Of a DNA stretch of 64,000 nucleotides, positions 1 through 64,000 are shown piece by piece (the first letter of the stretch is position 1; the number at the start of each line of letters is the position of its first letter). The stretch lies in NCBI GenBank assembly GCA_947476185.1, contig CANJPX010000012.1, positions 1 to 64,000 of the forward strand, given 5' to 3'. The notes under the pieces are model-generated. The model made no database searches and was not told the origin of the DNA. It saw only the letters and a list, made by a program, of their open reading frames with translations. This DNA comes from Bacteroidota bacterium (lineage in GTDB: Bacteria; Bacteroidota; Bacteroidia; 2-12-FULL-35-15). Both the position numbers and the translations under genes were made by a program.

Positions 1-287
1 GAACTCCAAACAATATCCATTCTATCATTACGTGGATTATATTTATCTTCATCCATATAAGTAGTTGCCTTTGCATGTTGAACCCAAAGATCCGTCATTA
101 CTAATCCTGCACTTAGTTGCAATCTATATGCAGTAGTGGCTATTACATTCGACAACAACATTTGTGCCGGTGCATCTGCCGGGTTATTAGGACTAACATT
201 CATATCATCAAATCTCTTTTTACAAGAAACTGAAGAAGTGATGAGAAGCACTCCTAAACCGTATATAATTATTTTTTTCATTTTCAT
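1..287 (-). CDS. SusD/RagB-like outer-membrane lipoprotein, 3' part missing
   Basis: Only the first 95 codons lie in the window; the gene runs off the left edge. The N-terminus has a short basic start, a hydrophobic stretch and a lipobox ending in Cys (SVSC), followed by KKRFDDMNVSPNNP, a motif typical of the SusD-like lipoproteins that sit on the cell surface and hand substrates to a SusC porin. It follows the SusC gene by 18 bases on the same strand, the usual SusC-SusD order. Two ATG codons (287 and 281) are possible; the first is used here. The substrate cannot be told from this fragment. The family call rests on the N-terminal motif and the neighbour, since the body of the protein is not visible. 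Confidence 0.85.
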   Translation of the reverse strand, partial: MKMKKIIIYGLGVLLITSSVSCKKRFDDMNVSPNNPADAPAQMLLSNVIATTAYRLQLSAGLVMTDLWVQHAKATTYMDEDKYNPRNDRMDIVWS

Positions 288-305
288 GATACTCAGTTTT
301 TTAGA

Positions 306-3300
306 TTAAAATACAATTTTTAAATTAGCTCCAATTGAACGAGTTGAAGGAATAGCATTTGATTCAAAACCAGATGCATTACGAGAGTTAGAACTATTAA
401 CTTCAGGATCCATATAAGGTAATTTTGAATACATGATCCATAAATTTCTTCCATAAAGTCCAATTTCAACTTTGCTGAAAGGGCTTTTCTTAATAAGACT
501 TTCAGGTAAAGTATATCCTAAACTCACTTGACGAAGTTTTACATATGTTGCATCATAAACCGCGTTGTCAAAGTTCATATAGGCATGATCACCCCAATAA
601 GCTTCGCAAGCAATCGGTGTTGTATTTGCAACTCCGGTACTGATCCAAGTTCCTGTTGAATTATCAGCAACCATTCCTTCATTAACTAAACCTGCTGCCG
701 GACGATCTTCTGTTCTTTCAGAAACACCTGCATAGTCCATCCACATATTTGTTTGTGAAAATACTTTTCCTCCTTGTTGCCAATCAATCAAGAAACTTAA
801 AGTTAATGCTTTGTAAGAAAGTGTATTTTCTAATCCCATTCTGAAATCAGGAGTTACATTTCCTAATTTTTGTGGTGTTGGATTTTTAATTAAATATCCA
901 TCAGCATCAGTTAATACATTTCCATTTTCATCTTTTAAAACTGAATTCCCATATAAGGTACCATATGATTCGCCTTTAACTAAATACAAATCAGCCCAAT
1001 CTCTGTCAAGGAAAATTTTATCTAATCCTTCTGCAACTTCAACAATTTTGCCTTTGTTTTTTGCAAAATTCAAACCGATATCCCATTTAAATCCTTTTTC
1101 TGAAGTAACAGCATTAAGGTTTAACATGATTTCGATACCCTGGTTATTGATCTTACCTGCATTAATAAGGGTAGAAGTATAACCAGAAGATGCAGGGATG
1201 CTAACCGGTACAATAATGTTTTTTGTAGTTGTGTTATAGTAGGTAATATCTAGACCAACCCGACTATCAAAAAATCTTAGGTCAGTTCCAATTTCAAATG
1301 ACTTACCAGTTTCTGCTTTAAGATCAGGATTTTTTAGTGTATTTTCCTGTGTTAATAAAACTGCTCCATTGAATGGCGTACTGATAACAGAAGGATCTGC
1401 TCCAATTGAACCGGATGATTTATAAGATGTCAAATTGTATGGATCTGTATCATTACCAATGAATGCTAAACCTGCTCTTAATTTTCCAAATGATAACCAT
1501 TTTTGGGTTTTCAATAATTCAGAGAAGATGAAACTTCCTGAAACAGAAGGATAAAAATAAGATCTGTTTTTAGATGGTAATGTAGATGACCAATCATTTC
1601 TTGCAGTGATATCTAAATATAGATAATCTTTATATCCCAAAGAAACCAAGCCATATAAACCTACGATCTCTTTTTTAGACATGCTTGCAGTTACTATTGG
1701 TGCATTTGCAGCAAAAGAAACGTTATACAAATCAGGAACTAACAAACCTTGAACTTCAGTATTACTAGCATCTGAAGTTCTTCTGTAATAATTATAACCT
1801 AAAGTTCCGGTGATTGAATATGTTTCTTTTATTCGTTTGTTTCCGGTCAACATCGCATCTACGTTAGTCGTTGTGTTTTTTCCTTTATCGTCATAAAATC
1901 CACCATTTTGCATAACTGAATAATCAATTGTACCTTTTTTGAATTGTTGGAAACGACTCTCCGTTGAAAAATCAGAACCGGCTCTTACAGTTGCAGTCAA
2001 CCAATCATAAATCTTATAATTGAATTTTGCTGTTGCCACAACTCTGTCTCTTCTATCTTTATTTGGATTGTTATATAATGTCCAATAAGGATTATTATGG
2101 TATACAGGATTCCAGTTATAATGTAATCCTGTTGTCGGATCAATTTCATTATAATTATCTTTCAATTCCTGCATATTCACCTGACGGCCAAACCATCCAA
2201 ACATTGATTGCAAAGGGTTATAAGTGTCATAACCAACACCCGGTCTGTTTTTGCCTTGAGCCAACGTATAATTTACGCCTATCTCAGTACTTAACCTTTT
2301 TGTTAATTGTCTGTCGATATTTAATCCTGTGGTATATTTAGCATAAGCTGTGTTAGGAACAGTTCCTTTTTGATTAAAAGAAGACAATGAAAAACGAACA
2401 GCACCTTTATCATCACCACTTGCGATGGAAAGAGCGTTTGTTAATTGGTGACCTGCAACAAAGAAATCCTTAATATTATCCGGTTGTGGATCCCATGTAG
2501 TTACTCTGCCACGATAGTTTGTATACGTTCTTCCATCCAATGGTGCTCCCCAACTTTCGTCAGCATACATAAAATTACCGGAACCATCTGATGGATCATC
2601 TCCGGTATACCCTTGACCATATGAATTTTGAAATTTAGGTAAACGTAAAGTCTTATCTCTGGAATAACCTACATTATAAGTCACTTGAAAATCAGAATTT
2701 TTTCCTTTAAGTCCTTTTCCATTTTTTGTTGTAACAATGATAGCTCCGTTCATCGCACGTGAACCATATAAGGCGGCAGCAACCGGTCCTTTTAGTATGT
2801 TTACTGATTCAATATCATCCGGATTTAGATCGGATATCGGATTTCCTTGATTTGGTGATCCGGTACGGGATTCTTTAAAATCATTATCAACGGGAATACC
2901 ATCAATCACAAATAATGGCGAATTATTTCCGGTAAAAGAAGTAGCGCCACGCAAAGTAATATTTGATGAGGCTCCAACTGCTCCGCTTGAAGATGTAATA
3001 TTCAGTCCGGCAACTTTGCCTTCCAAAGAATTAACAACATTCATTTCACGGGCACCCTGAACGGCATCACCTTTTACTTCCTGTGAGGCATAACCCAAGG
3101 ATTTCTTTTCGCGGGAAATACCAACTGCAGTGATAACTGTTTCTTGCAACATAATTGTACTCGCAACAAAAGAAACATCAATCGCATCCTTATCTGCAAG
3201 AACAGTTTGAAGTGTGTAACCAACAGAAGAAAAAATTAATTTTTTCCCTGTCCCTTCAACTGAGATTGAATAGGACCCTTTTGCATCTGTAGAAGTTGCA

Positions 3301-3452
3301 GTTGTCGTGCCCTCAATTAAGACTGTAACCCCGGGAAGTGTTTCATTGGTTTTTGAATCTTTAACGGTTCCCGTAATTACTCTGGCCTGGGCAAATATTG
3401 CCACCTGGCATAGCATGAGAATGACTGTAAACAGTCCTTTAGTTTTTTTCAT
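306..3452 (-). CDS. SusC/RagA-type TonB-linked outer-membrane protein
   Basis: 1048 residues, normal for the family. In order: a signal peptide ending near FAQA (about residue 22), a carboxypeptidase-regulatory-like beta-sandwich (about 24-100, starting VITGTVKD), a TonB-box-like stretch (ETVITAVG), a plug domain with LRGATSF, FVIDGIPVD and LYGSRAMNGAIIVTTKNG (about 120-245), and a long beta-barrel ending in Phe (LKIVF). These proteins import oligosaccharides, peptides or similar large nutrients across the outer membrane with energy from TonB, together with a SusD lid. The SusD gene lies 18 bases downstream. No sigma/anti-sigma pair or degradative enzyme is visible beside it in this window, so the substrate is unknown. 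Confidence 0.96.
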   Translation of the reverse strand: MKKTKGLFTVILMLCQVAIFAQARVITGTVKDSKTNETLPGVTVLIEGTTTATSTDAKGSYSISVEGTGKKLIFSSVGYTLQTVLADKDAIDVSFVASTIMLQETVITAVGISREKKSLGYASQEVKGDAVQGAREMNVVNSLEGKVAGLNITSSSGAVGASSNITLRGATSFTGNNSPLFVIDGIPVDNDFKESRTGSPNQGNPISDLNPDDIESVNILKGPVAAALYGSRAMNGAIIVTTKNGKGLKGKNSDFQVTYNVGYSRDKTLRLPKFQNSYGQGYTGDDPSDGSGNFMYADESWGAPLDGRTYTNYRGRVTTWDPQPDNIKDFFVAGHQLTNALSIASGDDKGAVRFSLSSFNQKGTVPNTAYAKYTTGLNIDRQLTKRLSTEIGVNYTLAQGKNRPGVGYDTYNPLQSMFGWFGRQVNMQELKDNYNEIDPTTGLHYNWNPVYHNNPYWTLYNNPNKDRRDRVVATAKFNYKIYDWLTATVRAGSDFSTESRFQQFKKGTIDYSVMQNGGFYDDKGKNTTTNVDAMLTGNKRIKETYSITGTLGYNYYRRTSDASNTEVQGLLVPDLYNVSFAANAPIVTASMSKKEIVGLYGLVSLGYKDYLYLDITARNDWSSTLPSKNRSYFYPSVSGSFIFSELLKTQKWLSFGKLRAGLAFIGNDTDPYNLTSYKSSGSIGADPSVISTPFNGAVLLTQENTLKNPDLKAETGKSFEIGTDLRFFDSRVGLDITYYNTTTKNIIVPVSIPASSGYTSTLINAGKINNQGIEIMLNLNAVTSEKGFKWDIGLNFAKNKGKIVEVAEGLDKIFLDRDWADLYLVKGESYGTLYGNSVLKDENGNVLTDADGYLIKNPTPQKLGNVTPDFRMGLENTLSYKALTLSFLIDWQQGGKVFSQTNMWMDYAGVSERTEDRPAAGLVNEGMVADNSTGTWISTGVANTTPIACEAYWGDHAYMNFDNAVYDATYVKLRQVSLGYTLPESLIKKSPFSKVEIGLYGRNLWIMYSKLPYMDPEVNSSNSRNASGFESNAIPSTRSIGANLKIVF

Positions 3453-3781
3453 ATGTGTAGCATTTTAATTTTTGGCCAAAATATGTCAAAATAAGGGTTT
3501 ATTTAATGTTTAGAATCATAAAATATTAGGAGTCGAATTTTGAAAATAAAAATTACCTAGAACAATAAAAACAAGAATTCGCAACTGACATTTGACTACA
3601 AAATACTATTTATCAGAAAGTTAGAGAAATAATAATGCTGATTTAAGAAGGTGAAAATCAAAAATAGTCTAACTATTTTATCAACTATTGTTCATAACTT
3701 ACTCTTAAAATATAATCTATTACGGACATATCCCGAAGCCACATTTTTATTTTTTTAAAGAGGAATGGAAAATAAACAGAA
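3453..3781. other. Gene-free 329-bp gap upstream of the SusC gene
   Basis: AT-rich sequence with no open frame worth calling on either strand. It must hold the promoter of the minus-strand SusC gene; TATTTTG stretches at about 3480-3495 on the minus strand resemble the Bacteroidota -7 box but are one base short of TAnnTTTG. No strong terminator hairpin was seen for the gene coming from the right. Confidence 0.5.
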
Positions 3782-4135
3782 TTACAGTTTTTTATAGTGA
3801 TTTCTGATTACCACTTTTTGTAATTCGCGTTTAATGATAAGGTCGGTTACAATCATTGAAAATGGTTCGGTAGAATTTCCATGAACAGCTTTTTTGATTT
3901 GCTCGTCACTCAGATCAATGCGGTATAATATGCCAAGAAATTTTTGTTGATTGGAGTCTATTAGCTTTTTAATATGAGGTTCCATCTGATCAAATAATTC
4001 TTCGTAAGCATTGAAAGCGTTGCCGGAGAATTTTATTTCCATCCCAAACATATCAAAATCTTTGATGATCTGATCAGCAGTATCTTTTATGAGATCAAGC
4101 CGATTTATATATTGGGAGAGGTCGGTGAAGTTCAT
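3782..4135 (-). CDS. Small conserved-looking protein of unknown function
   Basis: 117 residues, soluble, no signal peptide or membrane segment, predicted mostly helical by eye with many charged residues. I do not recognise a named domain. It is the last gene of a minus-strand run (ferredoxin, polyprenyl synthase and rfbA lie upstream) with an 83-bp gap before it, so co-transcription is possible. ATG start; composition is like its neighbours. Confidence 0.75.
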   Translation of the reverse strand: MNFTDLSQYINRLDLIKDTADQIIKDFDMFGMEIKFSGNAFNAYEELFDQMEPHIKKLIDSNQQKFLGILYRIDLSDEQIKKAVHGNSTEPFSMIVTDLIIKRELQKVVIRNHYKKL

Positions 4136-4218
4136 TTTTTGTTTCTCTCATTTATGCAGCAAAGGCGCAAAGTTTTTTTATTACTTTAATAACCCGCTTT
4201 ATCTGCCCCATCGGGGTA

Positions 4219-4548
4219 CTATCCATTTTTATCTCGTACCGTTTCTAACTTTAATCTTTCGACAACACGACCATTAATAATATGCTCATCAATAATCTCA
4301 TCAATATCGCTTAATTCCACACCCACATAAAATACACCTTCAGGATAAATAACAATTGTTTGCCCGAAATCACAAATATCCAAACAACCGGATTTTTGTG
4401 CCCGGATCTTTATTGGAAGGTCCAATGCTTTTAATTTTTTTTTGAAAGCATCAACTATTTCCATCCCATGTGCTTCTCCACAACTCTTTCTGGAAGCTCC
4501 CTCCGCCCGCTGATTGGTGCAAATGAATATATGTTTGTCGTAAACCAT
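4219..4548 (-). CDS. Thioredoxin-like [2Fe-2S] ferredoxin
   Basis: 109 residues with four cysteines spaced as in the thioredoxin-like [2Fe-2S] ferredoxins: Cys10 and Cys23 (HIFICTNQR...RKSCGE) and Cys55 and Cys59 (KSGCLDICDFG). These proteins carry one [2Fe-2S] cluster on a thioredoxin fold and act as small electron carriers; the partner is unknown here. The start codon lies one base after the stop of the polyprenyl synthase gene, which implies translational coupling and one transcript. The link to isoprenoid synthesis is positional only. Confidence 0.9.
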   Translation of the reverse strand: MVYDKHIFICTNQRAEGASRKSCGEAHGMEIVDAFKKKLKALDLPIKIRAQKSGCLDICDFGQTIVIYPEGVFYVGVELSDIDEIIDEHIINGRVVERLKLETVRDKNG

Positions 4549-4549
4549 G

Positions 4550-5530
4550 TTATACTTCTCTTACCATCAAGCTTTCAGCAAAAGCGATCAAAGCTTCTTT
4601 TTTTGATGCGGTAACAGGAATGTCTTTCAAGTATGTCAATGATAACTCAAAGTACTTCTGCATTTCATTTTGAGCCAATTCTTTTACATTTAAGAAGTTG
4701 TAAATATTGGTAACTGCAATCACTTTTTCTTCTGCATCAAAATGAGGCGCATTAATCCATTGATGTAACTCTTCTTTCATAAAGCGATTACCCTCAACCA
4801 TTTCTAACGCTTTCAAGAGTAAATATGTTTTCTTGTTGGCGATAATATCCCCACCTTTTTGTTTTCCGAATTTTGAAGCATCGGCATAAACATCAAGTAT
4901 ATCATCTTGTAACTGAAATGCTAATCCAATATTTTTCCCAAAGTCATATAATCGCTGAGCGTTTTCTTCACTTGCATCACCAAGCAGCGCACCGATCTTC
5001 AAGGCACCTCCCAACAAAACGGCCGTTTTCAACTCAATCATTTTAATATATTGCGGAATAGAAACTTTAGAAATCGTTTCATAATTCATATCGTACTGCT
5101 GACCTTCACAAACCTTTATTGCAGTATCACTAAAAATATCAAGCAGCTGAGGAAGCGAATTACTTTTACTCATACATAACTCCTGATAAGCACGAACCAT
5201 CATAGCGTCGCCACTTAAAATGGCAATGTTATTATTCCACTTTTCATGAACGGTGCTCTGATTCCTTCTCAAGGGAGCCTTGTCCATCAGATCATCATGT
5301 AACAATGTGAAATTATGAAAAAGCTCAATAGCTAAAGCCGGATGAATAGCTTTGGAAGTGTTGCCATCAAAAAAATCGCATGCCATAAAAACGAGAAGAG
5401 GGCGAAGACGCTTGCCACCCAATGACATGATATAAGAAATAGGATCATACAGTTCTTTTGGATCGGAACCATACTTTTTATTCTTTAAAGCATCTTCAAT
5501 TTGTTGCTGATATGAGGTTATCGTTTGCAA
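4550..5530 (-). CDS. Trans-polyprenyl diphosphate synthase
   Basis: 326 residues. Both aspartate-rich motifs of trans-isoprenyl diphosphate synthases are present: DDLMD at 79-83 followed by the RR of PLRRN, and DDILD at 209-213, plus the GGKRLRP substrate-binding segment at 38-44. The enzyme adds isopentenyl diphosphate units to an allylic diphosphate using Mg2+. Chain length cannot be fixed by eye; geranylgeranyl or longer (menaquinone side chain) is likely in this phylum. It lies 20 bases after rfbA and one base before the ferredoxin gene. Confidence 0.94.
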   Translation of the reverse strand: MQTITSYQQQIEDALKNKKYGSDPKELYDPISYIMSLGGKRLRPLLVFMACDFFDGNTSKAIHPALAIELFHNFTLLHDDLMDKAPLRRNQSTVHEKWNNNIAILSGDAMMVRAYQELCMSKSNSLPQLLDIFSDTAIKVCEGQQYDMNYETISKVSIPQYIKMIELKTAVLLGGALKIGALLGDASEENAQRLYDFGKNIGLAFQLQDDILDVYADASKFGKQKGGDIIANKKTYLLLKALEMVEGNRFMKEELHQWINAPHFDAEEKVIAVTNIYNFLNVKELAQNEMQKYFELSLTYLKDIPVTASKKEALIAFAESLMVREV

Positions 5531-5550
5531 TTATCAGATTTGTTTTATAA

Positions 5551-6414
5551 TTATTGTTCTGCCAACTTCATTAAATAGGATCCATAACCACTTTTCAAAA
5601 GTGGCTCTGCAATTTTTTTCAATTGTTCCTTATTGATGTAACCCATTCTGAATGCTACTTCTTCGATACAACCAATTCTTAATCCTTGTCGCTCTTCAAT
5701 TACCTGAACAAACTGTCCGGCTTGCGTTAAGGACTCAAAAGTACCCGTATCCAACCATGCTGTTCCACGGTCCAAGATCCCTACTTTTAATCTACCTTCT
5801 TGTAAATAATATTTATTTACATCTGTTATTTCATATTCTCCGCGAGGACTAGGTTTTAATGTTTTTGCAACTTGTACAACACTATTATCATAAAAATACA
5901 ATCCGGGAACTGCATAATTTGATTTTGGTGTCAAGGGCTTTTCTTCTATCGACATAGCTTTACCTGTTGCATCAAATTCAACTACACCGTATCGTTCAGG
6001 ATCAGAAACGTGATATGCAAAAACAACTCCGCCTTCAGGATCTTGATGTTGCTGCAATAACCTTCCCAATCCTGCTCCATAAAAAATATTATCTCCCAAT
6101 ACCAATGCTACTTTATCGTTTCCAATAAATTTTTCTCCAATTACAAATGCCTGAGCAAGACCGTTTGGAATTTCCTGAACGGCATAACTGAATTTACAAC
6201 CCAGCCTTTTCCCATCACCCAACAATCGCTCGAACTGGGGAAGATCGTGAGGTGTAGAAATAATAAGCACTTCCGAGATCCCTGCCATCATCAATACAGA
6301 TAGCGGATAATAGATCATTGGTTTATTATAAATTGGCATCAATTGTTTACTGACAGCAAGGGTCAAAGGATGCAATCGAGTTCCGGAACCTCCGGCTAAT
6401 ATAATTCCTTTCAT
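5551..6414 (-). CDS. rfbA: Glucose-1-phosphate thymidylyltransferase
   Basis: 287 residues, the usual length. It begins with the nucleotidyltransferase loop [16 protein letters not shown] and keeps the family's [27 protein letters not shown] and WLDTGT segments. It makes dTDP-glucose from dTTP and glucose-1-phosphate, the first step to dTDP-rhamnose and related sugars of surface polysaccharides. The other rml genes are not in the window, so the pathway is split or lies elsewhere. It is followed after 20 bases by the polyprenyl synthase gene. Confidence 0.96.
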
Positions 6415-6487
6415 ATATCGTACTTTAATTTATTTCTTGAAAAAGTTTTCTCTCTATTACTTTTCAAATAGTCACATTTTCAAATTA

Positions 6488-8914
6488 TTATTTTTTCTTT
6501 ATTTCCAATTCATCCAGATTTATGTCATCAACTTCGTCATAAACCTCTATCAATGGATCCTGTAAAAATGTTTTGTTGGTGATTCGTTTTTCCAACGAGA
6601 GTAAAAAACAAGGTAACAATATTAAATTTGAACAGTATGCGATCAACAGCGTTACAGAAATCAATATACCCAATGCTGCAGTGCCACCAAAACTGGAAGC
6701 TGAAAATATTCCGAACCCACAGAATAAAATGATCGCGGTATAGATCATGCTGACTCCGGTTTCTTTAATAGTAAGTGACACAGCTTTCGAAATACTGGAA
6801 TGAGGGTTTCTCATTTCCTGACGGTACTTAGTAAGAAAATATAGTGTTCCATCAGAGGCAATACCAAAGGCAATACTGTAAACTAAAATTGTACTTGGTT
6901 TAATATATATATGGAAAAAGCCCATAATTCCAGCTGTTATTACTAAAGGAATTAAACTAGGGACAACAGAAATAAATATCATGCGCGGTGACATGAACAA
7001 TGTGTACAAAACAATTGCAATCAATAAAATTGCTAACAAAACACTTTCCAATAAATTTTTAACTAAAAATTTATTGCCTTGCAAAAAGATCATGCTATTT
7101 CCTGTTATTACAACTTTGTAATTTTTATCAGCAGAGAGCCACTCATTTTTTTCATAGTCGTAATTAAAAACACTGTCGATTCTTGGTTTTAATCTTTCCA
7201 ACAATTTCCCTAGTTCTATAGAACCTATATCTTTCATTTGAACACTTACTCTTGTATATTGTTTTGTGCTATCGATGAAAGCAGCAAACTGACTTGATTT
7301 ACTTTCGGCATCCGATTTAGCATAATCAGCTAACTTCTGCAGGTCCATTGCACCGGGCAAACGATAATCCTTTCTGTCCCCATCATTATATGCCTGATTA
7401 AAAAATTTGATCCCTTCGACAACTGAAACGGCTTTTGAAAAAACAGAATCCTGTAAAAATAATTTTTGAAGTTTATTGATCTTATAAAGTGTTCTGCCAC
7501 CATCAGCAAAAACACCATTTGGCTTTTTTGTATCTATAGCAATTTCGAAAGGAAGAACCCCGTTGTAGTTTTTTTCAAAATAACGGAGATCAACCAAAAT
7601 AGGATCTTTTTTAGGCAGATCATCAACAACATATCCTAATGGTAATACTTTTGTTGTTCCATAAATGGCTATCACGACCAATACAATTACTATCGCGTAG
7701 ATCCTTGGTCGATAGTGATGCACCCAATAATCCACTTTTTGAAGAATCGCAGAAATACGCTTGCTTTGTAAATGTTTAATATGCTTTACTGATGGAGAAG
7801 GCAATAAACTAAAAACGATTGGCACCAACATCAAAGAGATCAAGTATGTAAGCATCACACTCATTGAAGAAATCAATCCGAATTCAAATAATACTTTACT
7901 ATCTGTTGAGCAAAATACTGCAAATCCAATTGATGTAGTAATGTTTGCCATGAATAAAGAGATCCCTACTTTTTCAATTGAGCGGGAAAGCGCCCGGATC
8001 TTATTTCCATGCAATTTAAATTCCGTGTGATATTTGTTTAGTAGCAGAATACAATTGGGGACACCAATAACAATCAAAAGAGGAGGGATTAACCCTGTGA
8101 GTACAGAAATATGATAACCAAACAATACCAATATCCCAACCGACCAAATCACACCAATAAAAACAACTATCAGAGAAAAAATGACCGGTAAGAACGACCT
8201 GAAAAACAACATTAAAATTATTGCGGTGACAATCAGAGCTAACACCATGAATAAGGTCATTTCACTCTGTATCTTACGTGCTACAGCTGTCCTGATATAA
8301 GGCATACCTGAATAATGAACCTCAATATTTGTAGCAGCAATAAATTTTTCGACTTGCGCTTTAATTGAATCCACCATCCATAAACGGTCCTTTGTATTCA
8401 ATAATTTATTGTCGAAAGTGATCGCCATCAAAGTGGTTTGAGCGGTATCATTATAAATTATCCCTTTATAAAATGGAAGTGCCTTGATCACTATCTTGAT
8501 GCTATCAACTTCAGCCTGAGTTTGTGGTTTTCTGGAAAGGATGGGGAAATTTTCAAACTTCTGAAGGCTGTCATTTTTTACTAATGTCTGTAAACGTGCA
8601 ACAGACAAAACCGCTTTTACACCGATAGCATCTTTTAAATGATCACCCAGGTCATACCAGGCATTAAAGTTTTTGACAGTATATAAGGACGTATCTGAAA
8701 TACCAATTACCATAACAGCACCATCCTGACCAAATCGCTTTTTGAAATTTTTGTATTCTACAGCCGTTGTATCATGATCAGGTAAAAGGTTTGGAGCCTC
8801 ATAGGATAATTCTGCTTTTTGAGCATAGTAGCCAAAAAACACGGTTAATCCTCCAAGCACAAGAATAATGGCTAATCTATTTCTTAAAATAAAGCGTGCA
8901 ATGGATACCCACAT
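6488..8914 (-). CDS. RND/MMPL-family membrane exporter
   Basis: 808 residues arranged as two halves, each with one membrane helix, a large periplasmic loop and a block of about five helices (blocks at about 215-400 and 630-775). The helix blocks have the sterol-sensing/MMPL look of the RND superfamily (for example GLIPPLLIVIGVPNCILLLNKYH in the first half and the matching SIAFGIASDGTLYFLTKYRQE in the second). Such proteins use the proton gradient to move lipids or hydrophobic compounds. No periplasmic adaptor or outer-membrane channel gene is adjacent, which fits the lipid-transporting MMPL/HpnN type more than a drug efflux system. Substrate unknown. Gap to rfbA is 73 bp. Confidence 0.88.
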   Translation of the reverse strand: MWVSIARFILRNRLAIILVLGGLTVFFGYYAQKAELSYEAPNLLPDHDTTAVEYKNFKKRFGQDGAVMVIGISDTSLYTVKNFNAWYDLGDHLKDAIGVKAVLSVARLQTLVKNDSLQKFENFPILSRKPQTQAEVDSIKIVIKALPFYKGIIYNDTAQTTLMAITFDNKLLNTKDRLWMVDSIKAQVEKFIAATNIEVHYSGMPYIRTAVARKIQSEMTLFMVLALIVTAIILMLFFRSFLPVIFSLIVVFIGVIWSVGILVLFGYHISVLTGLIPPLLIVIGVPNCILLLNKYHTEFKLHGNKIRALSRSIEKVGISLFMANITTSIGFAVFCSTDSKVLFEFGLISSMSVMLTYLISLMLVPIVFSLLPSPSVKHIKHLQSKRISAILQKVDYWVHHYRPRIYAIVIVLVVIAIYGTTKVLPLGYVVDDLPKKDPILVDLRYFEKNYNGVLPFEIAIDTKKPNGVFADGGRTLYKINKLQKLFLQDSVFSKAVSVVEGIKFFNQAYNDGDRKDYRLPGAMDLQKLADYAKSDAESKSSQFAAFIDSTKQYTRVSVQMKDIGSIELGKLLERLKPRIDSVFNYDYEKNEWLSADKNYKVVITGNSMIFLQGNKFLVKNLLESVLLAILLIAIVLYTLFMSPRMIFISVVPSLIPLVITAGIMGFFHIYIKPSTILVYSIAFGIASDGTLYFLTKYRQEMRNPHSSISKAVSLTIKETGVSMIYTAIILFCGFGIFSASSFGGTAALGILISVTLLIAYCSNLILLPCFLLSLEKRITNKTFLQDPLIEVYDEVDDINLDELEIKKK

Positions 8915-8991
8915 AGTTTTTTAATTAACCCTATTAATGTTTTCTTCCCGAAATTAATCATAATAAAATTACTGGCAAAAAGAGAATCTCG

Positions 8992-9015
8992 TTGAAAGCT
9001 ATACTTGGCTTTCAA
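8992..9015 (-). terminator. Hairpin at the 3' end of the DUF5686 gene
   Basis: Perfect 8-bp stem (TTGAAAGC/GCTTTCAA) with an 8-base loop that includes the stop codon of the upstream gene. On the minus strand a T-rich stretch (TCTCTTTTTG) follows, but a few bases away, so this is only a possible terminator. Confidence 0.35.
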
Positions 9016-11435
9016 AAACTCAGGAGTAAGGATAGTTTATAAGCTAGATTATTTTCAGCTTTTGCATCAGCATAAGGGCCATAGCGCATAAATGCACCTC
9101 CGCCAAAGCCCAAATAAACAATGTTATAATAATTTACCCGTACTACATTGTTGATCAACAAACCGCTCTCGAAAAAACCTTTTTCCATTGTTTTAAATCC
9201 GAGATTAGAATGTTGTTCAGGATGATTCAAATTTCCAATTCCGGCATTACTAAAAATTACGAACTGAGGTTGAAATTTCGGACGCTTAAAAAGAAGTGAT
9301 CCAAAATTATGAGAGAAAAATAAATTCACATATCTGTCAGAAAGGAATTCATAGAGGCCCATCGTTTGAAACGTATTTTCCACATATAAAAAACCGCCTT
9401 TTGAATAACTACCATTTCCATTATACAAAAAGGAATAGGGAACATTTCCGTTCAGATACCCTCCCTCGAATAATAATTTTGACCGTCCTAGATTTTTTAT
9501 CAAAAACGACTTTTCAATACCCAATGAGACTTTATCATAATTGTATTTTGCTTCCGTGGAATTCATTTTCAACCCTTTAGTATATGCAAAATAAACAACA
9601 GGGAAATTTGTTCCGTCTGATAATAATTGCCCGAACGACTGGATCAATTTTTCTTTATAAGCATACCTTCCTTTTAACCTTATTTCTGTGGATCTGAAAC
9701 CAATCGAAGTTTCTGTCGGATCTTCTCTGTTCGGCAAAAAGATATAATTGTATTTGGGAATCCTAAAACTTTTATTGTAGGCCAAATTTGCTGTTAAATA
9801 CTTAAATGTTCGGAAATTCATGGACAATTCCATTTGCTCCACATAATCCATCCGAAAGGTTAATTGGTTGCGATTGAAATTATATTTTGTATAAAAATAT
9901 TGCGAACGACCGGGCTCTGCAATATCCTTTGAATACAATGCTTTTATATAAAAATCTTTGCTTCGCTTTTTAATATATACTTTTGCATCAAAGCCGTATT
10001 TTGTGATAGAATCACTGTAACCATATGCAATATCCCCCCCAACATTTATCCACTTTGTCAACTTATCATTTGTATGTAATCCAAGACCTCCTCGAATGAC
10101 CTCATAGTCATTGAATCCAAATATTCTGTTGAGATCAACACTGATAAATGAAATCGGAATTTGCAATGTTGTCAGACCTTCAAAAACATTTTGGATCCTG
10201 TCAAAATGTTCTTTCTTACCAATGCTGTCGATTACACGATAAGTCTTCCTTTCCCGTTCATCAAGGGTATCGATGCGTTGTGATTGCCAGTACTTATCAC
10301 TCTTATTCCCTGCATCTTTTTCTAAAAGAACGGTTTCAATTCCAAAATCCTTTTTCTTTAAATCCGTATTTAATTTTACATCCGAGATATAACTTTTCCC
10401 GACAAGTTTCATCCCCATGAATTTTGTAGGATATTTTTTATAATGTAACTCGTAATTCAATTGCTCGGGGAACCATTGTTTATCGTCAATAAATTTATAT
10501 TGTTGCTGAATTTTCACCTCAACCAACCCCTTTTCAAATGGAGAAGCAATTACATTTTGAATTGCATAGCCATTGGTATTAATATATAAAACCCCTTCCA
10601 ACGCTTCGAAATTTTTGCCTTTACGCGGACGGAATGAAATAATATAAACAGAATCTTTTCCCTGGAACAAAGTGTCTTCAATTGCAAAAAAATATTTTGT
10701 TGTACTTCCACTCGTTATAGGATTTAAAAAATCTTTACCAAGAATGCGAAAACAATCATCATAAAAACTAAAAGGCTGCATATCGGTTGCTGAAGAGGAA
10801 AAAGAAGGATCTTTAAATCCTGAAACTTTTGTTGCGACCACAGTTTCATTCAGGTTTTTCGGATATAAGAACTTTCGCTCCGTAACAGACTCCATCATTA
10901 GCAAATGTGTGTTTTCCGAAAATATTCTAAGCTTCGATTTCAAGGAATCTGATTTCAGCGAATCTTTTTTATCTTTTACTTCATCATTATTATAAACCAA
11001 ATCCCAATACATTTTGCTATACGTATTACACTCATAACTCCGGATCATATCAGGATTATTCTTGTCACGGTTCTTACTTGCCAATTTTATGATGCGATGG
11101 GCTGGATTTTCTCCTGGAGTAATTGTAACGGCTGAAAGGTCAACTGTTTTTTTCTGCATCTTCACTATAATATCCTTTTCATCACCAAGAGTATATTTAT
11201 AGGAATCATATCCAACATAAGAAAACAAAATGCCAACAATGGGTTCTGAAGAACTCAGGAAAAATTTGCCATCAATATCAGAAGAAGTGGTTTGCTGTGT
11301 GCTGATGATAGCAATATTTACAAAAGCAAGTGCTTGCTTTCCTGAACCATCAAGTACTTTACCGGAAATGGTGTATTGGGCCGTTGAAGGGAAGAAAATA
11401 GTTAAAAGAAAAATAGTTAAAAGAAAGCGAAGCAC
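9012..11435 (-). CDS. DUF5686-family outer-membrane protein with carboxypeptidase-regulatory-like domain
   Basis: 807 residues. A signal peptide ends near PSTAQ (about 20), then a CarboxypepD-regulatory-like domain (YTISGKVLDGSGKQALAFVNIAI, to about 95), then a long region matching in style the Bacteroidota DUF5686 family: an N-terminal mixed domain and a C-terminal set of alternating aromatic strands that look like a beta-barrel, ending LLLSF. Likely sits in the outer membrane; its role in this family is not known to me. The start codon is GTG at 11435. The signal peptide contains a doubled LLTIF encoded by a 15-bp tandem repeat. Confidence 0.85.
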   Translation of the reverse strand: MLRFLLTIFLLTIFFPSTAQYTISGKVLDGSGKQALAFVNIAIISTQQTTSSDIDGKFFLSSSEPIVGILFSYVGYDSYKYTLGDEKDIIVKMQKKTVDLSAVTITPGENPAHRIIKLASKNRDKNNPDMIRSYECNTYSKMYWDLVYNNDEVKDKKDSLKSDSLKSKLRIFSENTHLLMMESVTERKFLYPKNLNETVVATKVSGFKDPSFSSSATDMQPFSFYDDCFRILGKDFLNPITSGSTTKYFFAIEDTLFQGKDSVYIISFRPRKGKNFEALEGVLYINTNGYAIQNVIASPFEKGLVEVKIQQQYKFIDDKQWFPEQLNYELHYKKYPTKFMGMKLVGKSYISDVKLNTDLKKKDFGIETVLLEKDAGNKSDKYWQSQRIDTLDERERKTYRVIDSIGKKEHFDRIQNVFEGLTTLQIPISFISVDLNRIFGFNDYEVIRGGLGLHTNDKLTKWINVGGDIAYGYSDSITKYGFDAKVYIKKRSKDFYIKALYSKDIAEPGRSQYFYTKYNFNRNQLTFRMDYVEQMELSMNFRTFKYLTANLAYNKSFRIPKYNYIFLPNREDPTETSIGFRSTEIRLKGRYAYKEKLIQSFGQLLSDGTNFPVVYFAYTKGLKMNSTEAKYNYDKVSLGIEKSFLIKNLGRSKLLFEGGYLNGNVPYSFLYNGNGSYSKGGFLYVENTFQTMGLYEFLSDRYVNLFFSHNFGSLLFKRPKFQPQFVIFSNAGIGNLNHPEQHSNLGFKTMEKGFFESGLLINNVVRVNYYNIVYLGFGGGAFMRYGPYADAKAENNLAYKLSLLLSF
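11395..11424. repeat. 15-bp tandem duplication in a signal-peptide coding region
   Basis: Two perfect head-to-tail copies of AAAATAGTTAAAAGA (11395-11409 and 11410-11424). The unit is five codons long, so it lengthens the hydrophobic core of the DUF5686 signal peptide by LLTIF without changing frame. Confidence 0.9.
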
Positions 11436-11555
11436 TAAATTTTGTTTTGTGCTAATGTAAGGGTTTTGTCTTCAATTAAATTATTGAAACCAACAAATTC
11501 AAATTCATTTACAAAAAATATACTCGAGAAATAATGCTTATATTACAGTCATCAT

Positions 11556-13754
11556 ATGAAGAAACAATTTCTATTTTTGTTACTGGACTCCATTTTAGGC
11601 ATGTCTGTAGCGCAAAACACATACAAAGATTCTCTCGCTGCATATATTCATGAACTAGAAATTCGGCCTGCTTCAATAACACGAGATACATCGCTTAACA
11701 AAACAATTAATTTATATGCAAGAGAGTATGCTTATTTTTCCCCCGATTCTGCCATTTATTTTAGTGCAAAAGCTCTTGAATATGCAAAGAATGCCAAATG
11801 GGATACAGGAATGGGAATCTCCTATCACCAAATGGGGGTGTTTGCTTCCAATAAAGGCGATAACACAGCTGCACTAAAATACCTCGAAAAGGCTTTGTCG
11901 ATATGGACGGTGAATGAAAAAAGCACAAATACGCAACTAAAAGAAAATGCTTATAAACGAAAACCAAAAACTCTTTCAAGCATTGGTATTGCCTACGACA
12001 ATATCGGTATATACACAAAATCCTTAGAATATTATTTACGAGCACTGAAATATTACGAAACATATAACGATGAAAAAGGACAGGCAACAACATTGGGAAA
12101 TATTGGTTTAGTTTATTATAATTTAAAAGAATATAAAACAGCTTTGGAATTTTATAATAAAGCTCTTCGGCTTGATACAGAAATAAAAAACTATGATGGA
12201 ATAGCCAGACACTTGGGAAATATGGCCATAGTTTTTGAAGAACAGAATATGCAACAAAAAGCTCTTGATTATTACTTTAAAGCATTGGAATTAAAAGAGA
12301 AGTATGGCAATCCCTACGATGCAGCCTACACAATTGGGAATATAGGAAATGCCTATGCAAGCCTTGCAGAATCTAAAAACAACACAACCAGTGAGCGAAA
12401 ATCATTCTTCAACAAGGCACTTGAATACGATACAAAAGCACTTCAAACACTTCAAAAAATTGGTGACAAAAACGGCATTGCTAGAAATTTAGGAAATATC
12501 GGCATCATATATCATAAGCAAAAAACAGATGCTAAAGCAGAAAAAAATCTACTAAAAGCAATCGCTATTTGCGATGAAATTGGAATGCTCAATGAAAAAA
12601 TGGATTTTGAAATAATACTCAGCGAAGTATATTTGAATCTTGGAAAACATAAAAAAGCTCTAGAACATTATAAAGAATATAGCATTTCACGTGATTCGAT
12701 TTTTAATCTCGAAAAAGATAAAGAACTTACCAGCAAACAACTGAACTTCGACTTTGAAAAAAAACAAGCAGAACTTGGAATAAAAACGGAAGCAGAAAAG
12801 GAAAAGGCCAAAGCAGTTTCAAACGAAGTTCATAAAAAACAACAAGTAACTATTTTTTCGGTTGCAAGTTTGCTTTTAATTGTATTTGTTTTTTCGATTT
12901 TTCTATACTCGCGATTTAGAATTACAAAAAAACAAAAAATAATTATTGAACAACAAAAACATGCTGTAGAATTGCAAAAAGAAATAGTTGAAGAAAAACA
13001 AAAAGAAATCATTGATTCTATTAATTACGCAAAACGATTGCAACTCGCTATTCTTGCGACCCCTGAAAACATTACACAACAGGTGCCTAATAACTTTTTA
13101 CTATATAAACCGAAAGATATTGTTGCCGGTGATTTTTATTTTTTTGAAACAAGTGAAAAACACATTTTTTTAGCTGCTGCAGATTGTACGGGGCATGGTG
13201 TTCCAGGAGCGCTTGTAAGTGTTGTGTGCGCCAATGCACTCACTAGATGTGTAAAAGAATTCCATTTGACAGACCCAGGAAAGATACTGGACAAAACACG
13301 AGAACTTGTACTAGAAACATTTAAAAAGAGTGGGGAAGATGTTAAAGATGGAATGGATATCAGCCTTTGCAGTTTTGTAAATGAACCAAATAATTTAACG
13401 ATTAAGTGGGCTGGAGCATACAATCCTTTGTGGTACACAAACAATAATATCATGATTGAAATAAAAGCAGATAAACAACCCATAGGATTGACTGAATATG
13501 CACAACCTTTTACAACACATACTATTCAATTGAATTCAAATGATATGTTTTTTTTATTTACGGATGGCTTTGCCGATCAGTTTGGTGGTGAGAAAGGGAA
13601 AAAATTCAAATACAACAATCTTGAAAAACTTTTACTAGCAAACAAAAACCTACCTATGAAGGAACAGAACCTTGGTTTAGATCAAGCATTTGAGCAATGG
13701 CGCGGGAATCTTGAACAAATTGATGATGTTTGCGTGTTAGGAGTTCGTTTGTGA
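11556..13754 (+). CDS. TPR-repeat protein with membrane helix and SpoIIE-type (PP2C) phosphatase domain
   Basis: 732 residues. A signal peptide-like start (about 1-20), then TPR repeats (about 50-380) with recurring GNIGxxY and ALxYYxKAL patterns, a charged linker, one transmembrane helix (about 428-450), a coiled coil rich in Gln, Lys and Glu, and a C-terminal SpoIIE phosphatase domain (about 490-732). The domain keeps the metal-site features: VAGDFYFF, ADCTGHGVPGALVS, DGMDIS, LFTDGFADQFGG and the final DDVCVLGV. The layout suggests a periplasmic TPR sensor coupled to a cytoplasmic Ser/Thr phosphatase that could act on an anti-sigma-antagonist system. No partner kinase or STAS gene is adjacent. 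Confidence 0.93.
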   Translation: MKKQFLFLLLDSILGMSVAQNTYKDSLAAYIHELEIRPASITRDTSLNKTINLYAREYAYFSPDSAIYFSAKALEYAKNAKWDTGMGISYHQMGVFASNKGDNTAALKYLEKALSIWTVNEKSTNTQLKENAYKRKPKTLSSIGIAYDNIGIYTKSLEYYLRALKYYETYNDEKGQATTLGNIGLVYYNLKEYKTALEFYNKALRLDTEIKNYDGIARHLGNMAIVFEEQNMQQKALDYYFKALELKEKYGNPYDAAYTIGNIGNAYASLAESKNNTTSERKSFFNKALEYDTKALQTLQKIGDKNGIARNLGNIGIIYHKQKTDAKAEKNLLKAIAICDEIGMLNEKMDFEIILSEVYLNLGKHKKALEHYKEYSISRDSIFNLEKDKELTSKQLNFDFEKKQAELGIKTEAEKEKAKAVSNEVHKKQQVTIFSVASLLLIVFVFSIFLYSRFRITKKQKIIIEQQKHAVELQKEIVEEKQKEIIDSINYAKRLQLAILATPENITQQVPNNFLLYKPKDIVAGDFYFFETSEKHIFLAAADCTGHGVPGALVSVVCANALTRCVKEFHLTDPGKILDKTRELVLETFKKSGEDVKDGMDISLCSFVNEPNNLTIKWAGAYNPLWYTNNNIMIEIKADKQPIGLTEYAQPFTTHTIQLNSNDMFFLFTDGFADQFGGEKGKKFKYNNLEKLLLANKNLPMKEQNLGLDQAFEQWRGNLEQIDDVCVLGVRL

Positions 13755-13802
13755 TAATTCACAATATTTAAACAGATGTAAGGGTTGCGAAAAAAACAAA
13801 AG

Positions 13803-14861
13803 CTACTCTTTTTTCAAATTAAGTCCTTCCAAAACATCTTTTAAATTTGGACGCAATCGGCTTTTATATACTGAAAGACTATTTTCTTTTTTTCTTCCTT
13901 TGCGCAATGCTTTTTGCTCCTCAACTGATAAAGAAGCAATATGCATACATTCGGGAGTACAACAACCATTCATCTTTTCGGCACAAGCTTCACACTGGAT
14001 AAACAATAAATGACAATCGTCATTCGCACAATTTACATGGGTATCACATGACGTTCCACATTGGTGACAATGCGCGATAACATCATCCGTTATACGTTCA
14101 CCAACACGTTCATCAAAAACAAAATTCTTTCCGATAAACCTGGACTCAATTCCTTCCGCTTTTATCTGACGAACATAATCGATAACCCCACCATGCAATT
14201 GACTTACATTTTTAAATCCATGGTGTTTTAAATAGGCACTCGCTTTTTCGCAACGCACACCACCCGTGCAATACATTATAATTTTTTTATCTTTTTTGTC
14301 TTTCAACTCTTCGATCACCATCGGTAATTCTTCACGGAAAGTATCTGCATCCGGACAAATTGCTCCTGTAAATTTCCCAACTTCACTTTCATAATGGTTT
14401 CGCATATCCACTATTATGGTTTCCGGATCCTCCATTGCCTGGTTAAATTCCTTTGCTGTTAAATGTGACCCTACATTTGTAACATCAAAGGCATCGTCAT
14501 CCAAACCATCTGCAACAATTTTCGCACGGACCTTGATCGTCAACTTATAAAAAGATTTCCCATCGTCTTCAATGGCTATTTTAAAAGGAATTCCTGCAAA
14601 CAGTGGATCTTGGTTAAGGTTATACTTGAAGATCTCCCAATTTTCCTCTGGAACACACATTTGTGCATTAATTCCCTCATGGGCAATGTAGATACGACCG
14701 AGTATCTTCAAGGCATTCCATAGCAGAAATAAACTATCGCGAACTTCCTGTGGATTATCAATAATTACGTAGCGGTAAAACGAAACAGTTATCCTTTTGA
14801 TAGATTCTTCCTGAATTCGTTTTTTAAGCTCCTTTTTGTTAACTCTGTTTTGCAGTAACAT
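13803..14861 (-). CDS. trhO: tRNA uridine(34) hydroxylase, rhodanese-related (TrhO/YceA)
   Basis: 352 residues. The N-terminal domain is followed by a rhodanese domain whose active loop reads CTGGVRCEK with the catalytic-loop Cys at 198, and by a Cys-rich tail (about 255-305; CHQCG, CANDDC, CEAC, CCTPEC) that looks metal-binding. In characterised bacteria TrhO makes 5-hydroxyuridine at the wobble position of tRNAs. Long end-to-end agreement with the family makes this safe. Transcribed toward the phosphatase gene, with a 48-bp convergent gap. Confidence 0.94.
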   Translation of the reverse strand: MLLQNRVNKKELKKRIQEESIKRITVSFYRYVIIDNPQEVRDSLFLLWNALKILGRIYIAHEGINAQMCVPEENWEIFKYNLNQDPLFAGIPFKIAIEDDGKSFYKLTIKVRAKIVADGLDDDAFDVTNVGSHLTAKEFNQAMEDPETIIVDMRNHYESEVGKFTGAICPDADTFREELPMVIEELKDKKDKKIIMYCTGGVRCEKASAYLKHHGFKNVSQLHGGVIDYVRQIKAEGIESRFIGKNFVFDERVGERITDDVIAHCHQCGTSCDTHVNCANDDCHLLFIQCEACAEKMNGCCTPECMHIASLSVEEQKALRKGRKKENSLSVYKSRLRPNLKDVLEGLNLKKE

Positions 14862-15052
14862 AGTGTCTAGGGTTTAAAAATCGCTGCAATTTACGAAATA
14901 TCCACAAAAGCCATTCTCGTTCACAATCGAATGCTCATATTTAAGTGATAATTTATTTTTATTTTAAAATTAATTAAAGATATTTAGCCTTTCAAACCTT
15001 ATCCCGACCTTGTCCTTGAAAAAGAGAAGAAAAAAAAATAAAATAAAAGACT

Positions 15053-15994
15053 ATGCGAACGAGCGATAAAATATTAGTGATCGGTTCATCCGGACAAATA
15101 GGAACGGAACTGGTTCAAAACCTCAGAGAAATATACGGAATCGATAATGTTGTTGCATCTGATGTCAAGATAACAGATCAGGCAAAAGAGGGTCCTTTTG
15201 AGGTAATTGATGTGATGAATGCACAAGGTATTTTGGAGATCGTAAAAAGACATAAGATAAATCAGGTCTATTTATTAGCAGCGCTTTTATCCGCAACTGC
15301 CGAGAAAATGCCAAAATTTGCCTGGGATCTGAATATGCAAGGATTATTTAATGTCCTTGACCTTGCCAAAGAAAAGATCGTTGAAAAAATTTATTGGCCT
15401 AGTTCTATAGCCGTTTTTGGTCCGAATACCCCAAGTGAAAATACTCCACAATTCACTATTATGGAACCAAGCACCGTTTATGGAATAAGCAAACAGGCGG
15501 GAGAGCGCTGGTGCGAATACTACTTTAAAAAATTTGGGGTAGATGTCAGAAGTTTACGATACCCGGGGTTAATTGGATGGAAATCTGCTCCCGGTGGCGG
15601 GACAACCGATTACGCCGTACACATTTTCCATGAAGCCTTAATATCAGGTAGTTACGAGTGTTTTTTATCAGAAAATACCACTTTACCAATGATGTATATG
15701 CCGGATGCAATAAAGGCTACGATAGGCATCATGCAGGCTGATTCCGATAAGGTAAAAATACGGTCCAGCTATAATTTATCCGGCTTCAGCTTTTCACCAA
15801 AGGAAATAGCTCTGGAAATTAAAAAATATGTACCTAATTTTAGTATTTCATACAAGCCTGATTCACGTCAACAAATTGCTAACAGTTGGCCTAAAAGTAT
15901 TGATTCTATTGAAGCTTCTAAAGACTGGGGATGGAAACCTGATTATGATCTAATTAGCATGACAAGTGATATGATCAAAAATTTAAAAAAATAA
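15053..15994 (+). CDS. L-threonine 3-dehydrogenase of the short-chain (epimerase-like) type
   Basis: 313 residues. An extended SDR fold: NAD-binding GSSGQIG (Gly11, Gly14, Gly17), and catalytic Tyr143/Lys147 in STVYGISK. The segments AALLSATAEK, WDLNM, WPSSIAVFG, RYPGLI, GGGTTDYAV and MMYMPDA match the SDR-type L-threonine dehydrogenases known from Flavobacterium and Cytophaga relatives, which oxidise L-threonine to 2-amino-3-ketobutyrate with NAD+. The partner enzyme, 2-amino-3-ketobutyrate CoA ligase, is not in the window. The alternative call is a generic NAD-dependent epimerase. Confidence 0.9.
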   Translation: MRTSDKILVIGSSGQIGTELVQNLREIYGIDNVVASDVKITDQAKEGPFEVIDVMNAQGILEIVKRHKINQVYLLAALLSATAEKMPKFAWDLNMQGLFNVLDLAKEKIVEKIYWPSSIAVFGPNTPSENTPQFTIMEPSTVYGISKQAGERWCEYYFKKFGVDVRSLRYPGLIGWKSAPGGGTTDYAVHIFHEALISGSYECFLSENTTLPMMYMPDAIKATIGIMQADSDKVKIRSSYNLSGFSFSPKEIALEIKKYVPNFSISYKPDSRQQIANSWPKSIDSIEASKDWGWKPDYDLISMTSDMIKNLKK

Positions 15995-16130
15995 TTAAAA
16001 TAATGTAACTTTAATTCCCGCCTTTGCGTAAAATTAGATAGGCTATTGATAACAGAAGATTGAAATCGGTCGAAGAAAATTTTAAATTGGTCTAAAAAAC
16101 AATCAAAGTGTAAATTATTTGTTTTAAATT

Positions 16131-16138
16131 TATTTTTG
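16131..16138 (+). promoter_or_regulatory. -7 promoter box (TATTTTTG) for the MORN-type gene
   Basis: Exact match to the Bacteroidota -7 consensus TAnnTTTG, 25 bases before the ATG. No TTG at the ideal -33 distance was found. Confidence 0.45.
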
Positions 16139-16163
16139 AATTTCAAAAGATACTTCAAATAGA

Positions 16164-17039
16164 ATGAAAAAGGCTCTCCTAATATTATTCTTTATTACTT
16201 GCAAGATTGTCATTGCTCAGTCATCGGTTGGAAAAGACACGACTAATTTTACTGATGCAAATGGTAAAAAACAGGGCAAATGGATCATATTAAACAAAGA
16301 TCTTCATAAGGAATGTTACAAAGACGATCAAAAAGTTGAAGAAGGAAAATTTGTTGATAGCAAAAAAACAGGTCTTTGGAAAGAATACTACTGCAATACC
16401 AATATTAAAAGTGTTATCACCTATGAAAATAACCGTCCGAATGGTTATGCTAAGATGTATAACGATAACGGAAAGATAAAAGAAGAAGGCATGTGGAAGA
16501 ACAACCGTTGGGTTGGTGACTATAAATTATATTACGATAATGGTCAGGTTCAGCAAGCATTTAAGTTTGGCGCTACCGGAAAACGTGAAGGAGACCAAAA
16601 ATATTTTCATCCTAACGGACAGGTTATGATCGAAGGAAATTGGGCTGAAGGAAAAGAAGCGGGACCTGTTACTGAATATTACGAGAATGGCGATATGAAA
16701 TCCGTGAAAAATTTTAACGGAGGAAATATTGATCCTGCCTCAGTAAAAACATTTGAACCTAAAAAACCTATTGTTAAAACAGCTGTAGAAACAAAAACAG
16801 TGGAAGCACCGCCAATTGTTGCTCAAAAAAATGAGAAGAACAATTTAGGTAAGCCCTTCAATGGAGAAGGATATTGGAAATTATTAAATTCTAACAAACA
16901 AGTTACAAAAGACGGTACTTTCGCTAAGAACCGATTAATCGACGGAAAAGTATATTTCTATAATTCAGATGGTATTTTAAACAGAATTGCGGTTTATAAA
17001 GGAGGCAAGTATGTTGGAGATAGTGTTATTGAAGAATAA
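16164..17039 (+). CDS. Secreted MORN/YwqK-type repeat protein
   Basis: 291 residues with a signal peptide (cut near VIAQS, about residue 19). The body is a series of MORN-like repeats with the pattern G-x-W-K-x-Y-Y-x-N-G (for example KTGLWKEYYCN, WVGDYKLYYDNGQV, KEAGPVTEYYENG), a Pro/Lys/Thr-rich linker (about 190-225), and a last repeat pair. The same repeats occur in YwqK-family proteins, which are loosely named antitoxins, but there is no toxin gene beside it and the signal peptide argues for an envelope role. Function unknown. Confidence 0.8.
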   Translation: MKKALLILFFITCKIVIAQSSVGKDTTNFTDANGKKQGKWIILNKDLHKECYKDDQKVEEGKFVDSKKTGLWKEYYCNTNIKSVITYENNRPNGYAKMYNDNGKIKEEGMWKNNRWVGDYKLYYDNGQVQQAFKFGATGKREGDQKYFHPNGQVMIEGNWAEGKEAGPVTEYYENGDMKSVKNFNGGNIDPASVKTFEPKKPIVKTAVETKTVEAPPIVAQKNEKNNLGKPFNGEGYWKLLNSNKQVTKDGTFAKNRLIDGKVYFYNSDGILNRIAVYKGGKYVGDSVIEE

Positions 17040-17079
17040 ATCAACAATTTCGTAAAACCTACGAAAACTTAATATCTTT

Positions 17080-17113
17080 GGACTTATGAATATTTCATAA
17101 GTCCATTTTTTTT
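17080..17113 (+). terminator. Intrinsic terminator after the MORN-type gene
   Basis: Perfect 11-bp stem GGACTTATGAA/TTCATAAGTCC with a 3-base loop, followed by A and a run of T. It lies 41 bases after the stop codon and separates the gene from cysS. Confidence 0.9.
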
Positions 17114-17187
17114 TAACCAAGCTTGTTTTTATTTTTAGAAAAGAACATTTGGAAAACAGAAAAGCTTGAAAGCAGAAATAATAACCT

Positions 17188-18657
17188 ATGCAAGATCAAT
17201 TAATTATTTACAACACACTATCAAGAACAAAAGAAAAATTCGTTCCGATAAATGCAGGAATGGTTGGATTATACGTATGCGGACCAACAGTATACAGTGA
17301 TGTGCATTTAGGCAATTGCCGCACATTCATGTCATTCGACCTTATATATCGCTACCTTCTCCATCTCAATTTCAAAGTTCGTTACGTCAGAAACATTACT
17401 GATGCAGGACACCTAGAGGGTGACCGCGATGAAGGTGACGATAAATTTGCTAAAAAAGCAAAATTGGAACAACTTGAACCCATGGAAATTGTCCAAAAAT
17501 ACACCCTTGGTTTTCATGATGTGATGCGTGAATTCAACACACTTCCTCCGAGTATTGAACCAACCGCTACCGGACATATTTGTGAGCAAATAGAAATGAT
17601 CAAAATAATCTTAGAAAAAGGATACGCATATATTAAAAACGGAACGGTATATTTTGATGTTGAAAAATACAACCATGAATTTCCTTACGGGCAATTGACT
17701 AATCGCAAGATGGATGAATTGCTAGAAGGGACAAGAGAATTGAGTGGTCAAGATGAAAAGAACGGACGATTGGATTTTGCACTTTGGATACAATCAAAGC
17801 CGGAAACACTTATGAAATGGCCATCACCATGGGGATGGGGCTTTCCAGGATGGCATATCGAATGCTCGGCAATGAGTAGCAAATATCTGGGAGATACATT
17901 CGACATCCACGGTGGAGGAATGGATCTGCAGGCAACACACCATACAAACGAAATTGCACAGTCGCAAGCTTGTAACCATAAGGCTCCGGTCAATTATTGG
18001 ATGCATACAAATATGTTAACTGTTAATGGTGTCCGCATGTCGAAATCAGCAGGCAATGGATTTTTGCCGGGAGAATTATTCACCGGAGATCATCCTCTGC
18101 TCGAAAAGGGATATAGTCCGATGGCTGTCCGCTTTTTTATGCTGCAAACACATTACAGAAGCACACTTGATTTTTCAAACGAAGCCTTACAAGCTTCTGA
18201 AAAAGGATATGCGCGTTTGATGACATCTATAAAAACGCTGGAAAATTTAAAAATAAGTGCAACCTCCACTTCAAATATTAAGGAGCTTCAAAAAAATTGT
18301 TACAACGCAATGAATGATGATTTTAATTCACCCATTTTAATTGCCAATTTATTTGAAGGTGCAAGGATCATCAACTCAGTAAATGATGGTAAAGAAACGA
18401 TCACTACAGCTGATCTTTCAGCATTGAAAAAAATAATGCATGATTTTGTTTTTGGAGTAATGGGGCTTAGGCCGGAAAACACAAATTCGTCAACAGACAA
18501 AGCACTTCAAGGAGTAATGAAAGTTATTTTAGAGATTCGTAAAGAGATAAAAGAAAAAAAAGATTTTGCTGCATCCGATAGATTACGCGATGACCTCAAT
18601 AAAATAAACATCACTATTAAAGATACTAAAGACGGAGCGACCTGGTCGGTTCAATAA
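17188..18657 (+). CDS. cysS: Cysteinyl-tRNA synthetase
   Basis: 489 residues, full length. Class I motifs are HLGN (40-43, the HIGH equivalent) and MSKS (284-287, in GVRMSKSAGN). The zinc ligands expected for the family are visible: Cys31, Cys226, His251 and Glu255. It charges tRNA-Cys with cysteine in the cytoplasm. It follows a strong terminator, so it should have its own promoter. The downstream glycosyltransferase gene starts 55 bases after its stop. Confidence 0.98.
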   Translation: MQDQLIIYNTLSRTKEKFVPINAGMVGLYVCGPTVYSDVHLGNCRTFMSFDLIYRYLLHLNFKVRYVRNITDAGHLEGDRDEGDDKFAKKAKLEQLEPMEIVQKYTLGFHDVMREFNTLPPSIEPTATGHICEQIEMIKIILEKGYAYIKNGTVYFDVEKYNHEFPYGQLTNRKMDELLEGTRELSGQDEKNGRLDFALWIQSKPETLMKWPSPWGWGFPGWHIECSAMSSKYLGDTFDIHGGGMDLQATHHTNEIAQSQACNHKAPVNYWMHTNMLTVNGVRMSKSAGNGFLPGELFTGDHPLLEKGYSPMAVRFFMLQTHYRSTLDFSNEALQASEKGYARLMTSIKTLENLKISATSTSNIKELQKNCYNAMNDDFNSPILIANLFEGARIINSVNDGKETITTADLSALKKIMHDFVFGVMGLRPENTNSSTDKALQGVMKVILEIRKEIKEKKDFAASDRLRDDLNKINITIKDTKDGATWSVQ

Positions 18658-18712
18658 TCTCCCTCAGTAGCCGGCGAAATGAAACCAGGAGAATATTAGC
18701 ATCTACAAAAAT

Positions 18713-19675
18713 TTGAAAAAAATACTTATCATACGTTTTAGTTCTATTGGCGATATTGTCTTAACAACGCCTGTGATCCGTTGTATCAAGGAACAAAAAC
18801 CTGATTTTGAAATCCATTATCTCACAAAAATATCCTTTAGAAATATTTTAGAGAACAATCCACACATTTCAAAAATTCACACCATCGAAAAGGATGCTAA
18901 AGAAATTGTTCCCCAATTAAAAAAAGAAAATTTCGATCTTATTATCGATCTGCATAATAATATTCGTTCGATGCAGATCAAAAAAGCATTGGGGAAACCT
19001 TCCGCTGCTTTTTCAAAATTAAATTTCAAAAAATGGCTTTTAGTTAACTTCAAAATCGACAAAATGCCAAGCGACCATATTGTTGAACGCTATTTAAGGA
19101 CGGTTGAACAACTCGGAATTAAAAATGACAACAAAGGATTGGATTATTTCATTCCGGAAAAGGATGAAGTAAATATCCTTTCTCTTCCCGCCTCACATCA
19201 AAACGGATATATTGGTTTTGTGATTGGGGCAAAACATTTCACGAAACAATTGCCACTGGAAAAAATTATTTCCATTTGTAAAAAACTAACTATACCGGTT
19301 CTGTTATTAGGAGGAAAAGAAGATTATAACAGAGGAGACGAAATTGCAAATGCTGTGGGAGTCAACATTTTCAATGCCTGTGGAAAATATAATTTAAATC
19401 AATCGGCTTCGCTTGTCAGACAAGCATCAAAAATAATCACACATGACACAGGGTTGATGCATATTGCCGCAGCCTTCAAAAAAGAGATCATTTCTGTTTG
19501 GGGAAATACAGTTCCTGCCTTTGGATTTACACCCTATTTACCGAATCCCAAATCAAAAATAGTGGAGGTAAAAGATCTTTCTTGCCGGCCTTGCTCAAAA
19601 ATTGGCTATGACAAATGTCCGAAAGGGCATTTCAAATGTATGACGGAGATCGACGAGAAAAAGTTTATTAATTGA
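18713..19675 (+). CDS. Glycosyltransferase family 9 (heptosyltransferase-like)
   Basis: 320 residues. It starts MKKILIIRFSSIGDIVLTTP, the hallmark N-terminus of family 9 LPS heptosyltransferases, and later has the ITHDTGLMHIAAA segment of the donor-binding domain and SVWGNT. It probably adds a sugar to the LPS inner core at the cytoplasmic face. The tail (about 283-310) carries a Cys cluster (CRPCSKIGYDKCPKGHFKC). The start codon is TTG at 18713; the coding match begins exactly there and no in-frame ATG fits. It may be co-transcribed with cysS. Confidence 0.92.
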   Translation: MKKILIIRFSSIGDIVLTTPVIRCIKEQKPDFEIHYLTKISFRNILENNPHISKIHTIEKDAKEIVPQLKKENFDLIIDLHNNIRSMQIKKALGKPSAAFSKLNFKKWLLVNFKIDKMPSDHIVERYLRTVEQLGIKNDNKGLDYFIPEKDEVNILSLPASHQNGYIGFVIGAKHFTKQLPLEKIISICKKLTIPVLLLGGKEDYNRGDEIANAVGVNIFNACGKYNLNQSASLVRQASKIITHDTGLMHIAAAFKKEIISVWGNTVPAFGFTPYLPNPKSKIVEVKDLSCRPCSKIGYDKCPKGHFKCMTEIDEKKFIN

Positions 19676-19687
19676 AGGTTATATAAA

Positions 19688-20197
19688 TTATGAAAACAAA
19701 GCCTTTAGTTCAGTAGCCTCGCTTGGTTTCATTTTACCGGCAAGAATAAGGCTTAATTGTTTTCTTCGCAATGCTCCTTCATAACGCGACTTTTCTTCAT
19801 CTGTTTCAGGTATTAATTCCGGCACAGGCAAAGGTGAACCATTTTGGTCTACAGCAACAAAAGTATAAATGGCTTCATTACATTTCCTTTTTTCACCGGT
19901 TACATGATCCTCTACCCAAACATCAATAAAAATCTCCATAGAAGAATTGAATGCTCTTGACACTTTTGCTTCTAATGTTACAAGGCTGGCATGATTTATA
20001 GGCATATTAAAGGAAACATTATTAACGGATGCTGTCACAACAACACGTTTACAATGACGGTGAGCCGCAATTGAAGCCACAATATCCATCCATTGTAATA
20101 ATTGTCCGCCAAACAAATTACCCAATGTATTGGTATCATTCGGTAAAACTATCTGAGTTTGAATTGTCAATGACTCTTTGGATGTTTTCGCTTTCAT
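19688..20197 (-). CDS. Acyl-CoA thioesterase, hotdog fold
   Basis: 169 residues from the ATG at 20197. Hotdog-domain features are NLFGGQLLQWMDI, the ASIAAHRH helix and SVNNVSF, as in the BACH/YciA-type thioesterases that release free fatty acids and CoA. A longer in-frame start at 20266 exists but is rejected: a clean -7 box (TATCTTTG, minus strand) sits at 20215-20222, between the two starts, and the family homology begins at the later one. Converges with the glycosyltransferase gene (12-bp gap). Confidence 0.92.
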   Translation of the reverse strand: MKAKTSKESLTIQTQIVLPNDTNTLGNLFGGQLLQWMDIVASIAAHRHCKRVVVTASVNNVSFNMPINHASLVTLEAKVSRAFNSSMEIFIDVWVEDHVTGEKRKCNEAIYTFVAVDQNGSPLPVPELIPETDEEKSRYEGALRRKQLSLILAGKMKPSEATELKALFS

Positions 20198-20214
20198 AGT
20201 TTTAATTATTTGCA

Positions 20215-20222
20215 CAAAGATA
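20215..20222 (-). promoter_or_regulatory. -7 promoter box (TATCTTTG) for the thioesterase gene
   Basis: Exact TAnnTTTG match on the minus strand, 17 bases upstream of the ATG at 20197. It decides against the longer start at 20266. Confidence 0.55.
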
Positions 20223-20352
20223 TGCGTTTTATTTCTTACGGGAATTGAATCAGATTCATTTTGCAAACTAAAAACTGCTAATTAACACATACATTTTATT
20301 ATACAGAATCTTTTATTTCCTTTACCTTTACACAAAATAAATTCATCAGATA

Positions 20353-20931
20353 ATGGACTCCTCTTATATTAAGGCCTTACACATCATTTTTGTAGTAACC
20401 TGGTTTGCCGGTTTATTTTATATCGTTCGTTTATTCATTTACCATACGGAAGCTGAAATAAAACCCGAACCTGAAAAAAGTATTTTGCAAGAACAATACA
20501 AGATCATGGAAAAACGATTGTGGTATGGCATAACCTGGCCATCGATGATACTGACAGTAATATTCGGATCCTGGATCTTGTTTAACTGGCCCTTTGAAGT
20601 ATTTTTATATCAACCTTACTTTATCCTTAAATTATGTTTTGTGGGAGGATTAATATTGTACCATATGGAGTGCCATGTAATGTTCAAACAATTACAAAGG
20701 GATTATGTTAAACACTCATCCTTCAGATTACGTTTGTGGAATGAGGTGGCAACCGTTCTTTTGTTTGCGATCGTATTTCTAATTGTATTGAAAAGCAGCA
20801 GTGGTTTTGTTTGGGGACTGCTTGGACTGATAATTTTTTCACTTACACTCATTCTTGCAATAAGAATTTATAAAAAAAGCAGGGAGAAGAATGAATTGGC
20901 AAAAGAGGAAGATAAGCCAAAAGAGCAATAG
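20353..20931 (+). CDS. hemJ: Protoporphyrinogen IX oxidase HemJ
   Basis: 192 residues, with membrane helices at about 7-28, 57-77, 84-105, 125-145 and 148-168. It has the HemJ/CopD-like start KALHIIFVVTWFAGLFYIVR with the conserved His10, and KLCFVGGLILYH in a later helix. HemJ oxidises protoporphyrinogen IX in the membrane, a late haem step. Genes for early steps (hemA, hemCD, hemB) lie in this window at 41-45 kb. The last 25 residues are a charged cytoplasmic tail. Converges with the next gene with a 7-bp gap. Confidence 0.9.
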   Translation: MDSSYIKALHIIFVVTWFAGLFYIVRLFIYHTEAEIKPEPEKSILQEQYKIMEKRLWYGITWPSMILTVIFGSWILFNWPFEVFLYQPYFILKLCFVGGLILYHMECHVMFKQLQRDYVKHSSFRLRLWNEVATVLLFAIVFLIVLKSSSGFVWGLLGLIIFSLTLILAIRIYKKSREKNELAKEEDKPKEQ

Positions 20932-20938
20932 TAAATGA

Positions 20939-21763
20939 TCATTTTACTTTTATAAGTTCAATATTGGTTTCCGACTTTTTGAATTTCTCCTTTACTATTT
21001 TAGCATTAGATTTTGCTTTTAGCCCTACAATAAGGTGCGCTTCGTTATAGATCGGTTTTAAGTTCGGATAAATTTGGGCAGTTGACCTTAAAAATTCATT
21101 CACATCACCTGTTTTGTCGTTATAGGTAGTAAAATAAAAAGGCACCAAATTCAGAAATTCGCCTTTATTCCATTCCTCTATTTTAAGATATTCCCATCCA
21201 AAAGGAGTAAGAAGATCCAGATAATAATCATCCTGATACTTTGTAAGTTTTAATTTTTCACTTAACTGAAATATATCCACCTCGTAATTATTGGTTAAAG
21301 AATCGATAAATATCAGTGATATCTTATTTTTTGCGATCTTCAAAAAACCAAAAACAATATCAATTTTCTTCGTGACCGAATCGATTGACGCATTTAAATT
21401 AATAAGAGCAATTGAATTTAGTGATGCTATTTTATAGAAATTATTTTCTTCTTCAACAATTGAGGAGTTAAGATTTGTATCTTTTTCTAACCTGACCTCT
21501 TCATCCGTTTTTCCAATTTTTGTTGTATCCGAACCGGAAAGTTGTAAATCCTTTATGGCAAGCTTTCCATTTTTGATGTAATATTTTTCTTCAAAACTTA
21601 CAATACCTTTTTTTATTATTTCATCTAAAGGATAAAAATCTCCTTGCATACTTTTTGGAAAACTATCTTGCTGTATCCCGAAAGAATTATCAAAATAAAC
21701 GGGAAGAGGAGATTTACATGATGCCAGAAAAGCAACAACAAAGAATAGAAATATAAATCTCAT
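20939..21763 (-). CDS. Lipoprotein of unknown function
   Basis: 274 residues. N-terminal lipoprotein signal with lipobox LASC (Cys16). The rest is a mixed alpha/beta protein without motifs I recognise. It is the last gene of a probable kdsB - HU/SPOR - lipoprotein run on the minus strand (35-bp gap to the HU/SPOR gene), although a -7 box just upstream suggests its own promoter too. Confidence 0.8.
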   Translation of the reverse strand: MRFIFLFFVVAFLASCKSPLPVYFDNSFGIQQDSFPKSMQGDFYPLDEIIKKGIVSFEEKYYIKNGKLAIKDLQLSGSDTTKIGKTDEEVRLEKDTNLNSSIVEEENNFYKIASLNSIALINLNASIDSVTKKIDIVFGFLKIAKNKISLIFIDSLTNNYEVDIFQLSEKLKLTKYQDDYYLDLLTPFGWEYLKIEEWNKGEFLNLVPFYFTTYNDKTGDVNEFLRSTAQIYPNLKPIYNEAHLIVGLKAKSNAKIVKEKFKKSETNIELIKVK

Positions 21764-21777
21764 GATCTTACAGGTAT

Positions 21778-21785
21778 CAAAAATA
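21778..21785 (-). promoter_or_regulatory. -7 promoter box (TATTTTTG) for the lipoprotein gene
   Basis: Exact TAnnTTTG match on the minus strand, 14 bases upstream of the ATG at 21763, in the 35-bp gap after the HU/SPOR gene. Confidence 0.4.
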
Positions 21786-21798
21786 ATAACAGAAATTA

Positions 21799-22803
21799 TT
21801 AATTTTTATATAACCAAGCATTCGGCTGAACTTTACGAAGTCCATCAAGTTCGTTCAAAGCATCTTTACGGGAAGGGAAGTCACCGCAACTAACAACAAA
21901 TAATCCTTTATTATTTTGTCCGATAATGGCAGCACTTAAATTTTGTGCTTGTAATGTTTGAACAAATTTTACGGCATTCTCTTCAATCTGAAAACAGCCT
22001 GCCACTAAATGAAATTTATAATTTAAATTGATATAATTTTTAGCAACTGCAGTAGTATCAGGAACAACAGGATCTATCATGGTCAATGCCACAGGTTGTA
22101 TCACAGAATCCTTAGTAACAAACTTTGTTACTGTTGTATCATTATTTAAAATTGGAGCAACTGTTTTCGCCTCAGGATTTATTATTTCCTTTTTGGAAAA
22201 AGGATTTATGTCTGAATAATTAATATCCTTCAGAAGATTCGTTTTTAAAGGGATCCAAATCAATGCAAAAAGCAAAGGGGCGGCAATAGCTACAGCCACA
22301 TAACGCTTAATATTACTTCTCTTTTTCTGAACAGGGATAGCACCTCGGTCAATAAATTCTTTTTCTAAACGTTTAGCAATATTGTCACGTTTAATAGCAG
22401 GAGAATAAAATGGTGCCAAGCCAAAAGCATCCGGTAAAAAATTGGTTATTGAAGGTTCGAATTGAATATTCCGCTCAACATCTAAAAAAAGGGTACCTAC
22501 CTCACCTATCTTCAGTTTGCTTCCCTTTTTTAATTGAAGATTTGCATTGTCAACAAAATGCTGGATATATTTTAAGGCTTGCGGATAATTTGTGCTTTCA
22601 GAAAAAGCAATATGGTTAGCTAACAAACCGTCGTTCTTCTTCAAATTTATATTAAAAACAATATTTTTTGAAGGTGGAATAAAGGAATGCCGGGAAGGAT
22701 CAATTTTTGCCGGTGCATAATTGGCCACAAAACCACCCAGATCGGGAACGATCACACAATTGTGGTCGTAAAGTAATTCACCAATATGTTTTTCTATGTT
22801 CAT
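21799..22803 (-). CDS. HU-CCDC81-type protein with membrane helix and SPOR domain
   Basis: 334 residues. The N-terminal 130 residues match the Bacteroidota HU-CCDC81 domains (start MNIEKHIGELLYDHNCVIVPDLGGFVANY, described here by its key residues D17, P20, D21 and GGF at 23-25). A single membrane helix lies at about 168-186 (VAVAIAAPLLFALIW), then a Thr/Val/Pro-rich linker and a C-terminal SPOR domain (about 258-334, YKFHLVAGCFQIEENA). SPOR domains bind glycan strands lacking stem peptides at septa, so a cell-wall or division role is likely, with the HU-like domain in the cytoplasm. It follows kdsB after 37 bases. Confidence 0.9.
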   Translation of the reverse strand: MNIEKHIGELLYDHNCVIVPDLGGFVANYAPAKIDPSRHSFIPPSKNIVFNINLKKNDGLLANHIAFSESTNYPQALKYIQHFVDNANLQLKKGSKLKIGEVGTLFLDVERNIQFEPSITNFLPDAFGLAPFYSPAIKRDNIAKRLEKEFIDRGAIPVQKKRSNIKRYVAVAIAAPLLFALIWIPLKTNLLKDINYSDINPFSKKEIINPEAKTVAPILNNDTTVTKFVTKDSVIQPVALTMIDPVVPDTTAVAKNYINLNYKFHLVAGCFQIEENAVKFVQTLQAQNLSAAIIGQNNKGLFVVSCGDFPSRKDALNELDGLRKVQPNAWLYKN

Positions 22804-22840
22804 TTCTATTGCAAAGACTTAGGCTAAAGTAGTTGTAAAA

Positions 22841-23578
22841 TTACAAAAATTTGCTGAGTTTTTTAAGGTCCTCAGGAGTATCGACTGCAACACTCTCAAA
22901 ATCAGTAATCTCAACATTAATTTTGTATCCATTTTCCAGCCAGCGAAGCTGCTCCAACGCTTCGGCAAGTTCCAAGGGCGACTGTTTTAATGCGGTAATT
23001 TCGGCTAAAACATTCGTGCGATAGGCGTATATGCCGATATGTTTGTAAAATGTGAACTCCTTCAGCCAATTCTTAGGTTCTGTACCCCTGATGAACGGAA
23101 TTGTTTGCCTGCTAAATAGAATAGCCTGCTTATTAATATTCAATAACACTTTAGGAATATTTACATTAAACAGTTCCTCATCCGTGTTTATCTTTTTTAC
23201 TAAGGTAGCAATCTGAACTTCTGGAGAATTGAAGCAAGAAGCAACGAGATCAATCTGTCCCGGTTGAATAAAAGGTTCGTCTCCTTGAATATTGATTACC
23301 ACATCAGCATCCGGACAAAATGAACGAATAGCTTCAAAACACCTGTCGGTACCACTTTGGTGCAAATCACTTGTTAAAACCACGTTACCGCCAAAAGATC
23401 TGACATGAGCAGCAATGCGCTCATCATCGGTGGCAACAACAACATCATTCAACAATTCCGACTTTTTAGCCTGCATGAACACACGTTGGATCATCGTTAA
23501 CCCGCCAATATCGACCAATGGTTTAGCGGGAAATCGTGTTGAAGCATAACGTGCTGGAATAATTCCGATGATCTTCAT
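22841..23578 (-). CDS. kdsB: 3-deoxy-manno-octulosonate cytidylyltransferase
   Basis: 245 residues, full length. The N-terminus IIPARYASTRFPAKPL with the P-loop-like Arg/Lys, VATDDERI, SGTDRC and the metal-binding INIQGDEPF are all present. It activates Kdo as CMP-Kdo for lipid A-Kdo assembly, showing that this organism makes Kdo-containing LPS. It heads a probable three-gene minus-strand run. Confidence 0.97.
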   Translation of the reverse strand: MKIIGIIPARYASTRFPAKPLVDIGGLTMIQRVFMQAKKSELLNDVVVATDDERIAAHVRSFGGNVVLTSDLHQSGTDRCFEAIRSFCPDADVVINIQGDEPFIQPGQIDLVASCFNSPEVQIATLVKKINTDEELFNVNIPKVLLNINKQAILFSRQTIPFIRGTEPKNWLKEFTFYKHIGIYAYRTNVLAEITALKQSPLELAEALEQLRWLENGYKINVEITDFESVAVDTPEDLKKLSKFL

Positions 23579-23660
23579 AAGAAAGGTTTATTTGCACGAA
23601 TTTACAGAATTAATTTTACCTATTAGGTCTTGGAAATAAAGAAAATGGGCGCTTTTTTGT

Positions 23661-23668
23661 TAATTTTG
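23661..23668 (+). promoter_or_regulatory. -7 promoter box (TAATTTTG) upstream of the first LysM paralogue
   Basis: Exact TAnnTTTG match ending 5 bases before the GTG start. If active, the transcript would be nearly leaderless. Confidence 0.35.
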
Positions 23669-23672
23669 TAAT

Positions 23673-24524
23673 GTGAGAATATTGAGACCATTCGCCATAT
23701 TATTGATAACAATGCTTTTTATAGGGAGCGCTTCACAAAAAAAAGCAATATCCTGCAAAGAAGTTGTAGAATATATGCTCGATAGTATCCAAAAAGTAAA
23801 GACACAGTCCTGTAGCGTTAAAGCAACGGAAAGAATAGGAGACCACTTTTTAATTGCCGAATCGTACATTAAAATAAATGTCTTCCCAAGAAAAATATAT
23901 TTCCATAGCCCAGGAAAAGGCGTTGAAATGCTTTGGGTACAATCCACCAACAATGGGAATGCAACTGTTCATTCCAAATCAATTCCCTTATTGAATTTTG
24001 ACCTCGACCCACTTGGGAGCATCGTCCGGAAAGATCAGCATCATACCATTTTTGAATTAGGGACAACTTACATCGGTTCAATAATAGCTAACACCATACT
24101 GAAATCGCCAAAAGATTTCGACAAACATTTCACTTATGGTGGAACAGTTAAATGGGATAATAAGGAATGTTATCAAATTATTATGAGCTTCCCTGAATAT
24201 AAATATATTGAATACACTACAAAAAAAGAGGAAACCGTGACCAGCATTGCTCAAAAATTGAATACCAGCGATTATAAGATCCGTTATAAAAATGATCTGT
24301 CGAGTTATTACGGCTCTATCAAAGAGGGGAAAAAGCTCACAATTCCAATCCCCTATTCAAACAAAGTATTGTTATTTATTGATAAAAGAACATGTATTCC
24401 TATCTATGTTATCGTTTATGATGAGGAAGGACTATATGAATCTTATGAATTTAAGAACATCCGCATTAACCAGCCATTCAAATCCGATGAGTTCTCGAAG
24501 GACTTTAAAGGTTATGGATTTTAA
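23673..24524 (+). CDS. Secreted DUF1571-like protein with LysM-type segment (paralogue 1)
   Basis: 283 residues; start is GTG at 23673. A hydrophobic signal (about 5-20) is followed by an alpha/beta domain that shares with the next gene the block NFDLDP-x-GS-x-x-RKDQHHTI and a C-terminal YESYEFKNIR...FTKDYKDYGF-like ending. A LysM-like stretch (about 185-232, KEETVTSIAQKLNTSDYKIRYKN ... KLTIPIPY, shown here by parts) is inserted. The outline resembles DUF1571/LolA-like periplasmic lipid or lipoprotein binders with a peptidoglycan tether; this is inference. Two tandem copies point to a duplication. Confidence 0.75.
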   Translation: MRILRPFAILLITMLFIGSASQKKAISCKEVVEYMLDSIQKVKTQSCSVKATERIGDHFLIAESYIKINVFPRKIYFHSPGKGVEMLWVQSTNNGNATVHSKSIPLLNFDLDPLGSIVRKDQHHTIFELGTTYIGSIIANTILKSPKDFDKHFTYGGTVKWDNKECYQIIMSFPEYKYIEYTTKKEETVTSIAQKLNTSDYKIRYKNDLSSYYGSIKEGKKLTIPIPYSNKVLLFIDKRTCIPIYVIVYDEEGLYESYEFKNIRINQPFKSDEFSKDFKGYGF

Positions 24525-24573
24525 TACAGAGGCATTTGATAAAATTAAATTAACTTTAAATTAAAAATGCGAT

Positions 24574-24581
24574 TACATTTG
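24574..24581 (+). promoter_or_regulatory. -7 promoter box (TACATTTG) for the second LysM paralogue
   Basis: Exact TAnnTTTG match 16 bases before the ATG at 24598, in the 73-bp gap between the paralogues. Confidence 0.45.
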
Positions 24582-24597
24582 CATACTTTTTATTTTG

Positions 24598-25467
24598 ATG
24601 ATGATATTTAAAACAAAATATTTTTTTTTATTCTTAGCACTTTTTGCTTTCAGCACACTGTTCATCTCATTCCGGGCTGTAAGAAGTGAAAAAATAACGA
24701 ATAACCGTGAATTGATAGATAAAATTTTCACAGCTGTAGAAAATGTAAAAACGCTGCGTTTTAATTTATCTTGCAACGAACGTATTAAAGGTAAAATGAC
24801 TCATACAGAGTCGAAAGTAAAATTACAAGTATCTCCAAGAAAATTATATTTATCATTAAAAGGTCCGGAAGTGCTTTGGATCCAAGGTCAAAACAATTCT
24901 GAGGCGCTAGTTAATCCTGGGGCATTCCCATATATGAACTTCAACCTCGACCCATATGGATCGTTGATGAGGAAAGACCAGCACCACACGATTCATGAAA
25001 TGGGATTTCAATATTTATACGATATTTTAAAGGACGGCTTTAAACGTGCCGGAGATAAGTTGGATAAATACTTTGTTATTATTGGAGAGGATAAAATAGA
25101 TGGTAGAAGTTGTTACAAACTAGCGATCTCTTATCCTGATTTTGCCTGGGGACCATATACTGTAAAAGCCGGAGAAAATCTGACCACTATCGCTAGAAAA
25201 TTAAAGATCAGCGAATACATGGTACTGATGAACAATCCAAAGGTAAGCTGGTACAGTGATGTTAAAGAAGGGCAGATCATTCAAGTTCCTAATGCATATG
25301 GGAAACTAACAATCCTATTAATTGACAAGGAATATTTATTACCTATCAGCAATAAAGTATATGATGATCAGGGAGTGTTTGAAACCTATGAATACTCTAA
25401 TCTAAAAGTAAATTCGACAATTCTTCCTGAAGAATTCACAAAAGATTATAAAGATTACGGCTTCTAA
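24598..25467 (+). CDS. Secreted DUF1571-like protein with LysM domain (paralogue 2)
   Basis: 289 residues from ATG 24598 (a TTG at 24595 and an ATG at 24601 are also in frame). Signal peptide of about 25 residues, a domain with the shared block NFDLDPYGSLMRKDQHHTI, a clear LysM (about 190-235: YTVKAGENLTTIARKLKISEY, then EGQIIQVPN), and the ending YKDYGF. The LysM sits inside the domain instead of at an end, as in the upstream paralogue. LysM binds peptidoglycan glycan strands, so the protein probably works in the periplasm on or near the wall. Converges with polA. Confidence 0.8.
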   Translation: MMIFKTKYFFLFLALFAFSTLFISFRAVRSEKITNNRELIDKIFTAVENVKTLRFNLSCNERIKGKMTHTESKVKLQVSPRKLYLSLKGPEVLWIQGQNNSEALVNPGAFPYMNFNLDPYGSLMRKDQHHTIHEMGFQYLYDILKDGFKRAGDKLDKYFVIIGEDKIDGRSCYKLAISYPDFAWGPYTVKAGENLTTIARKLKISEYMVLMNNPKVSWYSDVKEGQIIQVPNAYGKLTILLIDKEYLLPISNKVYDDQGVFETYEYSNLKVNSTILPEEFTKDYKDYGF

Positions 25468-25502
25468 AAAAGAATATAGAAGTGAGAATTTATTTTTTAT
25501 TT

Positions 25503-28349
25503 CTAATGTGCCTCCAGCCAATTTACACCTATTCCCATTCCAACTTCCATCGGAACCGTTAATGAAGGTATAGCATGTTTCATTCTGTTTTCAATTATTG
25601 GTTTTACAATTTCCAATTCTTCCTTCAGCACATCAAACACCAACTCATCATGCACCTGCAAAAGCATTTTTGATCTGATACCCATTTCAGTAAAATCTTT
25701 TTGAATATTGATCATTGCAATTTTTATCATGTCAGCTGCACTTCCTTGTATTGGTGCATTAATTGCATTCCGCTCAGCATAACCTCTGACAGTATGATTA
25801 TTTGAATTGATGTCCCTCAAATTCCTTCTTCTGCCCATGATCGTTTCTACATAACCTTTATCACGCGCAAGTGCAATACTTTCATCCATGTATGCTTTTA
25901 TCCGAGGATATTTGTCAAAATAATTTTCAATGATGGCTGCAGCTTCCTTACGGGGAATATTTAATCGTTCAGAAAGTCCGAAAGCAGATATTCCATAGAT
26001 GATTCCGAAGTTGACCATTTTTGCATTTCTACGCATGTCGGATGTCACCTCCTCTAAAGAAACGCCATAAACTTTTGCTGCAGTTGCTTTATGAATATCT
26101 TGTCCGGAAAGAAATGCCTCGATCATTCCCTGATCTTTACTAAGCTCTGCGATGATCCTTAATTCTATCTGTGAATAATCTGCCGACAGCAAAATATAAT
26201 TTTCATTTTTTGGAACAAACGCTTTTCTGATCTCCCTGCCTCTTTCAGTACGGATAGGAATATTTTGCAGGTTAGGATTATCGGAACTCAACCTTCCGGT
26301 AACAGCTACCACCTGATTATAAGAAGTATGGATCCTATTGGTTGTTGGATCAACCAATAAAGGTAAGGTATCAACATATGTATTTTTGAGCTTTACCAAT
26401 TCACGATAATCCAGGATCTTCCCGACAATCTCATGCTTTCCAACTAATTTCACCAACACTTCTTCTCCTGTAGCATACTGCCCTGTCTTAGTTTTCTTAG
26501 GTTTTTCTGTGATCTGTAATACTTCAAATAATATTTCTCCTACTTGTTTTGGTGATGAAACATTGAAGGAAGTACCTGCCAATCCTTGGATTTCCTTTTC
26601 AACAATTAAAATATCTTTTTCCAATTCAGTTGACAATTCTTTCAGTGCATTTTTATCCAATGCAATTCCTTCAGCCTCCATCGCTGCAAGGACGGGAATA
26701 AGCGGAATGTCAATTTCGTCAAACAATTTTTTTGTAATCGGGTCGCTGAGCATTCCTTCAAATTTATTTTTCAATTGAAATGTTATATCAGCATCCTCTG
26801 AAGCGTATTCCTTTATTTCCTCAAGAGGTACATCACGCATGCTTAACTGTCCTTTTCCTCTTTTGCCGATAAGTGTCTCAATTGAGACCGGTGAGTAATT
26901 CAAATATGTTTCGGCAAGCACATTCATATTGTGACGCATTTCCGGTTGGATCAAAAAATGCGCTACCATCGTGTCAAATAATTTCCCTTTGATGCTGATA
27001 TCATATCGCCTTAAAATAGAAATATCATATTTTATATTCTGGCCGATAATTGTCAACTTCTCGTTTTCAAAAACAGATCTGAATTCGTTCAATACAGACT
27101 GCGCTTCCATCTGATCAGCAGAAAAAGGAATATAATATGCTTCCGCAATTTTGAAGGAGAATGACATTCCAACCAATTCTGCAGTTTGAGTATCAAGACC
27201 TGTGGTTTCTGTATCAAAACAGATCTCCGATTGTTTATTTAATTCCAGAATTAACTGTTCACGTTTTCCCTTTGTATCAACAAGATGATAAGCGTGATGT
27301 ACATCTTTTATCGTTCTGAAAACTTTTGGTGCATGAGACAATTCCTCCTCTTCGATCTCTTCTGTCTCACCAACTTCTCCGAACATATCCATCTGATCAG
27401 GATTTGTTTTTTTTGCTTTAGCAGCAAGAGGCTTTGCCAGCTCTGCTTGAGTATTTGCAGAAGCGATCGTTTCGCCAAATACCTGTTCAGCCAATCTTCT
27501 GAATTCGAATTCTGTGAACAAGGCCTTTAAAGCTTCCTTATTAGGCTCCTCAATTTCCAACGCTTTTTCATCAAATTCCACAGGCACATCGCAAATGATG
27601 GTTGCCAACCATTTCGATTGAATTGCTTTTTCTTTATTTTGCTCTATTTTCTCTTTTAATTTTCCTTTTAACTTATCTGTATTTTGTAATAAATTTTCGA
27701 TAGTCCCAAAATCTTTAATAAGCTGAATGGCCGTTTTTTCACCAACACCCGGAACGCCGGGAATGTTATCTACTTTATCTCCCATCAATCCAAGAATATC
27801 TATGAGCTGATCAACATTCAGAATATCCCATTTTTTACAAATCTCACTGACCCCCATTTTTTCTGCTCCATTTCCCATACGGGCAGGTTTATAAATAAAA
27901 ATATTATCAGATACCAACTGTCCGTAATCTTTATCCGGAGTCATCATATAGGTTGTGAATCCTTTCTTTTCAGCCATTTTGGCAAGTGTGCCGATAACAT
28001 CATCGGCTTCAAATCCGGGCATTGAAATAACGGGGATGTTAAACCCTTCAATTACTTTGATGATATATGGAATTGCCAAAGCCAGGTCCTCGGGCATTTC
28101 TTCGCGATGAGCTTTATATTCAGCAAATTCAATATGGCGGACGGTTTGTTCAGGTGTATCAAAAACAACAGCAATGTGAGTAGGTTTTTCTTTTTTTAAA
28201 ACTTCCAGTAACGTATTTGTAAACCCAAGTATAGCAGATGTATTTAAACCTTTGGAATTGATACGGTGATTGTTCGCGAAAGCAAAATAAGCACGATAGA
28301 TAAGTGCAAAAGCATCAAGCAAAAAAAGTTTTTTATTGTTTCCGGACAT
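25503..28349 (-). CDS. polA: DNA polymerase I
   Basis: 948 residues with all three domains. The 5'-3' exonuclease (1-290) has DAFALIYRA and GFEADDVIGTLA. The 3'-5' exonuclease (about 350-540) looks active: Asp379 and Glu381 in FDTETTGLD, Asp442 in QNIKYD and the aspartates in YASEDADIT. The polymerase (about 560-948) has motif A SADYSQIELR, motif B with RRNAKMVNFGIIYG, and motif C QVHDELVF. It fills gaps and removes RNA primers in replication and repair. Separated from the upstream gene by a terminator hairpin. Confidence 0.98.
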   Translation of the reverse strand: MSGNNKKLFLLDAFALIYRAYFAFANNHRINSKGLNTSAILGFTNTLLEVLKKEKPTHIAVVFDTPEQTVRHIEFAEYKAHREEMPEDLALAIPYIIKVIEGFNIPVISMPGFEADDVIGTLAKMAEKKGFTTYMMTPDKDYGQLVSDNIFIYKPARMGNGAEKMGVSEICKKWDILNVDQLIDILGLMGDKVDNIPGVPGVGEKTAIQLIKDFGTIENLLQNTDKLKGKLKEKIEQNKEKAIQSKWLATIICDVPVEFDEKALEIEEPNKEALKALFTEFEFRRLAEQVFGETIASANTQAELAKPLAAKAKKTNPDQMDMFGEVGETEEIEEEELSHAPKVFRTIKDVHHAYHLVDTKGKREQLILELNKQSEICFDTETTGLDTQTAELVGMSFSFKIAEAYYIPFSADQMEAQSVLNEFRSVFENEKLTIIGQNIKYDISILRRYDISIKGKLFDTMVAHFLIQPEMRHNMNVLAETYLNYSPVSIETLIGKRGKGQLSMRDVPLEEIKEYASEDADITFQLKNKFEGMLSDPITKKLFDEIDIPLIPVLAAMEAEGIALDKNALKELSTELEKDILIVEKEIQGLAGTSFNVSSPKQVGEILFEVLQITEKPKKTKTGQYATGEEVLVKLVGKHEIVGKILDYRELVKLKNTYVDTLPLLVDPTTNRIHTSYNQVVAVTGRLSSDNPNLQNIPIRTERGREIRKAFVPKNENYILLSADYSQIELRIIAELSKDQGMIEAFLSGQDIHKATAAKVYGVSLEEVTSDMRRNAKMVNFGIIYGISAFGLSERLNIPRKEAAAIIENYFDKYPRIKAYMDESIALARDKGYVETIMGRRRNLRDINSNNHTVRGYAERNAINAPIQGSAADMIKIAMINIQKDFTEMGIRSKMLLQVHDELVFDVLKEELEIVKPIIENRMKHAIPSLTVPMEVGMGIGVNWLEAH

Positions 28350-28433
28350 GTAATTTTATATTAGAATATTGTATAAAAATACCTCAAAAAACTCGGTATT
28401 ATGGCAGTGTTTAAAAGTATTTAGGAAATAAAA

Positions 28434-28462
28434 AAAGCCCTAAGTAATTACCTCAGGGCTTT
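28434..28462 (-). terminator. Intrinsic terminator after the 188-residue secreted protein
   Basis: Stem AAAGCCCT/AGGGCTTT with a 13-base loop and a T-run on the minus strand, 20 bases after the stop at 28482. It isolates that gene from polA. Confidence 0.85.
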
Positions 28463-28481
28463 TAATTGATATTCAATTATT

Positions 28482-29048
28482 TTAGTTGGATGCTGTTTTA
28501 TTATACGCATTAAATAACTCAACAATATTATCATAATCGTATTTCTTTTCCTCAAGAGCTTTAACAATTTCTTCGTTATCAGCCATTACTTCTTCAATTT
28601 GCTTTTTAAACTTTCCTGATTTTATTCTTACAAAACCACCGTCTTCCTTTTCCATGTAATAATCAGACTTTACTTTAATATCGTTCATCTGCATTACCTC
28701 AATCTGAGATTCATACAAATTTGCAACACCTTTAGAAACACGTTTAACGAAAACTTGCTCTCCATCAACATTGCGTGAAACAAAGGTGACGCCATCAACA
28801 CAATATTCTTTGATCTTTGTAGGGTTGAATGTTTTGATTTCCGAACCATCCTTTTTGCGATACGCAGCTTTTGTAAAATTGTCGAATTCGCGTTTCGGAT
28901 TCTTTTTGATCTCCCCTTTCAATGTATCACCATTGAGCACAATTACGTATCCCGGATAATATTTTGCCTGGCCATAAGAATTAAAATTAAAAGCCATAAC
29001 TGCAGCTACCACCACTACAATCATAGAGAAAATTTTGTTTATTTTCAT
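28482..29048 (-). CDS. Secreted protein of unknown function
   Basis: 188 residues with a signal peptide cut near NSYGQ (about 26). The mature part begins YYPGYVIVLNGDTLKGEI, a beta-rich opening often seen in small Bacteroidota secreted proteins, and ends with a charged helical region. No catalytic motif is visible. Single gene bounded by a terminator downstream and a divergent gap upstream. Confidence 0.78.
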   Translation of the reverse strand: MKINKIFSMIVVVVAAVMAFNFNSYGQAKYYPGYVIVLNGDTLKGEIKKNPKREFDNFTKAAYRKKDGSEIKTFNPTKIKEYCVDGVTFVSRNVDGEQVFVKRVSKGVANLYESQIEVMQMNDIKVKSDYYMEKEDGGFVRIKSGKFKKQIEEVMADNEEIVKALEEKKYDYDNIVELFNAYNKTASN

Positions 29049-29261
29049 ACGTTAGTTTTATATAGATTAATAATTTAGTTTTTAAGTGAAATACAAATAA
29101 AGCAGATATTTTAATAAATAAAACGCCACGTTTAAAACTTTTTCAAATTGTTAATAACTTTTATCGATGTCTATTGATAGCACTATTAAGGGATTTGAAA
29201 GACCAAATAGCAGATTTTCACGATAAAACATACAATTACAACCTATGTGAAAGCTATTTTG

Positions 29262-29269
29262 TAAATTTG
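29262..29269 (+). promoter_or_regulatory. -7 promoter box (TAAATTTG) for the L,D-transpeptidase gene
   Basis: Exact TAnnTTTG match 16 bases before the TTG start at 29286. Confidence 0.45.
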
Positions 29270-29285
29270 AGTAAATATCCCACAC

Positions 29286-30956
29286 TTGAAATCGCATCAT
29301 TTTCTTTTATTCCTTTTCGTCCTGACAATTGTCATAGGCTGTAATAAATGCGGGAGTGAAAAACCAAAAGAAATTGTTCTTGTCGATAACCCAGAAAAAG
29401 TAAACAAGGAAATCGGTAAACTTTTGGATGAAAAATTAAGCGACACCGATACTTCTGCAATTTTTGTAATTGAAAAAGATAGTTTATTTGCTACAAAATT
29501 CATTTTAGATTTTTACCATCACAACAACTATACTGCAGTTTTCACCGATAAAGGAATTTTAACCAAACAGGGTGACACGCTTCTGGATGTAATTAAAAAT
29601 TCAGATGTCTATGGATTGATACCTGAAGATTATCACTTCAAAAAAATTGAATCACTCTTAAAATTAGCAAAAGATAGTGCAACCCAAAAGTTAGATGCAG
29701 TAAAATTAATGAACGCAGATCTTTTACTGGCAGATGCCTTTTTCACAATGGCTGTTCATTTAAATAAAGGTCGCTTGAATGCAGACAGTTTAACTCCCGA
29801 GTGGAAGGCGGCACAACTTGATACAAATGTCGTAGAAATATTAAATACTTCCATTTTTAAAAACACGCTCCGTTCTGCCCTAGATTCTTTGGAACCAACC
29901 AACGAATATTACAGAGCCCTGAAACTTTCTTTAAAAAATTTCAAAGAAGAATTTAAAAACAGTGATTGGGACAGCATCGCAAATAGAGAATCCGACTCAA
30001 CAACATTTATGACAAGGATAAAAGAACGACTCATCAAAAGCCATGATTATTTTGATGAATTTACAGGATCCGATTCCATAAAATTAGTTAAGTCCATTAA
30101 AAATTTCCAGTGTAAAAATTATCTTACTGAAGATGGGAAAATTGGCAAACTAACATTCAAGGCACTTCAACGAACTAAAAAAGATTATATCAATCAAATC
30201 GAACTGAATATGGAACGGTGGCGATGGTACAAAGTGCCACGTGAAAAACAATATGTTTGGGTGAACATTCCAAAATTCGAAATGAAAGTGGTGGAAGAAG
30301 ATACGCTTGTAATGAAATCACGTGTGATCATTGGTGCACCTGACCACCAGACACCATTGTTAAAAAGCACTATCCGCTATTTCTTAATTTATCCCTATTG
30401 GACTGTTCCTTTTAGCATCGCCACGAAAGAAATATTACCAATTTTAAAAAGAGACACTTCTTATTTACGAAGGAAAAATTTTGATGTACTAGATGGTAAC
30501 AATCAAAAAGTAGACGCCTCCAAAATAAAATGGAAAAAATATTCGAAAACATATTTCCCATGGAGATTGCGTCAAGGCATCGGAGAAGATAATTCCCTCG
30601 GTATTTTAAAATTCAATTTCGATAACAAGTACGGTGTATATATGCACGATACGGATGGCAGAAAATTATTTGGAAGAGAGATGCGTGCATTGAGTCATGG
30701 TTGCTGCCGACTTGAAAGATTCATGGATTTTTCAAAATTTCTGATCAGAGATGATAGTGTTAAGTACCCTGTAGATTCACTTTTATCGGACATATCAAAA
30801 GCGAAACAAAAATATGTCTATTTAAAAAAACCGATTGCTATCTACATTCATTATTTTACTGCAGAAGTTGATGAATATGGAGAGTTACATTATTTCATCG
30901 ATGTATACAAAAGAGATGAGAAGATGTTAAAGTCATTAAATAGGAACCGAAAATAA
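29286..30956 (+). CDS. L,D-transpeptidase (YcbB-like) lipoprotein
   Basis: 556 residues. A lipoprotein signal with lipobox VIGC (Cys19), a scaffold region (about 50-260), a peptidoglycan-binding-like segment (about 250-300; SIKNFQCKNYLTEDGKIGKLT), and a YkuD catalytic domain (about 320-500) whose core is YGVYMHDTD ... ALSHGCCRLE with the active-site Cys at 473. Such enzymes make 3-3 cross-links in peptidoglycan or attach proteins to it. A second Cys directly follows the catalytic one. The start is TTG; the signal peptide begins there and no ATG fits. Confidence 0.92.
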   Translation: MKSHHFLLFLFVLTIVIGCNKCGSEKPKEIVLVDNPEKVNKEIGKLLDEKLSDTDTSAIFVIEKDSLFATKFILDFYHHNNYTAVFTDKGILTKQGDTLLDVIKNSDVYGLIPEDYHFKKIESLLKLAKDSATQKLDAVKLMNADLLLADAFFTMAVHLNKGRLNADSLTPEWKAAQLDTNVVEILNTSIFKNTLRSALDSLEPTNEYYRALKLSLKNFKEEFKNSDWDSIANRESDSTTFMTRIKERLIKSHDYFDEFTGSDSIKLVKSIKNFQCKNYLTEDGKIGKLTFKALQRTKKDYINQIELNMERWRWYKVPREKQYVWVNIPKFEMKVVEEDTLVMKSRVIIGAPDHQTPLLKSTIRYFLIYPYWTVPFSIATKEILPILKRDTSYLRRKNFDVLDGNNQKVDASKIKWKKYSKTYFPWRLRQGIGEDNSLGILKFNFDNKYGVYMHDTDGRKLFGREMRALSHGCCRLERFMDFSKFLIRDDSVKYPVDSLLSDISKAKQKYVYLKKPIAIYIHYFTAEVDEYGELHYFIDVYKRDEKMLKSLNRNRK

Positions 30957-30970
30957 TTTTGCAAGAAATA

Positions 30971-31774
30971 CTATTGAATAACTTTAACAACATCGCCACA
31001 ACATATTGTTCCATTCTCTTTTGGAAGTATATTCTGACCAAAATATATTGTACTATCCCGCTTACGAAATTGAGCAAGTGTTGCCCCCGGTTCCTTTTCC
31101 TTTTCTGCAGTATTTGGATTTATCGATGGAACAGCACAGCGGGCACAAGGCCTTGCAATTGTTACCACTATTGAATTTATCTGAATTTGTTTCCATTCGT
31201 CTTCTTCAAATGCCTTGTCAGTGTCAACAACTAAATTCGGACGAAAGCGTTCCATCCCAATTGGTATTTTTAATTTTTTATTCAAATCATCTAATGACCC
31301 TTGTCCAATCAATAATAAAGGATATGCATCACTAAAAGAAACGATTTCATTATTGTGCGCATATTCTTTCTCGACAAAACGGATGCTTGAGTCGGGCATA
31401 TAAACCAGCTTACAATTAATATCCAATTGCTCACTGAACCATTGGCTTCCCTTTATATATTCAATAGCAGCACATGAATCCTCCCAAACAGAAACAATAA
31501 CATTTTCACCTTGATCTACGACAAAAGGAAGATCAAATTCAGAATTGGGATTTGACCTGAATGTAATTTTGAAACAAGAATCCTTTTGTGAAACCAAAAA
31601 CAATGCTAGCTGAGGTAATTCGCGTTGGCTCAAAAAACGATCATTCTCATCCACTAACATCCATCGCCTGTCGTGCTGAAACCCTCTATTTTCAAGGATT
31701 GCCTTTTGAACACGAAAACCACCTAATGATTTAACAGGATAGATATAAATATCTTGGATCTTTAATACGTTCAA
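30971..31774 (-). CDS. MOSC-domain protein
   Basis: 267 residues. An N-terminal MOSC beta-barrel (about 1-115, IYPVKSLGGFRVQKAIL and RRWMLVDENDRFLSQRE) and a C-terminal MOSC domain with RFRPNLVVD and the Cys motif RPCARCAVPSINP, where the conserved MOSC Cys is expected to bind molybdenum cofactor. It lacks the C-terminal ferredoxin domain of YcbX. Likely reduces N-hydroxylated compounds or moves Mo-linked sulfur; the substrate is not known. Start is TTG at 31774. It follows hflX by 24 bases. Confidence 0.9.
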   Translation of the reverse strand: MNVLKIQDIYIYPVKSLGGFRVQKAILENRGFQHDRRWMLVDENDRFLSQRELPQLALFLVSQKDSCFKITFRSNPNSEFDLPFVVDQGENVIVSVWEDSCAAIEYIKGSQWFSEQLDINCKLVYMPDSSIRFVEKEYAHNNEIVSFSDAYPLLLIGQGSLDDLNKKLKIPIGMERFRPNLVVDTDKAFEEDEWKQIQINSIVVTIARPCARCAVPSINPNTAEKEKEPGATLAQFRKRDSTIYFGQNILPKENGTICCGDVVKVIQ

Positions 31775-31798
31775 AATATTTTATTAGTTTAAGTTCGG

Positions 31799-33001
31799 TT
31801 AATACAAAAACTTATTATAAGGATATCTCTTTTGATGTAACTCTTTTACTTTTCCGTAAAGTGTTTTTTTGAATTCCTCTATATTCTGTTTGTCGGTAGC
31901 TGAAATAAATAAACATTCAGAATTCAATTTATTCATCCATGTTTTTTTCAGATCACCCAAACTTAAATTCTTTTTTGTGACAGGGGTAAGGTCGTCAATT
32001 TCTTTTTCATCAAAAACAAATGCATCGATCTTATTGAAAACCAACAAACTTGGTTTATCCCCTGCGCCAATGTCAGCAAGTGTTTGATTAACGACATTTA
32101 TCTGATCTTCGAAACCGGGATGAGAAATATCAACCACATGAATTAAAACATCTGCTTCACGCACTTCATCTAACGTGGATTTAAAAGACTCAATAAGATT
32201 GGTTGGCAATTTTCTGATAAACCCCACAGTATCAGAAAGCAGAAAAGGCAAATTTTCAATCACCACTTTGCGCACGGTGGTATCCAACGTTGCAAATAAT
32301 TTATTTTCAGCAAATACTTCACTCTTGCTGAGCATATTCATGATAGTAGACTTCCCGACATTGGTATAACCTACCAAGGCAACGCGTATCATATCTGCAC
32401 GGTTTTTCCGCTGCGTTTCCATCTGACGATCGATGACTTTTAATCGTTCTTTCAAAAATGCGATCCGGTCACGGACAATACGTCTGTCCGTTTCAATCTC
32501 CGTTTCACCGGCCCCTTTCATACCAATACCTCCCTTGATACGATCCAAGTGATCCCACATTTTTGTCAAACGGGGCAACAAGTATATAGACTGCGCCAAT
32601 TCAACCTGGGTCTTTGCATGTGCAGTATGAGCACGCGCTGCAAAAATATCGAGGATCAAACGTGTGCGGTCCACCACTTTTATTTTTATCTCCTTTTCAA
32701 CATTAATTTCTTTCTCCAGATTACGCTGCTGAGCAGGAGAAAGTTCATCATCAAAAATTACAATGTCAACTTTGTTTTCTGTAACAAAGGTCCGCACATC
32801 GTTAAGCTTTCCGGCACCAATAAATGTTCTGGAATCGGGATGTTCTAATCGCTGAGTATATCGTTTTAAAACTTTTGCACCTGCAGTATCAGCCAAAAAC
32901 TCCAATTCATCAAGATATTCTTTTGCAGTGCCTTCATCCTGACTTCTGTTTATTAAGCCAACTAAAACTGCAGTTTCCTGTTTCTTTCCGGTCTCGTACA
33001 A
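31799..33001 (-). CDS. hflX: GTPase HflX
   Basis: 400 residues. HflX N-terminal domain (FIGAGKLNDV, VIFDDELSPAQQRNLE), the GGIGMKGAGETEIETDRR segment, and a G domain with GYTNVGKST (G1), DTVGFI (G3) and NKID (G4). HflX is a ribosome-associated GTPase that splits stalled 70S ribosomes under stress. The start codon is TTG at 33001, 7 bases after the stop of the cytochrome gene, so the two are probably on one transcript. Confidence 0.95.
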   Translation of the reverse strand: MYETGKKQETAVLVGLINRSQDEGTAKEYLDELEFLADTAGAKVLKRYTQRLEHPDSRTFIGAGKLNDVRTFVTENKVDIVIFDDELSPAQQRNLEKEINVEKEIKIKVVDRTRLILDIFAARAHTAHAKTQVELAQSIYLLPRLTKMWDHLDRIKGGIGMKGAGETEIETDRRIVRDRIAFLKERLKVIDRQMETQRKNRADMIRVALVGYTNVGKSTIMNMLSKSEVFAENKLFATLDTTVRKVVIENLPFLLSDTVGFIRKLPTNLIESFKSTLDEVREADVLIHVVDISHPGFEDQINVVNQTLADIGAGDKPSLLVFNKIDAFVFDEKEIDDLTPVTKKNLSLGDLKKTWMNKLNSECLFISATDKQNIEEFKKTLYGKVKELHQKRYPYNKFLY

Positions 33002-33008
33002 AATAGTG

Positions 33009-33650
33009 TTATTTTTTCAACGTTTCAATATATGAAACAACAGCATTAATTTCCTGCTCATTCAAAAAGTCTTTAAAAGGAGGCATCGAACTCGCACCAT
33101 TTTTAATACGTTCCAATTTGGTAGTATGGTCTGTTTGTGTAATTGTAAGATCAAGTCCTCCACTACCCTTCACTCCTCCAACACCATGGCAACTCTGACA
33201 ATAAGCATTAAATAAAGCTTCACCGTGTTTTACAATATTATAGTTAGGATTGCTTGCATCAGAAATTGAAGTATCAATAACCTGCTTTTCAATTTTCATT
33301 CTTTGCTTTTTATTTATTTCAGCTAATCCATAAGAACCTATAATAAGAAGTAAAGAAAGAATGGCCAGAACCTTATTCTTCTTTTTAAATCCGATGATCG
33401 CTACCGGTATAGAAACCAACACCATTATTATTTTTATAATTAATAATTTAGTTGTGCCGACCTGCATCAACAAATAGACCCCTGTAGCGAGAAACAAAGT
33501 GCTAATTATCATTTCCGGCACTTTAACAATTTTGGTAAACTTAGCTAAACCTTCATTTTTATTTGAAACCAGCAAAAATGTTTTGATCAAATAGATCAAT
33601 AAGAATAATATTACAGAAATTAAATGGGTGGTGATTATGGTTTTATACAT
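33009..33650 (-). CDS. Membrane protein with SirB-like helices fused to a cytochrome c domain
   Basis: 213 residues from the ATG at 33650. Three to four N-terminal helices (about 5-125) resemble SirB2-type membrane proteins (THLISVILFLLIYLIKTFLL ... MIISTLFLATGVYLL); a single-haem class I cytochrome c follows (about 145-213), with CQSCH as the haem site and Met in SMPPFKDFL as the likely sixth ligand. The haem domain should face the periplasm. Probably a membrane-held electron carrier for respiration. An extended start at 33710 is rejected because the membrane segment begins at 33650. Confidence 0.88.
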   Translation of the reverse strand: MYKTIITTHLISVILFLLIYLIKTFLLVSNKNEGLAKFTKIVKVPEMIISTLFLATGVYLLMQVGTTKLLIIKIIMVLVSIPVAIIGFKKKNKVLAILSLLLIIGSYGLAEINKKQRMKIEKQVIDTSISDASNPNYNIVKHGEALFNAYCQSCHGVGGVKGSGGLDLTITQTDHTTKLERIKNGASSMPPFKDFLNEQEINAVVSYIETLKK

Positions 33651-33741
33651 GTTTTTTTTATTTATTTGTCCGCTCAAAAGTAATAAAAATCCAGGAATTT
33701 TACCACTCATACGATTTTAAAATAAAACCACTTTAAAATGT

Positions 33742-33749
33742 TATTTTTG
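33742..33749 (+). promoter_or_regulatory. -7 promoter box (TATTTTTG) for the large amidohydrolase gene
   Basis: Exact TAnnTTTG match 18 bases before the ATG at 33768. It lies downstream of the alternative in-frame ATG at 33738 and so favours the later start. Confidence 0.55.
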
Positions 33750-33767
33750 TTTAGAACAATTTATAAC

Positions 33768-36700
33768 ATGAAAAAACATCTACTTTCCTTTTTAGCAATT
33801 TCTTTCTGCTTATCACTGTACGCACAGGAAACATTTCCTGTAAACGGAACTTCCGATAAAAACCATACTATTTATGCATTCATCAATGCAAAAATTATTG
33901 TTGATGCAGACGAAACGATCGATAACGGAACATTAGTCGTAAAAGACGGACTAATTTATTCTGTAGGCACAAAAATCCCTGTTCCACAAGGAGCTGTTAT
34001 ATATGACTTGAAAGGCAAATCAATATACCCCGGACTTATTGATGCATACACATCCTATGGAATGCAGGAACCTAAACGCATTTTCACTGGAGGCGGCCCA
34101 CAAGTAGAAAGCAATATTAAGGGAGCTTATGGATGGAATCAAGCAATAAAACCGGAAACGGATGCCGTAAAAATTTTCACAAAAGATGCTAAAATGGCTG
34201 AGGATATGCGCAGATTAGGATTTGGAGCCGTACTCACATTTCAAAAAGACGGAATAATAAGAGGCTCCGGATCTGTGGTATCACTTGGGGAAAGGCGTGA
34301 AAATGAATTGATAATCAGTGAAAAGGCTGCGGCTATGTATTCCTTTGACAAAGGAACATCTACGCAAGACTACCCTTCATCATTAATGGGATGTATCGCA
34401 TTAATGCGCCAAACCTATTTGGATGCAGCGTGGTATAAAGCCGACAAAACAAAAAAAGAATTTAACATCTCTTTAGACGCTTTTAATAATTTACTTTCTC
34501 TGCCTCAAATATTTGAAACTACCGACAAACTCAACGTTTTGAGAGCCGATAAGATCGGGGATGAATTCAAAGTTAATTACATCATGAAAGGAAGTGGCAA
34601 TGAATACCAACGTTTGGATGATATCAAAGCCAGCGGATGTAAATTTATTTTGCCAGTAAATTTTCCAATGGCATATGATGTTGAAGATGCGTACGATGCA
34701 AAATATGTTTCCCTTGCAGAATTAAAACATTGGGAAATGGCCCCTGCAAATCTTTTTGCAATGGAAAAATATTTTATCCCTTTCGCCATTACCAGCTCCG
34801 ACCTGAAAGATAAAAAGGATTTTTGGAAAAATTTACGCAAAGCAATTTCTTACGGTCTATCTGAAAAACAAGCCTTAAGATCACTGACAACAATTCCGGC
34901 TGAAATGTTGAACGTTAGTGATAAACTCGGAAAGATAAAAGGAGGCATGATAGCAAATTTTATCATTACTTCCGGAAATCTATTTGATGAAAAAACAATA
35001 ATTTATGAAAACTGGATTCAAGGAATAGATTATAAAATAATGGATTATAACACAATTGATATAAGAGGCAATTATGATTTTTCATTCGGACCGGAAAGAG
35101 TTTTGCATCAATTGAAAATAGAAGGGGAACCTGATAAAATAAAAGCCACATTATTCCTCGATACTACAAAAATTTCTGTGAATGCTGTTGTCGCAGGAAA
35201 TTCTATTTCATTAAGCTTTAATACAAAAGATGCAAACGGAACAATCCGTTTAAGCGGGAACATAACGAACGAACCAATACAAATGAAAGGTACAGGGCAA
35301 ACTCCGGATGGAGGTTGGATAAATTGGAGTGCCAACTATTCCGGCAAACTAATTTCAAATACAAAAAAGGATACAACGAAAAAAGATGCTCTTGATTTCG
35401 GGCAAGTGATTTATCCATTCTGTGCATATGGAAAACCACTTGATGATCACAATGGTTTTGATAAATATTTGACCGCTTTCAAAACGCGTTATGAGGCAGT
35501 TTTGATCAAACATGTTACTGTTTGGACAAATGAAGCAGAAGGTGTTTTAAAAAATCAGGATGTTTATATCACAGAAGGAAAAATTGTGCGTATCGCAGAT
35601 GATATCACCGCTCCTAAACTTTCTTTTGCAAAAGTGATCGATGGAACGGGAAAACATCTGACCGCAGGAATTATAGATGAGCATTCACATATCGCGCTAA
35701 GCGGTGTAAATGAAGGAACACAGGCATCAAGTGCAGAAGTGAGAATGGGTGATGTTGTAAATTCTGAGGACATAAATATTTACCGTCAACTTTCCGGAGG
35801 TGTTACTTCATCGCAATTATTGCATGGATCTGCAAATCCTATTGGAGGACAATCGGCCTTGATAAAATTACGCTGGGGAAAATCACCTGAAGAAATGAAA
35901 TTTGCGAAAGCAGACGGATTTATCAAATTTGCTTTAGGTGAAAATGTTAAACAAAGTAACTGGGGAGATGTGAATTCTATACGTTTCCCTCAGACAAGGA
36001 TGGGTGTAGAACAAGTATACTACGATTATTTTATCAGAGCAAAAGAATATGACGCAAAACAAAAAGCATACGAAGCATTGTCAGAAAAGGCAAAAACAGC
36101 TGCTTCACCTTTCAGAAAAGATCTTGAATTGGAGGCGATTGCTGAAATATTAAATAAAAAGCGGTTTATTACTTGTCATTCCTATGTTCAATCCGAAATA
36201 AACATGTTAATGCATGTAGCGGATTCAATGGGCTTCAAGGTAAATACGTTCACTCATATTTTAGAAGGATATAAGATAGCCGATAAGATGAAAGCAAATG
36301 ATGTGGGTGCTTCTTCTTTCAGTGATTGGTGGGCTTATAAAATGGAAGTTAAAGATGCCATTCCCTATAATGCTGCTATACTGACAAAAATGGGAATCAC
36401 AACAGCCATCAATTCAGATGATGCCGAAATGGGAAGAAGATTAAATCAGGAAGCAGCAAAATCAATCAAATATGGTGGATTAACAGAAGAAGAAGCATTA
36501 AAAATGGTTACCTTAAATCCTGCAAAATTATTACACATTGATAATAAGGTAGGCAGTATCAAGCTTGGTAAAGATGCTGATCTTGTTTTGTGGTCAGACA
36601 ATCCATTATCGATCTATGCGAAGGTTGAAAAAACAATTATTGACGGACAAATTTATTTCGATAATGAGGAAGATGCAAAAATGAGGATTGAAATTCAAAA

Positions 36701-36836
36701 AGAAAGAGCGCGTATAATTCAAAAAATGTTGGATGAGAAAAAAGGTGGGGCGCCAACACAAAAACCAATTTTTAAAAAACCACAATTATTTGGTTGTGAT
36801 AGCATGCAGGAGGATTATTTGAATAATGAAGAATAG
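33768..36836 (+). CDS. Secreted double amidohydrolase-family protein
   Basis: 1022 residues from ATG 33768; signal peptide to about LYAQE. The N-terminal half (about 30-430) has an amidohydrolase outline (GTLVVKDGLIYSVG, YPGLIDAYTSYG, the LRSLTTIPAEML end) but lacks the HxH metal motif. After a beta-rich linker, the C-terminal half (about 580-1000) is complete: HSH in GIIDEHSHIALSG, His in FITCHSYV and FTHILEGY, and Asp in AINSDDAEM, giving a likely metal site. Substrate unknown; metallo-dependent hydrolases of imidazolonepropionase or dipeptidase type are the nearest. A gene for a similar single-domain protein follows after the inverted-repeat element. Confidence 0.9.
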   Translation: MKKHLLSFLAISFCLSLYAQETFPVNGTSDKNHTIYAFINAKIIVDADETIDNGTLVVKDGLIYSVGTKIPVPQGAVIYDLKGKSIYPGLIDAYTSYGMQEPKRIFTGGGPQVESNIKGAYGWNQAIKPETDAVKIFTKDAKMAEDMRRLGFGAVLTFQKDGIIRGSGSVVSLGERRENELIISEKAAAMYSFDKGTSTQDYPSSLMGCIALMRQTYLDAAWYKADKTKKEFNISLDAFNNLLSLPQIFETTDKLNVLRADKIGDEFKVNYIMKGSGNEYQRLDDIKASGCKFILPVNFPMAYDVEDAYDAKYVSLAELKHWEMAPANLFAMEKYFIPFAITSSDLKDKKDFWKNLRKAISYGLSEKQALRSLTTIPAEMLNVSDKLGKIKGGMIANFIITSGNLFDEKTIIYENWIQGIDYKIMDYNTIDIRGNYDFSFGPERVLHQLKIEGEPDKIKATLFLDTTKISVNAVVAGNSISLSFNTKDANGTIRLSGNITNEPIQMKGTGQTPDGGWINWSANYSGKLISNTKKDTTKKDALDFGQVIYPFCAYGKPLDDHNGFDKYLTAFKTRYEAVLIKHVTVWTNEAEGVLKNQDVYITEGKIVRIADDITAPKLSFAKVIDGTGKHLTAGIIDEHSHIALSGVNEGTQASSAEVRMGDVVNSEDINIYRQLSGGVTSSQLLHGSANPIGGQSALIKLRWGKSPEEMKFAKADGFIKFALGENVKQSNWGDVNSIRFPQTRMGVEQVYYDYFIRAKEYDAKQKAYEALSEKAKTAASPFRKDLELEAIAEILNKKRFITCHSYVQSEINMLMHVADSMGFKVNTFTHILEGYKIADKMKANDVGASSFSDWWAYKMEVKDAIPYNAAILTKMGITTAINSDDAEMGRRLNQEAAKSIKYGGLTEEEALKMVTLNPAKLLHIDNKVGSIKLGKDADLVLWSDNPLSIYAKVEKTIIDGQIYFDNEEDAKMRIEIQKERARIIQKMLDEKKGGAPTQKPIFKKPQLFGCDSMQEDYLNNEE

Positions 36837-36840
36837 AAAA

Positions 36841-36874
36841 GATAGGAACGCAGATCTATAATGATTTTTATGAT
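36841..36874 (+). repeat. Left 34-bp inverted repeat of the GxxExxY element
   Basis: Begins GATAGGAACGCAGATCTATA and ends in two ATGAT words separated by four T. It is identical, in reverse complement, to 37346-37379. The match stops cleanly at both ends. Confidence 0.97.
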
Positions 36875-36902
36875 TTTTTAAGATAAACAATTCAAAATAT
36901 TT

Positions 36903-37323
36903 ATGATTGGAGATAATTTTAAACATTCGGAATTAACTAAGAAAATAATAAAAGCATATTACAATGTTTACAATAATTTAGGATACGGCTTTTTGGAAAA
37001 GATATACGAAAACGCTATGATCATTGAGTTAGAGCAACAAAGGTTAGAATGCGAAAAACAAAAACTAATAACTGTATTTTACGATAAAATATGTGTTGGT
37101 AATTACTTTGCAGACATAATTGTTGAAAAAAAGTAATCATTGAATTGAAGGCATGCGAATATTTAATTAAAGACCATAAAATCCAACTTGTAAATTATTT
37201 AAAAGCAACTGAAATAGAAGTTGGATTATTATTAAACTTTGGAAAAGAAGTAGAATAAAAAGAAAAGTATTGTCAAACGACTTTAAAAGAAACATAAAAA
37301 TAGAAAACATAAAAATATCATAA
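36903..37323 (+). pseudogene. GxxExxY-family (PD-(D/E)XK-like) protein, broken by two frameshifts
   Basis: The first frame gives 77 residues with the family signature GFLEKIY (29-35) and ADIIVEKK, then stops at 37136 right after a run of seven A. One added A would continue into VIIELKACEYLIKDHKIQLVNYL..., the rest of the nuclease-like core, up to a second stop at 37258. One more base there would continue KRKVLSNDFKR to 37323, the normal family ending. The family is assigned to the PD-(D/E)XK nuclease superfamily; the first frameshift separates the Asp (Asp71) from the E-x-K of IELKA. Either real decay or two sequencing indels in A-runs. Confidence 0.85.
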
Positions 37324-37345
37324 GACACACAGCTATCCTTTTTTT

Positions 37346-37379
37346 ATCATAAAAATCATTATAGATCTGCGTTCCTATC
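37346..37379 (-). repeat. Right 34-bp inverted repeat of the GxxExxY element
   Basis: Perfect reverse-complement copy of 36841-36874, ending 13 bases before the ATG of the next amidohydrolase-like gene, so it may alter that gene's leader. Confidence 0.97.
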
Positions 37380-37392
37380 AACACTAACAACC

Positions 37393-38682
37393 ATGAGAAA
37401 ACAAATTCTATTCATTTTACTATTCCTACCTATCATCACCTTCGCACAAACCAAAAGTGTTTTGATCATGAATGGTACTGCACATCTGGGCAACGATAGT
37501 GTTATTCAAAATTCAATTATTGGAATAAAAAACGGAAAAATAATTTTAGTCGCAGATGCAAAAACTGCGAATTTTGATAAGACAGCTTATGATGAAATTA
37601 TTGATGCGAAAGGGAAAAATATATACCCGGGGTTGATCGCTCCGAATTCAACATTAGGATTAACAGAAATAGAATCGGTAAGAGCAACAAATGATTTCAG
37701 AGAGGTGGGAACCACTTTGCCAAACATACGTTCATTGATCGCATACAATACCGATTCAAAGATCATTCCTACCGTTCGCAGTAATGGGGTTCTGCTTGCT
37801 CAAATCACTCCACGTGGCGGACTAATTTCCGGGACATCCAGTGTTGTTATTTTGGATGGCTGGAACTGGGAAGATGCTGCCTATAAAACGGATGATGGAG
37901 TTCATATTAATTGGCCAACAATTCAAGGTCGAAAATTTTTAGATGAAGACAATATTTTCCCGGGACCATTTGAAAAGAACAAAGATTATATTAAACAAAC
38001 AGCGGTTTTGAAAAAATTATTTGCAGATGCCAAAGCATATAATGAAACGGACGTTAAAGTGGAAACAAATCTTCGCTTTGAGGCAATGAAAGGATTATTC
38101 ACCGGGACACAAACATTATTCATCCATAGTAATGCCGTAAAAGAAATGGTAGAAGCGATCAATTTTGTAAAACAAAACAAGATCCAGAAGGTGGTGATCG
38201 TTGGAGGAAAAGATAGCTGGATGATAACCGATCTCTTAAAACAAAATAATATTTCTGTCATTATTTCACGCGTACACGATCTGCCAACCTATCAGGAAGA
38301 TGATGTTGACTTGCCATACAAACTTCCCTATTTGCTTCAGAAAGCCGGTGTGCTTTTTTGTTTAAATAACGAAGGAGATATGGAAGCAATGGGTGCCAGA
38401 AATTTACCATTTATGGCTGGAACAGCTGCCGCATATGGATTAACAAAAGAACAGGCATTGAGATCAGTTACATTAAATACGGCAAAAATACTTGGCATCG
38501 ATAAAACAACAGGAAGCATCGAAGTGGGAAAGGATGCTACTATATTTATTTCAACAGGAGATGCGTTGGATATGAAAAGCAATAATGTGGAAAGAGCATT
38601 TATAAAAGGAACCAATATAGACCTGAATACTGATCAAAATGATCTTTACGAAAAATACAAAAAGAAATACGGGATCAAATGA
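37393..38682 (+). CDS. Secreted amidohydrolase-like protein lacking the HxH metal motif
   Basis: 429 residues with a signal peptide cut near TFAQT (about 18). The fold outline is amidohydrolase: SVIQNSIIGIKNGKIILV, NIYPGLIAPNSTLGL where HxH is expected, and the closing TKEQALRSVTLNTAKILGID and GSIEVGKDATIFI. The position of the usual HxH reads APNST, so the metal site is not standard and the protein may be non-catalytic. It resembles the N-terminal half of the large gene upstream, which also lacks HxH, and probably works with it. Confidence 0.88.
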   Translation: MRKQILFILLFLPIITFAQTKSVLIMNGTAHLGNDSVIQNSIIGIKNGKIILVADAKTANFDKTAYDEIIDAKGKNIYPGLIAPNSTLGLTEIESVRATNDFREVGTTLPNIRSLIAYNTDSKIIPTVRSNGVLLAQITPRGGLISGTSSVVILDGWNWEDAAYKTDDGVHINWPTIQGRKFLDEDNIFPGPFEKNKDYIKQTAVLKKLFADAKAYNETDVKVETNLRFEAMKGLFTGTQTLFIHSNAVKEMVEAINFVKQNKIQKVVIVGGKDSWMITDLLKQNNISVIISRVHDLPTYQEDDVDLPYKLPYLLQKAGVLFCLNNEGDMEAMGARNLPFMAGTAAAYGLTKEQALRSVTLNTAKILGIDKTTGSIEVGKDATIFISTGDALDMKSNNVERAFIKGTNIDLNTDQNDLYEKYKKKYGIK

Positions 38683-38724
38683 TCAGGAAATTTCCAATTT
38701 AAAAATGAAGGTAATCAGAAATAA

Positions 38725-39699
38725 TCAAATATTAAATCCTAATTTTTCTCTTACGCGTTTTAAAGTAGCCTTTGCAATTACTCTTGCTTTATTTGCTCCA
38801 AGTTGTAATTTTTTATCCAACTCCTCACGGTTACTCATGTAATAATTATAGGTTTCCCGCTCCAATTTATATTTCTCTAAAAGCAATTCCAGTAAAGCTG
38901 TCTTCGCATGTCCGTAACCATAACCACCCTTCGAATAATTTTCACGCATTTCTGAGACCTGTGAATCGGAAGCGATCAATTTATACAAAGCAAACACATT
39001 GCAGGTATCCGGATTTTTAGGATCTTCTAATGGAGTCGCATCTGTAACAATGCTCATGATAATTTTTTTCAATTCCTTTTCAGAAAGAAAAATATTGATA
39101 AAATTGTTCAATGATTTACTCATTTTTTTGCCGTCAATACCCGGAATGAGCATGGTTGCTTCATTCACTTTCCCTTCAGGAACAACAAATACATCACCAT
39201 ATAAATTATTGAATTTCTCTGCAATATCTCGTGTCATTTCCAGATGTTGCATCTGATCTTTTCCGACAGGAACATACTGAGCATCATATAATATAATATC
39301 AGCAGCCATCAGAACAGGATAAGTGAATAATCCTGCGTTGACATCCGACAGTCGTTCTGATTTATCCTTAAAAGAGTGAGCATTGGCCAACATTGGAAAA
39401 GGAGTAAAACAATTCAAATACCATGTCAGTTCACAAACTTCTGTTACATCACTTTGCCGGTAAAAAATATTCTTGTCGGTATCGAAGCCAAAAGCAAGCC
39501 AAGTAGCTGCTACAGCATCTGTACTTTCCTTGATAAAAGCAGCATCCTTAATAGTGGTCAATGAATGGAGGTCGGCAATAAAAAAAAGCGACTCGTTTCC
39601 CGCCTGCTTCGACATTTCAATAGCAGGCACGATCGCGCCCAGAATATTTCCTAAATGTGGTATGTTCGTGCTTTGGACTCCGGTTAATATACGTGACAT
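38725..39699 (-). CDS. trpS: Tryptophanyl-tRNA synthetase
   Basis: 324 residues. Class I motifs IPHLGN (HIGH equivalent, near residue 15) and KKMSKS (about 196-201), with GVQSTN at the start and MAADIILYDAQYVPVGKDQMQHLEM in the middle in parts typical for TrpRS. It charges tRNA-Trp. Single gene, converging with the amidohydrolase-like gene and diverging from the acyltransferase gene. Confidence 0.97.
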   Translation of the reverse strand: MSRILTGVQSTNIPHLGNILGAIVPAIEMSKQAGNESLFFIADLHSLTTIKDAAFIKESTDAVAATWLAFGFDTDKNIFYRQSDVTEVCELTWYLNCFTPFPMLANAHSFKDKSERLSDVNAGLFTYPVLMAADIILYDAQYVPVGKDQMQHLEMTRDIAEKFNNLYGDVFVVPEGKVNEATMLIPGIDGKKMSKSLNNFINIFLSEKELKKIIMSIVTDATPLEDPKNPDTCNVFALYKLIASDSQVSEMRENYSKGGYGYGHAKTALLELLLEKYKLERETYNYYMSNREELDKKLQLGANKARVIAKATLKRVREKLGFNI

Positions 39700-39827
39700 T
39701 CGTTCGGTTGTTGGTTATTTGTAGCTGGTTGTTGAATATTTTCAAAATATAGTTTCGGACAATCTCCGTCAGAACACAGCTCAAATATACAGTTTATTTA
39801 AAACCAATAAAACACCTTAAAATTTCA

Positions 39828-39835
39828 TACATTTG
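39828..39835 (+). promoter_or_regulatory. -7 promoter box (TACATTTG) for the acyltransferase gene
   Basis: Exact TAnnTTTG match only 8 bases before the ATG, which would give a very short leader. Confidence 0.35.
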
Positions 39836-39843
39836 TTTTCCCG

Positions 39844-40611
39844 ATGAACTATTTGCTGATTATACCACGTGCCCTTTGGAAACTCTTTTTCATCCTCAAT
39901 TTTGCCTTGGGATTGATCTTACTTTATCCGATATTCTTTGTGTTGCTTTCAAAGCGCGATTGGTTTCCAATCGCATTCAAATTAAAAAAATTATGGGCGC
40001 GGTGGATACTTACTGTTCCCGGAATATTAATTGATATAAAAAGAGAAACTCCAGCTGAAAGCCTTCCACAACCTGCTGTATACTGTGCTAACCATGCCTC
40101 CTATTTAGATATTTCAATTGGCTATTTGCTGATCCCGAAATACTTTGTTTTTATGGGAAAACAAGAATTAGACAAAGCACCTTTGTTCCGTATCTTCTTT
40201 AAAAGAATGAACATCCTTGTAGACAGAAGCAGCAACATGTCGTCTCACAGAGCGTTTGTGCGGGCAGGAAACGAGATAGACAGAGGGCATAGCACCTTTT
40301 TGTATCCTGAAGGAGGGATTTCGAGTAATGGCAGATTAAGAGGGTTCAAGAATGGAGCATTTAAATTAGCTATCGAAAAACAAGTTCCAATTGTACCGAT
40401 AACCTATTTAAATAATTGGAAAATATTACAAAATGGCGGGTTTTTCAAATCGACCGGCAAACCGGGGATCTCAAAAGTTGTTGTCCATAAGCCAATTTCA
40501 ACTATTGGTTTGACAGAAAATGATTTAATATCTTTGCGTACGAAAGTTTATGAGATCATCAGACTTGAATTAGAAAAATACAATATTGCTGATTCAGCAG
40601 AAACGAAATAA
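39844..40611 (+). CDS. 1-acyl-sn-glycerol-3-phosphate acyltransferase (PlsC-like)
   Basis: 255 residues. N-terminal membrane helix (about 13-35), then the acyltransferase motif NHASYLD with the catalytic pair His84 and Asp89 (HX4D), and YPEGGIS as the phosphate-binding motif III. It adds the second acyl chain to lysophosphatidic acid at the inner membrane. The gene ends 3 bases before gatC, so the two are probably co-transcribed although unrelated in function. Confidence 0.93.
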   Translation: MNYLLIIPRALWKLFFILNFALGLILLYPIFFVLLSKRDWFPIAFKLKKLWARWILTVPGILIDIKRETPAESLPQPAVYCANHASYLDISIGYLLIPKYFVFMGKQELDKAPLFRIFFKRMNILVDRSSNMSSHRAFVRAGNEIDRGHSTFLYPEGGISSNGRLRGFKNGAFKLAIEKQVPIVPITYLNNWKILQNGGFFKSTGKPGISKVVVHKPISTIGLTENDLISLRTKVYEIIRLELEKYNIADSAETK

Positions 40612-40614
40612 ATA

Positions 40615-40914
40615 ATGAAAATGAAAATTGATAACGATACTGTAGATAAGATTGCTCATTTAGCACGTTTGGAATATGAGAATGAAGCAAAAGAGCAGAT
40701 CAAAAAGGATATGAATAATATGATCGGCTTTATTGAAAAACTCAATGAATTGGATACTTCAAATATAGAACCATTGATCTATATGAGTGATGAAGTGAAC
40801 TTATTGCGGGAAGATATTGTAAAACAAGAAATAACGCAGGATGAGGCATTAAAAAATTCTCCTAAGCATGATTCTGATTATTTCAAAGTACCGAAAGTGA
40901 TTGAAAAAGCATAG
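40615..40914 (+). CDS. gatC: Asp-tRNA(Asn)/Glu-tRNA(Gln) amidotransferase subunit C
   Basis: 99 residues, the normal size. It has the GatC outline: KIAHLARLEY near the start, MIGFIEKLNELDTSNIEPL in the middle and the DYFKVPKVIE end. It stabilises the GatA-GatB complex that makes Gln-tRNA or Asn-tRNA. gatA and gatB are not adjacent. An in-frame ATG at 40621 is an alternative start. Confidence 0.95.
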   Translation: MKMKIDNDTVDKIAHLARLEYENEAKEQIKKDMNNMIGFIEKLNELDTSNIEPLIYMSDEVNLLREDIVKQEITQDEALKNSPKHDSDYFKVPKVIEKA

Positions 40915-40944
40915 AAGAAGTATCTGAATTCATGTATTTGAAGA

Positions 40945-41352
40945 TCATAGTTTATTCAACTCGATCTTATTACCCAACAACCATTGACCATCTAAATTAT
41001 TACATCCCCAGAGCTTTAATTCGTATTTTATTTTTTTATTATCAGTAATAGTTATAAAAATATCTGCCTTTTCTTTATACTTTTCATCACCATCCTTCAA
41101 GACAGCTCTCGTAGAAGAGCTTAATACAGAACCTTTCAGAGGCTTCAGATCATTCGAATAGATCTCCTTTAATTTTTCCAATATTTCAGTTTGTTCTTTT
41201 GGATCAGAAGGAATAAGCTTTTTTAATTTTTCTTCATTATAATTTAAAAGAGAATTAATAAAGGCTTTACTGAATTCCTGTGGAGTTCCTTGTCCGAATA
41301 TTTTTCCGGAAACGGGAAGTAAAAAAAGTAAAATCAGAAATATGTTTTTCAT
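40945..41352 (-). CDS. Small secreted protein of unknown function
   Basis: 135 residues with a signal peptide cut near KIFGQ (about 21). The mature part resembles in layout small alpha/beta proteins of the NTF2/DUF4878 kind (a helix with AFINSLLNYNEEKLKKLIP, then strands ending GQWLLGNKIEL), but I cannot name the family. It lies 41 bases after hemB and may be on the haem transcript. Confidence 0.72.
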   Translation of the reverse strand: MKNIFLILLFLLPVSGKIFGQGTPQEFSKAFINSLLNYNEEKLKKLIPSDPKEQTEILEKLKEIYSNDLKPLKGSVLSSSTRAVLKDGDEKYKEKADIFITITDNKKIKYELKLWGCNNLDGQWLLGNKIELNKL

Positions 41353-41393
41353 TGTTTTTTAGTCTGCAGACAAGAAATCTGCATATCAATAAA

Positions 41394-42365
41394 TTACAAC
41401 CATCCTTTTTCCAAAATATCTTTAGTGTGATAGGTAATAATAATGTTCGCTCCTGCTCTCGCAAAAGAATGCATGTTTTCCATTACGATCTTCTGTTCAT
41501 CTATCCAGCCATTTGCAACAGCCGCCTTTACCATAGAATATTCACCAGATACATTGTAACAAGCGATCGGTAAAAGTGTATTTTGACGCAAATTAAAAAT
41601 CACATCCATGTATGCCAAAGCCGGTTTCACCATTAAAATATCTGCTCCTTCGGCTTCATCCAGCAAACCTTCCACCATTGATTCATTACCATTTCTATGA
41701 TCCATTTGATAGGATTTACGATCACCTTTTTGCGGAGCAGAATTGGCTGCTTCACGGAAAGGTCCATAATATGCAGAAGCATACTTAATAGAATAAGACA
41801 TGATCGCCGTATTTTCAAAACCGTTTTTATCTAACAATTCTCGCATTGCCTTTATCCGCCCATCCATCATATCACTTGGTGCCACCATATCCGCACCAGC
41901 TTGTGCGTGAGCCAAGGCCATTTTCGCAAGCACTTCCACTGATGAGTCGTTGTGAACATATTCATCATGAAGAATTCCGCAATGCCCGTGCGTTGTATAA
42001 GCGCAAACACAAACATCAGTGATCACATATAAACTTTCTCCGAACTTTTCTTTCAGCGCTTTTACTGCTTTCACAACAATAGAATTGTTGCTGAATGAAG
42101 AACTTGCATCTTCCGTTTTTTGTTCACCAACTCCAAATAATAATATTTTGTTGATGCCGACTTTCATACCTTTCTCAACATCCTTCAGTAATTCATCAAC
42201 TGAATAATGATTAATACCGGGCATTGCATCGATCGGATGCACAACATTTTTTCCATCCACTACAAAATAGGGATAGATGAACATGTCTTTTGAAAGCCTT
42301 GTTTCTGCAACCATTTCACGTACGATTGCATTTTTTCTGAGTCTGCGAGGGCGTTGTGTCAACAT
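41394..42365 (-). CDS. hemB: Porphobilinogen synthase (delta-aminolevulinic acid dehydratase)
   Basis: 323 residues from ATG 42365, where the family start (MLTQRPRRLRKN) begins; an in-frame ATG at 42422 would add 19 residues. The Schiff-base lysine segment MVKPALAY and the second lysine region MSYSIKYASAYYGPFREA are present. The cysteine-rich stretch DVCVCAYTTHGHCG marks the zinc-dependent type. It joins two 5-aminolevulinate molecules into porphobilinogen. It is the third haem gene in the order hemA, hemCD, hemB on this strand. Confidence 0.96.
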   Translation of the reverse strand: MLTQRPRRLRKNAIVREMVAETRLSKDMFIYPYFVVDGKNVVHPIDAMPGINHYSVDELLKDVEKGMKVGINKILLFGVGEQKTEDASSSFSNNSIVVKAVKALKEKFGESLYVITDVCVCAYTTHGHCGILHDEYVHNDSSVEVLAKMALAHAQAGADMVAPSDMMDGRIKAMRELLDKNGFENTAIMSYSIKYASAYYGPFREAANSAPQKGDRKSYQMDHRNGNESMVEGLLDEAEGADILMVKPALAYMDVIFNLRQNTLLPIACYNVSGEYSMVKAAVANGWIDEQKIVMENMHSFARAGANIIITYHTKDILEKGWL

Positions 42366-42502
42366 ATACTTTTTTGTATTATCGGAAAGAACATTTTCAT
42401 GATTGTCATGATAAATTCTCATCCATTATTTTGTTTTTTTTCTTAACTATATAAAATATTTTTTTCTTTCAGATCATAAAGATAATGAAAATCTGTCTTC
42501 TA

Positions 42503-44062
42503 TCAGATCCCGAAAACTGCCTCCGACAAACCAACTTCATCAAATGATGCTGGTAGAATACAATTTTCAACTCCATGCTCTGCTAATTTTTTCTCTGTTG
42601 ACTTCCCAATGGCGATCACCTTTTGTGATGGGGCAATTTTTCCTTTTTCAAAAAAAGAATCCACATTCGAAGGACTAGTAAAAACAAGAATTTCTGAATC
42701 CGGCAATTTTGCATTTTCCTTTTTTACTGTTTCATAAACGATCAGATCGGTTAATTTGGAAACATCTTCAAACTGTTGTTGGATTGTCCGTATTCCACCT
42801 TTTGCCTGAGGAAACAAGACTGTTTCGGCACCTACTGTTTTTGCAAACTTTTTCCCGACTACTTTTGTGTCATTAACAGAACCAACAAAAGCTGCATTCC
42901 TGTTGTGTTTTTTTAATTGTTGTTCCGTTGATCTTCCAATAACACCAAATTTTGTTTTTGTTTTCAATTCAGGGTTCTGAATAAAAAAGTGGTCAATGGC
43001 ATTTGCACTTGCGAAAAACACCCAATCTGTATGCGGAACAGAAGACATAGTTATTTTTTTTGTTTCAATGAATGAAACACCTTGTACCTTATAACCATTA
43101 CCTTCTAAAACATTTTTAAAGAATGAATCTTCTTTTAAGTCGCGCGTGATTAGCACAGACGTTCCTTTTATTGCATTCAGTCTGTTCACAATTTTTTGGG
43201 CGAAACCATCACTCGTAAAAGATTCAAAATACAAACGTTTCGGCATACTGTCCCAGGAATCAGATTTCGAGGTCCACACTTTAAATTTATTATCTTCCTT
43301 TATGCAAAACACACCTAATGGAAGCTGACAACCACCATCAAAGAGGTTCAAAATTTTACGCTCGATACCGATCGTGTCTTCAACTTTTTCGGAATTTAAT
43401 TTATTGATGTATTCGAATAATTCGTGATCATCCTCTCTTATCTGCAATCCTAAAACTCCTTGAGCGGGAGCAGGAATAAACTCTTTAGGATCCAATCGTA
43501 TGACTTTGAATTCACTCAGGTCGATATGCAAGCGCTCCACTCCTGCTGCTGCAAGCATGATTGCTTCATATTTTTTATCGCGTAATTTCTGAATACGTGT
43601 TGGGACATTCCCGCGCAGTTCTTCGATTTTTACATCTTTTCTGAATGCCAACAATTGTGATTTTCTTCTAGCTGAAGAAGTTCCAATGATTGCATTTTTT
43701 TTAAACGAAAATTTTTGTGAATTGTCGACACACTCTTTTCTGATCAATATTAATTCAGCGGCATCTTCACGTTCCGAAACAGCCGCAATCTTTAAACCTT
43801 CCGGAGAAACAGTTGGAAGATCTTTGTGGGAATGGACAGCCAGATCGATCTCCTTTTTTGATAAGGCATCTTCGATCTCTTTTGTAAAAAAACCTTTTCC
43901 TTCAAGTTTATCAAAACTCAGATCCTGAATTGCATCACCCTGAGTGGTAATAATTTTTATTTCCGCAGTTAATCCTAATTTCTGAACTTTTCTTAGAACA
44001 TAATTGGCTTGCCACAGCGCCAAATCACTTCCTCTTGAGCCAATAATAATTTTTCTTTCCAT
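42503..44062 (-). CDS. hemC: Fused hydroxymethylbilane synthase / uroporphyrinogen-III synthase
   Basis: 519 residues, about 210 longer than HemC alone. Residues 1 to about 300 are HemC: IIGSRGSDLALWQAN, HSHKDLPT, GTSSARRKSQL, and the dipyrromethane-cofactor Cys245 in FDGGCQLPLG. Residues about 303-519 are a HemD domain starting SVLITRDLKEDSFF, with the typical SANAIDHFF and VFTSPSNVDSFF segments. The protein can turn porphobilinogen into the linear tetrapyrrole and then close ring III in one chain. It follows hemA, separated by a terminator-like hairpin. Confidence 0.95.
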   Translation of the reverse strand: MERKIIIGSRGSDLALWQANYVLRKVQKLGLTAEIKIITTQGDAIQDLSFDKLEGKGFFTKEIEDALSKKEIDLAVHSHKDLPTVSPEGLKIAAVSEREDAAELILIRKECVDNSQKFSFKKNAIIGTSSARRKSQLLAFRKDVKIEELRGNVPTRIQKLRDKKYEAIMLAAAGVERLHIDLSEFKVIRLDPKEFIPAPAQGVLGLQIREDDHELFEYINKLNSEKVEDTIGIERKILNLFDGGCQLPLGVFCIKEDNKFKVWTSKSDSWDSMPKRLYFESFTSDGFAQKIVNRLNAIKGTSVLITRDLKEDSFFKNVLEGNGYKVQGVSFIETKKITMSSVPHTDWVFFASANAIDHFFIQNPELKTKTKFGVIGRSTEQQLKKHNRNAAFVGSVNDTKVVGKKFAKTVGAETVLFPQAKGGIRTIQQQFEDVSKLTDLIVYETVKKENAKLPDSEILVFTSPSNVDSFFEKGKIAPSQKVIAIGKSTEKKLAEHGVENCILPASFDEVGLSEAVFGI

Positions 44063-44095
44063 TTATTTTTTATCCTGAATATAGTAGTGAAAATA

Positions 44096-44113
44096 AAAGC
44101 CCTTTCGGGCTTT
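44096..44113 (-). terminator. Hairpin between hemA and hemCD
   Basis: Stem AAAGCCC/GGGCTTT with loop of four; on the minus strand it is followed by TATTTT. It lies 5 bases after the hemA stop. It may end or lower transcription before hemCD. Confidence 0.75.
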
Positions 44114-44118
44114 AGTGA

Positions 44119-45354
44119 TTATTTTGATTTAGCATCTTCTATTAAAATATCTTTCGCCATCTTCATGGGAACGCTGATGTATTTCTTTTCCATATATGCT
44201 AAAATTTTGTCGAGTACTTCTTTAGAATGCACATCCAGGTTTTCAAGATCTTTTGCAAAAACCTCATTTGCTATTACGCGGATCTCTTTCACCTTTTTAG
44301 GAACTTCGCTCATTGCCAATTCCACTTTACGAGTTTTCAAGATCTGTTTTAATTCATCAATACTTTTTTCAATGATTGCCTTGCAAGCACCCATTTCCTG
44401 TTCGCGGGATAATAAATTTTCTTTCGCTACCTCTTGCAAATTACTAATTGCAATTAAATTAACATCATAGTTATTTAATATTTCCGCATCAAGATCATTT
44501 GGAATTGCTAAGTCGATCACCACTTTTTTAGATCTGTCGTTACCAACTAAATTTTTATATAACTCAGGAGTGATAACACTTTCTGAAGAGCCGGTGCAAG
44601 TGACAATTACATCAAAACCTTCTTTAAAATCTTTTAATTCAGAAAGAGGAAAAGCTTTTCCCTTAATTTCTTCCGCTAATTTTTGTGCGTTAGCAAGCGT
44701 ACGGTTAAAGACAGTAAAGTTCGAAAACTGGTGTTTTGTAAGGTATTTCGCCATTGTGCTGTTTGTAACACCTGAACCGATAATTAAAAAACGAGCATCT
44801 TGTTTCACGTTAAGATCACGTAATTTACGGTAAGCTAAAGAAACAACTGAAACCGGATTCTTTGCAATATTGGTATGTGTATAAACATCCTTAGCCACTT
44901 CGATCGTTTTCTTTATTACCAAACGTATCATATCTCCTGTAAGACCATGAGCATCACATTTATCATATGCATTCCGAACCTGCGTAATAATTTCACGTTC
45001 ACCAACAACTAAGGAATCGATAGAAGATGCGACACTGAACTCATGGTGCAATGCTTCATCGCCAACGAAAACCTTTGCATTGTCAACAGCCCAGCTGATA
45101 TCATTTGTATTCCATGCGGGATCAAAAGCGGTAAAGAATTTTTTAAGGAAAGAGGAGTCAATCGCCTCAATTGTTGACAGCATAAATTCTACACGATTAC
45201 ATGTAGAAAGATAAAGCAACTCGTCAATATTAAGATTAGATTTTAAAGAATCGAAACGCTCTTTCACTTGAGTTTCATCAATGTGAAGCTTACCGATATC
45301 TTTGATATCGATATTTTTGTGCGTGAATGCTATAATTTTAAACTTGCTCAACAT
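44119..45354 (-). CDS. hemA: Glutamyl-tRNA reductase
   Basis: 411 residues. The catalytic Cys52 sits in LYLSTCNRVEF, followed by GEREIITQVRNAY, the NADP-binding region FLIIGSGVTNSTMAKYL and DLAIPNDLD. It makes glutamate-1-semialdehyde from Glu-tRNA, the committed step of C5-pathway haem synthesis. It is the first of three haem genes on the minus strand; the gene for glutamate-1-semialdehyde aminotransferase is not in the window. Confidence 0.97.
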   Translation of the reverse strand: MLSKFKIIAFTHKNIDIKDIGKLHIDETQVKERFDSLKSNLNIDELLYLSTCNRVEFMLSTIEAIDSSFLKKFFTAFDPAWNTNDISWAVDNAKVFVGDEALHHEFSVASSIDSLVVGEREIITQVRNAYDKCDAHGLTGDMIRLVIKKTIEVAKDVYTHTNIAKNPVSVVSLAYRKLRDLNVKQDARFLIIGSGVTNSTMAKYLTKHQFSNFTVFNRTLANAQKLAEEIKGKAFPLSELKDFKEGFDVIVTCTGSSESVITPELYKNLVGNDRSKKVVIDLAIPNDLDAEILNNYDVNLIAISNLQEVAKENLLSREQEMGACKAIIEKSIDELKQILKTRKVELAMSEVPKKVKEIRVIANEVFAKDLENLDVHSKEVLDKILAYMEKKYISVPMKMAKDILIEDAKSK

Positions 45355-45786
45355 AATCTTTTGTTTTACACAACAAATTTGGGAATCAAATGCTATATTA
45401 TTGTCACACTAGTGTCAGAGCGCTTAATTAGAAAGATTATAAATAAAAGGGGCGTTTTGGGGGACAAAAAATCACGCATTTGGAGGAAAATGTTTTTTTA
45501 AATCCTCTATAAAAAAATTAGTACAGGATGGCTTTCGGGTATTCCAAAATCAAGAAAGCGAAAGTTTCGAAAATTCCGCTTTTTAAGTAAATTTTGGAGG
45601 TTTTTAGACAAAAATGGAGGTTTTTCCCAAAAAAAGAACCTAATTATTCTACTTTTTCAGCTTTTCCCAAATTGACAAAAATTACAATATCCGATTTTCC
45701 TTAAAATGAGGGGCTTTAATCTCGAGTGTATTCGGGCAACAAAAACGGGCAGCCCTTATTATTATTAACATTTATTTGTGAATTAT
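45355..45786. other. Gene-free region between hemA and the rplM promoter
   Basis: About 430 bases of AT-rich sequence with no credible reading frame. It contains a 10-bp perfect palindrome (ACACTAGTGT, 45406-45415) 52 bases upstream of hemA, and three TGGAGG words (45481, 45595, 45615), the last two inside a near-repeat TGGAGGTTTTT. It must hold the hemA promoter, but no exact TAnnTTTG box was found there. Confidence 0.6.
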
Positions 45787-45817
45787 TTTGTTAGAAATAA
45801 AAATGTGCTTATCTTCG
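45787..45817 (+). promoter_or_regulatory. Promoter of the rplM operon
   Basis: TTTG at 45787-45790, then exactly 19 bases, then TATCTTCG at 45810-45817. This fits the Bacteroidota -33/-7 arrangement with one mismatch in the -7 box. The predicted transcript start is about 45823, some 50 bases before the rplM GTG. Confidence 0.65.
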
Positions 45818-45818
45818 C

Positions 45819-45842
45819 GTCCCGTTTTAAGAAAAACAGGAC
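45819..45842 (+). promoter_or_regulatory. Candidate ribosomal-protein leader hairpin before rplM
   Basis: GTCCCGTTTT and AAAACAGGAC can pair with one mismatch around a four-base loop. The predicted transcript start falls inside the left arm, which leaves at least CCxGTTTT/AAAACxGG. L13 leaders that bind L13 are known in other bacteria; a role here is inference. Confidence 0.4.
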
Positions 45843-45874
45843 AATTTTAGTACATAAATTAATATTTAAATACA

Positions 45875-46330
45875 GTGGAAGCAATAAGTTACAAAACGGT
45901 TTCAGCAAGTAAAGAAACTGTTACAAAAGGGTGGATCTTAATAGATGCAGAGAACGAGGTATTAGGTCGTTTAGCGTCAAAAGTAGCCTATGTTTTAAGA
46001 GGAAAAGATAAAGTTAACTTCACTCCTCACGTTGATACCGGTGACAATGTGATCATCATCAATGCAGAGAAGATCAAATTAACTGGAAACAAAGTTTCTG
46101 AAAAAGAATACGTTCGTCACACTGGTTACCCAGGCGGACAACGTTTTGCTACTCCTAAATTGTTGTTTACTAAAAAACCGACAGAGGTTATTAGAATGGC
46201 AGTGAGTGGTATGTTACCTAAAAACAAATTGGGTGATGCTTTGAGAAAGAATGTATTCATTTATGCAGGTGCAGAACATCCACATGCAGCTCAACAACCA
46301 AAAGAAATCAAATTAAATACAATTAAATAA
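45875..46330 (+). CDS. rplM: 50S ribosomal protein L13
   Basis: 151 residues. Starts with GTG at 45875; the family match (SYKTVSASKETVTKGWILIDAENEVLGRLAS, seen in parts) begins at once. GKDKVNFTPHVDTGD and the GMLPKNKLG segment are typical. First gene of rplM-rpsI, followed after 4 bases by rpsI. Confidence 0.98.
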   Translation: MEAISYKTVSASKETVTKGWILIDAENEVLGRLASKVAYVLRGKDKVNFTPHVDTGDNVIIINAEKIKLTGNKVSEKEYVRHTGYPGGQRFATPKLLFTKKPTEVIRMAVSGMLPKNKLGDALRKNVFIYAGAEHPHAAQQPKEIKLNTIK

Positions 46331-46334
46331 GAAA

Positions 46335-46721
46335 ATGGAAGTAGTAAATACTCTTGGTAGAAGAAAAACCGCTGTAGCACGTGCATATGTGCAAAAAGGA
46401 AGTGGCGAAATTGTAATCAACAATAAAGATTACAAAGCGTACTTCACAACATCCGTTTTACAATACAAAATTACACAGGCTTTTGGTGTTACAAAAACAC
46501 AAGATCAGTTTGATGTAAAAGTAAATGTAAAAGGGGGCGGGGTAACAGGACAAGCAGAAGCTGTTAGATTGGCAATTGCTCGTGCTTTAGTAGAAACGGA
46601 TGCAAATCTTAAACCTTTGTTGAAAGCTGAAGGATTAATGACACGTAATCCTAAAATGGTTGAACGTAAGAAACCGGGTCAGAAAAAAGCTCGTAAACGT
46701 TTCCAATTCAGTAAGCGTTAA
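46335..46721 (+). CDS. rpsI: 30S ribosomal protein S9
   Basis: 128 residues with the S9 start NTLGRRKTAVARAY, GGGVTGQAEAVRLAIARAL and the basic tail PGQKKARKRFQFSKR whose end reaches the decoding site. Translationally close to rplM (4-bp gap), as in most bacteria. Confidence 0.98.
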   Translation: MEVVNTLGRRKTAVARAYVQKGSGEIVINNKDYKAYFTTSVLQYKITQAFGVTKTQDQFDVKVNVKGGGVTGQAEAVRLAIARALVETDANLKPLLKAEGLMTRNPKMVERKKPGQKKARKRFQFSKR

Positions 46722-46738
46722 TATTTGGTTTGCAAAAT

Positions 46739-46746
46739 TATTTTTG
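46739..46746 (+). promoter_or_regulatory. -7 promoter box (TATTTTTG) in the rpsI-rpsB gap
   Basis: Exact TAnnTTTG match in the 84-bp gap, 59 bases before rpsB. It overlaps a perfect 7-bp hairpin (TGCAAAA/TTTTGCA, 46731-46748), so either a separate rpsB promoter or a weak stop/attenuator between rpsI and rpsB is possible. Confidence 0.4.
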
Positions 46747-46805
46747 CATACTCTATATAAAGAACATCTATCAAAAAAAGTATTAATCAAATTAATAAAG
46801 ACTCA

Positions 46806-47648
46806 ATGTCATCAAGAACAAATTTCACTGAATTATTAGAGGCCGGTTCTCATTTCGGTCACTTAAAAAGAAAATGGAATCCAGCAATGGCTCCATATAT
46901 CTTCACAGAAAAAAATGGTATTCACATTATCGATCTAAATAAAACTGTTGTAAAAGTTGATGAAGCAGCTGATGCTTTGAAACAAATTGCAAAATCAGGT
47001 AAGAAAATTTTATTTGTTGCTACAAAAAAGCAAGCAAAAGATATCGTTGCCGACAAAGTAAAAGCGATTGGTATGCCTTATGTTACTGAGCGTTGGCCGG
47101 GTGGTATGCTTACCAACTTTGCTACTATCCGTAAAGCTGTTAAAAAAATGGCTACTATCGATAAAATGAGCACTGACGGAACTTTTGACAATATTTCTAA
47201 AAAAGAAAAATTACAAATTTCTCGTGAGAGAGCTAAATTAGAGATCAACTTAGGAAGTATCGTAGATCTTAGCCGCCTACCGGCAGCTTTATTTATTGTA
47301 GATATTTCAAAAGAACATATCGCTGTTGCTGAAGCAAAAAGATTAAACATCCCAACCTTTGCAATTGTTGATACGAATTCAGATCCAAATGCTGTTGATT
47401 TTGCAATCCCTGCAAATGATGACGCTTCAACTTCTATCGCTTTAATTACAGGTATCATTACCAAAGCAATTGAAGAAGGACTAGCTGAACGTAAAGTAGA
47501 TAAAGAAACTGCGGCTGAAGAAAAAGAAGGTGTAAAATCTTCACGAACAGAAGCTGAACAATTAAGTGATGGTGCCAAAGTAAGATCATCAAATGATGGA
47601 GAAGCAAAAGGGCCAGGGAAAAAACCAAGAAGAAAAATCAACAGTTAA
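46806..47648 (+). CDS. rpsB: 30S ribosomal protein S2
   Basis: 280 residues, longer than the usual 240-260 because of a charged C-terminal tail (about 235-280) rich in Glu, Lys and Ser. The core is standard: LLEAGSHFGHLKRKWNP, YIFTEKNGIHIIDLNKT, RWPGGMLTNFATIRK, and NIPTFAIVDTNSDP. A terminator lies between it and tsf. Confidence 0.98.
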   Translation: MSSRTNFTELLEAGSHFGHLKRKWNPAMAPYIFTEKNGIHIIDLNKTVVKVDEAADALKQIAKSGKKILFVATKKQAKDIVADKVKAIGMPYVTERWPGGMLTNFATIRKAVKKMATIDKMSTDGTFDNISKKEKLQISRERAKLEINLGSIVDLSRLPAALFIVDISKEHIAVAEAKRLNIPTFAIVDTNSDPNAVDFAIPANDDASTSIALITGIITKAIEEGLAERKVDKETAAEEKEGVKSSRTEAEQLSDGAKVRSSNDGEAKGPGKKPRRKINS

Positions 47649-47662
47649 TTAATACAAAAAAC

Positions 47663-47688
47663 GTCCCGACAAAATCGGGACATTTTTT
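47663..47688 (+). terminator. Intrinsic terminator between rpsB and tsf
   Basis: Perfect 7-bp stem GTCCCGA/TCGGGAC with a five-base loop followed by ATTTTTT. It lies 14 bases after the rpsB stop and 15 bases before the tsf start, so it probably lowers tsf relative to rpsB. Confidence 0.88.
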
Positions 47689-47703
47689 AATAAAATAAAA
47701 CTC

Positions 47704-48540
47704 ATGACAACAATGACAATCACAGCAGCAGATATTAATAAGCTTAGACAAATGACCGGTGCAGGAATGATGGATTGCAAAAAGGCATTAACTGAAGCAC
47801 AAGGAGATTTCGAAAAAGCTATTGATGAACTTCGTAAAAAAGGACAAAAAGTTGCAGCAAACCGTGGCGACAGAGAATCTAAAGAAGGTGTTGTTCTTGC
47901 TAAAGTTACTTCTGATAACAAACGTGGTGTTGTTTTAGCAGTGAACTGCGAAACAGATTTCGTAGCTATCAATGCTGATTTCATTAAAATGACAACAGCG
48001 ATCCTTGATATAGCAGTTGAAAAAAATGCAAAAACTGCTGATGAATTGAAAGCATTACCATTTGACAGTAAAATTTCAGTTGGCGAAAAATTAATTGAGC
48101 AAACAGGTGTTATTGGAGAGAAGATCGAATTGACAAAATTTGAAGTGGTTGAAGCGCCTTTTGTATTGGCTTATATTCACCCGGGAAATAAATTAGCAAA
48201 CATAGTAGGATTCAGTTCTCCGTCGGTGAAAGCTGAAGTTGCGAAAGATGTTGCAATGCAAGTTGCTGCAATGGCTCCTGTAGCTGTTGACAAAAGCGAT
48301 GTAGATGCAGATACCATCAAACGTGAAATAGAAATAGGGAAAGAACAAGCCCGTGAAGAAGGAAAGCCGGAAGAAATGCTTGAAAAGATAGCAATGGGAA
48401 AATTGAATAAGTTCTACAAAGAATCTACTTTGTTGAATCAGGAATTTATCAAGGATAACAAGAAAACCATCGCACAATATTTGAGCGAATCGGAAAAAGG
48501 ATTAACGGTTACAGGATTCAAACGAATCGCGTTAAGCTAA
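47704..48540 (+). CDS. tsf: Elongation factor Ts
   Basis: 278 residues. N-terminal UBA-like part ITAADINKLRQMTGAGMMDCKKAL with the conserved TGAGMMDCK, AVNCETDFVA, and the C-terminal dimerisation region ending GFKRIALS. It recycles EF-Tu-GDP to EF-Tu-GTP. The ATG at 47713 is an alternative start. Bounded by terminators on both sides. Confidence 0.97.
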   Translation: MTTMTITAADINKLRQMTGAGMMDCKKALTEAQGDFEKAIDELRKKGQKVAANRGDRESKEGVVLAKVTSDNKRGVVLAVNCETDFVAINADFIKMTTAILDIAVEKNAKTADELKALPFDSKISVGEKLIEQTGVIGEKIELTKFEVVEAPFVLAYIHPGNKLANIVGFSSPSVKAEVAKDVAMQVAAMAPVAVDKSDVDADTIKREIEIGKEQAREEGKPEEMLEKIAMGKLNKFYKESTLLNQEFIKDNKKTIAQYLSESEKGLTVTGFKRIALS

Positions 48541-48556
48541 TTCATTATTGACTTTT

Positions 48557-48586
48557 AAGTCCCGAATTGATTCGGGACTTTTTTTT
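48557..48586 (+). terminator. Intrinsic terminator after tsf
   Basis: Perfect 10-bp stem AAGTCCCGAA/TTCGGGACTT with a four-base loop and a T-run, 16 bases after the tsf stop. Confidence 0.92.
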
Positions 48587-48660
48587 GGACACACATCAAC
48601 GTTTTTTATTTAAAATTAAATACCGACCTTTAAACTTTCAATTCAAAAATTCAAGCATCC

Positions 48661-49368
48661 ATGAAATATAAACGTATACTTCTGAAACTTAGTGGAGAGT
48701 CACTAATGGGAAACAAACAATTTGGTATTGATCACGATCGTTTAACTGAATATGCCTCTCAAATTAAAGAAGTAGCAGCCATGGGTGTTCAAGTAGCTAT
48801 CGTTATCGGAGGCGGAAATATTTTCAGAGGGATTCAGGCAGCAGAAGGCGGGATGGACAGAGTTCAGGGTGATTATATGGGAATGCTGGCAACAGTGATC
48901 AATTCAATGGCACTTCAATCATCTCTAGAAAAAGCAGGTGTAGAAACCCGTTTACAATCCGCCATAAAAATGGAAGAAATCTGCGAAGCATTCATCCGCA
49001 GAAAAGCTGTTCGGCACTTAGAAAAAAACCGAGTAGTCATTTTCGGAGCCGGGACAGGAAATCCTTATTTTACGACTGATACAGCTGCAACATTACGAGC
49101 GATAGAAATTGAAGCGGACGTGGTATTAAAAGGAACACGCGTGGATGGAATTTATACTTCTGATCCGGAAAAAGATAAAACTGCAACAAAATACGATACG
49201 ATCTCTTTTGAAGAGGTATATGCAAAAGGCTTAGAAGTAATGGATATGACAGCTTTCACCTTGTGTAAAGAAAATAAATTACCGATCATTGTTTTTGACA
49301 TGAACAAAAAAGGAAATTTAAAACGTTTGGTAGAAGGTGAAAAAGTAGGAACCTTGGTTGAGTTTTAA
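48661..49368 (+). CDS. pyrH: UMP kinase
   Basis: 235 residues. Bacterial UMP kinase of the amino-acid-kinase fold: [36 protein letters not shown], and [13 protein letters not shown]. It phosphorylates UMP to UDP for RNA and sugar-nucleotide synthesis. It follows the tsf terminator; its promoter was not identified. Confidence 0.98.
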
Positions 49369-49417
49369 AATGCCGCTCTTATCTACCCCGAAAGGAGAGA
49401 ATAAAAAGAAAAAATCC

Positions 49418-49425
49418 TACATTTG
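49418..49425 (+). promoter_or_regulatory. -7 promoter box (TACATTTG) for frr
   Basis: Exact TAnnTTTG match in the pyrH-frr gap, 52 bases before the frr ATG and just upstream of a tandem heptamer array. Confidence 0.45.
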
Positions 49426-49438
49426 TAATAGTAAAAAG

Positions 49439-49473
49439 TACTTGCTACTTAATACTTGATATTTAATACTTAG
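49439..49473 (+). repeat. Five tandem 7-bp repeats before frr
   Basis: TACTTGC, TACTTAA, TACTTGA, TATTTAA and TACTTAG follow each other without a break, ending 4 bases before the frr ATG. They would lie in the mRNA leader, over the ribosome-loading region. Confidence 0.8.
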
Positions 49474-49477
49474 AAAA

Positions 49478-50041
49478 ATGAACGAAGACATTCAATTTAT
49501 ATTAGACAATGCAAAAGAGCAAATGGAAAAAGCTCTTTCACATTTGGAGGCAGAACTGGTAAAGGTGCGTGCAGGAAAAGCGAGCCCGACTATGCTTGAA
49601 AGCATTTCTGTAGATTATTATGGTGCGCGCACACCGCTTAGTCAGGTGGCAAGTGTCAATACTGCTGACGCACGCACACTAGTGATACAACCTTGGGAAA
49701 AATCAATGCTTACTCCTATTGAGAAGGCGATCATGGCAGCGAATCTTGGATTAAATCCGCAGAATGACGGTGTATTGATACGTATTCTTGTGCCTGCACT
49801 TACAGAAGAACGAAGACGCGATCTTGTAAAAAAAGCGAAATCAGAAGCTGAAAATGCGAAGGTTGTTTTGCGTACTGTAAGAAAAGAAGCGAATGAAGAA
49901 TTAAAAAAACTTCAAAAAAACGGAACACCTGAAGATGAGGTAAAAAGCTCTGAAACAGTTGTACAAACACTAACAGACGGATATGTTGTTAAATGTGATA
50001 AACATTTAGAGATCAAAGAAAAAGAAATTATGACTGTTTAA
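49478..50041 (+). CDS. frr: Ribosome recycling factor
   Basis: 187 residues, normal size. Typical RRF segments: KVRAGKASPTMLESISVDYYG, NTADARTLVIQPWEKSML, GLNPQNDGVLIRI and PALTEERRRDLVKKAKSEAE (in parts). It splits post-termination ribosomes with EF-G. Followed by a strong terminator. Confidence 0.98.
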   Translation: MNEDIQFILDNAKEQMEKALSHLEAELVKVRAGKASPTMLESISVDYYGARTPLSQVASVNTADARTLVIQPWEKSMLTPIEKAIMAANLGLNPQNDGVLIRILVPALTEERRRDLVKKAKSEAENAKVVLRTVRKEANEELKKLQKNGTPEDEVKSSETVVQTLTDGYVVKCDKHLEIKEKEIMTV

Positions 50042-50077
50042 TTTGAAAATGTATCAAATTGAAAAAAATGAAATAAG

Positions 50078-50102
50078 AACTCTGCTTTTTGCGGAGTTTT
50101 TT
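50078..50102 (+). terminator. Intrinsic terminator after frr
   Basis: Eight-pair stem AACTCTGC/GCGGAGTT with a TTTTT loop and a T-run that reaches the stop codon of the converging radical SAM gene. Confidence 0.88.
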
Positions 50103-51123
50103 ATGCCCACACTTTTGTACCTTCAGTACAATTTTTGCAGATGTCGATTTCGGAGCGGGAACGCAAAACAGAAGCTCTGAAATTTTTATACTTCTCCCCT
50201 TTCCACATTTCCTTAAAAGAAATAGTTTTTAGATCTCCCATTTGATGTTGCGCATCTTTATCGAAACAACATGGAACAACAAGTCCATCCCAGGTAATAA
50301 CCGTTGAATGCCATAATCTCCAACAGTGATCTAACATTTTATTTTTTATGGTATAAGTCCCATCAGCACTTTGTTTGTAACGCGAATATTTTTCAATGGT
50401 AGGAATTAATTTATTTCCATTCACATAATCATACATCTGTGCTGTTTTAAAACACACCTCATCGACTCCGATCTTTTTTGCTAATGCTTCAACATCTTTT
50501 ATCTGATGTTCATTCGGTTTAACTACCAAAAACTGAAAAATAACATGTGGTGTCTTTGATTTTAATTGTTTTTTCCAACTAATAATATTTTCTGCACCTT
50601 CGATCACTTTTTTCAAGTCGCCACCGATCCTGTACTGTTCATAGGTTTCCTGAGTAGTACCATCAATGGAGATGATCAATCTGCTCAGACCACTTTCAAC
50701 TGTTTTTCGTGCCATTTCATTATCCAGATAATGCGCATTGGTAGAAGTGGCTGTATAAATATTTTTTGAAGAAGCATAATTTACCATCTCCAGAAATTTC
50801 GGATTAAGGAAAGGTTCACCTTGAAAATAAAAGATCAAATAGGAGATCTCTTTGTATAACTCATCAATGGTTGATCTGAAAAAATTGTTTTCAAGCATTC
50901 CTGTTGGCCGGGTGAATTCGCGTTTTCCACTCGGGCATTCAGGACATCTTAAATTACAAGAAGTCGTTGGTTCAAACGTAAGGCTAATTGGAACACCCCA
51001 CTGAATAGGCTTTTTAGTCCACTTGGAGATATAAAAACTCGACACAACTTTTGCAGCATTCCATATTCTGCGAAAAGTAAGTTTTGAGATAAAATTAAAT
51101 CCGTCTGAAATAGTTGCGTTCAA
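50101..51123 (-). CDS. Radical SAM / SPASM-domain protein
   Basis: 340 residues. The radical SAM cluster motif is Cys56-x3-Cys60-x2-Cys63 (SCNLRCPECP), and a C-terminal SPASM-like region holds further cysteines (DHCWRLW, VVPCCFDKD, IDICKNC) for auxiliary Fe-S clusters. SPASM enzymes often modify peptides or proteins, but no small precursor peptide gene is visible next to it; many Bacteroidota have such single genes of unknown substrate. The start appears to be TTG at 51123. It converges with frr and has a wide gap upstream. Confidence 0.92.
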   Translation of the reverse strand: MNATISDGFNFISKLTFRRIWNAAKVVSSFYISKWTKKPIQWGVPISLTFEPTTSCNLRCPECPSGKREFTRPTGMLENNFFRSTIDELYKEISYLIFYFQGEPFLNPKFLEMVNYASSKNIYTATSTNAHYLDNEMARKTVESGLSRLIISIDGTTQETYEQYRIGGDLKKVIEGAENIISWKKQLKSKTPHVIFQFLVVKPNEHQIKDVEALAKKIGVDEVCFKTAQMYDYVNGNKLIPTIEKYSRYKQSADGTYTIKNKMLDHCWRLWHSTVITWDGLVVPCCFDKDAQHQMGDLKTISFKEMWKGEKYKNFRASVLRSRSEIDICKNCTEGTKVWA

Positions 51124-51275
51124 GAATTTTGCTTTTTGTAAAGATAATGATGATTATTCAATGCAGCTTATCCAAAAAAATTTATAAATCAGTCACACTA
51201 TAATTTAAACCCTATCTTCTCCTCCCATATTGAAAGGGGGGAATTATCTTAACAAACAAGACATTAACCAAAAAC

Positions 51276-51310
51276 AAAACGCCTGCAACGAAAATCGCTA
51301 CAGGCGTTTT
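51276..51310 (-). terminator. Intrinsic terminator after the 319-residue T9SS protein
   Basis: Ten-pair stem AAAACGCCTG/CAGGCGTTTT with a 15-base loop and a T-rich tail on the minus strand, 18 bases after the stop. Confidence 0.85.
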
Positions 51311-51327
51311 GTAAAATATAAGGAGGC

Positions 51328-52287
51328 TTATTTTGTTACTTCAAATTTCCCTCGGTTGATCACTTCTTTCTTTTCATTCACCACATTGTAAATATACATA
51401 CCTGCTGAAAACGAAGAGAGTTCAATTGTAACAGCGTTTCCTATCATTTCAAACGCTCCCACTTTTCGTCCTGCAATATCAAACACTTCAACAGCAGTTG
51501 CATTTAATGAACTAGTAAAACTAATACTGTTTGTAGCTGGATTAGGAAATACTGACACATTTCCAGCATTTTCAATTTCGTTTATACTGTTGTATCCTGA
51601 CCAAACAAAATTATCTACATAAAAAGTGCTGCCTTTTTTTGCACCAGAATGCTTAAATACACTTGAGGAAGCAATTATAATCATTGAATCAGCCCAAGCT
51701 GAAGCAAATGCAGGATTATATACCATCGTTAAACTATTTAAAGCAAACGAAGCAGTTGAAGTATTAGTTGCATATTGTCCGTAGGCAATAGTATCTCTTG
51801 AGCTACCATTCCATCTTATCAAATGCGCTGTAACAAAAGCAGAGTCACCAGAAACAGGAGAATACTTAGAAGAAAAAGATAATGTTGCAGGACGAATTAT
51901 TCCGACAGGTAAAGGTGACCCTAATTTTAGTGTTGGTGGTGAACCAATTATTACTTTTCCTGTTCCTACAAAGCCCACTGTATCAAAATTTTGACCAGGA
52001 GTAAATGGATTTGGAATCAGTATTGTTGAAGGAATAACATCAGTAACAATCTTAGCAGCAATTAATCCGGAAGGTATTGTACCTGTTGTTACTTTAGAAA
52101 CGGTAATAGGCATTATTCCAGTAAAAGAGCTATTTAGTGTATTAAAACTAGCCCATCCATTTGGATCTTCTGCAGTTGTTCCAGGCAAGCCAACAATTGT
52201 CCATGCTTCAAAATTAAGATCCGCTTGTGCTAATCCATTAAAAACAAAAGCGATTAATGCTGTTGCTGTAAATAATATTTTTTTCAT
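51328..52287 (-). CDS. Secreted protein with type IX sorting domain (PCMD-like body)
   Basis: 319 residues. Signal peptide cut near NGLAQ (about 21). The body (about 23-230) ends in a beta-sandwich pattern (GDSAFVTAHLIRW, STFYVDNFVWSGY) that resembles the PCMD putative carbohydrate module; this is tentative. The last 75 residues are a T9SS type A C-terminal sorting domain: VSVFPNPATNSI, VEVFDIAGRKV, and the final KFEVTK. Exported and probably anchored at or shed from the cell surface. A similar neighbour lies upstream. Confidence 0.88.
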   Translation of the reverse strand: MKKILFTATALIAFVFNGLAQADLNFEAWTIVGLPGTTAEDPNGWASFNTLNSSFTGIMPITVSKVTTGTIPSGLIAAKIVTDVIPSTILIPNPFTPGQNFDTVGFVGTGKVIIGSPPTLKLGSPLPVGIIRPATLSFSSKYSPVSGDSAFVTAHLIRWNGSSRDTIAYGQYATNTSTASFALNSLTMVYNPAFASAWADSMIIIASSSVFKHSGAKKGSTFYVDNFVWSGYNSINEIENAGNVSVFPNPATNSISFTSSLNATAVEVFDIAGRKVGAFEMIGNAVTIELSSFSAGMYIYNVVNEKKEVINRGKFEVTK

Positions 52288-52314
52288 TTGACTAAATTTA
52301 ATTTAAGTGGATAA

Positions 52315-52322
52315 CAAATATA
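52315..52322 (-). promoter_or_regulatory. -7 promoter box (TATATTTG) for the 319-residue T9SS protein
   Basis: Exact TAnnTTTG match on the minus strand, 27 bases before the ATG; identical to the box upstream of the neighbouring T9SS gene. Confidence 0.5.
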
Positions 52323-52354
52323 ACATTTATATTTTCTATTTTTTGCATAAAAAC

Positions 52355-52386
52355 AGAACGCTGTAATAATTAAATTACAGCGTTCT
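52355..52386 (-). terminator. Intrinsic terminator after the 359-residue T9SS protein
   Basis: Perfect 13-bp stem AGAACGCTGTAAT/ATTACAGCGTTCT with a 6-base loop; TGTTTTT follows on the minus strand. It separates the two T9SS genes. Confidence 0.9.
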
Positions 52387-52402
52387 AAAAAAACAAAATT
52401 AA

Positions 52403-53482
52403 TTATTTTACTACAGTAAATTTACCGCGATTAATTATTCCCTGATCTTTTCCGATTATTGCATATGAATAAATACCATTTGCATAATTAGAAATATTGA
52501 CAGAAGTATTATCACCTGAAATGGTAAATGTATCTATCAAACGGCCTGCAACATCAAGCAGTTGAACAGAAGAAACTTTAGAAGCTTCTACTGCAAAAGT
52601 GATCTCATTTTGAGCAGGATTTGGATACACATTTACTTGTGCAGAAGCTGTTGCTTCGTTTATTCCGACAACAGGTAAAGCCTGTAACCATTGTACTTGT
52701 TTTATAGCACTTAATGAATCTAATTTGATACTTACCAATGGAAAACCAATTCCATTTGCCCACCATGTATATCCGGTTGTAGAGTCAGCAGATACTGAAA
52801 CTTCAGTAACCCAAGCACCGAATACAAATGCATCTATTGTATCATGTTTAACAATAGTTTCTTTACTACGAAGAACATTGTAGGTTCCTAAAGGAGTTGT
52901 AAGAGTCCCCCAAGCATCTACCAAAACACTTTTTTGCTGAACAGATCTTTGTCTTATTGAATCAACTACAAAAGGCACCCCCGGAGGAACAGCCCCATAA
53001 TAGAAAGCAGGAAGGTTTTGAATAAAGTTGTTTGAAAAAGACATTAAATATGTTTCAGGGAAATTCATTAAAATTTCTGAAGGTGTATTCACTTGATTAA
53101 GTGTCATAGGACCTGCACCAAGATTAGCTGTTCCTGAGAAACCTTGTGATGTTAAACCAGAAACAGCGTTAGTCAAATAACCATAGTTATTTTGCCACCC
53201 TTGTTTCATAACCAGATTAGAAGTCGGGAAATGAACATTCGGAACCCATGATGCGAAAAGAAATGTCATCGTATCCGTAGTTGAGGTATTCAACATACTC
53301 ATATTCCAAGTTTGGCTAACACCATCAGTACCAACAGATAAAGAACCTGAAGGTAAAGTGTCATTCGCCTGATAAATAATTTTTATTGGTGATGCAACAT
53401 CGGCTGTAGTGACGGTTATCTGAGCGCTTGAGCTCAAAACACCTGCAAATAAAGCTGAAATAAAAAGTAAAGATTTTTTCAT
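52403..53482 (-). CDS. Secreted protein with type IX sorting domain
   Basis: 359 residues. Signal peptide cut near LSSSAQ (about 20). The body (about 21-275) is beta-rich and begins ITVTTADVASPIKIIYQ; I do not know its family. The tail is a T9SS type A sorting domain: VNVYPNPAQNEI, VQLLDVAGRLI, then GKFTVVK. It shares its sorting-domain style and its promoter box with the next gene but has its own terminator. Confidence 0.88.
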   Translation of the reverse strand: MKKSLLFISALFAGVLSSSAQITVTTADVASPIKIIYQANDTLPSGSLSVGTDGVSQTWNMSMLNTSTTDTMTFLFASWVPNVHFPTSNLVMKQGWQNNYGYLTNAVSGLTSQGFSGTANLGAGPMTLNQVNTPSEILMNFPETYLMSFSNNFIQNLPAFYYGAVPPGVPFVVDSIRQRSVQQKSVLVDAWGTLTTPLGTYNVLRSKETIVKHDTIDAFVFGAWVTEVSVSADSTTGYTWWANGIGFPLVSIKLDSLSAIKQVQWLQALPVVGINEATASAQVNVYPNPAQNEITFAVEASKVSSVQLLDVAGRLIDTFTISGDNTSVNISNYANGIYSYAIIGKDQGIINRGKFTVVK

Positions 53483-53516
53483 GTTTTAATTTTTAAGATT
53501 TTGATTATTGTATAGA

Positions 53517-53524
53517 CAAATATA
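53517..53524 (-). promoter_or_regulatory. -7 promoter box (TATATTTG) for the 359-residue T9SS protein
   Basis: Exact TAnnTTTG match on the minus strand, 34 bases before the ATG at 53482. Confidence 0.5.
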
Positions 53525-53747
53525 CAAAATTTGCATATCAAAATAAAATTCTGATGGATGAATGAAAATTAGACCAATTCATTGAAATTTTGAAGAAAAG
53601 ACTGTGTACGCAATTGTTTTGTCGTCACTCCCCACATTGAATTTCTTCAAAAGTAAATTATAAAAAACGTTAAATCTATCGAATCTGATCCATTGAATAA
53701 AGGATTATTCTGAATGACAATGAAAATAAATTAGGATAAAACTTATT

Positions 53748-55589
53748 TTATACAAAGGATTGCATATCATGCAATTTGCTGTAGGTACCGTTTAAGGCAA
53801 GCAACTGAGAGTGAGTACCTCGTTCAATGATCTCTCCCTTTTGCATTACAATTATCTCATCCGCATGCTGAATAGTGGACAAACGATGAGCAATTACAAC
53901 AGAAGTACGATTTTTCATCAAATTGGATAAAGCATCCTGCACCAAACGTTCGCTTTCGGTATCTAATGCTGACGTAGCTTCATCTAAGATCAAAATTGGT
54001 GGATTTTTAAGCACAGCACGGGCGATACTAATCCGCTGGCGTTGGCCACCAGACATTTTACTACCTCTATCCCCGATATTTGTTTGATACCCAACAGGCA
54101 TTTGAACAATAAAATCGTGGGCATTGGCTATTTTTGCAGCTTCGATAACTTGTTCCTCGGTAACACCTTCGATACCAAAGGCTATGTTATTATAAACAGT
54201 ATCATTAAATAAAATGGACTCTTGTGTCACGATACCCATCAAAGCACGAATATCTTTTATTTTTGCCTCTTTGATGGAGACCCCGTCAATCAATATTTCT
54301 CCTTTAGTAGTATCGTAAAAGCGTGGCAACATATCCGCTAAAGTGGTTTTTCCTGAGCCAGATTGCCCGACCAAAGCAATTGTTTTCCCTTTTTCGATCT
54401 TCAAATTGATATTATTCAATACCCATCCTACTTCTCCTTCGCGATAAGCAAATGAAACATTTTTGTATTCGATCTCCTTTTCGAATTTCTTAATTGAAAC
54501 CGGATTTGCAGCATCTTTTATAGTCACTTCTGCATTAATTATCCTATCGATACGTTCGGCAGAAGCCAGTCCTTTTTGAACACTTGTATAGGCTGTAGTA
54601 AAAGATTTAGCAGGAGACAATAATTGGGAGAAAAGTGCCAGGTAAGTCATAAATACCTCACCATCCATCGAATGATCACCAATCACCATCCTGCCTCCAA
54701 TAAATAAAATAACGACCAAAACCGTTACGCCCATAAATTCACTCAAAGGTGAAGCGAGATCACCTTTACGGTACATGCGGATACTAATGTCAGTATATTG
54801 TTGGTTTTCGCTCTGGAATTTTTCGCTGATAGTTTTCTCCGCATTAAATCCCTTTATGATACGCAGGCCGCCTAAGGTTTCTTCCATGATAGAAAGCAAA
54901 ACCCCCATTTTTTCTTTCCCCTTTGCAGAAGAGCGTCTAAGGCTTTTTCCAATAACACCAATCACCAAACCTGAAACGGGGAGTAAAACAAAAGAGACCA
55001 GCGTTAAAAGCGGGCTCATAAAAACCATCAAAACAAGAAAAAAGACAAGGTTCAAAGGTTCGCGAAAAATCATCTCCAATGATTGCATGATACTCCATTC
55101 TATCTCCTGAACATCAACGGTCATACGACTCATGATATCCCCTTTACGTTCTTCAGAATAATAAGAAAGGGATAGGTCAAGGGATTTATTGAATATTTTG
55201 TTACGCATATCACGCACTACTCCATTGCGCAGCGGCGCTAAGAAATACATGGCCAGATAACGGAAAAGATTTTTTAAGAAAATTGTAGTGGCCGTGAATA
55301 AACAGATCCAGATCAAAACACTTATTTTGCCGTGATCTTCGGCACCTTTTGCCAATGAATAGTTAAGTAATTCCAAAAAACCATTCGTACTAAAATGCCA
55401 AACCGGTTTGTTTTCTGCAATAACTTTTAAGGCATTAGAATCATTAGAAAAAAGCACTTTCAAGAAAGGCAAAAGCATCAGAATGGAGAAGAGAGAGAAA
55501 ATTACAGAAAGTACATTAAAGATGATGTTCCAAATAGCATAACGCCAGTAACCTTTTACATACCGCAGAACACCGAAAAACTTTTTCAT
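53748..55589 (-). CDS. MsbA-like ABC exporter, fused permease and ATPase
   Basis: 613 residues. An exporter transmembrane domain of about six helices (15-335) is followed by an ATPase domain (about 365-605) with Walker A GQSGSGKTT, signature MSGGQRQR, Walker B ILILDEATS and the H-loop His in VIAHRLST. One chain with this layout works as a dimer; lipid A-core flipping as by MsbA is the likeliest role, drug or lipid export being alternatives. It diverges from rbfA across a 96-bp gap holding a -7 box for each side. Confidence 0.94.
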   Translation of the reverse strand: MKKFFGVLRYVKGYWRYAIWNIIFNVLSVIFSLFSILMLLPFLKVLFSNDSNALKVIAENKPVWHFSTNGFLELLNYSLAKGAEDHGKISVLIWICLFTATTIFLKNLFRYLAMYFLAPLRNGVVRDMRNKIFNKSLDLSLSYYSEERKGDIMSRMTVDVQEIEWSIMQSLEMIFREPLNLVFFLVLMVFMSPLLTLVSFVLLPVSGLVIGVIGKSLRRSSAKGKEKMGVLLSIMEETLGGLRIIKGFNAEKTISEKFQSENQQYTDISIRMYRKGDLASPLSEFMGVTVLVVILFIGGRMVIGDHSMDGEVFMTYLALFSQLLSPAKSFTTAYTSVQKGLASAERIDRIINAEVTIKDAANPVSIKKFEKEIEYKNVSFAYREGEVGWVLNNINLKIEKGKTIALVGQSGSGKTTLADMLPRFYDTTKGEILIDGVSIKEAKIKDIRALMGIVTQESILFNDTVYNNIAFGIEGVTEEQVIEAAKIANAHDFIVQMPVGYQTNIGDRGSKMSGGQRQRISIARAVLKNPPILILDEATSALDTESERLVQDALSNLMKNRTSVVIAHRLSTIQHADEIIVMQKGEIIERGTHSQLLALNGTYSKLHDMQSFV

Positions 55590-55627
55590 TTATTATTTAA
55601 GTAATGAAATTAATAACGAATAATGTG

Positions 55628-55635
55628 CAAATATA
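55628..55635 (-). promoter_or_regulatory. -7 promoter box (TATATTTG) for the ABC exporter gene
   Basis: Exact TAnnTTTG match on the minus strand, 38 bases before the ATG at 55589. Same octamer as upstream of both T9SS genes. Confidence 0.5.
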
Positions 55636-55656
55636 CTATTTGTGGCTGTTTATTGT

Positions 55657-55664
55657 TAATTTTG
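55657..55664 (+). promoter_or_regulatory. -7 promoter box (TAATTTTG) for rbfA
   Basis: Exact TAnnTTTG match 21 bases before the rbfA ATG, 21 bases from the divergent box of the ABC exporter. Confidence 0.5.
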
Positions 55665-55685
55665 CTACTTAAATTACCTTAAATT

Positions 55686-56024
55686 ATGGATTCGACACGA
55701 CAGTTAAAAGTATCCCGCTTGATACAAAAAGAGCTTGGTGAAATCTTCCAAAGAGAAACACGGGTTCTTTTTGGCAATGCACTTATTACTGTAACTCAAG
55801 TAAGAGTGAGTCCGGATCTTGGAATAGCGAAAGTATATGTTAGTTTATTCAATGTCCCCGACAATAAAGAATTGCTTAAATTAATTCAAGTGCATACAAA
55901 AGAGATCCGCACAAAATTATCTGACCGTATCAAAAAGCAAGTTCGCATCATTCCTAATCTTGTATTTTTTCATGACGATTCGTTAGATTATGCTATGCGC
56001 ATTGATGAGCTACTAAAAAAGTAA
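55686..56024 (+). CDS. rbfA: Ribosome-binding factor A
   Basis: 112 residues with the RbfA outline: RQLKVSRLIQKELGEIFQRE, VTQVRVSPDLGIAKVYVS, and the tail FFHDDSLDYAMRIDELL (segments). A cold-shock factor that matures the 16S 5' end in the 30S subunit. First gene of a plus-strand run of three. Confidence 0.95.
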   Translation: MDSTRQLKVSRLIQKELGEIFQRETRVLFGNALITVTQVRVSPDLGIAKVYVSLFNVPDNKELLKLIQVHTKEIRTKLSDRIKKQVRIIPNLVFFHDDSLDYAMRIDELLKK

Positions 56025-56141
56025 CCTGTCGAATTACGAATCTTATATCAATAAAACGAAATACGAATTTTTGAATTTTTTTTGCTATTCTTATTTTTCG
56101 TAAATTAATTTGTAATTCATTGGAATAAAAACAGCCCAATC

Positions 56142-57344
56142 TTGAATCTACCTTTCTTCATAGCAAAACGATACCTGGTTTCAAAGAAATCAAACAATGC
56201 CATCAATATTATTTCGGGTATCTCTGTGGGTGGAATTTGTATTGGCACCATGGCACTTGTAATAGTTCTTTCTATTTTCAACGGCTTATCAAGTTTGGTT
56301 CAATCACTTTACAATTCTTTTGATGCCGATATTGAGATCACTGTCAAGCAAGGAAAAACATTTTCTCCGAACACCTCCGAATTCCAATCTTTAAAAAAAA
56401 TTGAAGGGGTCGCCTATTACAATGAAGTAATAGCAGGAAATGCTTTATTGAAATACGACGACAAACAATGTATTGCTACTATAAAAGGGGTGAGTGCAGG
56501 TTTTGAAAAAATGAGCCGGATAGATACGCTCACAAGAGAGGGTGATTTTAATATCAATAAAAATAATATTGTTATCGGTAAAGGCATAAGTTATGTATTG
56601 CAATCCCGTCCGGGTGACCTTTCCTCACTCATTTCTATTTATGCCCCAAAGCGTGGAAAAATAAATTCTTTAAATCCTGAAGACGGACTAAATGAGATAA
56701 AGGCATATCCTGCAGGCGTATTTTCACTCAACGAAGAATTTGACAATTACCTCATCATGAATATTGATAGGGCAAGAGAGTTGCTCGATTACACAACAGA
56801 GGTAACCTCGCTGGAACTGGGAATAAAAAAGGGAAGCGATATAGAAAAAGTCAGGAAAGAAATCGCCGTAATTTTGGGAGACAAGTATGTAATTAAAAAC
56901 AGGGAGCAGCAAAATGCCACCTTGTATAAAACCATGCAATCAGAAAAATTATGGACCTTTATTATCCTAATATTTATTTTAATAATTGCAACATTTAATG
57001 TCATTGGATCATTAACAATGTTGATCATTGAAAAGAAAAAAGACATCCGTATTTTACACCATATGGGTGCCGACATAAAATTGATACGTAAAATATTTCT
57101 TGTTGAAGGAATGCTGATCACGTTCATTGGAACAATTTTTGGCTTGCTGATCGGCACATTTTTATGTTGGATACAAATGACCTTTGAAGTTATTTCGATA
57201 TCGGAAGGACTTGTCGTCAATGCCTACCCAATAAAAGTTGAAGCATTTGATATTCTAATGATAATGATCGCAGCACTTTCAATTGGATTTATTGCAGCGT
57301 GGTATCCTGTAAGGATATTTACAAAGAGGCATTTGGCATATTAA
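56142..57344 (+). CDS. FtsX/LolC-E-type ABC transporter permease
   Basis: 400 residues. One N-terminal helix (about 22-48) right after FIAKRYLVSKKSNNAIN, a large MacB-type periplasmic domain (about 50-260), and three C-terminal helices (about 268-395) in the FtsX fold. This is the layout of LolC/LolE, which release lipoproteins from the inner membrane; the ATPase partner LolD is not adjacent. The start codon is TTG at 56142, fixed by the family N-terminus. It lies 118 bases after rbfA and 12 bases before the archaemetzincin gene. Confidence 0.92.
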   Translation: MNLPFFIAKRYLVSKKSNNAINIISGISVGGICIGTMALVIVLSIFNGLSSLVQSLYNSFDADIEITVKQGKTFSPNTSEFQSLKKIEGVAYYNEVIAGNALLKYDDKQCIATIKGVSAGFEKMSRIDTLTREGDFNINKNNIVIGKGISYVLQSRPGDLSSLISIYAPKRGKINSLNPEDGLNEIKAYPAGVFSLNEEFDNYLIMNIDRARELLDYTTEVTSLELGIKKGSDIEKVRKEIAVILGDKYVIKNREQQNATLYKTMQSEKLWTFIILIFILIIATFNVIGSLTMLIIEKKKDIRILHHMGADIKLIRKIFLVEGMLITFIGTIFGLLIGTFLCWIQMTFEVISISEGLVVNAYPIKVEAFDILMIMIAALSIGFIAAWYPVRIFTKRHLAY

Positions 57345-57356
57345 AGATAAATCAAC

Positions 57357-58043
57357 ATGATGAAATATATTTTTAATACATTTCTTCTTTTTATCCTTTC
57401 ATTTCTAATCATTTCTGCTTGCGACAATAAACCGATCGCACCTGTTTCCAAATCCCGCTTTCACCTTTCATCCTCTTCTGCAAAACCGGTTAAATCCGAT
57501 AAAAAAATAAAAGTTGCACTTGTTCCTTTTTCGGGAGTAGATGCTTCTTATTCTACCTTATTAAAATCGGAGATTGAATTATTTTATGCGTGTGACGTAA
57601 TTATTTTGCCCAAACAAAACCTCCCGGATTTTGCATATTACGAACCTCGCAACAGGTACAAAGCGGATAGTTTATTGAAATTTTTAAAAATGAAACTTCC
57701 AAAAGAATATAATTTTATACTGGGCATCACCAACAAAGATATTTCAACAAAAGATGAAACATATGAAGACTGGGGAATATTCGGATTGGGATTTTTGGGC
57801 GGGCCAAGCTGTGTTGTTTCAGATTTCAGATTAAAAAAATCTGCGAAAGATATAAATCATTTACACGAACGATTAATAAAAGTGGTGCTTCATGAGTTGG
57901 GGCATACCTTTGGATTACCTCATTGCACAGCTGACAATAGCTGTTTGATGGAAGATGCAGATGGGACAATAAAGAGTGTAGACAGAGAAGAAAAATATCT
58001 TTGTGAAAGTTGCAAAAAGAAATTACCTAAAGGAATAAAATAA
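57357..58043 (+). CDS. Archaemetzincin-type zinc protease, lipoprotein form
   Basis: 228 residues. A lipoprotein signal with lipobox ISAC (Cys22) precedes an archaemetzincin (M54) domain. The active site is HELGHTFGLPHC (His179, Glu180, His183, His189), then Cys190-x5-Cys196-x-Met198-x17-Cys216-x2-Cys219. The family rule has four residues between the first two Cys; here there are five (TADNS). The second zinc site is otherwise intact. Most archaemetzincins are cytosolic; this one should be lipid-anchored outside the cytoplasm. Substrate unknown. Coupled to the LolC/E-like permease (12-bp gap). Confidence 0.92.
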   Translation: MMKYIFNTFLLFILSFLIISACDNKPIAPVSKSRFHLSSSSAKPVKSDKKIKVALVPFSGVDASYSTLLKSEIELFYACDVIILPKQNLPDFAYYEPRNRYKADSLLKFLKMKLPKEYNFILGITNKDISTKDETYEDWGIFGLGFLGGPSCVVSDFRLKKSAKDINHLHERLIKVVLHELGHTFGLPHCTADNSCLMEDADGTIKSVDREEKYLCESCKKKLPKGIK

Positions 58044-58046
58044 ATT

Positions 58047-59039
58047 CTATACAATTTCCATTGAGGAATATAACTTCTCTACTTTATCAAGGATCATGAT
58101 TATCTCCTCATAAGAATAAGTGGTCACCAGTTTCAAACGATACTCTTTAAAGTTGGGCAAGCCCTTAAAATAATTTGTATAATGTCTACGCATTTCTACA
58201 ATGCCGGCATGATTACTTTTCCAACGCATAGAAAAATCTAGATGTTCTTTGCATACTCTTACTCTATCAGCAATTGTTGGAGCAGCCAGATGTGTACCTG
58301 TTTTTAAAAAATGTTTTATTTCATTAAATATCCATGGATAACCGATGCTCGCTCTACCGATCATAATGCCATCCACACCATAACGGTTTTTCATTTCCAA
58401 TGCTTTTTCGGGAGAATCAATATCGCCATTACCAAATATCGGAATAGTGATCCGTGAATTATTTTTTATATCGCCTATCAATGTCCAATCTGCATCACCT
58501 TTATATAACTGGGCACGTGTGCGGCCATGAATGGTAAGAGCAGAAATACCGATATCCTGTAATCGCTCTGCAACTTCAACTACATTTTTTGTATTATCGT
58601 CCCAGCCTAAACGGGTTTTTACAGTAACAGGCCGCGTAGCGATCTTCACAATTGCGGAGGTCATTTCCACCATCTTTGGAATATCCTGTAACAAGGCAGC
58701 TCCTGCCCCTTTGCATGCCACTTGTCGCACGGGACAACCATAATTGATATCGATCAGATCGGGATTTGCATTATCGGCAATGATGCCTGCTTCACGCATA
58801 GAGTTAATATCCGAACCGAATAATTGAATTCCAATCGGACGTTCATATTCAAAAATATCAAGTTTTTGTACGCTTTTAGAAGCATCGCGGATCAAGCCTT
58901 CCGAAGAAATAAATTCGGTATACATGAGATCAGCACCATTTTTTTTGCAAACAGCACGAAAAGGAGGATCACTCACATCTTCCATGGGAGCTAGTAATAA
59001 AGGAAAATCGCCTAATTCTATGTTACCTATTTTTGTCAT
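58047..59039 (-). CDS. dusB: tRNA-dihydrouridine synthase (DusB-type)
   Basis: 330 residues. FMN TIM-barrel of the Dus family: LAPMEDVSDPPFR, the catalytic Cys102 in DINYGCPVRQ, KTRLGWDD, TIHGRTRAQLYKG, and GNGDI plus GIMIGRAS for phosphate binding. It reduces uridines in tRNA to dihydrouridine. DusB is the usual single Dus type in this phylum; the exact target position is inferred. Converges with the archaemetzincin gene with a 3-bp gap. Confidence 0.94.
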   Translation of the reverse strand: MTKIGNIELGDFPLLLAPMEDVSDPPFRAVCKKNGADLMYTEFISSEGLIRDASKSVQKLDIFEYERPIGIQLFGSDINSMREAGIIADNANPDLIDINYGCPVRQVACKGAGAALLQDIPKMVEMTSAIVKIATRPVTVKTRLGWDDNTKNVVEVAERLQDIGISALTIHGRTRAQLYKGDADWTLIGDIKNNSRITIPIFGNGDIDSPEKALEMKNRYGVDGIMIGRASIGYPWIFNEIKHFLKTGTHLAAPTIADRVRVCKEHLDFSMRWKSNHAGIVEMRRHYTNYFKGLPNFKEYRLKLVTTYSYEEIIMILDKVEKLYSSMEIV

Positions 59040-59145
59040 ACTTATTTTATCGCAAAGTCACAATTTATTTTTACAACAAAGATTCGTAAATTCGCAACAA
59101 TTAAATCTCTGTAAAGTTTACAAAAATACCAAAATAAGACAAGCA

Positions 59146-60036
59146 ATGCAAAATGCGGGACAAGAACGCCATTCGTGGATCAAATTAATTACCATTTTTA
59201 TATGGCTCTTTTTATATGGATTGGCAACAGTTTTAGGAGGCAATACCGACACAAACATAAACATTGACAATCCGAATACGGTAGTATTATTATACTTCGG
59301 ACAAGTAATCGGAGTGTTTATTTTATTCATAATACCCGCACTTCTATTTGCTCTCTTCTGGACAAAAAAACGTTTACATTATTTAGGAATTGGTACTAAA
59401 CCTACTTTTACAACATTAATTTTAGGAAGTATCGGAATATTACTTGCATTGCCGATGATAAATTGGATAGCGCAATTAAACGCAAACATGCATTTACCAG
59501 AAGCTTTAAGCGGTGTTGAACAATGGATGAAAAACAGTGAAGCGAAAGCGGCAGAACTAACAGAAGTATTTACAAAAGGAACATCCGTTAGCGGCTTGAT
59601 CTTGAATTTATTTGTTGTGGCATTTATGGCTGCCGTTAGCGAAGAACTTTTTTTTCGCGGCATGACGCAAAAAGTATTGATCGAATGTTTTAAAAATAAA
59701 CATATCGGGGTTTGGATCGGTGCAATGTTGTTCAGCGCTTTTCATATGCAATTTTTCGGATTTTTCCCACGAATGTTGATGGGTGCATACTTAGGATATT
59801 TATATTTATGGAGTGGATCGTTGTGGCCCGGAATTATTACACATTTTGTAAATAACGGAATGGCAGTATTTCTTGTTTGGCTTTCGAACCGTGGAGTTAT
59901 TTCTTCTGATATTGATAAAGTTGGCGCTGACAGCAATCAAATGATGCTCGTTTTCATAAGTATCATAACGGTAAGTGTAAGTTTGATATTGATCTATAGG
60001 ACAGAGAAGAAAAAAACTGATCTTATAATTACTTAG
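59146..60036 (+). CDS. CPBP-family intramembrane metalloprotease
   Basis: 296 residues from the ATG at 59146. About eight membrane helices. The CPBP motifs are VSEELFFRG (EExxxR), FSAFHMQFFGFFPRML, and the ITHFVNNG segment with the last His and Asn. Such Rce1-like proteins cut substrates in the membrane or process peptides; the target is not known. In-frame sequence upstream of 59146 overlaps the dusB gene and has no hydrophobic or family character, so it is not used. Confidence 0.92.
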   Translation: MQNAGQERHSWIKLITIFIWLFLYGLATVLGGNTDTNINIDNPNTVVLLYFGQVIGVFILFIIPALLFALFWTKKRLHYLGIGTKPTFTTLILGSIGILLALPMINWIAQLNANMHLPEALSGVEQWMKNSEAKAAELTEVFTKGTSVSGLILNLFVVAFMAAVSEELFFRGMTQKVLIECFKNKHIGVWIGAMLFSAFHMQFFGFFPRMLMGAYLGYLYLWSGSLWPGIITHFVNNGMAVFLVWLSNRGVISSDIDKVGADSNQMMLVFISIITVSVSLILIYRTEKKKTDLIIT

Positions 60037-60068
60037 AAATTTATAGTGTTTTTCCAGTTCATCAACAT

Positions 60069-60938
60069 TTAATCATCGTCCTTCTCTCCACCGCCATTTT
60101 CTTTTCCGCCATTCCCGTTTGAATGTTCACTGTTTTCCATTTCATGTTTATTGCCACTTTTGTGACATGCAATACAATTATTTAAATTGGAAATACCTTC
60201 CTCGTCATGCTCATTTCTAATATTACTTTCAGAATGTTCATGACATCCAAAACAAGTATATTTTTTAAAATCAGAATTGCTATGGCAAATATTACATTTT
60301 GCATTATGGTGCTGATCAAGCTGAAAGTACGATGAATGGTCAAAAGAAGAGGGTACCCACTTATCGGAACTATGACATTCCAAACAATTATTTTTAAAAG
60401 ATCCGTGCAAAACATCTGTTGGTTTTTGATGGCATAATAAACAATTGTTTTTATCGGCACCCTGAATCATGGCGTGATTAAATGAAACAGCGGACTTCCA
60501 TCCACTTGTATTATGACAGCTGTTGCAATCCGTTGATAATTGTTCATGAAGTTTGCCGCTTGGTTTAATATGACAACTGTTGCATTTTGTTTTTTCTGTT
60601 GCTGACAAAAATCCGTGACCAAAATTGCTCATAGAATTAACCGGCTTGATTCCTTTATGGTCCGTGTGACAAGTGGTGCATACCTGATCTTTCAGGTTCC
60701 GGTGAAAAAGAATAGATCCTTTATTCTTAACCGAATCTTTTCCTATTTCCTCCAGCTTGTGACAGGCAATACATTTTTCGGAGGAAACTCCCCAGAATGG
60801 ATTGTGGCATGAATTACATTTATTATACAGCTCCTGATGACCGGAAACTAATTCACCGGGATTGAGCATTGCATGCGGAAAAGCGTACATCAGCCATACA
60901 CAAATTGCAACTATCGCTATAACAATTATCCTTTTCAT
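60069..60938 (-). CDS. Decahaem c-type cytochrome
   Basis: 289 residues with a single N-terminal membrane anchor or signal (about 3-20) and ten CXXCH haem sites, starting at residues 41, 56, 87, 119, 138, 166, 185, 215, 229 and 255. Spacing is compact, and SFNHAM and SFDHSS before some sites are the His ligands expected of cytochrome c3/c7-like modules. The last 25 residues have no haem and are rich in Gly, Asn, Glu and Asp. It should lie in the periplasm as an electron wire. It is the third gene of an operon, with a 4-bp ATGA overlap with the gene before it. Confidence 0.93.
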   Translation of the reverse strand: MKRIIVIAIVAICVWLMYAFPHAMLNPGELVSGHQELYNKCNSCHNPFWGVSSEKCIACHKLEEIGKDSVKNKGSILFHRNLKDQVCTTCHTDHKGIKPVNSMSNFGHGFLSATEKTKCNSCHIKPSGKLHEQLSTDCNSCHNTSGWKSAVSFNHAMIQGADKNNCLLCHQKPTDVLHGSFKNNCLECHSSDKWVPSSFDHSSYFQLDQHHNAKCNICHSNSDFKKYTCFGCHEHSESNIRNEHDEEGISNLNNCIACHKSGNKHEMENSEHSNGNGGKENGGGEKDDD

Positions 60939-61507
60939 TTGCTATACATTACGATTGTGATGATATGCAGAAGCACCAAGATCCCCAAAATAAGAGTGAT
61001 TGGCAAATGAACTGTTCTCCATTTTTTCATGAGATCCACAGTTACAGAATCTAAAAAAAGCTGACTACCGGCTTCTTCTTTACTGAGTCCTTTAACGATA
61101 AGATCTTGTTTTTTATCTTTCAGATTATCATTTGCTTTTTGCAAAAGAAATTTACCGATCAAACCTGTGGCGACAGCAATAAGCAACATCAAAAGAGCAA
61201 GCCAAGGCAAAATGGCGTTAAAATGGATCCCCGCATGGACGATAATTAAAATTGAACCTATCCATGCAAGATATTCATGTAACTCCAAAAGTTTTTTAGG
61301 TGATCCCGATTTTATTAATTTCCTCTTTCGGAGAGAATAAACAAATGAAATAATAACAATAATAGTACCTACATAACCCAGGTATCTGCCAACAGAAAGC
61401 AATTGTAGCCGATGCAGAAAATAATCAATAACAATCGCAATAAGGATCATTAATGCATACCATTGAAAAAATGGCAAAAGATACTTTGAAAATACAGACT
61501 GTTTCAT
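60935..61507 (-). CDS. Membrane protein, probable di-haem cytochrome b
   Basis: 190 residues from ATG 61507. Helices at about 10-30, 43-60, 77-95, 99-120 and 164-187. Histidines sit inside helices at 77, 91, 95, 167 and 181, a pattern fit for two b-haems in a small cytochrome b of the b561/ferric-reductase kind; no exact family is claimed. It would pass electrons from the quinone pool to the decahaem protein encoded next, whose start it overlaps by 4 bases. An upstream in-frame GTG (61540) is rejected because it lies inside the preceding gene and adds only polar residues. Confidence 0.82.
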   Translation of the reverse strand: MKQSVFSKYLLPFFQWYALMILIAIVIDYFLHRLQLLSVGRYLGYVGTIIVIISFVYSLRKRKLIKSGSPKKLLELHEYLAWIGSILIIVHAGIHFNAILPWLALLMLLIAVATGLIGKFLLQKANDNLKDKKQDLIVKGLSKEEAGSQLFLDSVTVDLMKKWRTVHLPITLILGILVLLHIITIVMYSK

Positions 61508-61514
61508 TTTAGAA

Positions 61515-62006
61515 TTAATCTTTGTCTTCGTCAGCACCACCTTGTTGAGGGGTGGTGTTTGCGTTAGCCGGATTAAGTTCAGTATGTCTGATCTGTCCGC
61601 CTAAATAGCCTGTTCGTGCCACAAGACCGAAACTAATTATAGAAACAAAAAGAATAATTTGCGCAAATCTTTTTGCATTCGGAGATTGAATTAAAGTAAA
61701 ATACATACCAGCAAGAGAAAAAACACCCAGAACGATCAGGGAAATTAATGCAAATACCGCAAAATCGGAATGTTGCTCAATTACATCCTTTGAAAACCCT
61801 TGGATATCTTCAACAAACTCTTCTGCCTCTTCTCCAGTAATATAGGCAATTGCTGCACCAAGAGAAGAAACTATTAAAAGAAAATAAGCTGCAATTTTTG
61901 TTTGATTGCTATTGGTCCATAGTCCGTAGGCTAATACAAGACCGCCTAGAATCGAACCGAAAATAGGAAGATGGGTTATTAATAAGTGTAAATGTGTCTG
62001 AGTCAT
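61515..62006 (-). CDS. DUF2231-like four-helix membrane protein
   Basis: 163 residues with four membrane helices (about 10-28, 38-57, 82-105, 113-131). The N-terminus carries three His in HLHLLITHLPIFGS, and the end has ARTGYLGGQIRHTE, both in the style of DUF2231 proteins, which are suspected haem or metal-binding membrane proteins. A polar acidic tail follows. First gene of the three-gene redox operon, 7 bases ahead of the cytochrome b gene. Confidence 0.85.
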   Translation of the reverse strand: MTQTHLHLLITHLPIFGSILGGLVLAYGLWTNSNQTKIAAYFLLIVSSLGAAIAYITGEEAEEFVEDIQGFSKDVIEQHSDFAVFALISLIVLGVFSLAGMYFTLIQSPNAKRFAQIILFVSIISFGLVARTGYLGGQIRHTELNPANANTTPQQGGADEDKD

Positions 62007-62028
62007 GATCTTGGATTTTGTTAACGTA

Positions 62029-62036
62029 CAAAACTA
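62029..62036 (-). promoter_or_regulatory. -7 promoter box (TAGTTTTG) for the redox operon
   Basis: Exact TAnnTTTG match on the minus strand, 22 bases before the ATG at 62006. Confidence 0.5.
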
Positions 62037-62182
62037 GGTATTACCTTTTCTATTAAACATGATTAAAATCACACTTTAGAGTGACGAATGTTATGCACTC
62101 CAATGATTTCAATGATTTTGTTTCCACCATTTTCTATGCTCCAGGAACCGAAAAAATCGCCAGTGATCTTTTAAACTCAATA

Positions 62183-62332
62183 AAAAAGGGAGTATTTGCT
62201 ACCGCTCATCATCCCTTTTCTCCCATTGTCTAAATGAAACAAGGCACTGCGCTACGCTCCGTTTGTTTTTCTTTCCTTTCTAGTCCTTGAAAGCAAAATA
62301 GCTTTCCGAAAAAAAAAAGTCCCGCAATTGCG
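62183..62332. repeat. Direct repeat downstream of tRNA-Ser, distal copy
   Basis: About 150 bases, nearly identical to 62351-62510. On the minus strand it starts with a CCGCAATTGCGG palindrome and a T-run, then a GAAAGC/GCTTTC hairpin, and continues to about 62183. It is not coding. Confidence 0.85.
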
Positions 62333-62350
62333 GAGAATTTTATTAAGAAG

Positions 62351-62510
62351 AAAAAGGAGTATTCGCTTCCGCTCATCATCCCTTTTCTCCCATTGTCAAA
62401 ATGAAACAAGGCACTGCCCTGCGCTCCGTTCGTTTTTCTTTCCTTTCTAGTCCTTGAAAGCAAAATAGCTTTCCGGACTTTCAGGAAAAAAAAAGTCCCG
62501 CAATTGCGGG
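62351..62510. repeat. Direct repeat downstream of tRNA-Ser, proximal copy
   Basis: About 160 bases, same order of parts as the distal copy, with a small extra segment (GGACTTTCAGG) and few substitutions. Its palindrome serves as the tRNA-Ser terminator. Confidence 0.85.
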
Positions 62511-62512
62511 AC
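62486..62512 (-). terminator. Intrinsic terminator of tRNA-Ser
   Basis: Perfect palindrome GTCCCGCAATTGCGGGAC (62495-62512) followed on the minus strand by a run of T, 17 bases after the tRNA end. Confidence 0.85.
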
Positions 62513-62529
62513 CTTGTTTCATTTATCTG

Positions 62530-62614
62530 CGGAGAAGGCGGGATTCGAACCCGCGGTACCTTGCGGTACACAAACTTTCCAAGCTTGCACGTTCGGCCAC
62601 TCTGACACCTCTCC
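62530..62614 (-). tRNA. tRNA-Ser (anticodon GGA)
   Basis: Complete class II tRNA. Acceptor stem GGAGAGG pairs with CTTCTCC, the anticodon loop is TTGGAAA giving GGA (codons UCC/UCU), a long variable arm has the stem TACC/GGTA, and the T arm contains GGTTCGAATCC. The discriminator base is G at 62530; CCA is not encoded. A terminator palindrome follows. Confidence 0.96.
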
Positions 62615-62779
62615 GTTTTTTAGGAATACAAAGGTAAGAAAAGTTTGATGCATAAATCATCTCGTAGCCAACAATATTAATAGAATTACTTAAATTTACA
62701 GCGGGCGAATGCATAAGATGAAGCGTATAGCTCCGTTTTTTACCTTCTAGAACTCAATTAATTCAACATATATAATTCC

Positions 62780-63703
62780 ATGAAAAAATATTTTATCCTA
62801 CTATTCACAATCGTAAGTCCCTATCTTTCTTTTTCACAAAAACAGAAAATTGTTGCAGCAGCAGATGGAAAATACAAAGAAGATAAATGGGTGTTAAAAT
62901 TTGAAGAAAATTTTGACAAGCCTTTAGATCTAACCATATGGAAATTACGCGAATATTCGCAAGGTTCATTAAGTACTGAAGGAGTTGAAGGATATTACAC
63001 GTTGGACAATATTAAAATTGAAAACGGGATTTGCAAAATTATTCCCAAAAAAGAAACCTTGATAAGGAAGGCTGTAAGCTGGCAACCTGACAGCTTAAAA
63101 CTTAGTGATGGCTTACCAAATATCAGAACATATTACAATACTTCGAGTTGGATTGAAACAAAAAAAACATACAGCTATGGAAAATTTGAGGTCCGCTGCA
63201 AAATACCAAAAGAAAAAGGATTCTGGCCTTCCTTCTGGATGTACGGAGAAAACAAGGGAGTTAACAATGAAATAGATGTTTTTGAATTTTGGAATGAAGA
63301 AAATATTTTTGGAAAGTATAATTCAAAAAAGTTATCTATGGTAAACCATATGACAGCACATTACAATAGAAAAATGAGTTCAAAAAAATATGAAGGCCCT
63401 GACTATTCAAAAGATTTCCATACCTATGCAGTTGTTTGGGATAGCACAAAGATCGAATGGTATGTTGATGGAGAACTAAAAAGAATCCATACAAAATATA
63501 TCACAAAATCTGGAAAGAATGTAGAAGCAAAAAATGTGAAAGCCGGAGTGACGTATTACTTAAATCCGGTTTTCCCAAAAGATCCTATGAATATTATTTT
63601 GAATCTCGCGATCCAAAAAGGAAAAAACAAACCCGATGTTTCTACTTATAATAGTTTGTTTGAAATCGATTACGTAAAGTATTATGAAGCGGAAAGCAAA
63701 TAA
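62780..63703 (+). CDS. Secreted glycoside hydrolase family 16 enzyme
   Basis: 307 residues. Signal peptide cut near LSFSQ (about 20). The GH16 catalytic motif is E164-I-D166-V-F-E169, preceded by GKFEVRCKIPKEKGFWPSFWM (segments) and followed by the strand set FHTYAVVWDSTKIEWYVDG. Glu164 should be the nucleophile and Glu169 the acid/base. GH16 enzymes cut beta-1,3 or beta-1,4 glucans or galactans such as laminarin or agar; the exact glycan cannot be told. It overlaps the converging DUF3307 gene by 22 bases. Confidence 0.94.
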   Translation: MKKYFILLFTIVSPYLSFSQKQKIVAAADGKYKEDKWVLKFEENFDKPLDLTIWKLREYSQGSLSTEGVEGYYTLDNIKIENGICKIIPKKETLIRKAVSWQPDSLKLSDGLPNIRTYYNTSSWIETKKTYSYGKFEVRCKIPKEKGFWPSFWMYGENKGVNNEIDVFEFWNEENIFGKYNSKKLSMVNHMTAHYNRKMSSKKYEGPDYSKDFHTYAVVWDSTKIEWYVDGELKRIHTKYITKSGKNVEAKNVKAGVTYYLNPVFPKDPMNIILNLAIQKGKNKPDVSTYNSLFEIDYVKYYEAESK

Positions 63704-64000
63704 AAATTATAACTAACCATTAATACAATCACCCCTTGATGCAGCATTTGATCTAAGCCGAAAATATACCAGTGAAAAGGATTTTTTGCATCAGCAAGAG
63801 CTGGAAACCAAACATTCAATTTCCCTTTTAAAACATCAATGCAAAAATGAGTGCAAATTTGGACGCCTGTTAAAATTAGTACCGATTTAATTGGAACAAA
63901 AAACAAAAGTACAAAACACATTAATGTTCCGTGAATGCAAGCATGAATAAATATAGGAAAAAGAGGTTTGCCTATTAGTTTGGCCTTTAACATCCGGGGC
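63682..64000 (-). CDS. DUF3307-family membrane protein, 5' end missing
   Basis: At least 104 codons; the open frame runs to the right edge without a stop, and the family's first helix is not yet reached, so the ATG at 63993 is probably internal. Visible parts are FIHACIHGTLMCFVLLF, the helix with FCIDVLKGK, and FGLDQMLHQGVIVLMV with the conserved D-Q-x-x-H. DUF3307 proteins are small membrane proteins of unknown role. The 3' end overlaps the GH16 gene by 22 bases on the other strand. Confidence 0.82.
   Translation of the reverse strand, partial: PRMLKAKLIGKPLFPIFIHACIHGTLMCFVLLFFVPIKSVLILTGVQICTHFCIDVLKGKLNVWFPALADAKNPFHWYIFGLDQMLHQGVIVLMVSYNFYLLSAS

Follow-up and report, generated by a model that had tools for sequence, protein, structure and literature searches.

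The unit at positions 36841..37379 (+ strand, 539 bp) of the window, the 64,000-nucleotide stretch of DNA analysed here (contig C12 of genome G000), is on balance probably a decayed copy of an insertion element in which a nuclease gene of the GxxExxY family lies between two inverted arrays of short repeats, and in which the nuclease recognises the arrays at its own ends and spreads gene-less copies. Comparison of related sequences shows an association of array and gene, specificity, insertion at orthologous sites, turnover and purifying selection; recognition of the DNA by the protein, nicking or cleavage, and copying or transposition are steps that we infer from these patterns. The preliminary description of this DNA had proposed a selfish element whose nuclease recognises its own ends. 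That proposal gains strong comparative support, although the copy in the window turns out to be a pseudogene.

The limits of the unit are set by the ends of its inverted repeat and by the short armless gaps found at orthologous sites. The left arm (36841..36874, +), a member of the family described by our arm model R1, contains the GAT-type units CGCAGAT (36849-36855), AATGAT (36860-36865) and TATGAT (36869-36874), all on the + strand. The right arm (37346..37379, - strand) is its inward-facing copy, complementary at 34/34 positions across a spacer of 471 nt; by our own estimate, given the base composition, the chance expectation for a 34-nt inverted match in 64 kb is far below 1e-9. The element lies between two amidohydrolase genes, as had been described, and both match PF01979: the upstream gene at 33738..36836 (+, 1032 aa, E 2.6e-24) and the downstream gene at 37393..38682 (+, 429 aa, E 3.6e-10). 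In species without the element these two genes are adjacent.

Between the arms, the 5' part of a GxxExxY gene (36903..37136, +, 77 aa) matches PF13366 (E 5.8e-21) and TIGR04256 (E 4.1e-20), and its score of 72.3 bits, against a curated cut-off of 35, places it in the family. The first frame ends at a frameshift stop at 37136, and the 3' part continues in a different frame (37121..37249, +; family positions 66-108; TIGR04256 E 6.9e-13) that holds a further, internal stop. The earlier picture of a single GxxExxY gene inside a perfect 34-bp repeat is thus right as to repeat and family and wrong as to the state of the gene, which is frameshifted: the window carries a pseudogene of the GxxExxY/PDDEXK_3 family. 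The copy at the same site in the sister species G031 is likewise broken, and intact genes occupy the same amidohydrolase gap in G003, G010, G025, G016 and G035. The frameshifts fall within A-runs of a draft assembly, a caveat on their reality. They would also suit an inverted repeat standing alone around a degraded reading frame, produced by chance or by assembly error; this explanation is refuted by orthologous elements with arms at the amidohydrolase site in about 17 species and by the same design across phyla, and we discard it.

Amidohydrolase gaps that lack the gene are either armless and 18-52 bp long (L068, L078, L081, L083) or retain one arm as a scar (L071, L086, L087). Both arms are found in none, so that the idea of an element holds up against relatives without the gene. 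In the amidohydrolase gap of G015 (L082) the right arm is present in several tandem copies downstream of the gene, one of which, compared by eye, equals the left arm exactly. Elsewhere, when the flanks of four gene-less G003 elements are joined, they align unbroken in several sister species, giving clean empty sites, and the element at L123 lies precisely between a pair of convergent genes that abut at their ends in G010, G000, G016 and G031. L123 provides the best comparison of filled and empty sites, and no target-site duplication is visible there. A further element, on contig C52, is common to G000 and its sister G031, its site being empty in G025 and G006.

The elements also turn over. One junction, apparently between hemD and hemB judging from the encoded protein ends, is occupied in G008 and G028 by an element with the gene and in G010 by a pair without it. 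At the amidohydrolase site, the flanking genes of G003 and G035 are 91/87% identical and the elements 72%, whereas G003 and G025 have flanks of 80/79% identity and elements of 91%. Because element and flank divergence disagree in this way, elements at this site must have been replaced or exchanged and not solely inherited. One small nuclease gene at fixed sites, present or absent by species, together with replacement of the element at one site, is what a homing-type element would produce, its nuclease cutting element-free alleles and repair copying the element in, with the arrays incidental. We think this very improbable: the arrays lie inside the element and none was found in the armless empty amidohydrolase sites, so that no array would mark the empty allele for cutting, and gene-less copies occur at many unrelated sites.

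Arms of the window type are dispersed through the genus. Targeted searches of the window's own genome located an inverted pair of about 530 bp on C52, around a small gene of another kind that matches nothing in Pfam or NCBIfam, a gene-less inverted pair of about 142 bp on C35, and a lone arm on C5 (L008) upstream of a gene that, from our own reading of the encoded sequence, we take to be dnaG. The reading frame enclosed on C52 (L009:1500-2030) is lipoprotein-like. Beside the lone arm on C5 lies the short sequence CACCCTGAGCAGAGTCGAAGG, which is widely dispersed in these genomes and represents a separate repeat family. The arm model R1 (38 nt, from seven arms, built on the window's genome) matches in 30 of 36 genus genomes, with 1 to 83 matches per genome. 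The 30 loci retrieved from G003 and G010 comprise lone arms and gene-less inverted pairs of 118-235 bp, with the consensus arm end ATAGGAACGCAGATTTTTTATGATTTTTATGATAAAAAATGATTTTT. By our own count among the matches listed, pairs of R1 matches less than 650 nt apart include about 20 that face inward and none that face outward.

Arm copy number has a median of 10 in genomes with the gene and 4 in those without (p=0.0036), the genomes being treated without correction for phylogeny and R1 deriving from the window's genome; some genomes carry arms yet have no gene at the amidohydrolase site. The suggested tie between end repeat and nuclease gene survives in that other GxxExxY genes are also flanked by inverted end arrays, and is loosened in that arms also occur without a gene and once with another gene. 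That the gene-less elements arose from the right-hand end of the gene-bearing one was considered and dropped, the similarity between their interiors and that end being non-significant (p=0.25). Many gene-less elements, among them L130, L132, L134, L144 and L148, have a small internal hairpin, for example TTGCCTTTGGCAA, following a TTTATGATTTA motif.

On both sides of GxxExxY genes lie inverted, inward-facing arrays built from a degenerate heptamer (CRCAGAG, CRCAGAT, CGCAAAG, CACGAAG and others), and such an array is the relevant unit, the 34-bp arm being one local form of it. The same design with other sequences, such as ACCACAGATTACACAGATTTTCACAGAT, CACAGAGACACAGAGGTCACAGAG and CGCAAAGAACGCAAAG, is seen at 29 GxxExxY genes of relatives, where left and right arrays resemble each other more within a locus (mean 20.0) than across loci (12.2). 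The heptamers are spaced by about 9-10 nt, with an autocorrelation peak at 9-10 nt, which is close to one helical turn. Clustered heptamers are present at 22 of 27 GxxExxY loci, against 0/23 loci of Y1_Tnp genes and 0/26 of TIGR02436 four-helix-bundle genes, and arrays with a triple CAGAK pattern were found in 25 of 31 genomes, the reversed control pattern being almost without matches.

A wider scan of a sequence collection, made with a narrower alignment (A4) because the first (A3) was too diverse, gave the same inverted similarity at 80 named loci (15.75 within loci, 10.0 across loci, p=3e-25). These belong to Bacteroidota, Ignavibacteriota, Chlorobiota, Chloroflexota, Planctomycetota, Verrucomicrobiota, Acidobacteriota, Pseudomonadota and Elusimicrobiota, together with one Methanophagales archaeon. 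We found the array sequences printed in no paper of the open-access literature. The arrays translate as TTEAQR-like peptides (L051, and protein starts at L168, L175, L182 and L191); where annotated proteins or gene starts show repeats of this kind, the sequence may be array DNA translated in error.

Array type appears to cluster with nuclease clade. Placed on the nuclease tree, heptamer type requires 29 changes, compared with 44.4 when shuffled, and none of 200 shuffles was as low; a cross-phylum identity test of the match between type and clade was not significant. Residue F3 accompanies CACGAAG at 6/6 loci and occurs at 0/77 others, and residue 7 varies with heptamer position 5 (S with A in 15 cases and T with G in 55, with 9 + 2 discordant), both links being post hoc, from columns picked by scanning, and tests on independent pairs pointing in the same direction while underpowered.

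Intact GxxExxY copies at the amidohydrolase site have dN/dS values of 0.04-0.10 in close pairs, indicating purifying selection. The orthologues conserve the GxxExxY and PD-(D/E)XK residues; E, D, ExK and QxxxY are all retained. An intact orthologue matches PF13366 only (E 6.2e-42). The predicted structure of the protein (pLDDT 88.9) is closest to SSO0001, which we take to be a Cas4-type exonuclease, followed by LHK-Exo, lambda exonuclease and Hjc; PADLOC reports weak Cas4 similarity only (3.7e-5). The model suggests that GxxExxY is a minimal Cas4/lambda-exonuclease-like PD-(D/E)XK nuclease, presumably with catalytic activity. The gene is found in 53 of 59 related genomes, with up to 20 matches in one, and several paralogues per genome are common. 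On plasmids the family occurs in 8 of 72,556 records, and among 50,697 phage records it does not occur. The open-access literature yielded no function for GxxExxY, the name appearing there in unrelated papers alone.

Such a distribution bears on a different reading, in which the arrays are repeats between genes with a regulatory or structural role (as terminator, mRNA-processing or nucleoid sites) that spread passively, and GxxExxY is a host protein acting on them, for example an RNA- or DNA-processing regulator. Strong purifying selection, rarity on plasmids and absence from phages do suggest a resident host gene; the elements are intergenic, often at stop codons, and one element without the gene gives a good RNA fold (z -4.6). 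We nevertheless hold this reading to be unlikely, given the clean presence or absence at orthologous sites, the turnover of elements and the lack of any Rfam match. Moreover, in 15 elements the arms are as complementary between elements (27.56) as within them (27.47, p=0.60), and their mismatches show no G-U bias. Conservation of the arms as an RNA stem was rejected for want of pair-specific complementarity in these 15 elements, and since complementarity is no higher between the two arms of an element than between arms of different elements, recognition of a consensus is favoured over an RNA stem.

Inverted arrays also lie on either side of TIGR02436 four-helix-bundle genes (the IVS/S23 protein family) in these genomes. 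Their sequence is different and they repeat every 7 nt exactly; the match is 0.71 at lags of 7 and 14, and 0.30-0.32 in shuffled sequence. The loci are L357-L386 of relatives, for instance L357, L359 and L369, together with G000:C7:55458-55766, an example of the array being TTAGATTTGAGATGTGAGATATGAGAT. Genes other than those of nucleases thus share the array-flanked design. Either there are two protein families, each with arrays that it recognises, or no nuclease is required for the process that gives rise to the architecture. The presence of these arrays in the same genomes therefore lowers our confidence in a nuclease-driven model and raises the general interest of the architecture.

The four-helix-bundle genes, with their like architecture, could suit an explanation in which other machinery (a Y1/HUH or other transposase, or replication slippage at hairpins) moves the elements and GxxExxY is a passenger. 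The arms on C52 that enclose a different small gene agree with it, as does the presence of Y1_Tnp genes in 29 of 36 genus genomes. We judge it rather improbable, however: no Y1_Tnp match was found in G000, G010, G028 or G031, all of which have elements with arms, and the arrays track nuclease clade, which is unexpected for a passenger. Y1 transposases were rejected as owners of the heptamer arrays, since their loci lack these arrays (0/23) and have different palindromes of their own. Such inverted palindromic repeats, for example GCCCCGGAGGGGC, are seen at L319, L323, L325 and L328, and the Y1_Tnp loci of the genus are apparently ordinary REPtrons or TIRtrons.

If the unit is instead an array-nuclease-array element, as we favour, the nuclease would bind arrays of its own type, with its N-terminal segment among the contacts, and would process the element ends. 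Copies of the element, and of gene-less derivatives bounded by ends of the same kind, would thereby reach new sites between genes, for the most part at gene ends, a dispersal that would be analogous to the proposed action of RAYTs on REPINs and of TIRYTs on TIRs. Weighed against a nuclease-driven element were the lack of a target-site duplication, the TIGR02436 arrays, the non-significant cross-phylum test and the gene-less interiors that are not clearly derived.

A broader possibility, which we put forward tentatively and hold to be less probable than the reading of the window unit itself, is that bacteria of many phyla and archaea share insertion elements with just one gene, for a minimal Cas4/lambda-exonuclease-like nuclease that reads a spaced-heptamer code in the ends of its own element and scatters copies lacking the gene, with a four-helix-bundle counterpart that uses 7-nt arrays. 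The family of array-nuclease-array elements, from Bacteroidota to archaea, is apparently undescribed, and we found no published description in the open-access literature. GxxExxY is a common gene of environmental bacteria, and a role as the enzyme of an array-guided element would account for the gene and, with it, for a large class of repeats that are dispersed. It would constitute a transposition-like system based on a nuclease resembling Cas4 and would offer ready pairs of protein and DNA motif for reading a recognition code. Taken together, the nuclease and four-helix-bundle systems would disperse DNA in a new way that involves no DDE, HUH, tyrosine or serine recombinase.

Rpn proteins are of the PD-(D/E)XK type, and GxxExxY forms a separate family, the intact orthologue having no match to the Rpn family PF04754. 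We know of no inverted arrays for Rpn. These recombination-promoting nucleases have a proposed role in DNA mobility (PMC5350276). MITEs and insertion sequences share with the present elements short gene-less inverted-repeat copies with matching ends, but no transposase domain was found in the element here and no target-site duplication is seen at L123. The IVS/S23 element of 23S rRNA, with a four-helix-bundle reading frame, has been called selfish (PMC4990558). It resembles the present element as a small, single-gene selfish element, and its TIGR02436 relatives here are also flanked by inverted degenerate arrays; the protein, however, is unrelated, and those arrays differ in sequence and repeat at exactly 7 nt.

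The closest parallels are with repeat families served by RAYT-like enzymes. In TIRtrons, RAYT-like genes (TIRYTs) lie between TIRs that form repeat families (PMC3733652); the arrangement of one gene between terminal inverted repeats that are also dispersed is the same, whereas the enzyme class differs and the repeats here are built of heptamers spaced by 9-10 nt. In the REPIN-RAYT system, REP-associated tyrosine transposases are thought to spread REPINs (PMC8049555). Common to both are a chromosomal enzyme gene flanked by repeats (PMC8049555), dispersed single units and short gene-less inverted pairs that share the enzyme-flanking sequence, more repeats in gene-bearing genomes, purifying selection, and rarity or absence on plasmids and phages. 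As to vertical chromosomal inheritance, a mark of REPIN-RAYT, the signs are mixed: GxxExxY lies at one site in about 17 species and is rare on plasmids, yet the divergences of element and flanks disagree. The differences lie in the enzyme, a PD-(D/E)XK nuclease and not an HUH Y1 protein (G000 has no PF01797 match), in the repeats, which are spaced CNCAGAK/TATGAT-type heptamer arrays and not GTAG-tagged palindromes, and in the several GxxExxY paralogues that are common per genome. By analogy, the array-nuclease-array element would work like a RAYT/REPIN system or a TIRtron but, having no HUH enzyme, would belong to neither.
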